A stretch of DNA of 64,000 bases, from the NCBI GenBank assembly GCA_019096065.1, contig JAGUCH010000009.1:2738001-2802000 (forward strand), given 5' to 3'. Of the stretch, positions 1 through 64,000 are shown piece after piece. The DNA comes from Paracyclopina nana (Eukaryota; Arthropoda; Copepoda; Cyclopoida; Cyclopettidae). The position numbers were made by a program, and so were the translations under genes. The notes under the pieces are model-generated. The model did no database searches. It saw only the letters and a program-made list of their open reading frames with translations, and was not told the DNA's origin. Position 1 is the first letter of the stretch; every line of letters starts with the position of its first letter.

Positions 1-2820
1 CACCATATTGATGAAAGTTGGAGAAAATGACTCTACTTTAACCTACAGTGACCGCAAATTGCGACAGATTTATTTTAAAAATCCGCATAGTTTTGGTCAG
101 ATATCAAATCAAATCTACTTTGTTGACGTTGAGTGAATGCCAACTTTTTCTACCGAATGCGATCACGAATGCATCAAAGTATTTTGATTTTTATAGTGAT
201 TCAAAGTGTATTGCTTTAATGAATTGAGTATGCGTGGCTCAATAAAAATAAGAGCAATTTTGAGTTCGCTCGTGTAAACTAAGTACTAAAGAACTCTTTT
301 GAGTCATACATGGAGTAATTATCCATCCATATTTTTACATTTTTAGTTAGACCAGATCAAAGTTAGATTTTCTACCGTAATTGCTCATCTGTTTGAAGAG
401 TAAAAATTCCAGTTAAATCTCCTCATCTCATTTGATGGTAACATATCTGATTAGCGTTGCTATGCAACATGCAATCATCATGTTAACTCTGGTAAAAAGG
501 CCTTTTTCATCTGCATATCATGTCTTTCACTCGCCAATAATTAGTGCTCTAATTATAGCTTTGAAAAAGTCACCAGTACAATGAGAAAAAATACATGAAT
601 AAATGTTTTGAATTTTTTCCTTCCGTTAAATTGCGTTTTACTTCAGCCTCCTATTTCAACGCTGAACACTCTTAATAACTTTTCAAAGCTTCAATTAGAC
701 CATTTTGTCAGCTCTTTTGGTTACATGACTTTGAAGTGTTTTGATTTAAGCATTTCATGCCTTCAGATTTTAAGGAAACGATGATTTAAAGGTGACCACC
801 TTATAAAATATAAGCTGATGTCATATCTCATAGCTAAAAGTATTTTCTTGACGTCTCTCTCGTTTTTAAATGCAGTGTGCGTGATTTTAACCGTTTTTCT
901 CTCTAGGTATGTGGATGTGAGTGCCAAATTGCATATGGAAATAGTGAGGTCATATTTGACTTTCCTCTCCGCGAGTTGAAGGTCAACAGCTGACAATTGC
1001 GCGAGCGTTTTTAGAGTCACGTGGTCATTTTTGGTCGAAAATATTTTATGATCAATCATGCTGAGCTGCAGCTGAAATAAATGATTGTTTCATAATTGTG
1101 CAAGTCGACTTGCCTTCCCAAATGGATTATTGTTGTTGCTTGGCAAAAACATAGGCAAAATTACGGTGTGTATACATATTTCTTGTCGGAAACCAAAGTC
1201 AGTGCACTGCTGCTGCTGCTGCTCCTGCTACACAAGAAGTACAGTCGAGGAAATTGAAACCGTGCAAAATCAACAGGTGTTACGTTCAATAAGACCGAGC
1301 TCAAATTAACGTGCACTTCCATTCCGTTTCATGCCTAGAATGCTTCAAAAATCGGAAAAGTTGACCTGTGTTCACATTGGCCTTACATTAAGGCCGCATA
1401 CAAAAGCTCGAAAATATTGAAATGCCAATTCCGTAAATGTAAATGTAACACAAGAATGTAGCGTATATTAGCAAGGCAGCTGTTTGCTTTTGGCAATAAA
1501 AAGACGCAGAAAATGGCTCAGTCTCTTCTGGAGATTTCATAGTGGCACTGCCACGGTCATTATTGATTCTTATGTAGCTGCATCGCAACCTAACTTAGTG
1601 CATAAGAAACGATAATGACCACATTCAATTCCAACGTTTCGCAGATTAGATTTCCCACACTATACACTTCTACTGAAGGTGGTGGTATGTGGTTGATGCA
1701 CACTGGGCCGACAGGCTCAAAATCGACGTGTCTCAAATGAGAGGCGAACCGATTCAGGTGTCATTTCTTCATGTGAAATCAGTGCCATGAGACCATTTTG
1801 GCTGCCTTGTCACCCCACTGTGGCCAATGGCGTACGATGAAATGACCAAGCCAAATATTTTTCCGACCCTCAGTGCTTTATGCCGGCTAGCTTCAACCAC
1901 TTCACAACTTCAGCAGCAGCCGCCAACACAGCATGTAAGAATTTTCCGCCAAATTACAGCCAGCCATAAAGTAATATCATGTGTGTGCCCTTAAGAGATT
2001 CTTTTCTCAAGTTAGTTCACATAATGATAATAATAATCATGATGTCTGGACAAGGATATCAGCACTGGTGATTTTCAGGAAATTGACCTCAGTTTCTCAA
2101 GGAAGCCAAATTATTTTGGTGGGATTGTTGAAAGTGGGGACGAAATAAAAATGGCTTTAAAATGATATCGGTCGATTCCATGGTGTAGTAATGTTGCAAA
2201 TCAATTTTGTTCAACCGTCCTTGAAATTGGCCAGTGCGTATTTTGCAACAATTCTGGCTGAGACTTAGCCAGCATTATTAAAAAACGTGAAAAGAACAGC
2301 TTATCTCAGCTTGCTCACCTCCAATTTGACCTCGTTATTTGTAGCCAAAAGAAAAAAAGATATCTAGTTGAGTTTCTGGTAACGCAAAATAGCTGCTTCT
2401 TTGTAGCTTGGATAACTCAAAAACCTCTCTGGGTGCAAAATTTGAAGAAAGCATATTTAGCATCAATTAGTAAATTGGGAAGCATGGAAATCTTGGGAAA
2501 ATGCAACAAGGCTTAGTACCATTTTTTCTTTTTAGTGAAAAAATATAGTGTAAAGAGTGTAAGTTGAAAGGAAAACTTTTTTCTACGTGAGGAGCATATT
2601 TTACTTTTTCCTCCTCAAAAGGAATGAAGATTGTGATGTGCATATATTTTCCTTTTGCTTCATATGAGAAAAAATGGCCGCACTCTTTTCCCAACCAAGT
2701 AGTTTCTCAACAGACACAACATATGACTTTGAATAATGCAGACCTTGAGTGCCGTATTTGCTTTCGCAATGCAAGTTCATGGTCAAGCAGTGATTCATAG
2801 TCCGTTTTACAACCTCACTA
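1..2820. other. AT-rich stretch without recognisable gene
   Basis: No ORF here looks like a conserved protein, and no exon chain with matching phases was found. The open frames are short and low in complexity. There is a short CTG run near 1208. The stretch could be intergenic, or an intron of a gene lying outside the window. Confidence 0.5.
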
Positions 2821-2821
2821 A

Positions 2822-3050
2822 TAGGGCCTGTTCACCTGCATATTACAGCTGATATTTTGGCAAAATATTGGAGATAAATACTGAGAATGTGAGAATTTTT
2901 TTTATTGGTGTAGGTTGGCTTTTGGTACCAATGGATCGATTCCGAAGTCAAAATCTGAAAAATGATTTTGCAAATACCGGATATTTGCAAATATCAGCGT
3001 AAAATCGCGTGTCATTTTGTTGATTTTATGGTGCTCAACTACAATATTTT
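2822..3050. repeat. Interspersed repeat, gttcacctg family, copy 1
   Basis: The copy begins with an AGGGCCTGTTCACCTGC-like end. Inside it has the signatures ttttggcaaaatattggag, ggcttttggtaccaat and gatatttgcaaatatcag. The same ordered signatures recur near 11115-11313, 11310-11530, 12670-12790 and 40290-40525, in both orientations. This indicates a short non-autonomous interspersed element with no coding capacity. Confidence 0.6.
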
Positions 3051-3945
3051 AGGCAAATCTTCGCTCAAAGAATCTTTTTCAATTGAAAGTTCAGTTAAAG
3101 TTCAGTTTTGCAAAGTGAAAAAACATTTCAGCTATCACTAAGTTAAAGAAACTAACAAATTGTCAAAATTAAATTATGAAATGGCTGTAGATGAACGCCA
3201 CTTGAAAGTATGTAGCACTTATCTCACCAGTTTGACCCTGGTCAATTGCAGCGTGCAATTTTCCCATCATCTTCCACTTCATCTTCATGGGGATCCTTTG
3301 GAAGTAACGGGTTTCTTTAAAGGGCTTCTGACAATGAAACCCTTTTCTTAACCTCATGAAAAAGGCCTTCTTGTTTGGACAAGTCTAGACTTGTCTTGAG
3401 AACCTTGAGTAAAACTGCATTTTCACACTAGCTTCGCAGCCGATCATTTTTATTTGCATTAGCCTTAACTGCCATGAAAAATACAAAAATAATGCTGAGT
3501 CATCAAATTATAGGACACAACATTTGTGGAAAGAGAAAATTCTTTGTGCTCTTTTACCTTTGTGTCCTTTTTCCTGTGCTCTACTGCCCCAATTACACCT
3601 CAAATTGATGCTACCCAAAAGGTTTTTTTTTGAATATAGCCCAGAAAAGTTGTGACCTTGCCAAGCAATTTATTTCTGAAGAGGATCTTTGTTGTGTGTG
3701 TGGCCACCTTGTGATAATATGAATAAATTCTTTGGGGAAAATCCTTGACTTGGAATAGTGACCACCCACTGAGTGGGTGCAGAAAAAAGTTGTAATAGGT
3801 GGACAAGGACAGTGTTATGTAAAATACATAGCAATTATAAGATACAGTAGCAGCTAAAATACAGATCTTACATATGACCAACTTCCAGTATTTTAGACTT
3901 TTTTGGGGAAAAAGCAGTCTACCAAATAAATAAAAAACTAGTGGC
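3051..3945. other. Non-coding stretch
   Basis: Only short, low-information ORFs are present and I recognise nothing in them. The stretch lies between an interspersed repeat and a hairpin element. Confidence 0.4.
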
Positions 3946-3948
3946 AGG

Positions 3949-4329
3949 AGGGCGGTCTCATATTCGTCAATTGGGCAAGGTAGGTGGACTCACCTTCCCA
4001 CCTACCTAGGGTAGGTAGGTGAGGGTAGGCAGGTGAGGGTAGGCAGGTGGGTAGGTGGGTAACCTAGTAGCTTAGTGAACCAGTTAGTATGCAGGCAAGT
4101 TAAGTCAATTTGACCCAGAAATCACGAGAGGACATTTTGTGTAGAAGCAGCTTTTTGTTATGCTTAAAAAATTGACTTAACTTGCTTGCACTAACTGGTT
4201 CACTAAGCTACCAGGTTACCCACCTACCCACCTGCCTACCCTCACCTGCCTACCCTCACCTACCTACCCTAGGTAGGTGGGAAGGTGAGTCCACCTACCT
4301 TGCCCAATTGACGAATATGAGACCGCCCT
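3949..4329. mobile_element. Long-hairpin MITE with about 165-bp inverted arms
   Basis: The left arm starts AGGGCGGTCTCATATTCGTC and the right arm ends in its reverse complement. The arms continue through the GGTAGGTAGG-rich segment and the GGTTCACTAAGC segment, leaving a spacer of about 50 bases. The trinucleotide AGG sits directly outside both ends and fits a 3-bp target duplication. There is no ORF of note. The terminus resembles those of the elements at 27031-27190, 12803-13028 and 59206-59438, which suggests one non-autonomous DNA transposon superfamily. Confidence 0.8.
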
Positions 4330-4576
4330 AGGGATTAACAAAAGTATCAGCTGCAGCCAGGGCAAACGACCTGAAAATGGCACTGACACCATGAAGGTTC
4401 ACCGTAATATCATATGCTAGCATTGCTGATATTTTGGCAAAATGCTGAGAAACTTTAAAGTTGACTACAGCATTTTTATTTAGTTTGTGGGTTATATGTC
4501 GTATATATGGTTTTCAATGTGTGCTTAACAGACAAAGAAGCCACACAGAATTTCCCAAAAAAAATTCTTCAACTCA

Positions 4577-5621
4577 CCCAACCAGAATTTTAGTTACCGA
4601 TTCGGGTCTGAATAGTTCCCGAATTGGCAAAATGAGCTTTTCGGGTGCTTTTCATCCATGAAAACTTCTTGACTACTCGGGCACAAATCAGGAACTTAAA
4701 GGTCAATAACTTTTTAACCATTACTTTGTGTGAAAAGTTACTGATTGTTCGTGAAGTATTCAAGAGCTTTTGCTCTGTAACTTTTCAATAATGAATACTG
4801 CTTGACTATACAAGAACTATTCAGGAACTTCTATTTCAGGAACTTTTCAATAATATATACTTCTTGATAATTCAAGAACTATTCAAGAACTTTCAATCAG
4901 TAACTTTTCAATAATGGATTATGCTTGATTTTTCAAGAACTATTCAATAAGGTTCATTTAAGCAACTTTTCAACAATGAAAGCTTCTTGATAATTCAAGA
5001 ACTATTCAAGAGCTTATGTTCAGTAACTTACAAAAAACCTTTTCAATTATGAATGCTTCTTGAGCAGTCAAGAGCTATTCAGTGACTTCTGGACTTACAA
5101 AAAATTCCAAGTACTCTAAGAATTTAAGCTAGCTCCATCTAGAGCATTTTCTACACAATATTGTTGCTAAAAATAGTGCAAATTATAGTCAGACATCTGT
5201 GGTCTAGAGGCAAGGCACTGGATTTCAAATCTGAGGTTCGTGGGTTCAAATCCGCCATGGGTAAACTTTCTTTCTAGCTTTTCTAACTTTCTTTCATTCA
5301 CTTTAAATCCATCATTGTCTACAGAAAGAGAAAGCTTAAACAAAAAGCTAGAAAGCTCCCAAAAAAATTAATTTTTGGCAGGTCCTTGAATAATAACTGA
5401 AATCAAGTCCTTGAATATTAGCTGAAGTCAATTCCTGAAAAGTTGCTGAATAGTTACCAATATTTGAGAACTTAACTTGATAACTTTTAGGTAACTTTAA
5501 CAATTCTCAGCATTGATTTCCGTCACGCTATAGTTCTCTATTCGAGAGGTATTCGAGAACACAATTCTTCTCGATTAGTTCTCGAATACTTACCAAAGTT
5601 TTGTCCAAAATTCTGGTTGGG
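4577..5621. mobile_element. Putative TIR element with CCCAACCA termini
   Basis: The left end reads CCCAACCAGAATTTTAG and the right end reads AAAATTCTGGTTGGG, an inverted pair. The first half contains about five degenerate repeats of 60-75 bp built around 'caagaactattcaagaact'. A tRNA-like sequence lies at 5192-5262. No transposase ORF is visible, so the element is non-autonomous. The element at 23637-25575 has the same CCCAACCA terminus. No convincing target-site duplication is visible. Confidence 0.5.
5192..5262 (+). repeat. tRNA-like sequence (pseudo-tRNA or SINE head)
   Basis: A B-box (GGTTCAAATCC) and an A-box-like stretch (GTGGTCTAGAGGCAAGG) are correctly spaced around an anticodon-like hairpin. 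The hairpin loop TTTCAAA would put UCA in the anticodon position. The acceptor stem pairs poorly, so this is more likely a tRNA-derived repeat head than a working tRNA. It lies inside the CCCAACCA element. Confidence 0.4.
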
Positions 5622-6176
5622 CAAGCTCTTTTCTTCCTCAATGATTACATGGCTATTAATTTGAAGAAAATATGCCAAACCTTCAAAAAGCTCAAATCAG
5701 AGCATAAATTATGTAGGTGTCAATTTGGTTTTGAATTCCACCGCCTCTCATTTGCATTAGAAGCGAGCATCAAAAATTAAGGCCTACCCTCAAGGCCGCT
5801 TCTTCCAAGGTTTTTGGCCCGTTTTGGGGCTTGCCTTCGTGGAAAAAATTAAGGTCATTTTACACATGATCAGCCAATGGAAAAAAATTCAATTTGTGGA
5901 CCATTAACTTGGCAACTTCCTTCATTATGCACTCGTGTTTTTTGTAATCGTTCCTTGCTACTGCTATTTTTCAAATAATTTTGATTTTGTAAGAAAATCC
6001 TTCAGTACCTCAGGATGGAATTAAATAGTTTATACATGACTTTATTCCATTAGTGTTTCCAACTTGCCAAGAAAAACTTTATATGAGACAACTAAATGCC
6101 AAAAGTCTTTCTACTAAAACGTAGAAACTTTTCTTTGCTTTCTATACAGTATCAAATTAATGCTTGTTTCAGCGTC
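5622..6176. other. Non-coding, upstream of the 6.2 kb gene
   Basis: No recognisable coding sequence. The right edge is a clear splice acceptor (cttgtttcag) four bases upstream of the ATG at 6177. The next gene therefore probably has an untranslated first exon in this stretch, or further left. Confidence 0.4.
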
Positions 6177-7309
6177 ATGACGTCACTGGGCTACTTGTTA
6201 ATGGTCTTCTTCATGCTCCTCAACTACACAACCTCCAATCCAATTCCACAAGGCCTGACAGAAGAGGAATTCAGGGGCTTCAGCATCGATGATGAGAGTT
6301 CAAATAGCAACAAAGTGGACATTTTCAGTGGATATGCCAAAGTTAGCATCCTAATTATTCAAAAGTGCCTTAATTTACGATTTTTTTGCTATTCGTGTTG
6401 ATAAATTGCAGATTCGTAGACAAGGACGTAATCACAATGGACGTTCCATTTCCTTCACCAAGCCTTTTACGGTGAAAGATCCATTGGAATTTGCCTCAGC
6501 TGGACGCACTCTTCAACAAGAGGACAAGACTGGCATTACAAAGTTCCCAGAGATGGCGCCAGTGTTCAACTTGCAGGAAATGCTGAGTGCTGAGGCTGAG
6601 AAGCTCAAAGCTAAGGTGGAGGCTGCCAGTTTGATGGCTGCAATGGCAGCTGAAGAGGCTGAAGAAAAAGTGCAGCAAATTGCTGAAGAAGCAATGAGAG
6701 AGGCTGGAGCCACCAAAGTTGAAGTGGAGTCACTGGTGAGTAAAAATAAACCAGAAATTGCACGCTTCAAAAGTTGTGGTAAAAAATGCCCCCCTACCAA
6801 TAAAGGCAAGCTATTTGATTAACTATTGGCTTTTTTTTAGAATTTGTGCCTTTTAATAACAAAAAGCTTCTTTTCCAATTATGCCTTCAATCATAGGCTT
6901 ATCGTACTTTTCTACTTGCTCATTACTTAGTCATGCTAGGTAATACCAGAAGCTGCTTTCTAATGCAATCGTAGAGAAAGCCAGGATCAAAAACAGGTTT
7001 TACAATATGAAGACAAAAGCGGCCACTTGATGCAATTCAAAGCTCTCTTAAAGGATCTAATTAATGATGTCTTGGCTTTCTTTTTAGATTGAACAAACCA
7101 TCGATTCAGCCATTAACGAAGCTCAAGAAGTGTTTGAAGAAGCTGAAGAGGAGAGTAGCACTGAAGCTGACTTCAACAGTGACGAAGAGCTCAGCAAAAT
7201 GAGTGAAAATGACGATGAAAATGTTGAACTTGAGCAAACCACCATGACCTCAGACACTTCAGTCCAGCCTCTGGATGAAATTGATCTCGGATCTGTCCAA
7301 GAAGTCTAA
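6177..7309 (+). CDS. Secreted acidic coiled-coil protein, 236 aa, unknown function
   Basis: Three coding exons, 6177-6341, 6412-6735 and 7088-7309, join in phase 0 throughout. The first donor is AAA|gttagc, the second CTG|gtgagt, and the acceptors are ttgcag and tttttag. Residues about 4-22 form a hydrophobic signal peptide ending near TTSNP. A helical Ala/Glu/Lys-rich segment follows around residues 95-160 and could form a coiled coil. The C-terminal third is strongly acidic (Glu, Asp, Ser, Thr) and ends at TAA. There are no cysteines in the mature part that would suggest a disulfide fold. I do not recognise a family. A role as a secreted or extracellular-matrix protein is only a guess from the signal peptide and composition. 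An ATTAAA-like polyadenylation signal lies just after the stop. Confidence 0.75.
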
Positions 7310-8206
7310 TTATTTCCTAATTAAATACTTTGCATTATTGACAATAAGCATTATACTGCAACAAATAACTATAATACTCGACTAATGTTCCAACTTTACA
7401 TTCCAACTTCTCGTTATGCGGCGCTAATTTGTCTAGACAGTTTTAACGGTTTTGGGAGGCATGGCGCCACAAAGTGAACCCCGGTAATGTTGAGTGAGCC
7501 CTTTTTGAATCAACAATATACTTTATTTTCACAATTTAAACAGTATAGATTACATATTTGTGTGTCACAACATTTAGGAGTCAGGGTGCATTATAAAACT
7601 CTGAAACATTTCAAAATAAGCTAAGGGATATTTTTGAGGTAAGAATCACAGCAATTTTTGATCACCTTGGGTTAACACTCTCTCATTCCTCGTTCATTAG
7701 GGGTACAGGAATTTATGAATGCTGCATTTATAATTAACAGACATCACACGAACCAAATAACAGTCTGATATCCAGTCAATTACATCATAAGGATGTTGAA
7801 AAACTTTACATTACACAAAATACTCTTCAATGAGGTTTGGGTTTTGGTCAGGCTCAAGAATTTCTCAGAAAATGGGACAATTTGCAGTTGTACAAACCTA
7901 TCTTTCCAATTAGTGAGGAGATTTGTTGTACTGCATTTCGAGTATTTGTCAATACTGAGCCTCAGTCAAAGGTAGTATATATACTCCTTTTTGGTACAAG
8001 ATGATTGAGTCTTTGAAGCTGTTGTGTCAAATCTTCCCATTATTCCCCCAATTTCGCAATTTTTCCTCACTGAATTGAGTCAATGCTACTGTATATGCTG
8101 TAGACAGAGCCTAATTAGCTCTGGATATGGTACTTTCACATCTGGCTACATCACATAATTACCAAAATATGATATGTATTGTGCAACAAATGGCTTTTTT
8201 GGTGGG
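7310..8206. other. Spacer between convergent genes
   Basis: This holds the 3' flank of the secreted-protein gene on the left and the 3' flank of the minus-strand GPCR on the right. I see no further coding sequence. Confidence 0.5.
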
Positions 8207-10918
8207 CTAGCATTCCCTATTGATGATGATGCTAGATTTGGAGTCCACGTGGTCAATCAGCTGCCTTGGAGACTCATCATGCTGAGATGTCATCAAAGTC
8301 AGTTCAGTTTCGCTGATCCCCTGCGTCCAGCAGAACCTTTGACGGAACTCAATGCAGGCTGCTGACTTCTTCAGGACATCCCTGAACTCACTGCTCATCA
8401 GGGCATAAATGACAAAATTGAGGCTGGAGTTCATGGTGAGCATCAGGCCAGACATGGTGCCACAGACCAGTGTGTAGAATTTAACTGCATTACACTCAGT
8501 GCCGAAGGTTCTTCTGTAGTGCTCCAGCACCACAAACTCATGGATGGCCAGGGCAATTCTGAGCAAATGACAAGCCCCAAAAAGGCCACAAATGGCGAAG
8601 AGGACATAGGCCTGATTCGCAGCCTTGCTCTTCAGAGCTTTGGACTCGCTGTTGACCAATCTGGAGCTCATGGCATTCCTCCTCTTGATCACTTGGAAGA
8701 TTTTCACGTTGAGAACAATCAGAGCCAAAAAAGGAAGGATTCCTATAAATGATTAAGGGTAAGTTGGAAAGCAGCTTTTTTTCTATATTTAAGGAATCAC
8801 GATATCATTTCCGTGACTCCTTAATGCTTTTTTTTAAAATTAGGGTATACCACGACTGCTTACCTGTTGTCAGAAGTTTCGTAAAGTTGTTGTACCACAA
8901 GACGTAAGTGGGGTTAAATCTGAGGTCTGTGAAGCCAATCGAGAAGAAAGTCTGCAAGATTAATGTAGCTTTATCAAACATGAGCTCTTCGCCAAAGCTT
9001 TTTTAGTCTTAACGCAAGGAAAGCAATTTATGCTTTGTTTACATTCAGTTTTGAAAACTGAGGGCAAAGTTGAGAGTAGACAATCGAGTCTCATTTTCGA
9101 GTCTTTTGTTCCGAAAAAGTTACTCACACAAAAAATGTATCTTACAACTGAAATACCGTCAGAATACGTATTGCTCCATAAACTTACGTTGTTGCCATCT
9201 TGGTTGGTATGCTCGATTGGCTTGATTTCAAATCCTTTTGGCAGGCAGATGAGGATTGATAAGAGGATCACAGGAATAATGTATGACATGCAGGCTCTCC
9301 GGAATGGGTTGGATCCAGCATGAGCATTATGGTACTCAACGGGATGCCTAAGGTAATTTAGTTAAAAATAGGTACCTTTTTTTCAAATCCTCTAATTGTA
9401 CCTTATAGCTCTGTAGCGTTCAATAGCCAGGGCCACAGGTACGTAGATGGTGCAGCAGAGTACCACATTTTGAGCAGGATACAGGAGGTAGCAAAATACG
9501 TGGACATAGTAGTTGGTGGGGATGTAATGTCTCCTGAAAGCCTCAGCAATACTGAGAACAATGTAGAAGCTGTCAAAAGTTGCCAGACATGCCAGCATTT
9601 GAAAGAACATCCCACGTAGCTGTCGGCTGTAATTTTGAAGCAAATACATCACTCAGTGCTTAGACAATGTACTATATCAATTTTGCGGAAAAGCTTGAGA
9701 AAAGTCAAGAAACTTGTATTTAATTCTTTTGTACGGCTTCAGTTTGATTTTTATGGCATAATGGACATTTTTGTCAACTTGGCGGTGGGTTCACTACATA
9801 CGGCAGTGAAGCGAAAATCGCTGTATTTTGCTGAGATTTGGCGTGCGCTCGCATCTACCGTACAATAATGGATTTTTTCGTCTCATGTGAAGAAATAATG
9901 GTCATTATTGTACAGTTGGCAACTTGAGATTTCTTCTTCAATTAAAAAAAAAGACTTGACCGGGATTCGAACCTGGGTCTGTTGAGCGAAAGGTCTGCTC
10001 TATCCCAATGCACTATCAGAATTCCATTACTTCAGAGCACATTCTGGCATATATTATTTAATGATTACTTTCCACTCTAAGAAAGTCTTCGTAATAACTC
10101 CTAACTCCTAAAAATAAAAACAATAATAATAAAAAAATAATAAAATAATAAAAACTAAAACATTATCATTTGAAAAAAAGTCTTCTAAAGATTTTTTTAA
10201 GAAAAGTCTACAAAATTCAATTTTTTTCGAATCTTCTTTGCAAAAAAAACTTTTATTGATCTTTCTAATAAGCCAAATTCGTCATTTTGGTCCTTTTTTA
10301 AAAAATTCTGCCGAAATATTCCCCTAAATATCTGGTTACCCTGCAAGTGCTGAGCTTTTGCTAGAGATGCGCGCGCGCGATTGACCGCAAAGTTATACCT
10401 GCAAACGAGCTATCTTTTTTAAGGCCGATTTAATTGCTAAATTAATCAATTTTTATCATTAAACAGTACTATTGAGACTTTTAACCATCACGAAGCTGAC
10501 AAAAATGTCAATACTGTCCTGATGACTCGTCCATATAGGTAGGGTTTTTCGCTCATTCGTAGTAAAATTCCAGATCACTCGTGGCTTCGCCACTCGGTGA
10601 TCTTTCATTTGACTACTCATAAGCGAAAAACCCTATATGGTCTCGTCATCAGGACAGTATTGTTACATTTTAAAAAGCATTTGTTTACCTGCATAAAATG
10701 GGGACAGCAGCCATGTTGGCTGCGATGCCAAAAATGCCAATGATGGACTGCAAAATCACGTCGACATTAAAGGAAATTTGCCCGAAAACTTCCATTTCCG
10801 CTTCTGTGGCGCCATAACACGTGTCTTCCAAACTATTGGTGATGTTTTCTTCACTGTTCGAGGAAGAGGAGTCAAGCATGATGGTAGCATCAATGGTTCT
10901 GCAAGAGAAATTGTTCAT
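8207..10918 (-). CDS. Rhodopsin-class neuropeptide GPCR (FMRFamide-receptor-like), 412 aa
   Basis: Five exons on the minus strand, 10918-10689, 9626-9402, 9347-9188, 8951-8864 and 8742-8207, close in frame with GT/AG borders. The N-terminus is short and carries N-glycosylation sites. TM1 has the GIAAN motif. TM2 has LACLATFD with its Asp. TM3 ends in ERYRAI, an ERY form of the DRY motif. TM7 has NSSLNFVIY, in place of NPxxY. The C-tail is about 50 residues. The NSSxNFxIY pattern and overall size match the arthropod FMRFamide/myosuppressin-type receptor group, so the ligand is inferred to be a peptide. It would signal at the plasma membrane through a G protein. The start is uncertain: the bases after ATG 10918 include tttctcttgcag, a good splice acceptor, so translation may begin at the in-frame ATG near 10879 or in an upstream exon. 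Confidence 0.85.
9957..10021 (-). repeat. tRNA-like sequence in GPCR intron
   Basis: Read on the minus strand, it has a perfect B-box (GGTTCGAATCC) and an A-box-like start (TAGTGCATTGGGATAGAGC), with a poor anticodon stem between them. It lies in the first intron of the GPCR. It is most likely a tRNA pseudogene or the head of a SINE, not a functional tRNA. Confidence 0.4.
10509..10663. mobile_element. Palindromic MITE-like hairpin
   Basis: The ends CAATACTGTCCTGATGA and TCATCAGGACAGTATTG are exact inverted copies. Pairing continues inward through the TATAGG/CCTATA segment and the GTTTTTCGCT/AGCGAAAAAC segment, with a loop of about 50 bases. It lies in the GPCR first intron and has no coding content. 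Confidence 0.65.
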
Positions 10919-11094
10919 TCAAAAATTATTCAGACTTTGCAAAATATTCGAATTTCATTGCTTTATTTTCTAATTTTGCTTATTACATTTATAAGTTGTT
11001 TGTTTGGCTACCGGAGGTACAATCAGTAGAATTTTTATTATGCCTAAGAATGAAGCAGTAATCAAGAACATTGTTAAGTAATAATTATTTTTCG

Positions 11095-11530
11095 GCAGGC
11101 ATAACTTTTATTAAAGCCGTTATTTTGGCAAAATGTTGGAGAGAAATAATGAGAAACTGAGGATTTTATTTTTGGTGTAGGATGGCTTTTGGTACCAATA
11201 GATCGATTCCAAAGTCAAAATCTGAGAAATGATTTGAGAAATACTGGATATTTGCAAATATCACCATAATATCGAGCGTTATTTTGCTGATATTATTTCA
11301 GGTGAAAGGGCCTAACGCCTGGTTCACCTGCGATATTATGATCAACAAATCCAGCGATTATGCTGATATTTGCAAATACTTGCAGGTACTTCCAAAATCA
11401 TATTTCAGATTTTTTCTTCGAATTCGGTCTTTTGGCACCAAAAGGCATCCTGCAACAGTATCTGATTTCTCAGTTTCTCAGTATTTCGCTCCAATATTTT
11501 GTCAAAATATCAGATATTTTCATTACAGAC
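11095..11530. repeat. Two facing copies of the gttcacctg repeat family
   Basis: A copy at about 11115-11313 and an inverted copy at about 11310-11530 meet around AGGGCCTAACGCCTGGTTCACCTG. Both carry the shared signatures ggcttttggtaccaat (or its complement) and ttggcaaaat. The head-to-head arrangement suggests either one long inverted-repeat element or insertion of one copy beside another. The second copy overlaps the end of the minus-strand exon at 11527-11985. Confidence 0.55.
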
Positions 11531-11985
11531 TTAGTAGGGTCCTTGGCCACTTCTTCTATCAGTTTGGCATTAAATCGTTTGACAAGGTGCATTGTGGGAG
11601 ATGGTGCACATGCATGATTGGATGGTAGCTTCATCAGGTGATATTTTGGCACTCCATCACAGCTAACAGCCTTTTTTGCTGTGGCATAGACATTATTGAC
11701 ACGAATTTTTGAGCAGGAATTGCATGAAAAGTAAGCTGTTCCTTCTTCAGTACCAGTTTCCTTTTGCCTTCTGAATGTGTATGGTGGAACTTCAAGAGTT
11801 ACCAACCATCTCACCTCACCAGCTCTTTTTCCTGATTTAAACACAGTTTTTTTGACAATGAATTCGTGACATTCCATCACTTCAGACTCCGTATCACTTT
11901 CTGTGTCACTACTATCACGTTGAGCCATGCAAACACCAAAGGTGGAAAAGAGCACCAATAATAAATACAGAAACTCAAATAACAT
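11527..11985 (-). CDS. Exon with Cys/His zinc-binding pattern, possibly transposase-related
   Basis: The open frame runs from ATG 11985 to a good donor (TCT|gtaatg) at 11527. Beyond that it enters the gttcacctg repeat and soon stops. The first 20 residues are hydrophobic (signal-like), but a second ATG at residue 20 (MAQRDSS) would give a cytosolic protein. An acidic stretch is followed by a beta-rich segment containing CNSCSK and, about 30 residues later, a His-x-Cys pair. The C-x2-C ... H-x-C layout recalls FLYWCH or MULE-associated zinc domains. That assignment is tentative. No following exon was found, so it may be a relic or an orphan exon. Confidence 0.35.
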
Positions 11986-12669
11986 CTTGTAAGTCTCACA
12001 CTACGATCCTCTCACAAAAATGGAACAAGTAAATCTGCGCGCGCAAGAAATGCTGAGCAGGCAACGGAATATTAGAGCATAGATAGCAAAACCTCTCTTT
12101 TTGCCATTTTCACGGAAAAAAGTTGCATCATTATTGTTATTATAGTCACTTATTTTAAAAATTGCGTTTTTGTGATTCGCATTTTAGAAGCTCTCATTTA
12201 TATGATTCGCCTATAATTGATTCGCATTTTTGTGAATTCGCGTTTAGTCTGATATACCGATATTATGAGCAGGTAATCCATGCCTTAATTTCAAGCCGAA
12301 AAATGAGAATATTTGGAAGAACTTACGGATTTATCATGACCGACTCCAAGCTATCCTAGGCTAGTAATGAAGCTGCGGGCAGAGAGGCCTCAAAGCTATT
12401 TGAAAGGAAAGGCGCAACAGCATAGAAGAGAAAAAACTCTCTTTGCTCAATCAAGGCTTGAACCCTTACTCTTACGTGCGTTAATTTAGGCCCGCTTGAA
12501 ATTAAACCATGTAGCGAATTTAGTGTATTTAAGCCCTGGAATATCCTGCTTGAAGTCGAGCCTGGGCTTGATTTTATTAGCACTGGATCAGCGCAATTTG
12601 GGCACAATTTCGTCGCAATTAAAGTCGATCAGGTGATAATTGCGGTGCAAATCAGTCTAGAAAAGGAGC
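11986..12669. other. Non-coding stretch
   Basis: Contains short repeats of the 'gattcgcattt' type near 12170-12240. No recognisable coding sequence. Confidence 0.4.
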
Positions 12670-12792
12670 GGCGGAGCGGTCTATTGGTACCAAAAGCCAT
12701 CCTGCACCAATATAAAAATTCTCAGTTTCTCAGTATTTCTCTTTGATATTTTGCCATAATAGCAGCCATAATAAGCTGGTGAACAGGCCCTT
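12670..12792. repeat. Partial gttcacctg-family repeat, inverted
   Basis: Carries the complement signatures (ttggtaccaaaagccatcctgc, gatattttgccata) and ends in GTGAACAGGCCCT. It abuts the MITE at 12803-13028. A similar end (caggtgaacagggcct) lies just beyond that MITE, so the MITE seems to sit among copies of this family. Confidence 0.55.
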
Positions 12793-12802
12793 TGTTGGTA
12801 AT

Positions 12803-13028
12803 AGGCCGTTCTCATATTACTGGAAAAAGCGAAACTAAGGTAAAAATAGTTGCTGAGCAAACGCTCAACATTTCAAGCAAAGCAGCTGCTTTTTGTGAAT
12901 GTTGAGCAAAATTAGGCACCGAAAACCAGTTATTTCGCACAACATTTAAAAGTTGCAGCTGCTTTGCTTTAAATGTTGAGCGTTTGCTTAGCTATTTTTA
13001 CCTTTTTCTGGCAATATGAGAACGGCCT
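12803..13028. mobile_element. MITE with AGGCCGTTCTCATATT ends and 3-bp AAT duplication
   Basis: Ends AGGCCGTTCTCATATT and AATATGAGAACGGCCT are inverted copies. The arms carry CAAACGCTCAACATT and AAAGCAGCTGCTTT. AAT flanks both ends (12800-12802 and 13029-13031), a clean 3-bp target duplication. A second copy of the same element lies at 59206-59438 inside the JIP1 gene. Confidence 0.85.
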
Positions 13029-13031
13029 AAT

Positions 13032-13887
13032 ATTGCAGGTGAACAGGGCCTCAATGTTGCTCATATGTTGGCAAAAAATAAAGGTTTCAATGTGGGTTTT
13101 TGATAGGAGAAGTGGGCTCTTAGTGTCTAATGTCCTTTTAAAAGAAGATGCCTTCCATAATAACCGTATACTATTTAACAAGCATCAAAATGCATCAGTG
13201 ATTAAGTATCTTTTAAAAGTAGTTATGAAAATGCCACTTACATGCTTGTTTGATTGTACTGTTTTGTTGAAGTTTTCAGCATCCTAAATCCTCATAAAAT
13301 GCTTCCTAAGTGGTTAATGAAGCACAAACTGTTTTTCTATTGAATTGATTCAATAGAAAGTATTGTACAATTATTATTATTATTTCATTTGCTTGACATT
13401 TGAATATTAAAAAACTAAATAAATAGTTTTATGAACATAAAGTAAGATGCTTAGGCACTTGGAAAGGATGCATTTTTCAAATTGGATAACTACATGGCAA
13501 AGAAGATTTTAAAAAATATATTTAATACATGAATTAGCCTACTCAAGAATGACAGTGTAATGAAATTCCACCTGAAGGATAATAAACTGAAGTAATGAGA
13601 TTGATGTGCTCCCCTGATGAGATGCAGTACGCCAGTATTCCACAGAGACACCTTGATAATCATCCTCACCCAAAAAACATCACCTCCAGCTGCTAAGAAT
13701 TCAAAACTCCCAAGTTGATGTTGTGCATGGGTTCTGCTCTGTCAGCCATTTATTGGTGCTTAGAAAAAAGAGCCTTTTCAAACCGCAGCTTCTGCACTTA
13801 GGCGATGACGTCACAAAGGTAAAAACTGAAGCTGGTTGCATGGGAATCCCAAGCTGAAGAAAAGAAGGCTAAACTCAGGCACTATTC
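13032..13887. other. Upstream region of the 13.9 kb gene
   Basis: No coding sequence recognised. It includes a TTATTATTATT run near 13370 and ends in the presumed promoter region of the following gene. Confidence 0.4.
13806..13813. promoter_or_regulatory. CRE-like palindrome TGACGTCA
   Basis: A perfect 8-bp cAMP-response-element palindrome 75 bp upstream of the ATG at 13888. The position suits a promoter-proximal CREB/ATF site. Chance occurrence cannot be excluded, and a second TGACGTCA in this window (6178-6185) lies inside a coding start. Confidence 0.3.
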
Positions 13888-15028
13888 ATGTTCAGAAGCA
13901 AGATGAAAATAGAAGGAATAACGTTGCTGTTTATTTTGTCAACAACTTGTGCCCAACCTCGTGAGTACACTGAGTCTTTTCAACTATATTGATTAAAGTG
14001 GCAGTACAGGAAAACAAAACTAATTTCACTGATTACAAGAACACTTTATAAGCATTACATAACGGTAGCACTAGCAATAATAAAAGTGAGGTAAACAGAC
14101 ATTTCACTAATTGCACGTATAAACTCTCAATGTTTTGTACCCATAACAGAGATTGATCTGGGCAATGAAAATAATGCGGGATCCGTAACAAACAGTGAGG
14201 CTCAAATTCAAGATGGCGAAGTTGACACTCGATTTTTCAATTTGGATCTTGGACAGGTAGGTTTTTATTATTGTGAATTTTTGGCAATATTTTAACTTTC
14301 GCATAAATGCTACAATTTTTTGGCTGATCAATTTTTCCAAATCAAATCCATTTGATTTGAGCATTGCCTTTCAACTGTAAGTCAAGTATTCAAAACTGAA
14401 TGGAGATCACAAAGGAAAAAGTAACCAAAGCTCAATATTTCTTTGCACATTTGTTATTGCTTAACTTCTGAGTCAAATTAAACAAAGGACACCGCAATTT
14501 AACTGGTTTGGTTTTCAGATTGCAAATGTGGCCACAGGAACAATTGTGGGCAATTTGGGCTCTGGATTGATCAGCAGCTGCTTGGGCAAAAGAAGCATAA
14601 TTATGGATGGAATTGTAAACAAAAGAAAATTGAGGCAAACTGAGGGGGATCCGGAAGTGGACTCACGTTTGTTTTGTTTGGGTGGCAACAACAACAACAA
14701 TTTTGGGGGCCTCGATTGCAGATTTTGCAATTGCTATAATGACAACAGGTGCTACAATAGGTGCTCCAAATGTTCCAATGGCTTTGGAAATAATTTTGGA
14801 AACAATTTTGGAAATAATGGAAACTATGGAAACACCTTTGGAAACAATTATGGAAACAATCAGAATAGTTATTGCAATAGATGCTACTGCAATGACTACA
14901 ACTGCAGAAATAATTGCTACAAGTGCAATAATAACTACTTCAGGGATGGCTCATCTGCCAATGAGGATTCTGGGGCTTTAGTCAATCAGCAGGTTACTCA
15001 AGGTGGTTTTTCAGATGCCAGAAAGTAA
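13888..15028 (+). CDS. Secreted Cys/Asn/Gly-rich protein, 229 aa
   Basis: Three exons, 13888-13960, 14150-14256 and 14519-15028, join in frame (CTC|gtgagt, CAG|gtaggt; acceptors ataacag and tttcag). The N-terminus has a hydrophobic signal peptide ending around TTCAQ. The middle part contains VATGTIVGNLGSGLI and a dibasic KRS site that could be a processing site. The C-terminal half has about 18 cysteines, mostly in CxxC or CxC spacing, around a GNNFGNN-type repeat block. The composition suggests a secreted structural, adhesive or antimicrobial-type protein. I do not recognise the family. A consensus AATAAA lies at 15074-15079, shortly after the stop. Confidence 0.8.
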
Positions 15029-15073
15029 CTCTGGAGCAACATTTTTTACTCTTGTTTGCTACATCATAAATGA

Positions 15074-15079
15074 AATAAA
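15074..15079 (+). promoter_or_regulatory. Polyadenylation signal AATAAA
   Basis: A canonical hexamer 46 bases after the stop codon of the Cys/Asn-rich protein gene, where a 3' end is expected. Confidence 0.5.
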
Positions 15080-15453
15080 AACTGCAATGGGAACTTTAAG
15101 GTACCAAACTCACGCAACCTCAAAATTACCAAGTTATTTGTTCCATCACAAACTGATTATTAGTTAAGCAAGTTGTGCAAAAAAAATGGGCTGATCATTA
15201 GGCGACCTAAAAATACAACTTTTTCAGTAGTAGTTTATTTTCATATTTCCAATTAGGCATTAATTTATGCACAGAGTAAAAAGGCACTTTTTTTGCATTT
15301 AGGTCATTTTTAGTGGTACAAAACATAGAAAATGGTGCAAAATTGGCAAATACAAAATTTTTTGGGAGGCTGCAGAGGCAGAAGTATTTCATATTTTTGA
15401 TATGATGATGATTCCAAATTCTGGGTAAATCCGTTATTGCGATATCGGTTCTT

Positions 15454-18400
15454 TCACCACAATGGAGTGGTGAATCCACCTGGTGGAACTCTGGTTGATG
15501 ATCTTGTTGGTTTCTCCTCAGGAATTACGACTCCTGGGCAACCAATCAATTCCCCAGTCAAAGGATTCACTGAAACATGAGCAAGCTTGTAAAGCAATAC
15601 GTCGTTTAATGATATTAATTGGCGCATGTATCTATCATTTTGGCGATGTGCATTTGCCAATTTTTACAGCAACTGCGAGAATATTTTACCTTCTGGCAAA
15701 AAGCTACAATAGATAATTCCACTAAGTGGAACGAATGAATTGCGAAACTCTACTGACTTTTGTGGGTACAAAAATGGGAAAATATAATAAATTGCAGAGA
15801 AATGTAGATGAACAGGACATTAGGAGCAAACAGCTAAAATCTGGTTATGTGCCAACAGAGAAATCCCTCTTTTATTGAAACGATATTGAATGGGAAAGTT
15901 TGCGAATTCCCTTTTGAAATTGCAAAATTGCCAAGCCTCGAAGGAGCTAGGTAAAAGATTGTGAATCATGTCGATTTCATCCCAATCTTCTAAGAACTGT
16001 GCCATAAAAAATGAGACCAGGGAGCAGCCATAAAATGCTACTGCAAGCAGACTTGCGGGAAAGTTTCTCAGAATTAAACCGAATTTCCGGCCACGTTTTT
16101 TTCCCTCCTCCATATTGATGAATCATTTTCTATAAAAAGTTACATGCACCACAATAATTATGTTGATCTCTGCAAAAGCTACTAAGCTTGATTTGATTTG
16201 CTGCAGCAAGCCTGGAAGAGAAAATGCCATTTGGAGCCTCAATTATGGAATGTGGGAAAAAACGTGACCAAACTCAGAAACCCAAAGAGTATGGTCAAAA
16301 GAGGGAAAATCACTCTCAAGGACAAGCGAGTCATCTTATTTTGGGCATATATAAATGAAACTGCCATAATTGAATTTTCAAACGTTTCAAAATTGATATA
16401 GATTCCTAACTGCTGCTGGCACTCATGCATATTTCTATGCTACATACTTTTCCAACAAAGTCCTTAAAATCTTGAATGAGAGCGGATCAAGCTACAAAGC
16501 TTCACCCACAATTAGGCAAAGATTATTGGAGATTAGAGAACATACGCATACATGCTTTTTTTGTACGGCCTCAGCCTTAAAAGATGCAGAATGAAAAATG
16601 CAAGTGGTTTTGCTATGTGTCTCAAAAGTGAGCCCGGGTCAATTTCTGTTACCTGACGGCTTAAATGGTTTCCTTCTTGGAGTCGGATTTTCCGGTTGCT
16701 CGTCTCCCAGCTCAAAGTTAGAAGCCATTTTCCACACTTTTTGAGGCGTTTTGGGGGAGGCCGAGCTGGCTCTCGATTCGTTCGAAGAGGTCACAGAGTC
16801 GGTTTCGGCCTCAAAAATGTTGCTCGACATCCCTCCTGGCGGCTTTGAAACCCTGCAAAAATGTAGAAGCAAATCAGCGCAAATCTTGATTATGAAAAGG
16901 TCATTTTATCAACAAAGTTAAAAAAGGGAAAAAATTGGCCTCGAAACGTGTCGCATTCGTGTTTTACCATGCAACACGTCAAAAATAATTCTAGATTCAT
17001 TTCAGAATAGTCCCTAATATTTTAAAGCATACTGATCCTATTATTTAAATATCATGGGCAGCTTAGTCCACAAATACGCATGGGTATTACTTTTATGCCC
17101 ACGATTCCATTCATCCAAGAAGATAATCACAAAATCGGATCACATAAAAAATGACAAATTACTCAAGCTTCTCGCCTTTCGTACTCAATTCAGCGCCTTC
17201 TGTTTTTTTTCTCTCATTTTTTCTAGAGAGAAACATGTAGCATAAATGAAATAAATAATAGAACTGTACTTTCCCCTCTTGTTTTTAATTTGCTTTTAAA
17301 GCTGCCTTTTGAGGTCACGCCAAAAAAGAAAAAAAATTAAATTACCTGCTTCCTTGCTTGACATTCGCACTTTCCGGTAGCATATCTTGGCAAAAGTGAC
17401 TCACTCCCCCAGGAGGTTGAATTCTCGTCGTCCTGTAAGATGAGAGGTAATTTTATGCAAATTATTTCGCTTAATTAGTCATGCTCACACGCCAAATTGA
17501 GCACAATAGAATACATTCTTGAAAGTGCATACTGAAAGAGATGCAGCAGCAGTGGTGAAAGTGAATCGTGAGAATGTGGTCAGCTTTGACCTGCTAGGGC
17601 TGCTAATGTGGACTGGTTGCTTCCTCGACAAAAAATGCTTTGAGAAGCTCTAAGCCAAATATTGCATGGAATTTCGCGCAATTTTTATATTTTTCAAATC
17701 GGCGAAACGTATTCGCAAAGCTATAACATCTCGTATTTTAGACAAACCCAAAAGCTTTTGCAGAAAAATCCCGATACAATTATTTGCGCTTTCAGTCTCG
17801 AAAACTGAATTTAAAAGCCGGGATATGAAGGAATTACCGCTTCAGATTATCCATGTCGTTAAAGAAGGCAAAGTTTTCACACCAGAAAGATTGCCAGATA
17901 GGCAGATACTAAATGAGTAAATGTAAACAAATGTCAGCTTTGAAGGGTCGCAACTTTTTGCGAAATGGTCACGCAACCTCGACTGATATTATGTCTCTGA
18001 TCTGGTGCTTTTTAAATGAATGGCTTCGATTTTGATACTGTTCGCGGAGACTTTGTGTGAAAAGTAGACTAATTAGAACTTCCTGTCCAACACCTGCTGA
18101 GTTTGGCGTTTTCAAAGCCTGCTTGGTGATGAAAATGATCATCTTTTCTCTGATGGATTTTGCACCATCATTCTTTCATAGCGATTTCCTTTCTGAACTT
18201 CTGATTTGATAAGGGCACAACCATTTCTAAAAGAGCACATTGCAAAAAGGCTATAATTTTTTTGCTAAAGTGAAAGTCTAAGCTTTGCAGAAATTGTCAG
18301 ATAAGACTTTTAAAAAAGAAGAGTTGATCAACACTTTCTCAGGCCCAGCTTTTTTTATCTAATCGATCTTAAATTGAGGCAGGGAGTGCTAATGCTTCAT

Positions 18401-20616
18401 CCCTAGTAATTTGGCTGTCAAAAATGCAACTTTCTTGTTATGAAGTCGAAATAGCAGTGTCATAATTTCACACTACTCAGTCAATTGTCACAATTGTGCT
18501 GAAAATAACAATTACAGCTAAATGTGCGAAAAGGCATGGATTATCATCTCCTAAATCTAGTGTTTCACGTGCACAAACAAAGTTTAGTAAATTACTAGAA
18601 TGACAAGTGTAAAGAAATACGACGTGACCGGATGTTATGGAACCACAAAGCTTGATGCTGCTGGTATTATTAAGTGGAAGCATCTCTAGTAAGTAATGCA
18701 GCTTGGAACTTTACAGCTGAGAAAAGCAACTTTTCCAAGTGGGATCACAATAATGATCAACTTTCCATGATTAAGCATCCAATTCCGAACTAAAACAGCA
18801 TTTTTAAATTTCGTGGAGAATCTCAGTTTTGTCTTGATATTTAAACTGACATTCCATTCTAAAATGAGAATTCTTCTTGAACAATTTTTCCCATTTTTGG
18901 CTTTCTTATTTAAGATAACTTGCCATAAATCATATTAGCCTTTCCAGCAATTCGGTGATCATTGCAGAGAAGAAAAAGCAATAAGGCTTAGACGCAGCTT
19001 TTTATGGAAAAAATAACGAGCATCATTCATTACTTGCTATCAATTACTACAATTACTTACTATCAATAATTGGAGAGAAAACTGAATGAATTTAAGCAGA
19101 GCAACACTTTTGTGGTAAGTTCTAATACGTGAGCATATGGTGAGATTAAAAATAACTGGACTTGTGAAACTCAAGACAGTTTTTTTCATGCCTGTTTGTT
19201 TGTTTACCATTTCGAGGAAACACCACACAATTAAGAACAGCAGTAGGCCTTCCAGATGGCTGCTGGAGGTAAACAGTGAGAAAAGCTCATGTGAACGATT
19301 TTCAATTGAATTTTGGCATGTCTTGGCAAAGTGGCCACTTGTTAAATTAACAAACGCCAACACAAATCAATTTGGCCAATCATAAACCAAATTACAAATC
19401 AGCTCACTAGATGTCTCTGCAATGAGCACAAAGCCCAAACTACCAATAAGATTTCTATTTCATTGGCGGAATGAACGTTTTCTTAATCAGTTTTTTAATA
19501 TTACTAATTGGATGCCTGATTTCAAGCTTAAGAATTAAAATCTACTACTTATTCTTCATTTTACGGTAAATCTCACAGCCAAAGGCGTGAGATAATGAGC
19601 ATCAATGGCTGACTCGACAAGTTGAAAGATAAGTGGGCTATTCAAGCTTGCACAAGTGTTCCAAAAATTAATCAATCCATTTTTACGGTAAACAGCAATG
19701 TTCAACTTGTAACTAATTAGATCTAGTTGTACATTCTAGCCTCAAAAATATGTTGTGCAAAAAGAAAACTTCACAGCCCTCTCAGTTTTCCTTAAGGTAC
19801 TTTTCCGCAAATCGGATTAACCAACAACAGGTGGTGGATCGAAAAACAGCCTCGAAAATAGTTTATAGCATTTTTTTCTTCCTACTTCAAGTTGTCTGAC
19901 ACAATTCTCAAAATGTGCAACCAAACAATATTGAGAGGAAGAGAAGCATACTACCATAGTAAGTGGAACCAATATTTTGTGGTTTTTAAAAACACATGAT
20001 TCATGCCCTTTAAAGCTCGCCTGGGAAGCAGCAGCTGATGTTGAACTAAAGTGGCAAAACTGTAAAACTCACTTAATAGCAGCCACAAAAATATCCAGGA
20101 TGATGATTTGTGAAAGAGCCAATTACAGCTACTTATCTAAGTACGGAGTTACTGACTGTCGCAAGAAGCCTTTTTTCAGATTCAAAAACCTAACTAAAGC
20201 ATAGTGAAGTTATGAAAGCAAAAAAAATATCTTAGGTTGGAAATAGCTCGTTGCCTTTCTGCAAATATGCAACCTACGGATTTTAAAACACTTCAAATAT
20301 ACAGCAAAGTTGCTTTGCTAGACAAGCCAAACATGAATCATTTCCCATTATTTCACATACTGAGCCAAAGACCAATAGTTTCATCAATAAAATGCCAAAC
20401 ATACGTAGCATATCTCAACTGTTGGCTTTTTTTTTTCGACATTGTATTAGCAAATCTTGCAAATTAAGGGCGTTTCCAGGCTCTGATTAAATCAGCTTAA
20501 AGATGTTCTTTCAAGGGTGGTTTTCGCAGAATTTTTTAAATTTGAAAATGTAAGACTTACCGGCTTGGAACTCGGCCATTTTCGGGCAAACCCACAGTGA
20601 AAGGACTTTGAGCCAT
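15454..20616 (-). CDS. Jupiter: Jupiter / HN1 (JPT) family microtubule-associated protein, 152 aa
   Basis: Four coding exons on the minus strand, 20616-20561, 17432-17346, 16852-16653 and 15569-15454, join in phase with GT/AG borders. The protein has three PPGG modules: RIQPPGGVSHF, VSKPPGGMSSNIF and a C-terminal RVPPGGFTTPLW. Between them lie a Ser-rich stretch, a KMASNF motif and VNPLTGELIG. PPGG repeats with S/N-I-F and a MASN(I)F motif are hallmarks of Jupiter in flies and HN1/JPT1-2 in vertebrates, small disordered proteins associated with microtubules. Length (about 150 aa) matches the vertebrate proteins. Intron 1 is about 3.1 kb, so upstream non-coding sequence may be regulatory. The 3' end converges with the Cys/Asn-rich gene. 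Confidence 0.85.
17433..20560 (-). other. Jupiter intron 1, no nested gene seen
   Basis: About 3.1 kb of AT-rich intron. Its open frames are short and unrecognised. No tRNA-like or strong inverted repeat was noticed. Confidence 0.5.
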
Positions 20617-21712
20617 GCTGATAGTTATTTTTTGATACGTTTCAGCTGCTGAAAATGAGGATGCGTTGGTGGTTGGAATCGCTCTGAGGTTCGAGTTCTA
20701 CTGGACAAAACTGAAGTAATGTGCCAATGCATGCGCGCATGACTTGCACGGCAGGGCAACTTTTACTGCTACTACTGTGCACCTCCAGCACACTGGGAAA
20801 TTCGCCCTAGAAAGTCGCATTCTAGTATGAATATAATATTTTGCGCAAACTTACTATTAAATATCATGAGTTGTTTTTTAAGTGCTTTTCGTGCCGGATG
20901 GCCCCGCCGTGCATCCAACGCTCACCCCTAAATGGCCGTGTTCATCTATGAGGGTGCAGTAGGTGACCATGACTCAGAAAACTTTACTTTTAGTTTAAAA
21001 CGCAACTGTATCATAATACAATTGTAGTAGTTGTACTAGTAATGCTAGTATTTTCTTCTAAAATTAGTTATGATAATTAATGGTATGGCCTTAAGTATAT
21101 GGCATTAATAGGGAACATCAAGATTGATCTAGATGAAAATCCTTAAAAAAGGTCAATTATGCACCGTATTCTTCTCTTACCTGTGATGTTAAAAAATATT
21201 CTTTTTTAATAGTCGAAATGTCGGGGTTCACATGACATTTCGTTTACTCACATTATTCATATTAAGAAAGCCATTTTATTAGTTTCCTTCAAACGGCAAA
21301 AGTTCAATTTAGCCTCATTCTATTCGCAAAGCTGTTAAAAGTTATGCGCACTTTTAGATAGATGAGAATTCGCCCAGACAGTTTGGCGCCAAGGAAGAAA
21401 ACTGTTAAGGAAGATACAGACTGGTTGGCGCCGTCACTTCATAAATTGGCTTAATTGAAGCAAAATTGAAACTTTTTCCAGATCTTCAACCTTTGTGGGA
21501 TGGTTGGATGCTCCTGAGATGTTTCAAAAGATGCAGGTGCAGGAAATCATTACACCTCCCCTTTGAAAATTGGCTAAACCGAACAGAATGTCAAGAGAAA
21601 TCAAAGGAAGTGATGCGATTTGCAAGGATGCATCATTTTTATCAAACCCACCTTCGCTTTCACAGACTTCTAATTTGGTTTTTTAAAGATACCATACCAA
21701 ATGGAAGTAGAG
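20617..21712. other. 5' flank of the Jupiter gene
   Basis: Non-coding. It probably contains the Jupiter promoter and 5' UTR. No clear TATA element or other signal was identified. Confidence 0.35.
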
Positions 21713-22345
21713 CACAGTGGGGTCATCTCTATGCGAAAAGTGGCGTTTGGCGGCAAAGTGAAATATTCTAGTACTTAATGCAGTAGGCCTTTCAAACAGA
21801 GATTTAAGGCCTAGTTTTCAAATTTTTTGGCTTGAATCGATGATTTTTCATAGAAAAGTGCATTGAAAACGGTTTTGTCAGCGATTACTGAGTTTGTTAT
21901 TGTTTTGAAAATTCAAAAAGGGCTGCTGAAGTCGGCAAAATGGGCTCAGTGAAAACTGTGATATCTCAAAATGGCGCCAAAATGCGCAAATAAAACTTTG
22001 TCATAATGATTTCAGGTAATGAACTGATTGTTTCATGCAAAAATTGTTGAGAACTTTTGAGGGCTAACGAGCAAATTAATATTTGAAAATGATCAAAAAT
22101 AGCTTAACTTCAGGATCCCCTTTTCGCGGTAAATTTGAGCGAATCGCAAATTTCCGTTAATATTTATCATAATTTGTAATGTAACCAACAATTAATTTTG
22201 ATGCCACAATCATGATTGAATTGTTTTCGGCCTCGAAATTTCCAATTTTAAACTGCCGTGTTTTGAGAGAGTTTGAATGATGCTGCCATTTCGCGAGATT
22301 TCCGAACGCCACTTTTTGCAACGGGATGTCCCCACTGTGATAGAG
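21713..22345. mobile_element. Inverted-repeat element with CACAGTGGGG ends
   Basis: The sequence CACAGTGGGGTCATCTC...AAAAGTGGCGTTTGG near 21713 is matched, inverted, by the segment ending CCCCACTGTGATAG at about 22345. About 60 bp of imperfect terminal repeat enclose about 500 bp with no transposase frame. This is probably a non-autonomous DNA transposon. Exact ends and target duplication are unresolved. Confidence 0.5.
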
Positions 22346-23636
22346 AAGCAAAAAAGCACTTTTTCGTCTGAATGTAATCTTATGAGCTCAAAAGCAAAAT
22401 TGCATCAAGCGAAGACGTACTCCAAATAACATAAATAACTTAGTTAAGCCGCGATAGATTTTCTCTAGCTCATGCGTAATCTGATAATGAGCAAGAAAAC
22501 TGAGCCCATCAATTTGGACAGGCTTACGAAATCTCCTCAAATCATGTAATTATCATTAAATCATGTTATTTGGCCTAATGTTATTTCCTCTAAGGCATCC
22601 TATATAGAATGTTCAGCTCTCTTTTTTAGCACTCCAAGTAAAATTGGAAAGAAATTTTGCCCTTTGGCACTTGTCTTCCTGAGGAAGACGATAAACAACC
22701 AATTTTCCAGGTGTCAAAATGGTGGGAAATGCTACTGCTGTGCTCCACACAAAAATGTCAATAATAAATGCAAATTTTAATTGCACTCACAAGATTTCTA
22801 GAGAGAGTTAAAGGTAAACTATTGAGACGTGAGTTGAATCTTGTCCATTTAGATTCTTGTTAGAGAGATAATAAAGATAATTTCCAGGAGAAACTATTGC
22901 TCGTTCCCTCCTTGGAGAAAAAGTTATGCAAGCTTACGAAGAATCAAGTATTTTTCTAACTTTCTCACCAAGCAATTTAAGCAAATTGTGCATAATTAAT
23001 GATGGCTTGCCTTGCTCTTTTCTACTATTGAGACTGATCTCAGCAATGCAAGAAATCAGCTTTAAAATCAAGATTTTCGATTGGTTGCCAAATTATAGTA
23101 GCTCATTATAGTTATGGGATTTATTAGCAGAAATTTCACTTTTTTAACTAGTCACGACTTTTCTGCCATAAGTTCATAATTGGCTACCTGTTAGTGGTGC
23201 AGAAATTCTTCTCCCCCCTTTTATGCGGTGTTCATTTACAAACTCATTGAGAATCTTAAAATCCTTGTTAGCTTCACAGACAGAAAACAAAAAACTTGTA
23301 TCATAATTGAGTACATTACTTTCTCAAAAAATGCATCATAGTAAGGCAAAGATAAGCGATGAATTCCTAAAAAATATTTTTAAGGTAGATGAACGCCTCA
23401 CTACACTGTTAGCAACTTGTTAATAGGGTAATATTTCCAATGAGTTTATTACGAACAGTGTTAACTGTAAATTAATGCTCCAATTTGCCAATTACCAACT
23501 AAAGTGTGAATTCACACAAGCTTGAAACAATTTACAGTGGATCCAATAATTTTTGGAACAAATACGTATAATATTCACAATATCCTATCTTAAAATAAAA
23601 AATCATCACAAAGTTTAAAAGGTGTTTTTCCTGACT
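22346..23636. other. Non-coding intergenic stretch
   Basis: No conserved coding sequence and no strong repeat structure noticed. Confidence 0.4.
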
Positions 23637-25575
23637 CCCAACCAAACAAATGATCCGTAGTTTATCAGTAGTAAACGGATCTGAAAATTAAAAGTGTTAA
23701 TTTTTAAAAAATATTCTCAAATATTTATTCTCCATGGTATTTAGTATACAGAAATGTAATTTTTACTTAAATATCATTTCAAACATAAGAGATATGATTT
23801 TTTTTTAAACTTGATTTTGCGTCATTTTGGCTCTTTGACAGACTCTTCTAATTTTTTAGGAAACCAATTTTTTTCAACTTATATCATGTTGCTAGGATCA
23901 AGCAAAGAAAAATAATTGATTTTTTTTTAATATTGTTAATTTTTTAAGTCAGTATTATTAAAGTATTAAATTAGGTTTTGACAGTTGTACTACTTATATA
24001 CTACTGTAAAATTTTTATCAGTAGTAGGAATAAATTTTATTTGCCATACATATATATATTAAATCAGTATTTAATCCATTTACTACTTATTTTGAAATCT
24101 GTTTTTTATCGGTATTCACGTTCAAGTTAATTAATAATTATTTGCGTATTATATCTGTAGGAAATCAGTCTGAACCTGATTTACTGCAGCAGTAGTAATT
24201 CAGTGAAGTGCAACTTTTCACTTGGCTGTCGCCACCAGTCTTATATCAGCAGATAACACATTATCTACTGCCACCTAACTTGGTAGTGCGCTTTTTCATC
24301 CTTGCTAAAAAATCTGTACTAAATCAGTTTGAAATCAGTCTGAACCGGATTTACTGCAGCAGTAGTAATTCGGTGAAGTGCAACTTTTCACATGGCTGTC
24401 GCCACCTGTCCTATATCGGCAGTTAATACATGATCTACTGCCACCTAACTTGGTAGTTCCCCAGTGCATCCTTGCTAAAAAATCTGTACTAAATCAGTTT
24501 GAAATCAGTCTGAACCGGATTTACTGCAGCAGTAGTAAATCAGTATTTTATCTGTTTTCATGAATTAAATTTAGTAAACTATTCAGAGATGGCGCTGCTT
24601 ACATTTCATTATATTGTGAAAATTCTCTTGTAAATAACTTTTATTGAGTTATAGATTTTGAAAAAAAGTATTAATAGCTTTTAGCTGTAAGTTTCTAAAT
24701 ATGCTTTTGAAAATGGCATTCATGCTTATTTCTGATTAAATAAGTAAAACTTCAAAAAAATCAAATGTATTTGTCAGGAAAGAAGGTATTGCCTTAAGTG
24801 CTTATAATTCAAATAACCATATAAATGATTACCAATCGTCTAGTCTGATGAATGGAACATGTTCACCTAAGTGGAGAATTGAGTCATCATATCTAAGGCA
24901 TGCAAAGTTCCTAATTGTGCGCTTTATTGAATGACTTAAATATATGTCATTGCAAATCTCCTTCAAAGAACACATAGATTTTCAGTAGTTTGGTGGCAGA
25001 AGTACTGAAATGAATACAGATATCCTGCTGTAGTTGGGTGTGGTGGAAATCAGCAGTTTCACCGTCAAACGCCGGATAAAGGAGGGGTAGAAATTCAGTA
25101 GTCTGGTGGCAGAAGTAGGAATTCAGATACAGATTTCCTGCTGTAGTTGGGTGTGGTGGAAATCAGCAGTTTTACTGTACACTACAGATAAAAAACAGTT
25201 TTAATATTGATAAAATACAGGCTCGCATTCACAAAAATCAGAAAAAAAAAATCAGGTGTTAATGTGTTGAAATCAAGTATTTGACAGATTAACTACTGAA
25301 TAAAATTTTATATTCTAAAATTAAAAGATTGTTAACTTGCCAATGAAACATTTTTTGAAAAAATTAACTACATATTTGGCATTGCTAGAGTGTGAGGAAG
25401 GCAATAATAATGATTAGAAATCTGTAACTTTAATTTTATAAATCAGTATTTTGAAAAGCTTATATTTTATGATATCGTTACAAATTAATCAGTAGTAAAC
25501 CGGGAAAATACGGATGATAATACTGGTAGTAAATCTGTATTAAATCAGTAGTTTTTTTTGTTTTGTTTGGTTGGG
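23637..25575. mobile_element. 1.9-kb TIR element with CCCAACCAAACAAA ends and internal tandem repeats
   Basis: The left end CCCAACCAAACAAA and the right end TTTGTTTGGTTGGG are inverted. The interior is built of 'cagtagtaaa' and 'aaatcagt' motifs. A unit of about 170 bp is repeated about twice at 24150-24540, containing 'gtgcaacttttcac' and 'gctgtcgccacc'. A unit of about 110 bp is repeated twice at 24980-25170, containing 'ggtggcagaagta' and 'gtagttgggtgtggtgg'. No transposase is seen. The terminus matches the element at 4577-5621. Confidence 0.6.
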
Positions 25576-27027
25576 CTGCGCTGCCTCAAAAATACTTTCA
25601 CCCATTTGTGGTTCAGCAGCACTCTTTTTTCCGGGAAAAAAACGACCCTTTGTTCACTTGACTTTGCTCAAAAATGTGGCTATAAATTAAGCCGTTGAAT
25701 TGAATCGCTTCCTTGATAGTGAGAAAAGAGGTCTTTCTTTGTTGGAAATAATTTTCTACGGTTTTCAAATTTTTTAAGTCCACATGTGATCCAGTCCCTT
25801 TAAGATAAGTGACGGTTCATCTACCAAGCCCAGCTATCAAGTTACTTCAGATTTTATTTCACTTATAGAAACACATTCAAAGTTGCTCATTTGAATATTT
25901 TTTAAGTTTCCAAAATGTAGCCATTAGCCAGCAGCAAAAATGTCTTCATAATTAATGGATGGAACACCAGGGTGGTTTTGTCAATTGGGCTTTGCTTACG
26001 GAGGCTCTGTTAGTAATGATTTTTGCCGCTAGGAGGAGCTAATGATAGCCCAGCTAATAGCAGCGTAGGCTAAGCAGGCTGAAAATTGAATTTCGATCTG
26101 TTTCTGTTTGCACCTGCTCCGCTACAAGCTCCCGATCTAAAAAAATTGAACCTCCGATCAATTTTTAAAGTCAACAGATCTGGTATATTTCAACTAATTT
26201 ACAAATATTTTAGTCTTCTAACTTTTTAAAAGTAAGATTTAATCCAGTTTTGTTGCCATTTTATAGGAACAGTGAGTAATAATTGTGTGCTTTGCATGAC
26301 AATTTGCCCAAGAAAAGCAAGCTTGATACACGGTGGCGCTTTCTGGCAAAGGCAGAAAATCTCTCGTTTCTTGACAAGAACGCCAAATATTTCGTTTTTA
26401 AAAGTCAAAAAGCCAAATGATAACGATTATGCGACGAACTAGTTGAAGCGACTTTGAAAAAGAATCGGAGGTTACTCCTAATGCCATCTTTTTTACCTTA
26501 TTGGGAAAAATGTAACTACACCGTGAGCAAAGCCCAATTGCTGGAATGCTCAGTTGAATTCTCGTAGAATTTCCTCTTTGTAAAGAGGGTCAAAAGTGAA
26601 TTAGGCTATTAAGTCAAGGGTGGTCGTTCTTGATGGCTACTGAAGCTAAGTATAAGGGTGGAGTTCAGCTATTATTATTATTTGCTTGCTGTTGTTGTTG
26701 TTTGACGAAAATTTCTCTCCAGGAGAAAATTAAAGCAAGATCTAGTCTAGCAGAACAAATTGAATCCTTTCAGATAGGAGAGTCTCTTGAGCAGGAAACA
26801 GTTGATGTGTCCACCACGCAAATTCATGCGTGAAATCCATGTCATAGTAATAAGCCTTTTCTTCCTCAGTATGCCGTTCACCTATCATGAAAAGTCTATC
26901 TTGAGGGCACTTGCAATTAAACGTTTAGATTTTTTGCAAAATACTGGTTTGTGAAAAACAAATCAAAGTCACTCGAAATATGGGCCGATTTCCAGTGCCC
27001 CTACAGCAGCTAAAATAATAATAACGT
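25576..27027. other. Non-coding intergenic stretch
   Basis: Short ORFs only. One 67-codon frame at 26630-26833 has a Leu/Cys-rich hydrophobic start, but no family was recognised. Confidence 0.35.
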
Positions 27028-27030
27028 AGT

Positions 27031-27190
27031 AGGGCGTTCTCATATTGGACTTTAGCTTGCCAAAACCTGATTTTGGTTAACCAAAAACTGGTTTTAGTCA
27101 AGCGCTATGTAGTGCCTACCTACCGAAAACAGGTTTTTGGTTAACCAAAATCAGGTTTTGGCAAGCTAAAGTCCAATATGAGAACGCCCT
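27031..27190. mobile_element. Near-perfect palindromic MITE, 160 bp, 3-bp AGT duplication
   Basis: Arms of about 65 bp pair almost perfectly from AGGGCGTTCTCATATTGG inward through TTTGGTTAACCAAAAAC. The loop includes AAGCGCTATG. AGT directly flanks both ends (27028-27030 and 27191-27193). A hairpin this intact indicates recent mobilisation or strong constraint. Confidence 0.85.
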
Positions 27191-27193
27191 AGT

Positions 27194-29431
27194 AAAACGA
27201 AGTCGCGAATGAAAATCAAGAACCCTACTAAAAGCATATCACCAGCTATGGGCGTAATGCATTTGAAATAGAAAGCAATTATCGAGATTCAGAAAAATGT
27301 ACGGCTAAGCCGGGGCGCGAACCACACTTCAGCCGATTTTGAAACCGGGTGCTGAGCCAGAGAGCTATCGATGCATTACATTTGTTTACGTATTTGTTTT
27401 CGAGGGAAACCAGCCAAACTGTGAGGCAAAGCTATTTTTCATAGATTTCTTTTATTTCTTTAAAAGAGATCAGTATATTTTAAGGTTGCGGAACCAGAGA
27501 AAAAGGCAATTCTCTATGTAGCTTGGATTTCCCAAATGGGAATGAAATGTAGTAATGTGATCACTTTATTTGTCAATGCAGGACTATAGGGGGAGAAATC
27601 TGGAAACCAGATCTGCGAGACCAAACAAATTGCCAGTAGTGTAAACTGGCAGGCAATAAGGGGTTGGTTTCAGCTAAATATCATGAGAAAATAATCTACC
27701 GTGATCCCATCATGTGAAATACCATGCATGAATTCCTATTGTCACTTTGTTGCAGCAACAACAACAACCCTACACAATTTGGGGGTGATTTGAAACAGTG
27801 ACAAAATGGTACAAATCCACGCATTTGAAATCCACGGCATTTGTACAAAATGGCTATTACTTTAAATAGCTCTTTTTTCTTTTAAAACAATTACAAATAG
27901 CTTAGCTTTTTTATATAATAGTATTTGGAGATGTTTAACAATTTTCGTTTAAAAACTTGGGGTTATATTTGCACTTCAGCTCTTACAGGAACCTACTTTA
28001 AATTCTCTACTTAGGCTTTGGGCAAAGCCCAGAGAGTCTTTGATCTCGCTCCCCTTTGCTTTAAAAGCTTGTTGGTATGTATTGATTTTTTGCGAAAAAA
28101 AGATCAGATCAAGCCCTAAAGGCCTTTATCACTTATTTTAGGCATGTACACATTTACAACAGGGAAAATGATGCAATAGCTCAGAAGCAGCAGATGTTTT
28201 GCAAGAAATTGCTCAGTTTATCAGCTGCTGGACCATTAGCTGAGAAAGTGGGTGAAATGCCCAGCAAAAAATTGTTTTTTATTGTATGTGCATCAGCCTG
28301 AATATAAATGGCCACTTGTGTTATAGTTGGTTTCAAGGTTGGTCTATTAATTCATTATTATTACAATAACTATGCTCAATTAGAAGTTTTCGCACAATAT
28401 TTTAAATTGCCTTTTTTCCTGTTTTCCATCTTTTGCAGCTGAAGACATCTCCAGAAGAAAATTGCAAGGGAATTCATCATAATTATCATCTGCTGCTGTG
28501 GGGTCTGGTTTCCTTGACAAAGCTTGTGAAATCCGATTATTAAATGTAGCAAAAACACACTTTTTAAGTGCCCTAATTCAAAACACTCCAAGCTTCTTTA
28601 TTGAAGTATCAGAAACTTGACAGGATTAGGCCTCCAAATGAAACCAGAAAAAAAGCATTGAAAAATGGAGGAAAGTGCTTAGGAAATTTGCAAGTCTGTG
28701 TAGCAGGCTGGATTTTGTGCCTTTTTATTTACATTTTTACAGTAGCAATTAACCAAAATATCGACCATATGATAAGCAGCTGAACACTGGCAATTACTTC
28801 AGTGGAAAAACAAAAAGCTTTCTCTCGCTAGCTTATTGATATTTAGTTATTCAGGAAAATTGGGAAAACAAATATGTAGTATACATATAAACAAACCCAA
28901 ATAACTTCCGGCCAAGCTACTATATACACCTGTCCATTGTGTGATGATCATGGTTTTTCGCAGGAAGAAAGTTTAAATGGCTCTTTGTTTTCCCGGAAAA
29001 CTCTCCCCTTGAAAATTAATGCACAGGATATGGCCAATTTAGAGTTGGAGAGCATAATCACTATTATTGCTGGTCTCCCAAAGCTTCCATGATATTTTGT
29101 ATGCTGAGTGAAAAACCAGCTAAAAATGTGATGACAGCGGCAGCAAAAGTGGAGAAATACAGAATTTTACAACTCCAAAAATGACGTAAGATTGAAAAAA
29201 AGCTTTATTGATCTGCTCCCAATTTTGGCCTCACTTTGATGTATCTTCAAACTGTAACTTTTTAAAGCTTTTTAGAAAGAAGCCAGCCCAAAATATTCTT
29301 TTCTTGTTGAAATGGAAACAAGGAAGTATCTTAGGCCCCGCTTAAATGATACATTAATTATGGTAAATTGATATTTCTTTGATTTTGCATTTTAGGCGCC
29401 GAAATAAGCTTCATATCGATCAATCAATAAA
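27194..29431. other. Non-coding intergenic stretch
   Basis: Apart from a tRNA-like segment at its left edge, I see no coding or structured sequence that I can support. Confidence 0.4.
27304..27377 (-). repeat. tRNA-like sequence
   Basis: Minus strand: the A-box-like TAGCTCTCTGGCTCAGC and B-box-like GTGGTTCGCGCCCC are at tRNA spacing. The anticodon-like stem CCGG/TCGG has a TTTCAAA loop, as in the copy at 5192-5262. It is likely a tRNA-derived repeat, with no intact acceptor stem seen. Confidence 0.35.
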
Positions 29432-31789
29432 TCAACGCGACGCAACTCGGATGAGATTAATGGAATCTTGCAAGACTTTCAAAAAAGCTGGAATGCTTCC
29501 ACCCAAAAGAAGACCAAAATATCCTCCAAAGTCTCCAATAAAGTTGTTCCAGTCATACACATAAACTTCGCGTTCGACGACAATCTTCAAAAGAAAAATA
29601 TTCTATGTAGATGAAACATGCTGCAGTACAATTGCGAAATGCTCGCCTCAAGCTTTCATTAATGCCAAATCCTATATAGATGGCGCAGCACTCGTACACA
29701 AAGGGCTCTTCAGATCAAAATGACGTCATAATTTGGGCGCGAACAAAAGCGGGCCGGCGTTTCAACCTAGTACATTGTATGTGTTAATTGATGACAGATA
29801 CCGCAATGGGCCATTTGATTCCGAAAAAAGCCCACAAACAGAGTTATTTCAGGATGCAACTAGCGCCATCTGACCCAACTTTGTAGCATTAATCTAAGCT
29901 CAAGACAAGCTTTTCGCAATTGAATTACATCTTGTTTGAAGCCAAATAATCTAATAATGACCGATGTCGATATCCCACTTTTGATCAAATTGTCATAGAA
30001 GAATTTCCTTTCCCTGATCCAATTTTGGCAATTCCGTTTCAAGCTGAGCAAAAATGACTCATCACTGAAATTACTCATGAATTCTAAGTAGAGCAAGAAT
30101 TCATGCTTTGTTTTGCAAACCTCACGGCCTAAAATTAGAGGAACAACTTTTTATTTTCTCGGTGCTAAGTTGACCAATCCAGTGTTTTTTGTATACCTTG
30201 TACTTTTTCATGCCAAGGCAAGCTGCAGTTAAGTTTTTGACGCACTAGTTTCTCGAAATGATCTTGAAAATTCAGCTTATTTTTTTCATCACATTTTTGG
30301 CCATTTATTTTAATTGCATTGTGCTCAATCAATTCTGTATCCTTTGAAAAAAATAAGAGTTTAGCTGAGTTTTAAGAAATTAAGCATGCAAACACCATCT
30401 TGATTTACCATCATTACTTCCAAGGTATGGTTGGTTTTTAGCTTGAAATGGTGAATTTTGCTAAAATCAAAGTGTCTCAATTCAGCAAAAGATTCATGCT
30501 TTTCGTGGATTTCGAGCAAAAACTGAGCATACTTCCCATCATAGTTCACAATAATTGTGATCTGAAACTGTCAAAATAATGGAGACGTAAAGTAAATAAA
30601 TAGGGCATTTTACCATGTTATGGTTGAGGTGAACATCAGCTGGTGGGTGAAATGAAACGCAAGGAATGCAACCATTTTCGCTGTGATATCTGCACATTTT
30701 TCTGCGTTCAACATCATTCCTGCATAATATCTATTTATATATGTAAACAATTTATAAAACAAGCTAATAAAATAGCTGAGCAAATTTTGTAAAGTAAAAA
30801 GAGCTCAGACATTTTGTAAGCCTGTTTTATAATTTGTTTACATATATATACGATTTTATATGATGGAAAGTAATTTTCAAATGCTAATGAAGTTACCAGA
30901 CCAGGCAATCTTGACTTAGCATTTGATCCATTACTTCGAGGGCTTGGGTTGAGAGGCCCTCAGTAGTGCAAGAGTAGCCGAAAGTGTTAATGAATCACTT
31001 AAAAAGTGTGCAGTTTGAATTTGGCACTTTTTGAAGCTAAAAGATGTGTTAGATCAAGTTTTGTCTGGTATCTCAGATAGAGCCTCAACTCCTCTGCTAA
31101 GCTCAGCTTAGAAGAAGAATAAAAAGGAATTCTAACAACAATTTTTTCTTTCTGTATTGGTAGCTCAGTCAGTAGAGCGTCGGACTCCTACTCTTGATGA
31201 TCAGGGTTCGATCCCCATGCAGGCACTTTTTCTCCTTTTTTCTGCAAATGGGATTTACTTCTTGGACAATATCTAGTCAAACAGAGGAGCAACACACCTT
31301 ATAAAATACTTTATAATGTGTGTCACTTGATAAAGTAAAACGTCTGAGCCTTTATATATGTGTAGTTATATGAACTGAGTCGAATTGGTAAACTGAATTA
31401 TACATGCGAAAATTACTTTCCATCATATGAAAAAAATTTACTGACTTGAAATTGCTGAAACCTAGTATTTTTGTTCCACACGTGGAATAATATCCTTCTC
31501 ACCTATACTCATCGTTCACTTTAAGGCTCACATCCAAAGGCAATTGATTAGCTGACGAATCGCCGAAAATATCCAAATAATTATCACCATCTATGAGATG
31601 TGTGTAGTGCCTCCATGGGCAAATTGTGAACGAGGGGCAAGAAATATTCACACTTTTCCTCTTGGCAAAAACGACCCTCGTTTCTTCTTGGTTCAGCTTC
31701 CTGATTGAATTTTGGGCAATTATCAAAAAAGAGAGCACCAAAATGGCCAGATTAAAGTATTGGAAGGCTTTCCAAGTGTTGAGGAACAT
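29432..31789 (-). CDS. Compact DEG/ENaC-family cation channel subunit, 347 aa
   Basis: Six exons on the minus strand, 31789-31503, 30719-30614, 30561-30409, 30341-30197, 30128-29929 and 29584-29432, join in frame with GT/AG borders. TM1 is at residues about 10-28. It is followed by SCPSFTICPW, the post-TM1 'FPxxTxC'-type motif, then by paired extracellular cysteines and LNCSLPWH. The last exon has YDWNNFIGDFGGYFGLLLGG, the pre-TM2/TM2 signature of degenerin/epithelial sodium channels, including the G-x-x-x-G selectivity region. Members form trimeric amiloride-sensitive channels in the plasma membrane. At 347 aa it is shorter than the usual 450-650 aa. The extracellular domain is reduced and both cytoplasmic tails are minimal. 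Arthropod pickpocket subunits are the nearest named group. Confidence 0.85.
30733..31435. repeat. Nested inverted repeats in ENaC intron 1
   Basis: Two inverted pairs are visible. TATATATGTAAACAATTTATAAAACA near 30735 is matched inverted near 30823-30850. ATATGATGGAAAGTAATTTT near 30857 is matched inverted by AAAATTACTTTCCATCATAT near 31414-31433. A tRNA-like sequence (31158-31226) lies between the second pair. This looks like a composite non-autonomous insertion within the intron. Confidence 0.55.
31158..31226 (+). tRNA. tRNA-like sequence with CCU anticodon loop, probable pseudogene
   Basis: The A-box TGGTAGCTCAGTCAGTAGAGC and the B-box GGTTCGATCCC are both strong. The anticodon loop reads CTCCTAC, giving CCU (Arg). 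The anticodon stem has a mismatch and the 5' acceptor half does not pair well with the 3' half, so it is probably not a working tRNA. It lies between inverted repeats in an intron, which also favours a retroposed copy. Confidence 0.3.
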
Positions 31790-32369
31790 GTCTTAAAAAT
31801 TGATCCAACTCTTTCGAGGTGCATTCGTGGGTGTAGTCATTTTTTGAGACAACAAGCACTCAAGCACTCAGCGTGCTGAGAGAGAGCATTGTCTGCTGAA
31901 TTTTCATATGTGGAAATGACAAAAACCAAAGTTAAGGACTCGAAGCCATATTGAAAAGATATGTAGACGAATGGTAATCATGCTTTTTAAACAAACGGTA
32001 TAATACGTTCTGCTTAATTTTGAATATCTTCACCTTGATGTGCATATTGAATATAGCAAATGAAAAAGGCAAATAGTAGTTAGCTATTGTTGTCAACACT
32101 GAGTAAATACCACTAAGCGTGCTGAGGGAGAGCACAGCCCTCTAAATGTAAGAAAAGCTAGAGTAGAAAATTTCAAAGAAAGGTTGCGTGAGGTAAAATA
32201 AACACGTTGCCTTAGGAACATGTTCAGCAAAAAGTTTCATGTAAGTATTTTAAAGAGGCATTTTTTGTAATTGCTTCTTTATTGTCAAGTCAGTTATCAA
32301 TGTTAGTTTCCTGAGGAGAACCAGACAAATCTGGTACAAATGCAATTTTACTCTTCAGCTCCTCCAAAG
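31790..32369. other. 5' flank of the ENaC-like gene
   Basis: Contains two copies of a motif reading about 'actmagcgtgctgagrgagagca' (near 31877 and 32112). No other feature was recognised. Confidence 0.35.
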
Positions 32370-32371
32370 AG

Positions 32372-32480
32372 CAGCATATCATGGCAGTGGCCAGATATCC
32401 AGCGCACAGAATCCCCGAAATTGGCTCGCCCGCAACCAAGCTGGGCAAGTGCAACAAAAAACTCAGATCGCGCCCTGCCT
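32372..32480 (+). pseudogene. Fragment of nuclease last exon, inverted copy
   Basis: Translates in one frame as an AVARYPAHRIPEIGSP...KCNKKLRSR segment, the same sequence as in the last exon of the nuclease gene at 38052-39748, on the opposite strand. Upstream similarity fades within about 25 bases. There are no other nuclease exons on this side, so it is an isolated gene fragment at the outer left end of the foldback structure. Confidence 0.7.
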
Positions 32481-32499
32481 ATCCTTGCGCACCCTCTTT

Positions 32500-33790
32500 T
32501 AAGCGCATTTATACCGGCTGGTCAGGAAAAAACTTTTTTCTTGCTAAAATACTTGTCCTCATGTGCTCAGGGGGTCAATGACCTGTTTAAATTCTCGCGC
32601 GCCCTCATTTCAGTGCTTTAATGCCGGCCCGCCAGGAAAAAACTTTTTTCTTGCCAAATTACTTGTCCTCATGTGCTCAGGGGGTCAATGACCTGTTTAA
32701 ATTCTCGCGCGCCCTCATTTCAGCGCTTTAATGCCGGCCTGCCAGGAAAAAACTTTTTTCTAGCCAAATTTCTTGTCCTCATGTGCTCAGGGGGTCAATG
32801 ACCTGTTTAAATTCTCGCGCGCCCTCATTTCAGCGCTTTAATGCCGGCCCGCCAGGAAAAAACTTTTTTCTTGCCAAATTACTTGTCCTCATGTGCTCAG
32901 GGGGTCAATGACCTGTTTAAATTCTCGCGCGCCCTCATTTCAGTGCTTTAATGCCGGCCCGCCAGGAAAAAACTTTTTTCTTGCCAAATTACTTGTCCTC
33001 ATGTGCTCAGGGGGTCAATGACCTGTTTAAATTCTCGCGCGCCCTCATTTCAGCGCTTTAATGCCGGCCTGCCAGGAAAAAACTTTTTTCTAGCCAAATT
33101 TCTTGTCCTCATGTGCTCAGGGGGTCAATGACCTGTTTAAATTCTCGCGCGCCCTCATTTCAGCGCTTTAATGCCGGCCCGCCAGGAAAAAACTTTTTTC
33201 TTGCCAAATTACTTGTCCTCATGTGCTCAGGGGGTCAATGACCTGTTTAAATTCTCGCGCGCCCTCATTTCAGCGCTTTAATGCCGGCCTGCCAGGAAAA
33301 AACTTTTTTCTAGCCAAATTACTTGTCCTCATGTGCTCAGGGGGTCAATGACCTGTTTAAATTCTCTGGCGGGGTCAATGACCTGTTTAAATTCTCGCGC
33401 GCCCTCATTTCAGCGCTTTAATGCCGGCCCGCCAGGAAAAATCTTTTTTCTAGCCAAATTTCTTGTCCTCATGTGCTCAGGGGGTTAATGACCTGATTTA
33501 ATTCTCCGGCGGGGTCAATGACCTGTTTAAATTCTCGCGCGCCTTCTATTCAGCTCTTTCATGCCAGCCCGCCAGGAAAAAACTTTTTTCTAGCCAAATT
33601 TCTTGTCCTCAGGTGCTCAGGGGGTCAATGACCTGTTTGAATTCTCGCGCGCCCTCATTTAAGCGCTTATATACTGGCCTGCCAGAAAAACTTTTTTCTT
33701 GCTACAAAACTTGTCCTCATGTGCTCAGGGGGTCAATGACCTGTTAAAATTATCATGCGCCCTCACAAAAGCGATTAAATGCCAGCCAAT
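32500..33790 (+). repeat. Tandem array 1, left arm, 110-bp unit
   Basis: About eleven copies. Clean copies start (at 'acctgtttaa') at 32581, 32691, 32801, 32911 and so on, spaced 110 bp. Units contain TTCTCGCGCGCCC, GCCGGCC(C/T)GCCAGG and CTCAGGGGGTCAATG. Near 33360-33540 the array is irregular, with partial 30-bp insert units. The GC-rich CGCGCG and GGCCGG segments contrast with the AT-rich surroundings. Confidence 0.9.
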
Positions 33791-33829
33791 CTGTTTTGAG
33801 AAGCGTCAGTTGCTTACTACTAAGCTTTT

Positions 33830-35695
33830 CAATTTTTCTTGCTTCAAATTAACAGCTGTCATTGAATTTTTGACTCACAATTGACCAAGTCATGAATTTT
33901 GCGCATTCTTAGCAGTTATGGAGTAGCATAATGCGATGTGCAAGTTTTCGCATTTGTAAATTCAAAATGAGTCAAAAGTTTGACTTTGCCTCACATTATG
34001 AGTCAAGTTGCCTCAAATAAACAGCTGTCATTGAATTGTTGACTCACAATTGGCCAAGTCAAGAATTTTGCGCATTCTTAGCAGTTATGGAGTAGCATAA
34101 TGCGATGTGCAAGTTTTCGCATTTGTAAATTCAAAATGAGTCAAAAGTTTGACTTTGCCTCACATTATGAGTCAAGTTGCCTCAAATAAACAGCTGTCAT
34201 TGAATTGTTGACTCACAATTGGCCAAGTCAAGAATTTCGCGCATTCTTAGCAGTTATGGAGCAGCATAATGCGATGCGCAAGTTTTCGCATTTATAAATT
34301 CAAAATAAAACAAAAGTTTGACTTTGCCTCACATTATGAGTCAAGTTGCCTCAAATTAACAGCTGTCATTGAATTTTTGACTCACAATTGACCAAGTCAA
34401 GAATTTCGCGCATTCTTAGCAGTTATGGAGCAGCATAATGCGATGCGCAAGTTTTCGCAATTGCAAATTCAAAATGAGTCAAAAGTTTGACTTTGCCTCA
34501 CATTATGAGTCAAGTTGCCTCAAATAAACAGCTGTCATTGAATTTTTGACTCACAATTGACCGAGTCAAGAATTTCGCGCATTCTTAGCATTTATGGAGT
34601 AGTAGAACGCGATGTGCAAGTTTTTGCATTTGCGAATTCAAAATGAGGCAAAAGTTTGACTTTGCCTCACATTATGAGTCAAGTTGCCTCAAATTAACAG
34701 CTGTCATTGAATTTTTGACTCACAATTGACCGAGTCAAGAATTTCGCGCATTCTTAGCATTTATGGAGTAGTAGAACGCGATGTGCAAGTTTTTGCATTT
34801 GCGAATTCAAAATGAGGCAAAAGTTTGACTTTGCCTCACATTATGAGTCAAGTTGCCTCAAATTAACAGCTGTCATTGAATTTTTGACTCACAATTGGCC
34901 AAGTCAAGAATTTCGCACATTCTTAGCATTTATGGAGTAGTAGAACGCGATGTGCAAGTTTTTGCATTTGCGAATTCAAAATGAGGCAAAAGTTTGACTT
35001 TGCCTCACATTATGAGTCAAGTTGCCTCAAATAAACAGCTGTCATTGAATTTTTGACTCACAATTGACCGAGTCAAGAATTTCGCGCATTCTTAGCATTT
35101 ATGGAGTAGTAGAACGCGATGTGCAAGTTTTTGCATTTGCGAATTCAAAATGAGGCAAAAGTTTGACTTTGCCTCACATTATGAGTCAAGTTGCCTCAAA
35201 TTAACAGCTGTCATTGAATTTTTGACTCACAATTGACCGAGTCAAGAATTTCGCGCATTCTTAGCATTTATGGAGTAGTAGAACGCGATGTGCAAGTTTT
35301 TGCATTTGCGAATTCAAAATGAGGCAAAAGTTTGACTTTGCCTCACATTATGAGTCAAGTTGCCTCAAATAAACAGCTGTCATTGAATTGTTGACTCACA
35401 ATTGGCCAAGTCAAGAATTTCGCACATTCTTAGCAGTTATGGAGTAGTATAACGCGATGCGCAAGTTTCAAATTGCAATTGCAATTCAAAATGAGTCAAA
35501 ACTATGGCTTAGTCTTTCGCAAGTTTTGTATTGTCACGCTATTTAAATAGCTCATAGCATAAAATGTATTTAAATAGCCTCTGAACGTACTTAAATAGCT
35601 GCTATTTAAATACGTTTTATGTTATGAGCTATTTTTAAAAATCGCGTGACTCTACAAAGCTTGCGAAAGACTAAGCCTATGAGTCAAGTTGCCCA
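33830..35695 (+). repeat. Tandem array 2, about 169-bp unit
   Basis: About ten copies, each with AACAGCTGTCATTGAATT, GACTCACAATTG, GCATTCTTAGCA and TTTGACTTTGCCTCACATTATGAGTC. Two sequence variants alternate: one has 'gagtagcataatgcg', the other 'gagtagtagaacgcg'. The last copy is interrupted by a nested MITE and resumes after it. Confidence 0.9.
35506..35677. mobile_element. MITE nested in tandem array 2, 3-bp TAT duplication
   Basis: Ends GGCTTAGTCTTTCGCAAG and CTTGCGAAAGACTAAGCC are exact inverted copies. The interior has several TATTTAAATA motifs that extend the palindrome. TAT flanks both sides (35503-35505 and 35678-35680), and the host repeat resumes directly after it. This fixes the order of events: array first, MITE later. 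Confidence 0.9.
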
Positions 35696-36735
35696 AGACC
35701 AGACTAGTCTCCCAGTGCAAAAACTAACTGAAACTAGCATATTTTTTGGCAACTTTTTTGAACTGGGAGCGAAACTCGCGTAACGTGAGTAATTACTGGA
35801 GCAAAATTGTATTTTTTGACAAAGGCCAAAATTAAGCCTTTGCTTCACCTAGTTCTACCAGACTAGTCTCCCAGTGCAAAAACTAACTGAAACTAGCATA
35901 TTTTTTGGCAACTTTTTTGAGCTGGGAGCGAAACTCGCGTAACGTGAGTAATTACTGGAGCAAAATTGCATTTTTTGACAAAGGCCAAAATTAAGCCTTT
36001 GCTTCACCTAGTTTTGACCAGACTAGTCTCCCAGTGCAAAAACTAACTGAAACTAGCATATTTTTTGGCAACTTTTTTGAACTGGGAGCGAAACTCGCGT
36101 AACGTATTACTTACTGGAGCAAAATTGCATTTTTTGACAAAGGCCAAAATTAAGCCTTTGCTTCACCTAGTTCTACCAGACTAGTCTCCCAGTGCAAAAA
36201 CTAACTGAAACTAGCATATTTTTTGGCAACTTTTTTGAGCTGGGAGCGAAACTCGCGTAACGTGAGTAATTACTGGAGCAAAATTGCATTTTTTGACAAA
36301 GGCCAAAATTAAGCCTTTGCTTCACCTAGTTTTGACCAGACTAGTCTCCCAGTGCAAAAACTAACTGAAACTAGCATATTTTTTGGCAACTTTTTTGAAC
36401 TGGGAGCGAAACTCACGTAACGTATTACTTACTGGAGCAAAATTGCATTTTTTGACAAAGGCCAAAATTAAGCCTTTGCTTCACCTAGTTCTATCAGACT
36501 AGTCTCCCAGTGCAAAAACTAACTGAAACTAGCATATTTTTTGGCAACTTTTTTGAGCTGGGAGCGAAACTCGCGTAACGTGAGTAATTACTGGAGCAAA
36601 ATTGCATTTTTTGACAAAGGCCAAAATTAAGCCTTTGCTTCACCTAGTTTTGACCAGACTAGTCTCCCAGTGCAAAAACTAACTGAAACTAGCATATTTT
36701 TTGGCAACTTTTTTGAACTGGGAGCGAAACTTGAA
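35696..36735 (+). repeat. Tandem array 3, about 160-bp unit
   Basis: Six and a half copies of a unit starting ACCAGACTAGTCTCCCAGTG and containing GAACTGGGAGCGAAACTCGC and CTTTGCTTCACCTAGTT. Two alternating variants (GTGAGTAATTACTGG and GTATTACTTACTGG) suggest amplification as a dimer. It ends abruptly at the right-arm array. Confidence 0.9.
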
Positions 36736-36737
36736 TA

Positions 36738-38085
36738 AAGGTCATTGACCCCCTGAGCACATGAGGTTAAGAAATTTGGCTAGAAAAAAGTTTTTTCCTG
36801 GCGGGCCGGCATTAAAGCGCTGAACAGAGGGCGCGCGAGAATTTAAACAGGTCATTGACCCCCTGAGCACATGAGGACAAGAAATCTGGCAAGAAAAAAG
36901 TTTTTTCCTGGTGGGCCGGCATTAAAGCGCTAAATAGAGGGCGCGCGAGAATTTAAACAGGTCATTGACCACGCGCGAGAATTTAAACAGGTCATTGACC
37001 CCCTGAGCACATGAGGACAAGAAATTTGGCAAGAAAAAAGTTTTTTCCTGGTGGGCCGGCATTAAAGCGCTAAATAGAGGGCGCGCGAGAATTTAAACAG
37101 GTCATTGACCACGCGCGAGAATTTAAACAGGTCATTGACCCCCTGAGCACATGAGGACAAGAAATTTGGCAAGAAAAAAGTTTTTTCCTGGTGGGCCGGC
37201 ATTAAAGCGCTAAATAGAGGGCGCGCGAGAATTTAAACAGGTCATTGACCCCCTGAGCACATGAGGACAAGAAATTTGGCTAGAAAAAAGTTTTTTCCTG
37301 GCGGGCCGGCATTATAGCGCTAAATAGAGGGCACGCGAGAATTTAAACAGGTCATTGACCACGCGCGAGAATTTTAACAGGTCATTGACCCCCTGAGCAC
37401 ATGAGGACAAGAAATTTGCTTAGAAAAAAGATTTTTCCTGGCGGGCCGGCATTAAAGCGCTAAATAGAGGGCGCGCGAGAATTTAAACAGGTCATTGACC
37501 ACGCGCGAGAATTTAAACAGGTCATTGACCCCCTGAGCACATGAGGACAAGAAATTTGGCAAGAAAAAAGTTTTTTCCTGGTGGGCCGGCATTAAAGCGC
37601 TAAATAGAGGGCGCGCGAGAATTTAAACAGGTCATTGACCCCCTGAGCACATGAGGACAAGAAATTTGGCTAGAAAAAAGTTTTTTCCTGGCGGGCCGGC
37701 ATTATAGCGCTAAATAGAGGGCACGCGAGAATTTAAACAGGTCATTGACCACGCGCGAGAATTTTAACAGGTCATTGACCCCCTGAGCACATGAGGACAA
37801 GAAATTTGCTTAGAAAAAAGATTTTTCCTGGCGGGCCGGCATTAAAGCGCTGAATAGAGGGCGCGCGAGAATTTAAACAGGTCATTGACCCCGCCGGAGA
37901 ATTAAATCAGTTCATTGACCCCCTGAGCACATGAGGACAAGTAATTTGGCTAGAAAAAAGTTTTTTCCTGGCGGGCCGGCATTAAAGCGCTGAATAGAGG
38001 GCGCGCGAGAATTTAAACAGGTCATTGACCCCGCGCGAGAATTTTAGCAGATCATTGACCCCCTGAGCACATGAGGACAAGAAAT
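36738..38085 (-). repeat. Tandem array 1, right arm, inverted
   Basis: Reverse-complement copies of the left-arm 110-bp unit, about nine, often with an extra 30-bp CACGCGCGAGAATTTAAACAGGT block, which gives a longer period. The innermost units of the last nuclease exon read into this array. The stop codon of the nuclease frame is in the first repeat. Confidence 0.9.
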
Positions 38086-39748
38086 TTGGGGTTGGGAGCA
38101 TAGCTTTTTTGGGTGAGCTGATTTTGGTGATTGTGTGCATTCAATAAGCTGGTCAAGGCGCGCGATCTGAGCTTTTTGTTGCACTTGCCTAGCTTGGTAG
38201 CGGGCGAGCCAATTTCGGGGATTCTGTGCGCTGGATATCTGGCCACTGCCCATATCATGTTGCCTTTGCTTTCATCTCCAAGATCCCAATCAACGCTGAA
38301 AATATCCCTCCTCAATTACATTGACCCGATTAATGAAGCACTAGAAAATTACCCAATGATGGAGGAGCAAATTGAGCTGCAGAAAGCATTCTCAGCTGTG
38401 ATGTCATCGGAATGAGGGTCATTGAGGCCAACAAAGGCCACCACCTCTTCAGTGGCCTCATTTTGAAGCACTTTCCAAATATACTTGGGCACTGGAATGT
38501 ACCTGTGGTCATCCTTGATGTACAAATAAATTGGCACTTGATTGCCATTCACATCGGGATATGTCAACACCTCGTGAGTGCCAGTCCAAACAGTGACGTT
38601 ACCAGATCTGCCAAAAAAGCCTTAATTTGTAGTATTCTTTTGACTGGGGCGAGTAAATTGCTATTTTACATTGAGGCGTAGTGCCTGGCAGCATATTCCA
38701 GGTACTTCCAATTTCCATTGTTGAAAGACTGGAATTGGGGAGCCACATTGAAAAAGAAGTAGGTGGCATCTTGTTCGGATCCTTCGATGAAATCTGCATC
38801 AGGGCTCAAGTGTCCTTTGGCACAATAATTCGTGCCACTTGTGGAGGTTTCAATCAGTGGAGTGCCGTCAGGAAGCATATTATTGTTCCCCAACAAAGTT
38901 GCTATGACTTCAGCTTGGCTATTTTTGGAATACGCACTGAAAATGCAAATTGAAATGTAAGGAAGTCCAATACAGCTGAAATACATACTCGTCGATGTAT
39001 TTGGCATAATCAAAGGTGAAAAATCTCTTGTAGCCTCGATTGTCAGTTCTGAAAGAAGGTCTGCCAGGAGTGTCATCATTGAAATCAATTACATCTCCCA
39101 GAATTCTGTGCTTTGTCCATAAAGTGTTGTAGTTGTTTTCATCGATACAAGCAAGTATTTGCTCTTGGAAGCCAAGCCCGAAATTCCAGCCAATTCTAAC
39201 CAACACGATGCCATTGTTGGCTGCCTCAGAGGTGCTTTCCAATCCCTGGTCACAATTGGAGTTTTCCTCTCTTATGATTTCTGGCTCCATCACTCTGGTA
39301 CAAGTGGCAGCATAAATACTTCCCTTGGATACGACAGCTGTGTCGTAGTACATTTCTCCTCCATTGCAGGTTAAATCCAATTTTGGAACATTGACTGAAG
39401 ATATTCCTAGGCTGGCCATGGATAATCTATTGAATCTTTCTTCAGTTCCATGGCAAAACAAGGACAAAATCTCTCCATCAGCTTAAATTTTTAGGAAAGG
39501 TTAAAAACGTAACATACTATAAGATAAAATTTACCGAGCTGTAGAACTCTTCCATTGATAGGTCTAGCAATTACGCCATCTTTCAGCATGAAAGGCACAT
39601 ACTTTCCATTTCTTTCATCCAGATCAATTTCACAACCAAAAGCTACAGAGAATGTTTGACGCAAGAAATGTATTCAAATGATTATATTTAATTTACCAAA
39701 TTGAAGAGAAGCTAAAATACCGAAAATAATAGGTATAAAGGCCAACAT
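38052..39748 (-). CDS. Secreted DNA/RNA non-specific endonuclease (crustacean DSN-like), 472 aa
   Basis: Six exons on the minus strand, 39748-39697, 39642-39535, 39481-38989, 38936-38670, 38607-38353 and 38295-38052, close in frame with GT/AG borders. The first exon encodes a signal peptide. The core has CAKGHLSPDADF, the family's (D/E)RGH active-site motif with its catalytic His. FNVAPQFQSFNNGNW follows, including the Mg-binding Asn region, then a conserved IPVPKYIWKVL segment. This is the Endonuclease_NS fold, and the layout matches arthropod secreted nucleases that digest double-stranded DNA, for example in digestive glands. The residue before GH is Lys instead of Arg. The last exon ends inside the adjacent tandem repeat, so the final 30 or so residues look repeat-derived. 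Confidence 0.85.
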
Positions 39749-40289
39749 CCTTGCTGTTTGCAAGCTTAGATTGAAATGAATGAAAGGCACTGAGTTCACA
39801 TCTGTTTTTTGTGTGTGTTAATTCAAGTGTCATCATCCTGTATGATAGAATAATTGAATAACTAACACATTGTTGCCATTGAAGAGCTTGAATGGGAAAA
39901 GCTTGAACAAACAGTCACATGTGCAAAGTCAGGATCACTCATGAGTTTCAGGCGTCACTTAGGATCGAAATGCGTTGTATTTTTAGGCTATATTTTAAAT
40001 TCATATTTATCAAATCAAAATACGCATTGGAGAAGTTTTTGAAAAACGGTTTCAATTCATACCGTTTAGTATTTTCACCCACTCAAAGCACTACCAAGCC
40101 TACATCTGTCATTTCTCATCTAACTAATGGAATTTGATTTGACGCTGCCTTAAAAAACAATTTTTCACAAAACAAAATGCTCGATTCATTAGTGCGTGCG
40201 CATATTAGGCTAGAACTGTACATGCACTCTAGTGCATATGATCCAGGCTTATAAGAGGTTTTTTTATTCTATATAAAAAGGTAAAATTC
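39749..40289. other. 5' flank of the nuclease gene
   Basis: Presumed promoter side of the minus-strand nuclease gene. No clear regulatory motif or coding sequence was recognised. Confidence 0.35.
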
Positions 40290-40525
40290 AAAACTTGAGG
40301 TTTGGTGAATTTGAATAATACGTTCCTAAGCATGTTCCCCTGCAATATCAACAAAATAAAGCGCGATATTATGCTGATAATTTGCAAATATCATTTTTCA
40401 GCCTTTGACCTCGGAATCGGTCTATTGCATTGGTACCAAAAGCCATCCTACACCAAAATAAAAATCTCAGTTTTTCAGTATTTCTCTCCGATATTTGGCC
40501 AAAATATCATCAATTTTATTCATGT
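40290..40525. repeat. gttcacctg-family repeat, another copy
   Basis: Carries the complement signatures (ttggtaccaaaagccatcctac, atttctctccgatatttggcc) and an internal 'gcgatattatgctgata'. The outer ends are degraded. It lies upstream of the second GPCR gene. Confidence 0.55.
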
Positions 40526-41029
40526 TTAAATGTTTGCTGGACAACTTCCTTAATGCGCAAAGTATAGCCTAAGTCTTGGACACGAACTTAGAATGACGTT
40601 GCATATAAACAAACGAGCAATCTGAGCAACTGATCCATTTAGCGGGAAGCTATACAATGGTTGAGTTCACTGAGTAAACAGTAGAATGCTACAGTTTAGT
40701 GCTGAGAGGTCTCGAGGTTGCGTGATCGGAGCGCTTAAGTAGCGCTAGAACTTTTCCAATCACATGTTGACTAAAAAATAACTACATCTGAGCTGCAAAT
40801 GTTTTAAGTTTTTTTGCTGTGGGAGCAGATTTTAAAATCATAGCCAAATGAGCAATTGCAGGACATAGATTTCAGAAAATGCGTTTCTTTGGGTTAGCCT
40901 ACCCATCTGATAAATGAAATGACCAAATGAAACTTGGAGCTTTCTAGCTTCCAAATCAGATTTGTTGTCAATCTTCCCAATTGCTTCCTCTCTCTGTCTC
41001 TCTGTTTCTCTTCCTGTCATTTCAATCAG

Positions 41030-44000
41030 GCATATAGCATAAATACGAATGTCATCAGCAAGCCTTTCATCATTCCTAATAGAAGAAAAATGCTGACCAG
41101 ACCTGATCACCTCGTCAACCCAATCTTTGCTCTTATAGCAAGCTGCACAGTCATTTCAAACTTTGCTAGCTTGTACTTCACAATTTTCAAGCTCAAAGTC
41201 CACAAATATGTAAAGTATGTCCTGATTTGGGGCATTGCCAACAGTTGTGCAGGATCTGTGGTAGTCCTAGCTGGATACTGCACCATGGTCTTCAGCCCTG
41301 AGTACGTTTTAGAGGCCTGCGCGATGAACTCGATTCCATTGATGCAGTGCATGAATGGGGGTCATGTCATGACATCTATCATGGGAGCCATCAGGTACCA
41401 TATGGCGAAAAACACAGCTACATCCACACGAATCAACCACAGAAGCATAATTTGGGGAAGCATCGTGGTCACCTCAGCTCATGAGTTGCTCTTTGTTGGT
41501 GAGAAATCCATATTTGAAAACGAATCGATTTTCAAGTGACACCCAATTTGTCAACGAAAAAGCCTTTGTGGGAATTTTTTCATTTAGATTTTAATCAGCC
41601 TTGACTGCCCACAACACAAATACTATCGTCAGAACTAACACTGAAGTACGTTCTGTTTTTGAAATCATCAATTAAATCCACAATTACTTCACGGTTACTT
41701 TTGCATTGGCAAGAAAATATTATGACAATACTTGAGGTATTTTGACGTAGTATGTTGTGAGTAATGTACGTACACAGATCAGAAAATTAGAAAACATCAC
41801 TCAAGGGACAATAGGGCGTATTCCCGTACTGACCTGTCAGTCAAGTTAAGTTAGGTAAAAAGTTAAGTTTAGTTCAGTTCCGTTGCCAGATATTTATGTA
41901 GGTAGAACTTGACTTAGCTTAATTCTATATGTAGCACTAGCTTGCTTGCTTGCCTAGCTAAGTTAAGTTGGCCCACTGAACTAAGCTGCAAAAAGTGTTC
42001 TCATATGCGTAGTAACTGAACATGGCTAAAACGAGCCGAACTTGGCTAGAACAAGCTGAACTTAACTGATCCAGTAAGGTTGCCGTTTCAGCAAGGTAAC
42101 TAGACTAAAAATTCGAATGTGTTTGCCTCCCGGCGAGGTTATGTGACTCTATCTGGCTGGACTCATTTTCGATCCCTTATGTTTTGTTTACTTTAGTACT
42201 TTATCGGATTTTATGCATGGCGGTCGTCAAAATAAACGATCTGACCCAAAGATCCCTTTAGAGTGCTCTTTTATTCGTGCGACGTTTATTTTTATCAGTT
42301 CATCGAGTCGAGATTACAGTGATCAGATTTACATGGCGACCAACGTTATCAGTTCCACACCGTGAGAGATCAAGAGTCAAGCTTACCGAGGGAGCCGGCG
42401 GCCATTGCAGTCAGCTGTTGCTGGCTGACGATGTAAAGGAGTTTACGAACGAGAGGACTAAGCCTTGTCCCACGAAACGCAAACGAGGGGACAGTGAATC
42501 GGATGTCAAAGGACACTACCAAGAAGTACGGCCTCAGACACAATCCGATAAGGAATGTGAGGTTGACATCGGGAGAGTATGAACACGAACTTCACGAAGC
42601 CAGGACCGCGAAAACAGTATCGAGTCGAGCGGATGAGGTCGAGGCTGCGAGGTCAGAGGAGGCCAACAGACGGATTGCCGAGTTCAAAAAGAGAGTCTCA
42701 AGTGATAAGTCAGTGTGTTTGTCAGGACACCCAGACACAATTGAGGGGACAAACACCCAGTTAGACACTGCGGGGACCGAATGGGATCTCCGCTATAGTG
42801 ACTCGACGTTGCTTGGTGACACGACAAACAACGTGCACATGATGACTGTCGAACCGAATAACATGGCTCCGTGGAAGGAGGCTTGGGCAGGAACCAGAGC
42901 CGGCCTAGAAAGTGACATGACAAAGCTCGAAGACAGTTTGACGGCTGCAACAAGAGCAGGAGCAGTGGAGTGTGTGCGAAATGGCCTCAGTAACCTCATA
43001 GAAACACTTAAGAGTGACGCGGTGGTGCTGGAGTCGCTGGTGGGTCAGAGTGACAGGGAAGAGTTCGCAACGGAGATGAGAGCCATGAACAAGAGGCTGG
43101 TAGTGCTAGTGATGAAAGCCAGCACGAAAGCAAGGAACATCATGGTCGCGGGCGTATCGACAGAGGCAGAGACTTTAGTTGTCGCTGCCTCTGAAAACGC
43201 TCCCAAGCAGCAAAACCACGACACCCAAGCCACCCAAGCGCAACCGGGGGAGTCCGAGGATGCGGAGGAGTCAGAGGTGGAAAAATGCATCACGCTGAAT
43301 GGTGAGTTCTTTTCGCTAGTCTCACAATTGAAAAGCGCGGATAGGGAACTCAGAAAAATGAGGGCCGGTTCGATGGAAGCAGTGCGGCAGGCAAGCATGA
43401 TGAGAGAGGTCAACAGGAGAAGAGTGGAAGTGGGAGAAGAACTGCTCAAGATGCCGGACAACGCTGACTTTCCAATCAACAAGCAGTGCATCGTGATTGG
43501 AAACAAAGAAGCTGAAAACATTGCGCGAAGCATGCCAGCACAAAGAGAAGAGAACGACCAGGAGGCCGCCCCACGGCCAACCAGAGGCCGCGAGGACAAC
43601 ATTGAAGAGAGAGGGCGCTACACTGGTGCAGGAGAAGAAAAAACTCTGCAGCTGGGGGTCCCAGCAGTCCACCTCACGGAAGAAAAGTACAAAGAAAAGC
43701 TGGCAAAAGAAGAAGAGTTTCTGGATCAACACACGGTGATCGAACAAGTCAGAAGAAGAAAAACCACAGATGTTTGTTGGGCAGACATCATGCAGAGGAA
43801 AAACCTCCACAGATTCTATGACCCAAGCCTGCCAAAGGACTCAAACTCAAGAGAGGATGTTAAGCCGATGTTCTTCGATGGAGCGAACACAGGAGCATAC
43901 AAGGACTTCAAAGAATATGTCCATGCGGCAATCATCATGAAAAAGAACTTGAGCTGGTTCGAAAAGATATCCAAACTCAAGTACTTGTGCACAGGAGGAG

Positions 44001-47000
44001 CAAAGTTCGCAGTGAGAAGGTGTACGCTGGACTTTGAAGGCCTAGTCAGCGCACTGGAAAATCTGGATGGCACATATTTAGGACATCCAGGAGAAGCTGA
44101 CGAAATGGTGCATGACCTCTCAGCTCAGTTGATCAAAATGGTGCGGATAAGCATGAAGAGTCTAGCAACATTGGAAGCTACGCTAGCTCTAGTCGAGGAA
44201 ATTATTGACTGCAATGGGCGAGCAGGAAAGGACGCCTTAGATGGAGAGCAGTCAATCCTGAGCAACATCCAATTCGAGGTTGGAGCCAGGAGAGATTACG
44301 AGAGGTTCAAAGAACAAAAAATGCAATCTCGAAACTCCTTGAGACTTTTTATCACGTGGGCCAGGACAAGAATAAGGGAAATCCAGAGAAGCAGAAAAGT
44401 ATGCACGGTGGTAGAAGACATCAACAAGATGCACGACAGAAATTATCATCGAGGAACAGGCCAAGCCTACAGATATGTTCCACAGATCCAAGCAGCCGAA
44501 CCCCCACAGCCAACCAGGGGCTACAGGGGAGGAGGCTTCAGAGGCCGAGCCAGGAGGCCTTTCTATGGAGGCAGAAGAGAGCAATCGTACTTCGCGTGGG
44601 GAGCAGCTTACCCCTCGAGATATGATGACCCCGATGATCAGGACTATTGGTGGGATGAAGAACAACGATGGCAAGGTTGCGAGAATGAGGTGGTTGCTCA
44701 TTGCGAAGATCAGGGAGGCGATTGGTATGATTTTGGCTATCAAGACCAAGATGAAGAATGCGTCAACTTCGTCAATGGGAAAACGATCTGCCTGTTATGC
44801 AAGAAGCCAGGGCACAGGTGTAGCGACTGTCCAGAATGGAATCTGTTCAAGTTGCAAGATATCATCAAAGTCATTGACGAAGCAAAAATTTGCCCCCGGT
44901 GCTTGCAGGGCAAACACAAACTTAACGATTGCAAAAGACAATTAACCTGCGGTGTGTGCGGATCAGCAAGCCACCACACAAAGATCCATAGGCAGAAACC
45001 GAAGCCAGAAGAGGCGACGAAGAGCGTGGAAGACAAAGAAAATGTAAAAGAGCTGCTAGCATCAATGACGAAGCTTATGACGAAGCTGTCAGAAACTACA
45101 CTCCTAAGTCAGGACCTTGGTTGTGCTGACGAAGGAGAACAAGCTAAGGATGTGATTTTGCTGGCAGCCCAAGCAACACGATCGTGGCTCACTGTGCCAG
45201 TGGAGGTAGCAAGCGACCTCTCGTTTGAAAAATCAGTGACAACGAACGCGCTCATCGATGCAGGATCGAGTGCAACATTATTGAAGCCCAGCTTAGCGAA
45301 ACAAATGGGATTCAAGGGCAAAAGAAAGCAGCTGACAGTGCAAGTCGTGGGAGACAAGTCCATCACACAACCATCGCAAGAAGGCAAAATATACATCAGA
45401 GCGAAAGACAGGAGCGGAGAAGTATACGAACTAAAGTTCAACACCTTCGAGCTACCGGTGTCGATCAAACCTGTCGATCCGAACACAGTCAAGAAGGATC
45501 ACAGTGAGCTGAGAGAAATTGAGTTCCCGGTGCCAGAGGAAGGTGGAGTGGGTCTTCTAGTTGGATTCAACAACACCGTCCTAATGAGCAGTGAGAGAGA
45601 CATCGTGGTGAAAGATGGACCTCTAGCAAGAAAAACGCCCCTGGGGTGGTCAATACTCAACTACCCAGGAGTGGGAGATAGCGAAGTTGCTTGCTTGGTT
45701 GACGACTGGAAGCTGTTCAATCAGTCATCAATGACAGAGTCAGAGTTCAGGTACATGCTCGATAGACAGTATGGCCTGGAGTCAATCGGAATTGACCGGA
45801 AGGAAGAGCCAGTCCAAAGACTCAACCTAGCAGAAGAGATAGCCTTGGTGAAAATGAAATCAACAATGAGACTACTGCCATCAGGGCACGTAGAAGTGGC
45901 CATACCATTTATCAAGGAGATCCCAGATTTGCCAGAAAACTTCTTGCAGTGTGCAGCGATCCAGAGAAGCCTAGACAAGAGACACGAAGCCGATCCAGGA
46001 GTCATGGAAGCAATTGGCTCAACATTTCAAGAGTACCTGAGACTTGGCATAATAGAACCTGTGCCGAAGCATGAACTAGGGAAAGGATATTTTCTCCCAG
46101 TGTTCTGCGTGGCTAGACACACAAGCGAGACAACAAAATACAGGTTTGTGTACAATGCTAAGCAGAAGTTCAACGGGACGTCGATAAATGAGCAGATGTA
46201 CACCGGCCCAAATTATCTAGAAGACATCTTCGATACCATGCTTCAATTCCGCGTGGGAGACGTAGCTGTTGTAGCCGACATTGAGAAAATGTACTTAATG
46301 ATTGCGCTGCCGGAGAAAGATAGAAAGAACGTCAGAGTGTTAATCCAAGGGCAGCAGTATCAGTTCTGCAGGTGGCCCTTTGGACTCAGAGCAGCCCCGT
46401 CAGTGGCAAATTTCGTGGTGAAGTCACACATTAAAAACAAAGGCTCCAGACTGCTCCAGGAGACAGTCAACATCTACATGGACGATGTGATCGTGGCCTT
46501 CAAGGCCAAAGAAACCGCAAAAAAGGTCATCGAAGAATTAATACCCCTCATGAGTGAAATTGGAATGGAGCTGAGAAAGTTTGTTTCAAATGACAAAGAT
46601 GTGTTGGAAAACGTGCCGTTGGAAAGAAGGGGAAAATCGATGGTAGTGGAAGAGAACATGGAAGAAAGAATACACTCGACGCTTGGCCTTAAGTGGGACC
46701 CAGTGACAGATCGTATTGGGTACCAGCTGTCAAAACACAACCAGGGTGTAGTGACAAAGAGGATCATGGCAAGTCAGATCCCAGCAGTGTTCGACCCGTT
46801 AGGAGCCCTAGCTCCGTGCTTATTGAAGGCCAGAAAAGCGCTCCAACTGGCTCACAAAGCGGACAAAGACAAGAAAATTGCGTGGGACGACGATTTGTCA
46901 AAAGTGGATGATAAGAACGCGAAGGAGGCAGTGAAACTGTGGAAGCAGTGGCAGAACGAGTTCAATCAAATGACAGAAGTCAGCTACCCAAGAAAAGCAG

Positions 47001-50000
47001 CGAGCTCAATAGACGAGAATACAATTCTTCACATGTGCAGCGATGGGTCGGATCTTGCATTTGCGACAGTGGCATATCTGAGCCAGAGAGGTGGAGAGCC
47101 ACAACCAAGGTGGCTAACCACAAAAGCAAGAATACAAGGAGTCAGGCAAAGATCCATACCAGAAGTCGAATTAGCAGGAGCCCTGCTCAGCTCAAGACTG
47201 TCGAACAGGCTCATCAGGCTCTTCGGAATCAAGAGAGAAAATGTGTGGTACTGGGTAGACAATAAGCCAGTAATCTACTGGATAAGGAAGCCAGGAGTGG
47301 AGAGGTGCGTGTTCGTGAGAAACAGAGTGATTGAAATCGCGGACACAACACTGATGGAGCATTGGAATCATATAGCCACAGCTGAGAACTCAGCAGATCT
47401 TCCGACGAGAGGCTGCACTGGCAATCAACTCAAGGACCATAAGAACTATTGGGAAGGTCCGGAGTTCTTCAAGAAGAACCAGGATGAATGGAGTTTGACA
47501 GACATTAAAGTCATAGAGGAAGAGCTGCTTGGATCAGGTGAGATAACATTGATGTGCGAGGACCTTGGTTGTCCTGGCACTGTAGTTGTCAACCAGTTAG
47601 CAATGATCCAACCTCATGAAATACAAGATGGAGGTCAACAAGCAGTAGGCCCAAGCTACGAAGTCTTCAAACGAATGGAAAATGTCATGAGTCTGCAGAT
47701 GGCTGGAAAGTGGCCAGTGATGATCAGAGCTTTGGCAAGAATAATCGGCAGGAGCCGCGGAATGAAACTGGGCTACGTCATTCCGGATGAGCTGATGGAC
47801 ACAGCCACAACAAAAGTGCTGATATTCGGGCAGTGGCTGCAGTGGGAAAAAGAGATGCTACAGTTCGAAAAGTCTGGAAAATGGCCTACAGCGATGCAAG
47901 GAAAACACGCGCTAATGATCAGTCGGGATGGCCTAGTTAGGGTGTGCACTAGACTATACAAACAAGACTTGAAAGGATCGCAGATCAACCCAATCCTACT
48001 GGCGAACACGTGGCCGTTCGTCTTGTATGTGTGGGGAATACACCTAGCAGAAAACCACATCAGGTATGACAATTTGCTGCATAGATTATCACGAGAAGTT
48101 TCAGGGCCAGCAGTGAAGAAATTGGCCTACAAAGTGTCAAGAGAATGCAGCAAATGCAGAAGAGATCATGCCACCATGCCAAGACAGTTAATGGGAGGCA
48201 TCACAAAAGTCGACCTGAAGAATCTGAGACCATGTGCGAAGGTGGCCATTGACTATACAGGAGCACAGTGGGTTAAATTCAGAAGAAAAAGAATTCCAGT
48301 GTATGTGCTAGTTGCCGTCTGCCTGGTAACGAAAGTAGTGACATTGGAAATTACCATGGGAATGAACACAGAGGACTTGATCTTGGCCCTAACAAGAATT
48401 GCAGCCCGAAGAGGACCAATCGAAGAAGCATACTCAGACAATGGTGGTAGCTTCAAGAAAGCGACGAGATTGTTGGAAAAGGAGCAGCATGGCAAGGCTC
48501 AAGACATGGAACATGAAGTTGAGCAGATCGATTGGGAGTCAGTGCAACTCAGGACAACAAAGTTCGTTAGAAAATGGGTCATGTCACCACCAAGAGATCA
48601 TGAGGCAAATGGCCAAGTGGAAGCTTTTGTGAAGCTGGCAAAGAAAGCCATCCAAGACCACAATGATCGAGGAGAAGTGGATCTTGAAATCTACAGAACG
48701 TGGGTAGCTCAGGCCGAAAACGTGGTCAATTCGAGGCCAATCGCAGTAATATGACAAAATGACGACGAAAAACTAGTCTTAACACCCAACCACCTTCTAG
48801 TTGGGAGGTTGGGAGACACAGGCATATTCTCAACAGACCACGAACTAGATTTCAATGTGCACGAACTAGCACAAAGAATGGCGAAATTTGAGAAGAGCTG
48901 GTGCGACTATTTTATGCAAAGCATGCATGACAGGTCAAAGTTTAGAACCAAATATGAAAGAAGATTGACAGAGGGAGACTTGGTTGTGGTGGCCGAGGAA
49001 GACCTCAATGTGAAAAGATTCAAGTGGAGAATAGCGAAGATTTTAAAGGTGAAAAAAAGCACGGATGGCTTGGTGAGACGTGTAGTAGTGCAACAAGGAA
49101 AAAACATTTTCGAAAGAAGTATAAGGGATATCGTCCCCATTGGAGGATTCCCGCACATTCAGTTGAACTAATAATGGAGAAGAAAAACAAAAGTTGCACC
49201 AATCTCACCAGACGACCAAGAAGCTACACCACACAAACCTACACCACACGAATCAAGTCAAAAAGAAGTAAAGACACTTTTAAAAGAAGACGACAAACGC
49301 GCCAGAAAATGTCTGGTAGCGCTGTGAGCAGTGACGAGCGGCTGAGAAACGACTCAGCAAACACGACGAAGAAAAACCCGCGCGCGGCACATTTTCCGTC
49401 AAATCACAACAGTGAAAATCGCGAACCGATCGAAGTGAAAAAAATGGCGGAGCGCGACGGCAGTGAACGAAAGAGGCAAAGAATCACGGGTCCTGACAGC
49501 TCCCCGAGCCCTGGTTGCTCGAGGGAGCGAGAGGACAAAGACGAGCTCCGAATCACGATCGCAAACACGGGAGAAGAACCAAGTGAGCAAAGGCCAACTC
49601 ATGGAGCAGCAGCATTCACATCAGAGCGGCAAACGGATCAGGCGGCTGAGATCATGAGAGTCACGGGCTTCAGGAGACTGCACTGGTACACAAACAACGA
49701 TGTTAGTCGAAGAGAGGCATTTTTCGGAGCCGCGAAGGACCCAGAAGCGCTGATCATTGGAGATCAATACAATTGGGGAGAAAAAATGCCGGATGACGAT
49801 CGCCCCTCGGAGAGAAGAAGGAAACTTCGACGAATGGACTTGTGGCGCGCCTACAGGGCACTACTCTGCCGATCCAGAGGAATGACGCTCTTAGAGACGT
49901 ATATGTTTGCATATGGTAATCAATTTCTAGATATTTTGAGACTGCAGAACGACAACAAGGACCCGGAGCTGGAGGAGTTGCCGGACAAGGCCACGATGGT

Positions 50001-53000
50001 TCGCAGTTGGATGGCAGCGAGAGCACTTGGCAATTACATCGCTGGATCAGTGGATGACGCAACATGGGAAAAAGGCGTGTTCCAAGCGATGGAGGCTGGA
50101 ATGGGAATGCATGTCGCCCCCAAGATGCACAAGCTGTACAAGGAGGGTGACATCGCAGACATCATCATGATTGATCAAGTGAGGACCACGCTGTCGATCG
50201 AAGAAATGAAGCAGCTGTCAGTTTTCAAGAAGCTGCCAATTGTGACCAGAGAGCACAACGATCAGTTTGTCAAGGCTCTCAAGGACACACTGGAGGCGAT
50301 CAATGGCCCACCATTCAGGTGCTCAATGAGAGTAGTCCATCACCGAAGAAGTCAAGTGGTCGAGAGCGAAATGGATGTCACGACACGATTTGGAGCAATG
50401 GGCGAAGCTTTAAAGGGGCGAGACCCTGGTTGTCTTGCTCCTAGTAAAGCAGAGCCAGTAGTGGACGTCGCCAGGCGGGTAGTGGAATATGAAGAGCCCA
50501 TGGAGGTGGTCAATGTGGAAACGGCAACGACAGCCACTCAAACTGATCATCAAGAACCTGAGCGACCAACTCCATCGACGAGCAGGAAGACTCCAATCGT
50601 GATCCCGGCTGGCATGGAGGATGAAATCATGGAAGACTTCAGAGGCTCGCAACTCAAGGATGTGTCAGGCCTGAGAACTTCAGCCACTCCGATGGACGAC
50701 GACGAGGAGTACCTTCGTAAATATGCTTCAAAATTTGACTGCCCTGAATTAGTTGCAGGCAAGGTTTATGATATGACTAGCGACCAGGCCAGAGCTTGTA
50801 ATCACGTGGCATGTGCAATTCGAAAGGAATTCGAATTGGGAGAGACGATTGACAAGTCAATGACAGTGGCCCTGGTTGCCACTGTCAAGGAGGCCAAAAA
50901 ATTGGCATCAATGGCGAAAGGCACTCCTTATGACCTGGAGTCGCCGGACCTCCACTCAGTCTACATCCTTGGCCTCACCAAGAAAGAAAACGCGTACTCA
51001 GCCAACTCCTTCGAAGAGCTTGAGTTTTTTCTCGAGGGCGAGGGCTTTTTTCGATCTATTGAGAAGGGCAAAGTGATGACGATAGACTGCGAGGGCTTTC
51101 ACCACGCCACCAAAGTTGCTTACGCAAAGAAGTATCCACCGACCGTCGACGAGTTCAATTACATGACCTCGTATGTGCACATGGGAGCGCCCAATGGCAT
51201 TGCGTTTGGAACAAGAGTGGGATATGTAGGCCCAAAATTTATTGGCAGACGGCTCCCAAAGAGGATCGTGGACCTGTTGGAGTCGCCCAAGATCTTCAAG
51301 TTGGGTTTTGGCGTTGAGGGAGACCTCAAGCGATTCAGATTGATGGGCATCAATGTTAGATCGTGGGTCGACGTGGGGCACATCATCAAGCTATTGGACC
51401 CATCAGCGAACGTCGGCAAAGAAGCATTGCTGAAGCTGCTACGAGTTCAGCATTCTGTGCGATTCCCCAAGTGGGCCAGAGAAGACCCGTACGCAGGCTT
51501 CGTTGACGAGTATGCGAAGACCACGATCTACTACGACAGGATTGATCAATTCGCGCCCCTAGCGGCCCTGTTCAAGGCCGCCAGCATCGTTGCAGAGCAT
51601 GAGAACTTGACCGACAACGACAACATGTACCCGTATGCATTGGCTTTACTGGCCTTATTCGTGGACATCCCGCTGCAGTTTGGTTCTCAACCCAGGATTG
51701 AATTCGAGGGCCTGCTGTGTCACCCCACGCTCCCCTTGCAAGTACTGCGAGCTGAGTCAAAGTTGTTCAACTCTTGGGAGTCCATCGTCAAGAAGTTTAA
51801 GGAGCTGGAACTGCTCTGGCCAATATCTAGGGCCTTCTTTTGGCATTTGTCCAACTCAGCTATTCAGCTTCTAGAGAGCGACCTGGAAGTGTCCCTGGTT
51901 GACCTTCACAGGGCCGCTGTCATTGATGGAGCTGTTGGCAGGGTCACGACTACCACCAAGAAGGACAGGAAGATGGCAAAATATCCGCATGCATGCGTGA
52001 CTTGCGGCGACTTTGATCACGACTCAGCAGACTGCCTTGAGCTGCCGTCCTGTCATTTGCCTTTTTGTGGTCGCGACGGCCACTCCTCCAAAGTATGCCC
52101 TCAAGTGTTAGAAGTCTGTCAAGTTTGCGGCGGCCGTGGCCACAACAGAGGCCACCACCAGGACTCGGACCTTGTCCAGCTCTTCGCAGCAGAGAGAGTA
52201 GCCCCGTTCGTGCATGTGATGGCTGTGCGCCAGATGGACAGACATGGCAAAATCTTAGTGATTCATCGATATGGCGCTACCAAGCCCCTACGCAAGTAGC
52301 CTCGATCCACCCGATAGATTCCCAGAGGGGACTGTTTGCCTCCCGGCGAGGTTATGTGACTCTATCTGGCTGGACTCATTTTCGATCCCTTATGTTTTGT
52401 TTACTTTAGTACTTTATCGGATTTTATGCATGGCGGTCGTCAAAATAAACGATCTGACCCAAAGATCCCTTTAGAGTGCTCTTTTATTCGTGCGACGTTT
52501 ATTTTTATCAGTTCATCGAGTCGAGATTACAGTGATCAGATTTACAGAATGCAGGATCGCCCTATAAGTTTCAATTTGATGATGGGCCGCAACTCTCAAG
52601 ATTTAGGCGATCTCACTGAAAATGACAGACTTAATTGATGCACTTTCTTTAAAAGGAGTGTGGATACTGACGCTTTCGACAGACACATACTGGGAGCTTG
52701 GAACAGTACACTGCATGAATAAGGCCTACTTCAATATGGTCACAGCAGTACCCATCCTTGAGGCCATGGCATTCATCATCATCACCTTTGTCTGTGATGC
52801 TGCCATGATCAGGTTCATAAGGAATCGTTCCAGAGTGGCGCCAGTCCAAATGTCAGTCTGGTCCACAAATGAATCCAGCAGAGAAGAGGGGAATACTTTC
52901 AGGTCTCACAATGACGTACTCAAAGCTACAATCCCTGTTCAATCAACCATCCTACTCACTACTTTCACCGTCATTTGCTCAGCTTTGAGTGCCTACCTCC

Positions 53001-53215
53001 TTTCCTCAACTCATGATGTCTCTTGGCCTATCGGCCGATCTGTCACCATATCCCTACTAGGCCTGCAAATGCCCCTCATACTCATATTGACTGTGAAAAA
53101 TCAGGAGAAAAACAAGAGGCCTGTTCCACCACAAGGACTTCAGTTTCATGGGGTAAACATCACTATGAGAATATTGGTGAAAATCTTTGCAAATTTCCTA
53201 TTTTTTTTAGCTTGA
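41030..53215 (+). CDS. Divergent seven-transmembrane receptor gene interrupted by an LTR retrotransposon (partial model)
   Basis: Two exons are supported. Exon 41030-41498 follows a very strong polypyrimidine acceptor and covers TM1-TM4, with an AIRY motif after TM3 in the DRY position. Exon 52629 onward covers TM5-TM7 and follows gacag. The phases match across the junction (one base plus two). The intervening 11.1-kb intron contains the whole BEL element in sense orientation. The TM7 segment (LLGLQMPLILILTV) lacks NPxxY. The second exon probably ends at CATGGG|gtaaac (53152), otherwise the frame stops at 53215. The first exon(s) and the C-terminus were not found. It resembles orphan rhodopsin-like receptors, and the ligand is unknown. 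Confidence 0.65.
42120..42333 (+). repeat. 5' LTR of BEL element
   Basis: 214 bp, starting TGTTTGCCTCCC and ending ATTTACA. It contains an AATAAA polyadenylation signal at 42231-42236. Compared by eye with the 3' LTR, I found no difference. Confidence 0.95.
42334..42351 (+). promoter_or_regulatory. Candidate primer-binding site
   Basis: TGGCGACCAACG begins at the first base after the 5' LTR, the standard place for a tRNA primer-binding site. TGG matches the CCA end of a tRNA. The tRNA identity was not determined. Confidence 0.6.
42494..48754 (+). CDS. gag-pol: BEL/Pao gag-pol polyprotein, stopped by an in-frame TGA
   Basis: A 2,086-codon frame. Coiled-coil-rich gag is followed by a DUF1759-like capsid region (about 43860-44330) and zinc knuckles with CLLCKKPGHRCSDC and a second CxxC set (44780-44990). 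The aspartic protease has DAGSS (near 45260). The reverse transcriptase has VVADIEKMY and YMDD (46475-46486). An RNase H-like region with CSDGSD is at about 47040. The integrase has an HxxxH..CxxC zinc domain (48045-48165) and D, D, E residues in IDYTG, SDNGGSF and GQVEAF. The frame stops at TGA 48752-48754 in the integrase C-terminal region. The same frame then stays open to the natural TAA at 49169-49171. The start ATG at 42494 is the first in frame, but upstream initiation is possible. Confidence 0.9.
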   Translation: MNRMSKDTTKKYGLRHNPIRNVRLTSGEYEHELHEARTAKTVSSRADEVEAARSEEANRRIAEFKKRVSSDKSVCLSGHPDTIEGTNTQLDTAGTEWDLRYSDSTLLGDTTNNVHMMTVEPNNMAPWKEAWAGTRAGLESDMTKLEDSLTAATRAGAVECVRNGLSNLIETLKSDAVVLESLVGQSDREEFATEMRAMNKRLVVLVMKASTKARNIMVAGVSTEAETLVVAASENAPKQQNHDTQATQAQPGESEDAEESEVEKCITLNGEFFSLVSQLKSADRELRKMRAGSMEAVRQASMMREVNRRRVEVGEELLKMPDNADFPINKQCIVIGNKEAENIARSMPAQREENDQEAAPRPTRGREDNIEERGRYTGAGEEKTLQLGVPAVHLTEEKYKEKLAKEEEFLDQHTVIEQVRRRKTTDVCWADIMQRKNLHRFYDPSLPKDSNSREDVKPMFFDGANTGAYKDFKEYVHAAIIMKKNLSWFEKISKLKYLCTGGAKFAVRRCTLDFEGLVSALENLDGTYLGHPGEADEMVHDLSAQLIKMVRISMKSLATLEATLALVEEIIDCNGRAGKDALDGEQSILSNIQFEVGARRDYERFKEQKMQSRNSLRLFITWARTRIREIQRSRKVCTVVEDINKMHDRNYHRGTGQAYRYVPQIQAAEPPQPTRGYRGGGFRGRARRPFYGGRREQSYFAWGAAYPSRYDDPDDQDYWWDEEQRWQGCENEVVAHCEDQGGDWYDFGYQDQDEECVNFVNGKTICLLCKKPGHRCSDCPEWNLFKLQDIIKVIDEAKICPRCLQGKHKLNDCKRQLTCGVCGSASHHTKIHRQKPKPEEATKSVEDKENVKELLASMTKLMTKLSETTLLSQDLGCADEGEQAKDVILLAAQATRSWLTVPVEVASDLSFEKSVTTNALIDAGSSATLLKPSLAKQMGFKGKRKQLTVQVVGDKSITQPSQEGKIYIRAKDRSGEVYELKFNTFELPVSIKPVDPNTVKKDHSELREIEFPVPEEGGVGLLVGFNNTVLMSSERDIVVKDGPLARKTPLGWSILNYPGVGDSEVACLVDDWKLFNQSSMTESEFRYMLDRQYGLESIGIDRKEEPVQRLNLAEEIALVKMKSTMRLLPSGHVEVAIPFIKEIPDLPENFLQCAAIQRSLDKRHEADPGVMEAIGSTFQEYLRLGIIEPVPKHELGKGYFLPVFCVARHTSETTKYRFVYNAKQKFNGTSINEQMYTGPNYLEDIFDTMLQFRVGDVAVVADIEKMYLMIALPEKDRKNVRVLIQGQQYQFCRWPFGLRAAPSVANFVVKSHIKNKGSRLLQETVNIYMDDVIVAFKAKETAKKVIEELIPLMSEIGMELRKFVSNDKDVLENVPLERRGKSMVVEENMEERIHSTLGLKWDPVTDRIGYQLSKHNQGVVTKRIMASQIPAVFDPLGALAPCLLKARKALQLAHKADKDKKIAWDDDLSKVDDKNAKEAVKLWKQWQNEFNQMTEVSYPRKAASSIDENTILHMCSDGSDLAFATVAYLSQRGGEPQPRWLTTKARIQGVRQRSIPEVELAGALLSSRLSNRLIRLFGIKRENVWYWVDNKPVIYWIRKPGVERCVFVRNRVIEIADTTLMEHWNHIATAENSADLPTRGCTGNQLKDHKNYWEGPEFFKKNQDEWSLTDIKVIEEELLGSGEITLMCEDLGCPGTVVVNQLAMIQPHEIQDGGQQAVGPSYEVFKRMENVMSLQMAGKWPVMIRALARIIGRSRGMKLGYVIPDELMDTATTKVLIFGQWLQWEKEMLQFEKSGKWPTAMQGKHALMISRDGLVRVCTRLYKQDLKGSQINPILLANTWPFVLYVWGIHLAENHIRYDNLLHRLSREVSGPAVKKLAYKVSRECSKCRRDHATMPRQLMGGITKVDLKNLRPCAKVAIDYTGAQWVKFRRKRIPVYVLVAVCLVTKVVTLEITMGMNTEDLILALTRIAARRGPIEEAYSDNGGSFKKATRLLEKEQHGKAQDMEHEVEQIDWESVQLRTTKFVRKWVMSPPRDHEANGQVEAFVKLAKKAIQDHNDRGEVDLEIYRTWVAQAENVVNSRPIAVI
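48755..49171 (+). pseudogene. Rest of the pol frame after the in-frame TGA (DUF5641-like integrase C-terminus)
   Basis: Same reading frame as gag-pol, open for about 138 codons after the TGA. It carries LTPNHLLVGR, the conserved start of the DUF5641 tail of BEL/Pao integrases, and the GDLVVVAEE and RWRIAKI-type beta motifs of that domain. The domain is therefore intact apart from the single stop codon, which makes this one-copy lesion or read-through rather than decay. An ATG at 48809 could start a separate protein. Confidence 0.7.
49174..52299 (+). CDS. Extra retrotransposon ORF with a DEDDy 3'-5' exonuclease domain and zinc knuckles, about 1,041 aa
   Basis: The first ATG after pol is at 49174, two bases past the pol stop. 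A second is at 49309. The open frame itself extends back to 49024. The N-terminal part is charged and disordered. The middle contains an alpha-helical region of unknown family. Around residues 634-795 it has MTIDCEG (Exo I Asp638, Glu640), FGVEGDLKRF (Exo II Asp717) and YDRID (Exo III Tyr787 with Asp791 four residues later). All are at RNase D/WRN/Mut-7-like spacing. Zinc knuckles of CxxC..H..C type follow at 51994-52161. There is no signal peptide, furin site or transmembrane span, so it is not an envelope protein. The residues required for catalysis are present. Function within the element, such as trimming RNA or cDNA ends, is inferred only. Confidence 0.85.
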   Translation: MEKKNKSCTNLTRRPRSYTTQTYTTRIKSKRSKDTFKRRRQTRQKMSGSAVSSDERLRNDSANTTKKNPRAAHFPSNHNSENREPIEVKKMAERDGSERKRQRITGPDSSPSPGCSREREDKDELRITIANTGEEPSEQRPTHGAAAFTSERQTDQAAEIMRVTGFRRLHWYTNNDVSRREAFFGAAKDPEALIIGDQYNWGEKMPDDDRPSERRRKLRRMDLWRAYRALLCRSRGMTLLETYMFAYGNQFLDILRLQNDNKDPELEELPDKATMVRSWMAARALGNYIAGSVDDATWEKGVFQAMEAGMGMHVAPKMHKLYKEGDIADIIMIDQVRTTLSIEEMKQLSVFKKLPIVTREHNDQFVKALKDTLEAINGPPFRCSMRVVHHRRSQVVESEMDVTTRFGAMGEALKGRDPGCLAPSKAEPVVDVARRVVEYEEPMEVVNVETATTATQTDHQEPERPTPSTSRKTPIVIPAGMEDEIMEDFRGSQLKDVSGLRTSATPMDDDEEYLRKYASKFDCPELVAGKVYDMTSDQARACNHVACAIRKEFELGETIDKSMTVALVATVKEAKKLASMAKGTPYDLESPDLHSVYILGLTKKENAYSANSFEELEFFLEGEGFFRSIEKGKVMTIDCEGFHHATKVAYAKKYPPTVDEFNYMTSYVHMGAPNGIAFGTRVGYVGPKFIGRRLPKRIVDLLESPKIFKLGFGVEGDLKRFRLMGINVRSWVDVGHIIKLLDPSANVGKEALLKLLRVQHSVRFPKWAREDPYAGFVDEYAKTTIYYDRIDQFAPLAALFKAASIVAEHENLTDNDNMYPYALALLALFVDIPLQFGSQPRIEFEGLLCHPTLPLQVLRAESKLFNSWESIVKKFKELELLWPISRAFFWHLSNSAIQLLESDLEVSLVDLHRAAVIDGAVGRVTTTTKKDRKMAKYPHACVTCGDFDHDSADCLELPSCHLPFCGRDGHSSKVCPQVLEVCQVCGGRGHNRGHHQDSDLVQLFAAERVAPFVHVMAVRQMDRHGKILVIHRYGATKPLRK
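52322..52332 (+). promoter_or_regulatory. Candidate polypurine tract
   Basis: CCAGAGGGGAC ends directly at the 3' LTR, where the plus-strand primer is expected. The purine run is short (AGAGGGGA), so this rests mainly on position. Confidence 0.4.
52333..52546 (+). repeat. 3' LTR of BEL element
   Basis: 214 bp, reads the same as the 5' LTR, with AATAAA at 52444-52449. GAATG follows directly as the second half of the target duplication. Confidence 0.95.
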
Positions 53216-53455
53216 TTCGGAAGAGGATAATTCTAAATGGGCCACAGTCGCAAACAGAGGGAGCCAAAGCTAATCGTGTTTTGGTTATAACTAGCTACTA
53301 AAAAATTAGAGAGCAGATAACAAAATCCGCAATTTTGCTCTGGTTCCTTCCACGTAACCTTTTAAGCAAATCGGAAAGACATCTTCATTCTCTACAAAAC
53401 CTAGAGAGCAGCATTTGGAGTGGGAAAAATCAAAGCACACTTTTAGGGGATATAC
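53216..53455. other. Downstream of the receptor exon
   Basis: Non-coding. The missing last exon of the receptor gene was not recognised here. Confidence 0.35.
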
Positions 53456-53572
53456 TAAAATGCACGACATGCGCGACAAGCGCGACAAACTGCTAAAATG
53501 CGCGACATGCGCGACTACTAAAATGCGCGACATGCGCGACTACTAAAATGCGCGACATGCGCGACTACTAAA
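53456..53572. repeat. Minisatellite, 26-bp unit
   Basis: About four copies of a unit reading TGCGCGACATGCGCGACTACTAAAA. The last three copies look identical and the first is divergent. Its CGCG content is striking in AT-rich DNA. Confidence 0.9.
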
Positions 53573-53628
53573 TTATGGGACAACCAAAAGTACTTGGATT
53601 ATTAATCCATTATTAATGTAAGAATTAT

Positions 53629-53925
53629 TATGCAGTCTGTCCGTTCAAAATTGGACAGTGCTGTAGCCAAAAGTTTATGTTATGAATTCATGAATTTCGA
53701 GGCATAATGGGTATAGGTGGAAAGCTTGAACATTTGGACACCTTTTTTATTTTTTGACGGAATTTAAAGTATTTTTTTTTTCTATTTTGGCAAAAAAGAT
53801 GGGAAAAGACTCAAGCTTTCCAATGAGATTAATTAAGTCCAGTATTTCTTGATTATGTAACCCAAAGTTTAGATTCCCACACTGTCCAATATTGAAAGGA
53901 CAGAGTTCAGACTGTACAATAACAG
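53629..53925. mobile_element. Short inverted-repeat element with CAGTCTGTCC ends
   Basis: GCAGTCTGTCCGTTCAAAATTGG near 53633 is matched, imperfectly inverted, by the CCAATATTGAAAGGACAG..CAGACTG segment near 53886-53918. Non-coding interior. This is probably a MITE; TA-type target sites are possible but unproven. Confidence 0.5.
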
Positions 53926-55486
53926 GCAAAAAAAAGGAAAAAATGATAATTCTATTTTTAAGTCTAACATTGTATTTTTTTTCAAGTCTAACATAGTATT
54001 TTTTTCAATTCTTACTTTTTTTCAATTCTAACAATTTTTTTTTATTTCATTTCATTGTTTTATCTCCTCTCTGATAAAAAACTACGCCATAATTTCGGCC
54101 GTTACTTTAGGTGAACAGTGCAGAGTGAGCTACATCAACATAATAATATTTATGAAAAAGCATGACAAATAATCAGTAATAGAAAATAGAAAAATATTTC
54201 AAGAAGTGGTAACAAAACATTTTTTTGCATTTTAGTAACTATTCTTAAGCATTTTGATTTGGGGTTCTCCTTCGACTAACTCATTTCAAACTCTAAATAA
54301 AGGGATCGCAATTTCAAAAGGAACCACTATTGAAATTGACAGCTGATACCACAATGCTTACTTTTGGTGCTGTCCACTCTAAATTTACTTAGTAGCTAAT
54401 TATAAACTGAGCTGTCGAAATGTTTTGTAAACTTTTTGATCAGCAGATTGAGGACTTCTGCTGTGTTGAAATAGTTTCTCCAATTTAGTGAACATCAGTG
54501 TATCATTTGAATGTTTCAAATAAATCAAGCCAGGCTTGCATGCTACCAAAACTCGAAATAATGTCCGATTCTCTTTGTTAAAAACCATCGGAAATAGCAA
54601 TGGTGAAACTGATGCATCAAAAGCAATGCGTAGATCCTCGTAGTTGATCTACTTTAATTACCAATTAGTCTGATTAGTAGTACATCAAACACATCTGAAG
54701 TTTCCACTTTGACATAATATAGAGAATTTATACCATACCTAAAGGAATCAATATTTCGAAATGAAAAGCCCACATTTCTTATAAGGCACACTCAATTCCC
54801 TGATTTCGCTCTTATTGAATGAGCCTGTATCAAAGTGCTTGCTATCGATTTGAATGATCCCATTAATTGTTGTTGTCCGTAAAAACGAATCTTCCGTCAA
54901 TTAAGGTGAACAGGCATTTTTTAGGCTATTTGTTTTGACGCAAAGATTTTATGAAACTCACGCAACCATTTGATATACTAATCAAAGTTCTAAGACAGAC
55001 CTGGGTGACAATACGTATTATCATATGAAATACTTCGAAATCCTGCAGCATGAGTAAATTCATGTAAAAAAACCTTTTTTTAGTTTGGGCCTTGTTTATC
55101 AAGATTATTTTAGCCACTTACTTCAGACTTTTTACGTTGCCATACATTGACCATAACATGCAGTTGACCACAGTCCATGATGAAAGCTTCTTCATCGTAA
55201 AGCATTCCAGAGTGAAGCTATTTTCCTCATGTTTACTACTTTTATCACTATCATTAATTTAGTGAAAGCCCTTCCAAATTATACTCTAGATGTAAAAAAA
55301 TTCATTAAAAAATATACCTTGCTCGAATTAAACCCGGACTTATTCAAATTTGGCCATTTTCGCGCGGACCTAATTTCGATCGTGGTCTTAATTTCGAGTG
55401 GACCTTAATAAAAATTCGCATCATATTACGCCGAACCTTTACTTCGATCGGACAATTTTTTTTTTTTTTTTGAAAAGCTAAATAAT
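53926..55486. other. Non-coding intergenic stretch
   Basis: T-rich simple sequence near 53960-54060. Near 55330-55440 there are several 'aatttcgat' and 'cggacctaa' motifs. No conserved coding sequence. Confidence 0.4.
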
Positions 55487-55875
55487 AGCTTGTTCTCATA
55501 AACATTTCTATAAGGTAAGCAAGGCACTTTGCGCGCTTTTATCTCAGCATCTACTTGTCCGATTGGAACCAAATTTGGTGGAATTCATAAGGACGTATTG
55601 AAGAATCTTCATGCCAATTTTCATCCGGATTGGAGGAGGAGGCCGCCTTACTGAAAGTGAGGCAAATCAGTTAAGCAAAGGAGAAAAATCAGCCACCTCC
55701 TTAGAGACCTCCGATCCGGATGAAAATTGGCATGAAGATTCTTCAATATGCTCTAATGAATACCTCCAAATTTGGTTCCAATCGGCTCTGTACTTACTGA
55801 GTTATGAGCTTCCAAAGTGCCTTGCTTTGCTTACCGCCTGCCTTACTGAGTTTTATGAGAACAAGCTAATAGGAG
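55487..55875. mobile_element. Palindromic MITE, about 390 bp
   Basis: The arms from TAGCTTGTTCTCATAA inward and from TTATGAGAACAAGCTA inward are inverted. They match strongly at the centre, where CTTCATGCCAATTTTCATCC at 55610 is inverted near 55723-55742. The 89-codon frame at 55611-55880 lies entirely within it and is not a gene. Confidence 0.8.
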
Positions 55876-56392
55876 ACTAATTTCGAGACAATTTATTCTC
55901 GGACGAACCTAAATTAGCTTGGTTCCTGTTGCATGTACTCCAAAATAAATACTTGTCATGTGGAAACCTGGGGAAAATACCTTTGCCTTTATTTATGCCT
56001 CGTTATAGGTGATAAAGATTGATTGACTGCCCACAGGCTCAATGTGATCATGTAACCAAAAGTAATTTATTATGGTTTATGACCTCAAAGGTCAAACTGA
56101 ATAGCAAAAGTAGGCATTTCCAAATTGCCTCAGTTTATATTTTCTGCAAGTAGGCTCCAACAGAAAATAGCGTAAGTTTTCAACAGAAACCGACCGAGGC
56201 TTCGATTTTGAGGCTCATAAAAAAATTGCACCGTGTCCACGCGCGCTTTTCTTGTTCATGGTCATGACTGCTTTCTCCACTGTGCGCCCTCGAAGTTGCA
56301 GCACAGTGTCAGCTCTCCTATTGATCTTGGAAAGGCTTCTTCTTCTTCTTTTATTCTAGTTTTGCCTATCTTGCTGAGATGATCATGTGAAA
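55876..56392. other. 5' flank of the JIP1 gene
   Basis: Non-coding, presumably the promoter and 5' UTR of the next gene. A pyrimidine-rich (TTC) stretch precedes the ATG by about 40 bases. Confidence 0.4.
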
Positions 56393-59300
56393 ATGGCCGA
56401 CAAAGAATTCGAGGAGTTTGGTGATAGGCTTGACCAGTTACCTCAGCATTTCAAGGCAGCTGACCATACGTACAGGTAAGATCCGCGATATTTTTACAAT
56501 TAGACACACCCCTTATGCATGACAATCATGCACGTACACATGGCCTTTTTAGGGAACATAAAGTTGCATCGTAAAAAATAAACAAACTAGCATAAATCTG
56601 CACTACAGTTATGTAGGCTTTTTTAAATGTATTGGAGCCAATTTATTCAATTGAGGATCCCAGCTGAAATTTACCTCTCAAAAAGACAAGCAGGCTAGCT
56701 TTGCTTAAAAAAATGGCCTCCTCTATACGGCCTCGGAACTTGAACAAAATGGAACGCAGCTATGGGCAGATATTTATATGAATCCTGCCAAATTTATGCG
56801 AATGCACTCAGTGTTTGCTGAGATGTTTGCCTCCCTAGAACCTAGCTTAGCTTGCCTTAGCTTGACTTCGATAATATGAAATCGGCCAAGTGGTTTGTTA
56901 TTCTTGGTTATGTCCGTTAACAAACTGCAAAGATTTGCCCAAGTTTATGGTTTTCCACAAGGTTTTTGCTGTACAAACATGAGTCACGCGCGCGAAAAAC
57001 CACGTGGCATACTTTTGGTCAGATGTAGAGCAACAACAAATGCACAAAAATAACGCCTAATCGAATTTCGCCCATGCATAAGCACATGCATAATCAACCA
57101 TAATTCTAGCTTTCACTCTCAAAATTGCAGTAAAGTGACTCCATGGGAATTGCTTTTCTTCCTTAAATCATGCACATGAGGTTGCTGTAAGTGCATTTCC
57201 GCCAGGGAAGTATTTATGTGCAAACATGGTACAGATCTACCACTTCTAGATTGCTGGAGAATTCTGTGAGATACTCTTTTAAAAGGTTGGTCAGAACAAG
57301 TTAAAACTGGTGAATATTCGTTTGTCAAAAGCAGAGAATGTTGCTTTTCCTTTGAGGCAACCTTAAAAAAGGGCCTTTAATTATTCCGGGCCAGACATTT
57401 TTCTGGGCCTAATCATTTTAAGAGTCTTGTCCAACTAGGAGTAGTATCTGTAAGTGATGACTTCTGACCTGACCTAGACAGACAAAAAATAAACTTTCTT
57501 TGAACCACATGGGACCCAAGTTTCATTGCTATGAAAAAGCTAATTCTGCAAAAATCTGGAAGTACTTTTCTGTCATTGCTATATCTGAAAAAGGAAGCAT
57601 TATTTAGCTTTTATTTAGCTTCTATTTTTTGATATTACAACCACCCCTAAAAAAACACATATTAAGTTGTTGTCAAAAAGTTGAAATGATCAAATTAATG
57701 TTTCTTGTTTCACACATACTTCCAACAAAAGATTTCAGCTGTTATCTCTTTTGCTGCAGGTTGGTTCATGCAATCACCCCTTCTGAGGAGAACAAAAGTT
57801 TCTTAGAAAAGGTCCAGCTAGGGGAGAAGTTGTGTGGAATAGCCTCAGAGGCCAGCCTTTTGGCACCCACTAGGAGGCCAAAATATTTTGCCACTAGGGA
57901 TCAGGAGGAAAATCTTGTCCCATACAAACTTAAAGGTATTGAAAAAAACAAGTCTTGTCACCAGCTCCAATAGCTACACAGAGGTTTTTCCCCATTAGGG
58001 CCTCAAGAAGATGACTTAGACTCTTCAGAAGATGAGGATGTTTTGACATCAGCCTCAACCTCATCATCAGCCTCAAAAAGCATCAGATGGCATGATAGAC
58101 AGCATCAGCAGAGGCCTAGATCTAGACTCATGCCTTCTTTCACCAAAAAATCCCTGGAATTTCATAACTGTCCAAATGAAATAGTACCACCACCTCCCAT
58201 CAACCGGATAAAGTCAGGTATTGTTTTCATATAAAGTTAGGCTTGGGGAAACTCAGCAATGCTTACACGTTGATCTCATTTTCAGGAGGAGCTGTCAGCT
58301 CATCCTGCTCATCCTCTGTTATAGCAGTGAAGAGTTTATTTCAAGAACTTGAAGAGGCATCTCAAGAAGGGAGAGGAAACTTGGCACTCTGTTTGAACAA
58401 AGGTATAGTACAAAATGAGTGCATTTTTCCTGCCCTTCAGCAGAGCACCTCATTACAGAAAAGTACAGAAGGAAACTATTATCAGAGTTGAATGCAACAA
58501 GAATTTCAAAAATTCCTCTTGGCTCTTTGTTTTTGTTCTGCCAATACTTTCGGGACACTTGAAGTATACCTGTCAATACATCAAGTTAAGTTACAGAAGC
58601 CAACCGGTGGCCTGAAAGATAAGTTGCAGTGAGCTGAAATGCTGCATCTGTTTTCGAATATGGCCCATAAACAATTGGAAATCGATGCTATATTTTTAAG
58701 GCTCAGCTGTGAGCTTCTACGTCTGTATTCTTGCCAAACTTGATAGGGTTATGAATATGCAAGCTGCTGAAATTATTTTTGACTTGTGAGTGAGTCTCCT
58801 GCTGAATATTTTATTTGTTTTGGACCAGAATTTTGCTTAAGGCAATCATGTTTTTATCTATAGCTATGTCGTGCTAAGCATGACTATTACTCAATTTGGG
58901 CTTTTCATAACAGTTTGCAGGAGAAAAGTGCTAGCTCGATGTTGTAACATGAAAAATCTCCTAACTTCACTTCTAGTTGCTATAACTTTGCAGAGTAGTT
59001 GCAAACTTTGACATGAGAGACTAAAATTCTAAGCTGAGCCTGCAGATTTATTCTTGTTGGCAGGTAAAAGAAATGAGCTTTTTAAATCTTTTGATTTATT
59101 GCTCTTACTATGTCCAAGACAGACGTACTTGACTGTATGGATCTCAAAAAATTGGACTCATTTTTTAGTTGTGCTTGTACATCCATGCACCTCTTTTACT
59201 GCAGAAGGTCGTTCCCATATTGCCAGAAATAGCTAAGCTAAGGTAAAAAAGCTAAGCAAACGCTCAACATTTCAAGCAAAGCAGCTGCTTTTTGTAAATG

Positions 59301-62300
59301 TTGAGCGAAATTATGCAACGCAAACCAGTTAATTCGCACAACATTCACAAAAAAGCAGCTGTTTTGCTCGAAATGCTGAGCGTTTGCTTAGCTATTTTTA
59401 CCTTAGCTTAGCTTTTTCCGGCAATATGAGAACGGCCTTTAGTTACAACCTACAGCACTCATCAAAATGTCATATTTCACTTTTCAGGCCATGAAGAGGA
59501 AGAGGATCTCAATGGAGGAGATGTCGATTCTGGCAACTCAACCAGCCACTCGCCAGCAGAAGACAAAACTTGCATACTCACAACCAGCAGCTGTTTTGGT
59601 AAAACTATTCATTTTTAAAAAAATACCAAAATCTGCCATTTTTGGCTAGTTTATATGTGTAACCGTAATATTACTAGAGAGCAATTAAGCTTTCTTTACC
59701 TTTTCTGCTACAAGCTGAAAAAAGAAAGAGTGCTGCATTTTACAAAAATCGGCCTTTTTCCACAGTTGCTAGTTGATTTACCAGATTGTGGTTAATAGAA
59801 AGCAACCAGTTCATCTACTTGGGTCTGCCACAAAAGAAAAACATTTTCTGGTTAAGCTCATAGTACGCATCCACATGCTAATGTATTTAGCTGTATTCAG
59901 TGAGGAAGATTATTCATATTTTTGTAGCAGAATATTGGAGTATTGAACATGTCTATATACTTTACTAGCAAGAGTGCATAACAATATTCCAGAATGAAGC
60001 TACTACGATGTATCTTCACCTCAGGATACTTATTATATGTATGCAGGGCAAATTCTAGCACCAAAAAATGTTAACAAATACATGTAAATGTATTTGCTTA
60101 CGGAGCTTTGTTGACACTCATAGTATATTAGCTCAACTAGCTTGAAATCAATACTGACTGAATACATTATGAACCAGATGTATTTGTATGTATTCTCTTG
60201 GTCCATGAAACTAACCTTGTTTGAATGTAAATAGCTGATTGAAATTAAAATTTTCATTCTGTTCTGAACTCAGCTCAAGCTGATTGGATGCACCCACCAC
60301 ACAAATCTGCTTACATTTGCATTTTGCTTAGCAGGAAATTGTGGTTTGTGCTCAAACTCTTGGCGTGGCTGACTGTAATTTACTCAAATCATCTATGCTA
60401 ACTGCATTAACTATTACAGTGGGAAGTACAATCATAGCAATTGTATTTGTGATAATCAGTGTAGCAATATACTTTATTGAAGGACCTCATCCTCCCTTTT
60501 TTTAGAGCCTTGCCTTTGGCATGAAAAGTATTCGTTGTATTCTTGCCTGACAGTCCACAAATTGAATTCATTTCCGAAAAAGCCATATAATTTTAGAAGG
60601 GCAAAGGCATAAAAAGTGGCTTGAAAACAGGACCTTCTTAAAGGAACTGTATCCAGCTATTAATGTAATTTATATCTGATTAGGTGAATCTTCCTTATCC
60701 ACATCATCGTGTCTACCCATGTCTCCGTTAATGAGTTCCACCACGACCATTGAAATTGAAAAGCCTTTAGAGCTTCTGGAGCCAACTCATAGGGGCCTTC
60801 ATCGGTTTCTACCCAGACATTCTGACGAGATTGAAATTGATATTGGTGACCCTGTGTACGTGCAAAAAGAGGCTGAAGATTTGTGGTGTGAAGGTAAGAA
60901 AGACCAATTTATTGCCAAAGTTTGTGCGTCTCTTTGCGAAAATTAATGGTACTGCTGTAGCTAGACAAACTTTTTTTCCCTCACAAAAGAATTGAAATTG
61001 GAGCTTTTGTTACACAACTTGTGCTCTGAGCCAAAAGTGGGCCCAAAAATAGAAAACAATCATTATATGCCGGAATTGCACAAACAGCAGCCACAAATAA
61101 TTTTTCGTTTTCTTTTTACTGATGAAAACCATGTGCAGCTCTTATTAAAAAGTCTATTTAGAAGCTAAGTAATATGAGCTGGGGTACATAAACAGAGAAT
61201 ATGCCCTTTTGGTGCGATTATTTACTGATGTAGAAAGTGGCTGTTTACCATCATCTTCTTCTCTTGGAAGATGAGGACCAATCCACTTTGGCTTTTACAT
61301 GCACCATGTTCTTTAGGAGCCAATTTACGAACTGGTGACGTTGGCATTTTCCCCATTGCTCATGTTGTTGATGTGGACTACAACGACCTGTTTGACCCCG
61401 AGAATGGCGATGACAAAAAGGAGCGGTATCTTTTGGACTATTTAGGCTCGGTCGAGACTTCACTCTACAAGGGCAACATTGTGTTGTGCCAAGCTGTCAG
61501 AAAAATCCTAGGACAACACTTGTGCCAACCTCAAAGCACCGTCCTAGAAATATCGCATAAAGGCATCAAAATGCAGTCAAAATCCAAAGTAATTCCTAAA
61601 TGGATCATTTTGGCTTTTTGCGTAATTGTCATATTTTTACAGCCTGCACCAGGTCCCGACTATTTTTTCAACTTGAAAAACGTGACGTTTTGTGGCTTCC
61701 ATCCGAAAGAACCTCGATACTTTGGCTTTGTTACCAAACATCCACGAAAAATTAAATATGCTTGCCATGTTTTCCTTGGGCAAAGATCCACCCAACACGT
61801 GGCTGAAGCCTGCGGGTGAGTCTGGTAGCTCTGATTATCCGAAAGCGGCATTCCAAAACGGAACAGGCTAATTATGCATGTTCAGTTTGCGATAGGAAGC
61901 CTTCTGTAAAACTCGAGCCATTGTTGCATTTAAAGCTTAATTACTTTACTGCTGCATCATAAATATAGCAAAGTGGAGCCAAAATATGACATGATTAAAA
62001 AAGTTATTACAGCATGCCCTCATTTATGAAGGAAGAGCTGGTTTATGTATGCTATTTTCCATTAATTAAACCAACCAAGTCCCCAAAAATGCGTTTCAGA
62101 ATCGAGAGTTTGAAATTTCGAACACACCCTGTACATAAAGCATATCAGCTGAACGCATTGCAGCGCTAGCTTTATTTTTGTCCACTTGATGTGAAGATAA
62201 CCACTGTTTTCGTGGTTGGAAAGCAATTGGGTACAGCAATAAAAAAGCCATGCTCACATTTGGGAAAGCTCTCCTTATACCTCATGTATTATGCTATGGT

Positions 62301-62597
62301 CAATCTTTATTGCATTACTTTCTCTCTCCCAAAAAAGTCCAACGTAACGAGAATTTACTTGGAATTCTTAGTCGTCATAATTATAGATTTGACATGGCTA
62401 GGATATATTACTCGAGTCTGATACAACACTCAAATCTAGACGAGCTTTCCAATGAGTCCAGTTTCTTCTAGCTTCAACAAAATTGGTTCGGGTGATTTAA
62501 TCAAGGTCCTTTTTCTTCTTCTAGGCGAGCTTTCCAAAGGTTCTACAAGAAATTTATGGAGACAGCTTACCCAGTGGAAGATATTTACTTGGAATAA
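56393..62597 (+). CDS. Aplip1: JNK-interacting protein 1 (JIP1/APLIP1), 477 aa
   Basis: Nine exons, 56393-56475, 57760-57935, 57999-58217, 58286-58402, 59488-59598, 60684-60893, 61317-61588, 61643-61815 and 62525-62597, join in frame at every GT/AG border. The N-terminus MADKEFEEF is followed by an acidic/Ser-rich linker. The SH3 domain runs from THRGLHRFLPRHSDE through GDVGIFPIAHVVDV (exons 6-7). The PTB domain runs from ERYLLDYLGSVE to near the C-terminus. The protein ends with EDIYLE, the conserved kinesin-light-chain-binding tail of JIP1. JIP1 scaffolds JNK-pathway kinases and links cargo such as APP-like proteins to kinesin-1 in axons. Length is close to the fly protein (about 490 aa) and shorter than the vertebrate one (about 710 aa). 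I could not find a clear JNK-binding RPxxLxL motif. Confidence 0.95.
59206..59438. mobile_element. MITE in JIP1 intron 4
   Basis: A second copy of the element at 12803-13028. Ends are AGGTCGTTCCCATATTGCC and GGCAATATGAGAACGGCCT, with the same CAAACGCTCAACATTTC and AAGCAGCTG arms. The left terminus has diverged by two bases and no clean 3-bp duplication remains, so it is older than the 12.8-kb copy. Confidence 0.85.
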
Positions 62598-63513
62598 TTT
62601 GCTGAATTATGCTAAGCTAAATAAATATGACCTCAACTGCTTCTTTCTTGTTCATACTCACATAATTAGCATTTGCATGCACAATAATCCCTTTATAATA
62701 CCATATCGGTTTCCAATGTTTCTTGTTTTACCCTGTAAATGATGCATCAATCTTTTGCTTTGGAGTTTTAGTGATTTCATCTAATTTTGTGTGTTGTTAT
62801 TTGTTTCCTTGCCTAATCAAGTAGAATGAGAAAAAATTGGATACATGGCAAACGCAACGAAGTGCGTAGCGCATAATTAAAGCGAACCAGATATTCATCT
62901 TGTGACAAAATTGCTATACGCTTAATGTCTCTACTACGCATATATGTGAGAATCATCTATGGTATCTTCATTTTCGTAATTTCTCAGCAACAACAATTAT
63001 TGTGCCAATTTAACGAACAAAATAATCGTTCAAACTCAATTTTATTTTCAGTTGGCTAAGCTGTAATCACCACCTGAAATTGCTACGTTTTGCTAATATT
63101 CTCAAGCCAGCAAAGAATTTGTTAGAGAAAATAGAGCAATTTGCTAAAATATGAGTACAATTCAACAACGATCTCTCGATTTAACTACCAGTAACCAAAA
63201 CTAAAAAACCTTTAAAATGAATAAAAATTCCCTTCGTCAACATTTTTGCGTTGAAGATTTTTGTAGATGAACGCCACATTAGAGAAAAATCTGCAGAAAA
63301 TCACGCCACTCTCTGAAATACAACCTGACCATGCACAATGCATAAATTACTGCTATTTATACTAGTTCTACATAAGTATTCACATAAGTGGACTTGTTGT
63401 ATAGGTCATGGCTAGTAAAGCAGAAAACCACTTTATTGGAATCAATCAACCTTCAAGTACTGCATAAAAACGCAAGTGCAATTCTTGGCCTGGTATCATT
63501 TCAAGATTACATC
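62598..63513. other. JIP1 3' flank and upstream region of the acyl-CoA synthetase gene
   Basis: No additional gene recognised. The acyl-CoA synthetase gene probably has untranslated or short upstream exons in this stretch. Confidence 0.4.
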
Positions 63514-63904
63514 ATGAATGGGCCAGAGCAAATTTTGCCTGCAAATTCCTTGACAACATGTGATCCCAATGGGTGTGTCAAGATTCGTGATCGGGACCAA
63601 CTGGATCTTCTGATGGACAATCCACCCATCTCAGTGGTTCAAATGATGAAAAATACCTTGGAGAAGAATGGTGACAAAGTTGCACTGAGGATCAAAAGAG
63701 ATGACATTTGGCACCAATGGACGTTTAAGGAGTATTGGGAGGAATCCAGGAGTGCTGCCAAAGGCTTCATTAAATTGGGACTTGAAAGGCACCATTCTGT
63801 TTGCATTCTTGGTAGCAATTCTCCAGAATGGCTCTTTGCTCAGTTTGGTGCCATTTTGGCCGGAGGCATCTCGGCTGGAATCTACGCCACAAATCAGGGA
63901 AAAA
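63514..63904 (+). CDS. Bubblegum-type long-chain acyl-CoA synthetase (ACSBG), first conserved exon, partial
   Basis: The exon follows the acceptor catttcaag, four codons before the ATG at 63514. The protein begins MNGPEQILPA and contains the N-terminal features of ACSBG enzymes: a PISVVQMM segment, DKVALRI and WTFKEYWEESRSAAKGF. It ends with NSPEWLFAQFGAILAGGISAGIYATN, the conserved block just before the AMP-binding motif. The enzyme activates long-chain fatty acids to acyl-CoA. The rest lies beyond the window. I see no GT donor in the expected place after IYATN. The frame continues about 19 non-conserved codons to a stop near 63949. The exon end is therefore unresolved, from a rare donor, a sequence error or a lesion. 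Confidence 0.75.
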
Positions 63905-64000
63905 CTAAAGAACTGACAATTTGTTTTCTTCATTATGTCAAATTCTACTAGATTTTTCAACTTTGGAAGACGAAAAGGAGTTCAATTGAGTCTCGTTTGT

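What the first reader, a model, noticed from the sequence alone, without database searches (positions are those of the whole stretch)
49174..52299. LTR retrotransposon carrying a DEDDy 3'-5' exonuclease in the envelope position
The ORF after pol in this BEL/Pao element has no envelope features. It has the three exonuclease motifs with all expected acidic residues and the Exo III Tyr: Asp638/Glu640, Asp717, Tyr787-x3-Asp791, numbering from ATG 49174. Two or more zinc knuckles follow. RNase D/WRN/Mut-7-type exonucleases act on RNA or DNA 3' ends, so a mobile element encoding one could trim tRNA primers, process its cDNA ends or interfere with host small-RNA silencing. I know of no described BEL/Pao lineage with this arrangement, but I cannot search. 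The ORF is long, intact and flanked by identical LTRs, so it was very recently functional or selected.
Basis: partly seen in the sequence, partly recalled or inferred. Interest (0 to 1): 0.88.

Follow-up and report, generated by a model that had tools for sequence, protein, structure and literature searches.

The report
Jumping gene with its own exonuclease
A group of virus-like jumping genes in an animal genome carries, where a virus coat gene might sit, a gene for a predicted enzyme that trims nucleic acids from one end, and its predicted cutting residues are unchanged in every intact copy compared.

Summary
Window 42120-52546 is a complete BEL/Pao LTR element (identical 214-nt LTRs, 5-bp target duplication). 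Its third ORF (49174-52299, 1041 aa) has a DEDDy 3'-5' exonuclease domain, three zinc knuckles and no envelope signature. The window's copy alone matches databases only weakly; its own genome settles it. ORF3 gave 53 matches. Of 28 loci fetched, 25 had intact frames; in all 25, D638, E640, D717, Y787, D791 and the 12 knuckle ligands are invariant. Pfam PF01612 matches 17 of 24 members and, genome-wide, two ORF3 loci over its cut-off. All 41 pol matches at 50% identity or more have an ORF3 match downstream; 0 of 43 at 31-35% do (both lists are lower bounds). ORF3 is thus a clade-specific BEL/Pao gene, apparently under purifying selection. Corrections: this copy's pol has an in-frame stop in integrase, and DEDDy ORF3s are already published in bdelloid rotifer Juno and Vesta LTR elements. 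My searches found no BEL/Pao case in print. Fold, activity and substrate are untested.

The parts
42115..42119 (.). left target-site duplication GAATG
   Evidence: read
42120..42333 (+). 5' LTR, 214 nt
   Evidence: identical to the 3' LTR
42334..42350 (+). likely primer-binding site directly after the LTR (TGGCGACCAACG...)
   Evidence: position and a shared TGGC-start motif after the 5' LTR of diverged members; tRNA not identified
42503..48754 (+). ORF1, fused gag-pol, 2083 aa, ending at an in-frame TGA in integrase
   Evidence: Peptidase_A17 2.7e-26, RVT_1 7.4e-10; protease and integrase matches below cut-off; three gag knuckles at residues 763-829
48755..49171 (+). rest of pol in the same frame: integrase tail, own TAA at 49169-49171
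   Evidence: PF18701 DUF5641 E 1.1e-14, scanned apart from ORF1
49174..52299 (+). ORF3, 1041 aa, in the -1 frame relative to pol
   Evidence: codon usage fits that of ORF1 only in this frame
50944..51723 (+). DEDDy 3'-5' exonuclease domain, residues 591-850
   Evidence: 33 of 260 columns invariant in 25 members; PF01612 in 17 of 24 members
51085..51093 (+). Exo I, D638-C-E640
   Evidence: both acidic residues invariant in 25 of 25
51322..51324 (+). Exo II, D717
   Evidence: invariant in 25 of 25; aligned with the Exo II Asp of EXD2 and of a bacterial DEDDy profile
51532..51546 (+). Exo III, Y787-D-R-I-D791
   Evidence: Y787, D788, R789 and D791 invariant; aligned with Y-A-A-N-D of the host EXD2-like protein
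51994..52158 (+). three zinc knuckles, residues 941-995
   Evidence: 12 of 12 ligands invariant in 25 members
52333..52546 (+). 3' LTR, 214 nt
52547..52551 (.). right target-site duplication GAATG
   Evidence: read

Best explanation
Shown by sequence: one clade of BEL/Pao retrotransposons in this genome carries, as a clade-specific third gene, an EXD2/WRN-type DEDDy 3'-5' exonuclease domain followed by three zinc knuckles; the active site and zinc ligands do not vary among intact members, and many of these elements inserted recently. Inferred: the protein is an active metal-dependent 3'-5' exonuclease made separately from Gag-Pol. The knuckles, and perhaps the N-terminal region, hold nucleic acid beside the nuclease, a layout like that described for MUT-7, and the enzyme acts in cis on 3' ends of the element's own RNA or cDNA in its ribonucleoprotein. 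The gene was probably acquired once, before the clade radiated, from a cellular EXD2-like gene or from another mobile element.
For: Five catalytic residues and 12 zinc ligands invariant in 25 of 25 intact members; exonuclease and knuckles are the conserved blocks, 33 of 260 and 14 of 57 columns invariant, against 0 of 275 for residues 156-430. PF01612 in 17 of 24 members at E up to 1, best 1.1e-5, and two ORF3 loci over the cut-off genome-wide. The family profile's only PDB hits, 5 of 5 up to E 10, are DEDDy enzymes, best E 0.018. Exo II and Exo III align with a host protein that matches EXD2 at 1.2e-19. Linkage to the pol clade 41 of 41 against 0 of 43. dN/dS 0.071-0.091 in the three unsaturated pairs. 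Frame relative to pol varies, so no fixed fusion. MUT-7 layout from passages of PMC11347159.
Against: The window's own domain has no Pfam match. Profile-profile comparison with bacterial RNase D-type sequences is weak (probability 13%, P 0.0022). PF01612 matches stop before Exo III (profile positions up to 117 of 173), and Exo I aligns with the host EXD2-like protein only in a piece below significance (-2.1 bits). A eukaryotic profile without EXD2 and WRN does not detect the domain (143 of 5000 shuffles as high). Only one pair used for dN/dS is truly close. No fold, expression or activity data.
Confidence: 0.6

Rival explanations
1. Counter-defence: the exonuclease acts in trans on host silencing intermediates, such as small RNAs or the tailed 3' ends of element RNA that seed small-RNA amplification, or competes with a host MUT-7-type nuclease.
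For: DEDDy enzymes act in small-RNA pathways (MUT-7 and Nibbler, passages of PMC11347159); a MUT-7-like role is also raised for the rotifer ORF3s (PMC5408684).
Against: No direct evidence here; the PMC5408684 authors note that self-limiting elements would be out-competed, which speaks against a silencing-promoting form. The domain is nearer to EXD2/WRN than to MUT-7.
Confidence: 0.22
2. cDNA proofreading or end trimming: the enzyme removes mismatched or extra 3' nucleotides during or after reverse transcription.
For: DEDDy enzymes include proofreading domains of DNA polymerases; the domain's weak matches include a phage DNA polymerase I and WRN.
Against: No test was possible; no link to RT was shown beyond being on the same element.
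Confidence: 0.12
3. Inactive fold: a nuclease-derived nucleic-acid-binding protein, as reported for EXD1 and Maelstrom.
For: In the window's single copy a plain alignment put T784 at the Exo III Asp; EXD1 and Maelstrom are described as inactive derivatives in PMC5408684.
Against: All five catalytic residues invariant in 25 of 25 members while T784 varies.
Confidence: 0.05
4. Host gene fragment or chance motif in a single copy.
For: The motif set occurs in about 2% of domain shuffles.
Against: 53 matches in the genome, each listed one downstream of a BEL pol match.
Confidence: 0.01

Closest known systems
Juno and Vesta LTR retrotransposons of bdelloid rotifers (PMC5408684; passages and section 3.3 seen)
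   Same: Retrovirus-like LTR elements with an RNase D-like DEDDy exonuclease ORF3 instead of env; a Cys-His-Cys zinc motif is noted in Vesta2 and Vesta5.
   Different: Different LTR clades (Ty3/gypsy-like is my recollection); there the motif is DEED, the ORF is reported as gained at least twice and its evolution shows no significant departure from neutrality. Here DEDD plus Tyr is intact, three knuckles follow, and the gene tracks one BEL/Pao clade. Sequences could not be compared.
Athena/Terminon Penelope-like elements (PMC6431247, passages) and Dada DNA transposons of Laccaria and Ectocarpus (PMC3706591, passages)
   Same: Mobile elements with a DEDDy exonuclease.
   Different: Other classes of element; in Dada the domain lies inside the transposase.
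Cellular EXD2 and WRN exonucleases
   Same: Best PDB relatives of the domain; host EXD2-like locus L084 is the best match among six other PF01612 loci of the genome.
   Different: About 24% identity over 185 residues; no zinc knuckles of this kind compared; ORF3 is element-borne.
MUT-7 / Nibbler / EXD3
   Same: Layout: N-terminal region, DEDDy domain, C-terminal zinc module (PMC11347159, passages).
   Different: Low profile score (3.0 bits); no MUT7-C match in Pfam for ORF3; knuckles instead of a Cys4 finger.

Membership tests
BEL/Pao LTR retrotransposon | pol with BEL/Pao-type RT and Peptidase_A17 region | tested here: met
   Peptidase_A17 2.7e-26, RVT_1 7.4e-10; 53 protein relatives, all with PF05380 listed
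BEL/Pao LTR retrotransposon | LTR pair with short target duplication | tested here: met
BEL/Pao LTR retrotransposon | integrase with BEL/Pao C-terminal region | tested here: met
   DUF5641 1.1e-14 after an in-frame stop; core rve 2.1e-5, below cut-off
BEL/Pao LTR retrotransposon | place among the named superfamilies (Tas, BEL, Pao, Sinbad, Suzu, Dan, Flow) | not tested
   no named reference sequences at hand
DEDDy 3'-5' exonuclease (PF01612) | Exo I D-x-E, Exo II D, Exo III Y-x3-D | tested here: met
   invariant in 25 of 25; Exo II and III in register with a host EXD2-like protein
DEDDy 3'-5' exonuclease (PF01612) | match to the family model | tested here: met
   17 of 24 members, two loci over cut-off, but not the window's own copy
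DEDDy 3'-5' exonuclease (PF01612) | RNase H-like fold | not testable with these tools
   structure prediction off
DEDDy 3'-5' exonuclease (PF01612) | exonuclease activity | not testable with these tools
   needs an assay
Bdelloid Juno/Vesta DEDDy ORF3 group | shared descent of the ORF3 | not tested
   rotifer sequences not in the collections used
MUT-7 family | MUT7-C domain | tested here: not met
   no such match for ORF3 at E up to 1
Envelope glycoprotein | transmembrane segment and furin-type site | tested here: not met
   hydropathy maximum 1.46, no R-x-K/R-R

The most novel reading that the evidence does not exclude
An old BEL/Pao clade took up an EXD2-type exonuclease independently of the rotifer elements and now depends on it: a retroelement that processes, or even proofreads, its own nucleic-acid 3' ends, or disarms host RNA silencing with its own nuclease. 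Unrelated LTR elements converging on the same gene in the same position would point to an unrecognised need for a 3' exonuclease in some LTR element life cycles.
Probability: 0.33. Interest if true: 0.87.

Novelty: new variant of a known kind. Interest (0 to 1): 0.74.

Why it matters
For the rotifer elements the exonuclease ORFs were reported with unclear benefit and no departure from neutrality (PMC5408684, passages). Here the gene follows every close pol match listed, its active site and zinc ligands do not vary in 25 intact members that share as little as about 26% identity with the window's ORF3, and many members have identical or nearly identical LTRs. The same genome holds 43 pol matches of more distant BEL lineages with no ORF3 match downstream. 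That gives a natural within-genome comparison (small RNAs, cDNA ends, substitution spectra) for the question of what a retroelement needs a 3' exonuclease for.

Tried and rejected
Frameshift expression. The pol tail carries the slippery heptamer A_AAA_AAC at 49099 in zero frame and ORF3 is in the -1 frame. Rejected: synonymous resampling of the overlap gives that heptamer in 15% and any slippery site in 31% of cases; the downstream fold is unremarkable (z -1.71, 13 of 200 shuffles as good); and among 15 loci where I could recognise the pol end by eye, ORF3 is in the +1 frame in 10 and the -1 frame in 5.

Common splice acceptor before ORF3: acceptor-like sites within 200 nt upstream of the first ATG in 10 of 25 members, at no shared distance. 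How ORF3 is expressed stays open.

Degenerate Exo III (Y780/T784): suggested by single-copy alignment; a 25-residue Exo III block scored higher at Y787 (rank 5 of 1017 windows) than at Y780 (rank 28), both with negative scores; settled by the family, where Y787 and D791 are invariant and T784 varies.

Knuckles copied from gag: ORF3's tail beats 1000 of 1000 full shuffles against a gag-knuckle profile made from 17 of 53 BEL relatives, but 95 of 1000 shuffles that keep C and H in place do as well. Origin not shown.

Single-copy profile tests. Bacterial DEDDy profile: 0 of 2000 shuffles as high. Exo II-III profiles with and without bacteria: 0 of 5000 each, the score resting on Exo II. Four further profiles: 19 rows without EXD2 and WRN 0 of 5000; 22 rows 0 of 5000; 7 eukaryotic rows 0 of 5000; 4 eukaryotic rows without EXD2 and WRN 143 of 5000, no detection. 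EXD2 and WRN were added because the query had hit them, so the tests that hold them are partly circular.

Relatives elsewhere: none for ORF3 or its exonuclease in the protein database (only near relatives are reachable), viral contigs and GTDB contigs. None of these is a collection of animal genomes, so this says little about other animals. The 53 pol relatives list no PF01612, but they are pol proteins and a separate ORF3 would not show.

Literature: ten searches. The phrase 'BEL Pao' does not match 'BEL/Pao', so zeros on that term mean little. One search (separate words) listed 16 papers and one; none is on a BEL/Pao exonuclease by title and I did not read them. Papers seen: passages of PMC6338049, PMC3706591, PMC6431247, PMC5718144, PMC3118150 and PMC11347159; passages and one section of PMC5408684.
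Full report
What is there. The element spans 42120-52546. Its 214-nt LTRs are identical and flanked by GAATG. ORF1 (42503-48754) is a fused BEL/Pao gag-pol: Peptidase_A17 2.7e-26, RVT_1 7.4e-10, protease and integrase matches below cut-off, three gag knuckles. It stops at a TGA inside integrase; the integrase tail (DUF5641) follows in the same frame. Many other members have uninterrupted pol frames of about 2150-2300 aa, so the stop is not a feature of the clade. ORF3 starts 2 nt after the pol tail's own TAA and runs to 52299. Its codons fit ORF1 usage in frame (0.16 bits per codon, against -0.28 to -0.70 in the other five frames).

Is it an exonuclease: the single copy. The case was suggestive only. 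The best PDB match to the domain was EXD2 (E 0.19), with a mouse WRN homolog at 1.3, among 8 weak hits of which the other six look unrelated. The only phage hit was a DNA polymerase I (E 0.04). HMMER placed D638/E640 and D717 on the D-x-E and D of a bacterial DEDDy profile, and none of 2000 shuffles scored as high. Exo III could not be placed with confidence, and Pfam had no exonuclease match.

Is it an exonuclease: the family. One search of the window's own 92-Mb assembly gave 53 ORF3 matches at 23-100% identity, several per locus in places; 44 of 233 candidates were scored, so this is a lower bound. I hold 28 loci, not all that matched. 25 had an uninterrupted frame over 600 aa and were aligned; L020 (inner stops), L026 and L029 (short frames) were dropped. 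D638, E640, D717, Y787, D788, D791 and the 12 knuckle ligands are invariant in all 25. If the 33 invariant columns of 260 fell at random, all five catalytic positions would be among them with probability 2.5e-5. Invariant columns cluster in the exonuclease (33 of 260) and knuckles (14 of 57); residues 1-155 have 1, 156-430 none, 431-590 eight. PF01612 matches 17 of 24 members at E up to 1 (L019, almost the same as L018, left out). Of ten members scanned singly nine matched, one over the cut-off. The genome-wide PF01612 scan gave 9 matches, two of them ORF3 loci (compared). The family profile finds 5 PDB sequences up to E 10, all DEDDy enzymes (WRN, EXD2, a diDNase ancestor), best E 0.018. Profile-profile comparison with bacterial RNase D-type sequences stays weak (P 0.0022, probability 13%).

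Nearest cellular relative. Among six other PF01612 loci of this genome, an EXD2-like protein (L084) fits the family profile best (21.3 bits, above WRN at 18.9). In that alignment Exo II and the invariant Y-x3-D fall on L084's own Exo II and Y-A-A-N-D (19.6 bits); Exo I aligns only in a piece that scores -2.1 bits. By BLASTP against this small set the ten best rows are all to L084, the window's own domain at 8.9e-8 with 24% identity over 185 residues; a rerun with a cut-off of 0.01 kept 3 of 24 members. L084 matches EXD2 in the PDB at 1.2e-19.

A clade-specific gene. A search with the RT/A17 part of pol gave 84 matches. The 41 at 50% identity or more (split fragments counted separately) all have an ORF3 match within 14 kb downstream on the same strand; the 43 at 31-35% have none; every listed ORF3 match has such a pol upstream. 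In 37 of 41 the gap is 1.1-3.4 kb; in four it is 6.4-10 kb, which may be nested, broken or neighbouring copies. Repeats flanking the element were looked for around ten close and ten diverged members and found in all twenty. Of the ten close pairs seven had no mismatch or gap, the others 1 mismatch, 13 gap positions, and 3 mismatches over a partial LTR; nine of ten had the 5-bp duplication. Of the ten diverged pairs six were 100% identical, the others 99.7, 99.1 (L035, beside a neighbouring copy), 98.3 and 97.7%. So several distinct families inserted recently. dN/dS over ORF3 is 0.071-0.091 for the three pairs with dS under 1.6; only L018/L019 (dS 0.083) is truly close, so the figure is indicative.

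How it probably works. Shown: a conserved nuclease-type active site, conserved zinc knuckles, carried by the element, few amino-acid changes, no fixed frame relative to pol. Inferred: an active 3'-5' exonuclease held on nucleic acid by its knuckles, acting on 3' ends of element RNA or cDNA. MUT-7, whose flanking domains help bind RNA, is a working model (PMC11347159, passages). Counter-silencing and cDNA proofreading stay open. An inactive binding fold is unlikely given the invariant active site.

Against what is known. DEDDy ORF3s in LTR elements were described in bdelloid Juno and Vesta families, with DEED in place of DEDD and no clear benefit to the element (PMC5408684; passages; section 3.3). 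DEDDy domains also occur in Terminons and in some Dada transposons (PMC6431247, PMC3706591; passages). A large BEL/Pao survey does not use the word exonuclease in its main text (PMC3118150), and the searches named under Tried and rejected showed no BEL/Pao case. So the kind is known. The BEL/Pao clade, the intact DEDD plus Tyr, the triple knuckle and the tight linkage to one pol clade look new within those searches.

Limits. One genome; its phylum was not established (a partial Srw-like chemoreceptor match, below cut-off, hints at a nematode). No structure, expression or activity data.

Noticed in passing
42334 onward, and diverged members L022-L024, L027, L032, L036, L040: Right after the 5' LTR these elements share a start of the form TGGC..CCAAC, so they may use one kind of tRNA primer; from memory it recalls a tRNA-Lys end, not tested.
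   Followed up: no
G000 C9:5656965-5674321 (L035 and neighbour; L057, L058): Two members lie about 10.7 kb apart on the same strand, with LTR repeats that abut or nearly abut between them, as in a head-to-tail tandem.
   Followed up: partly
32481-38089: Large tandem arrays (units of 110/140, 169 and 159 nt), with the 110/140-nt type on both sides of the others in opposite orientation.
   Followed up: no
5193-5263 (+): tRNA-like match barely at the Rfam gathering score (29.4 against 29), not called by ARAGORN.
   Followed up: no
38922-39482 (-): Weak match to DNA/RNA non-specific endonuclease (PF01223, E 0.0028, below cut-off).
   Followed up: no
ORF3 residues 431-590 (50464-50943): Eight invariant columns in a region without any known domain, just before the exonuclease.
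   Followed up: no
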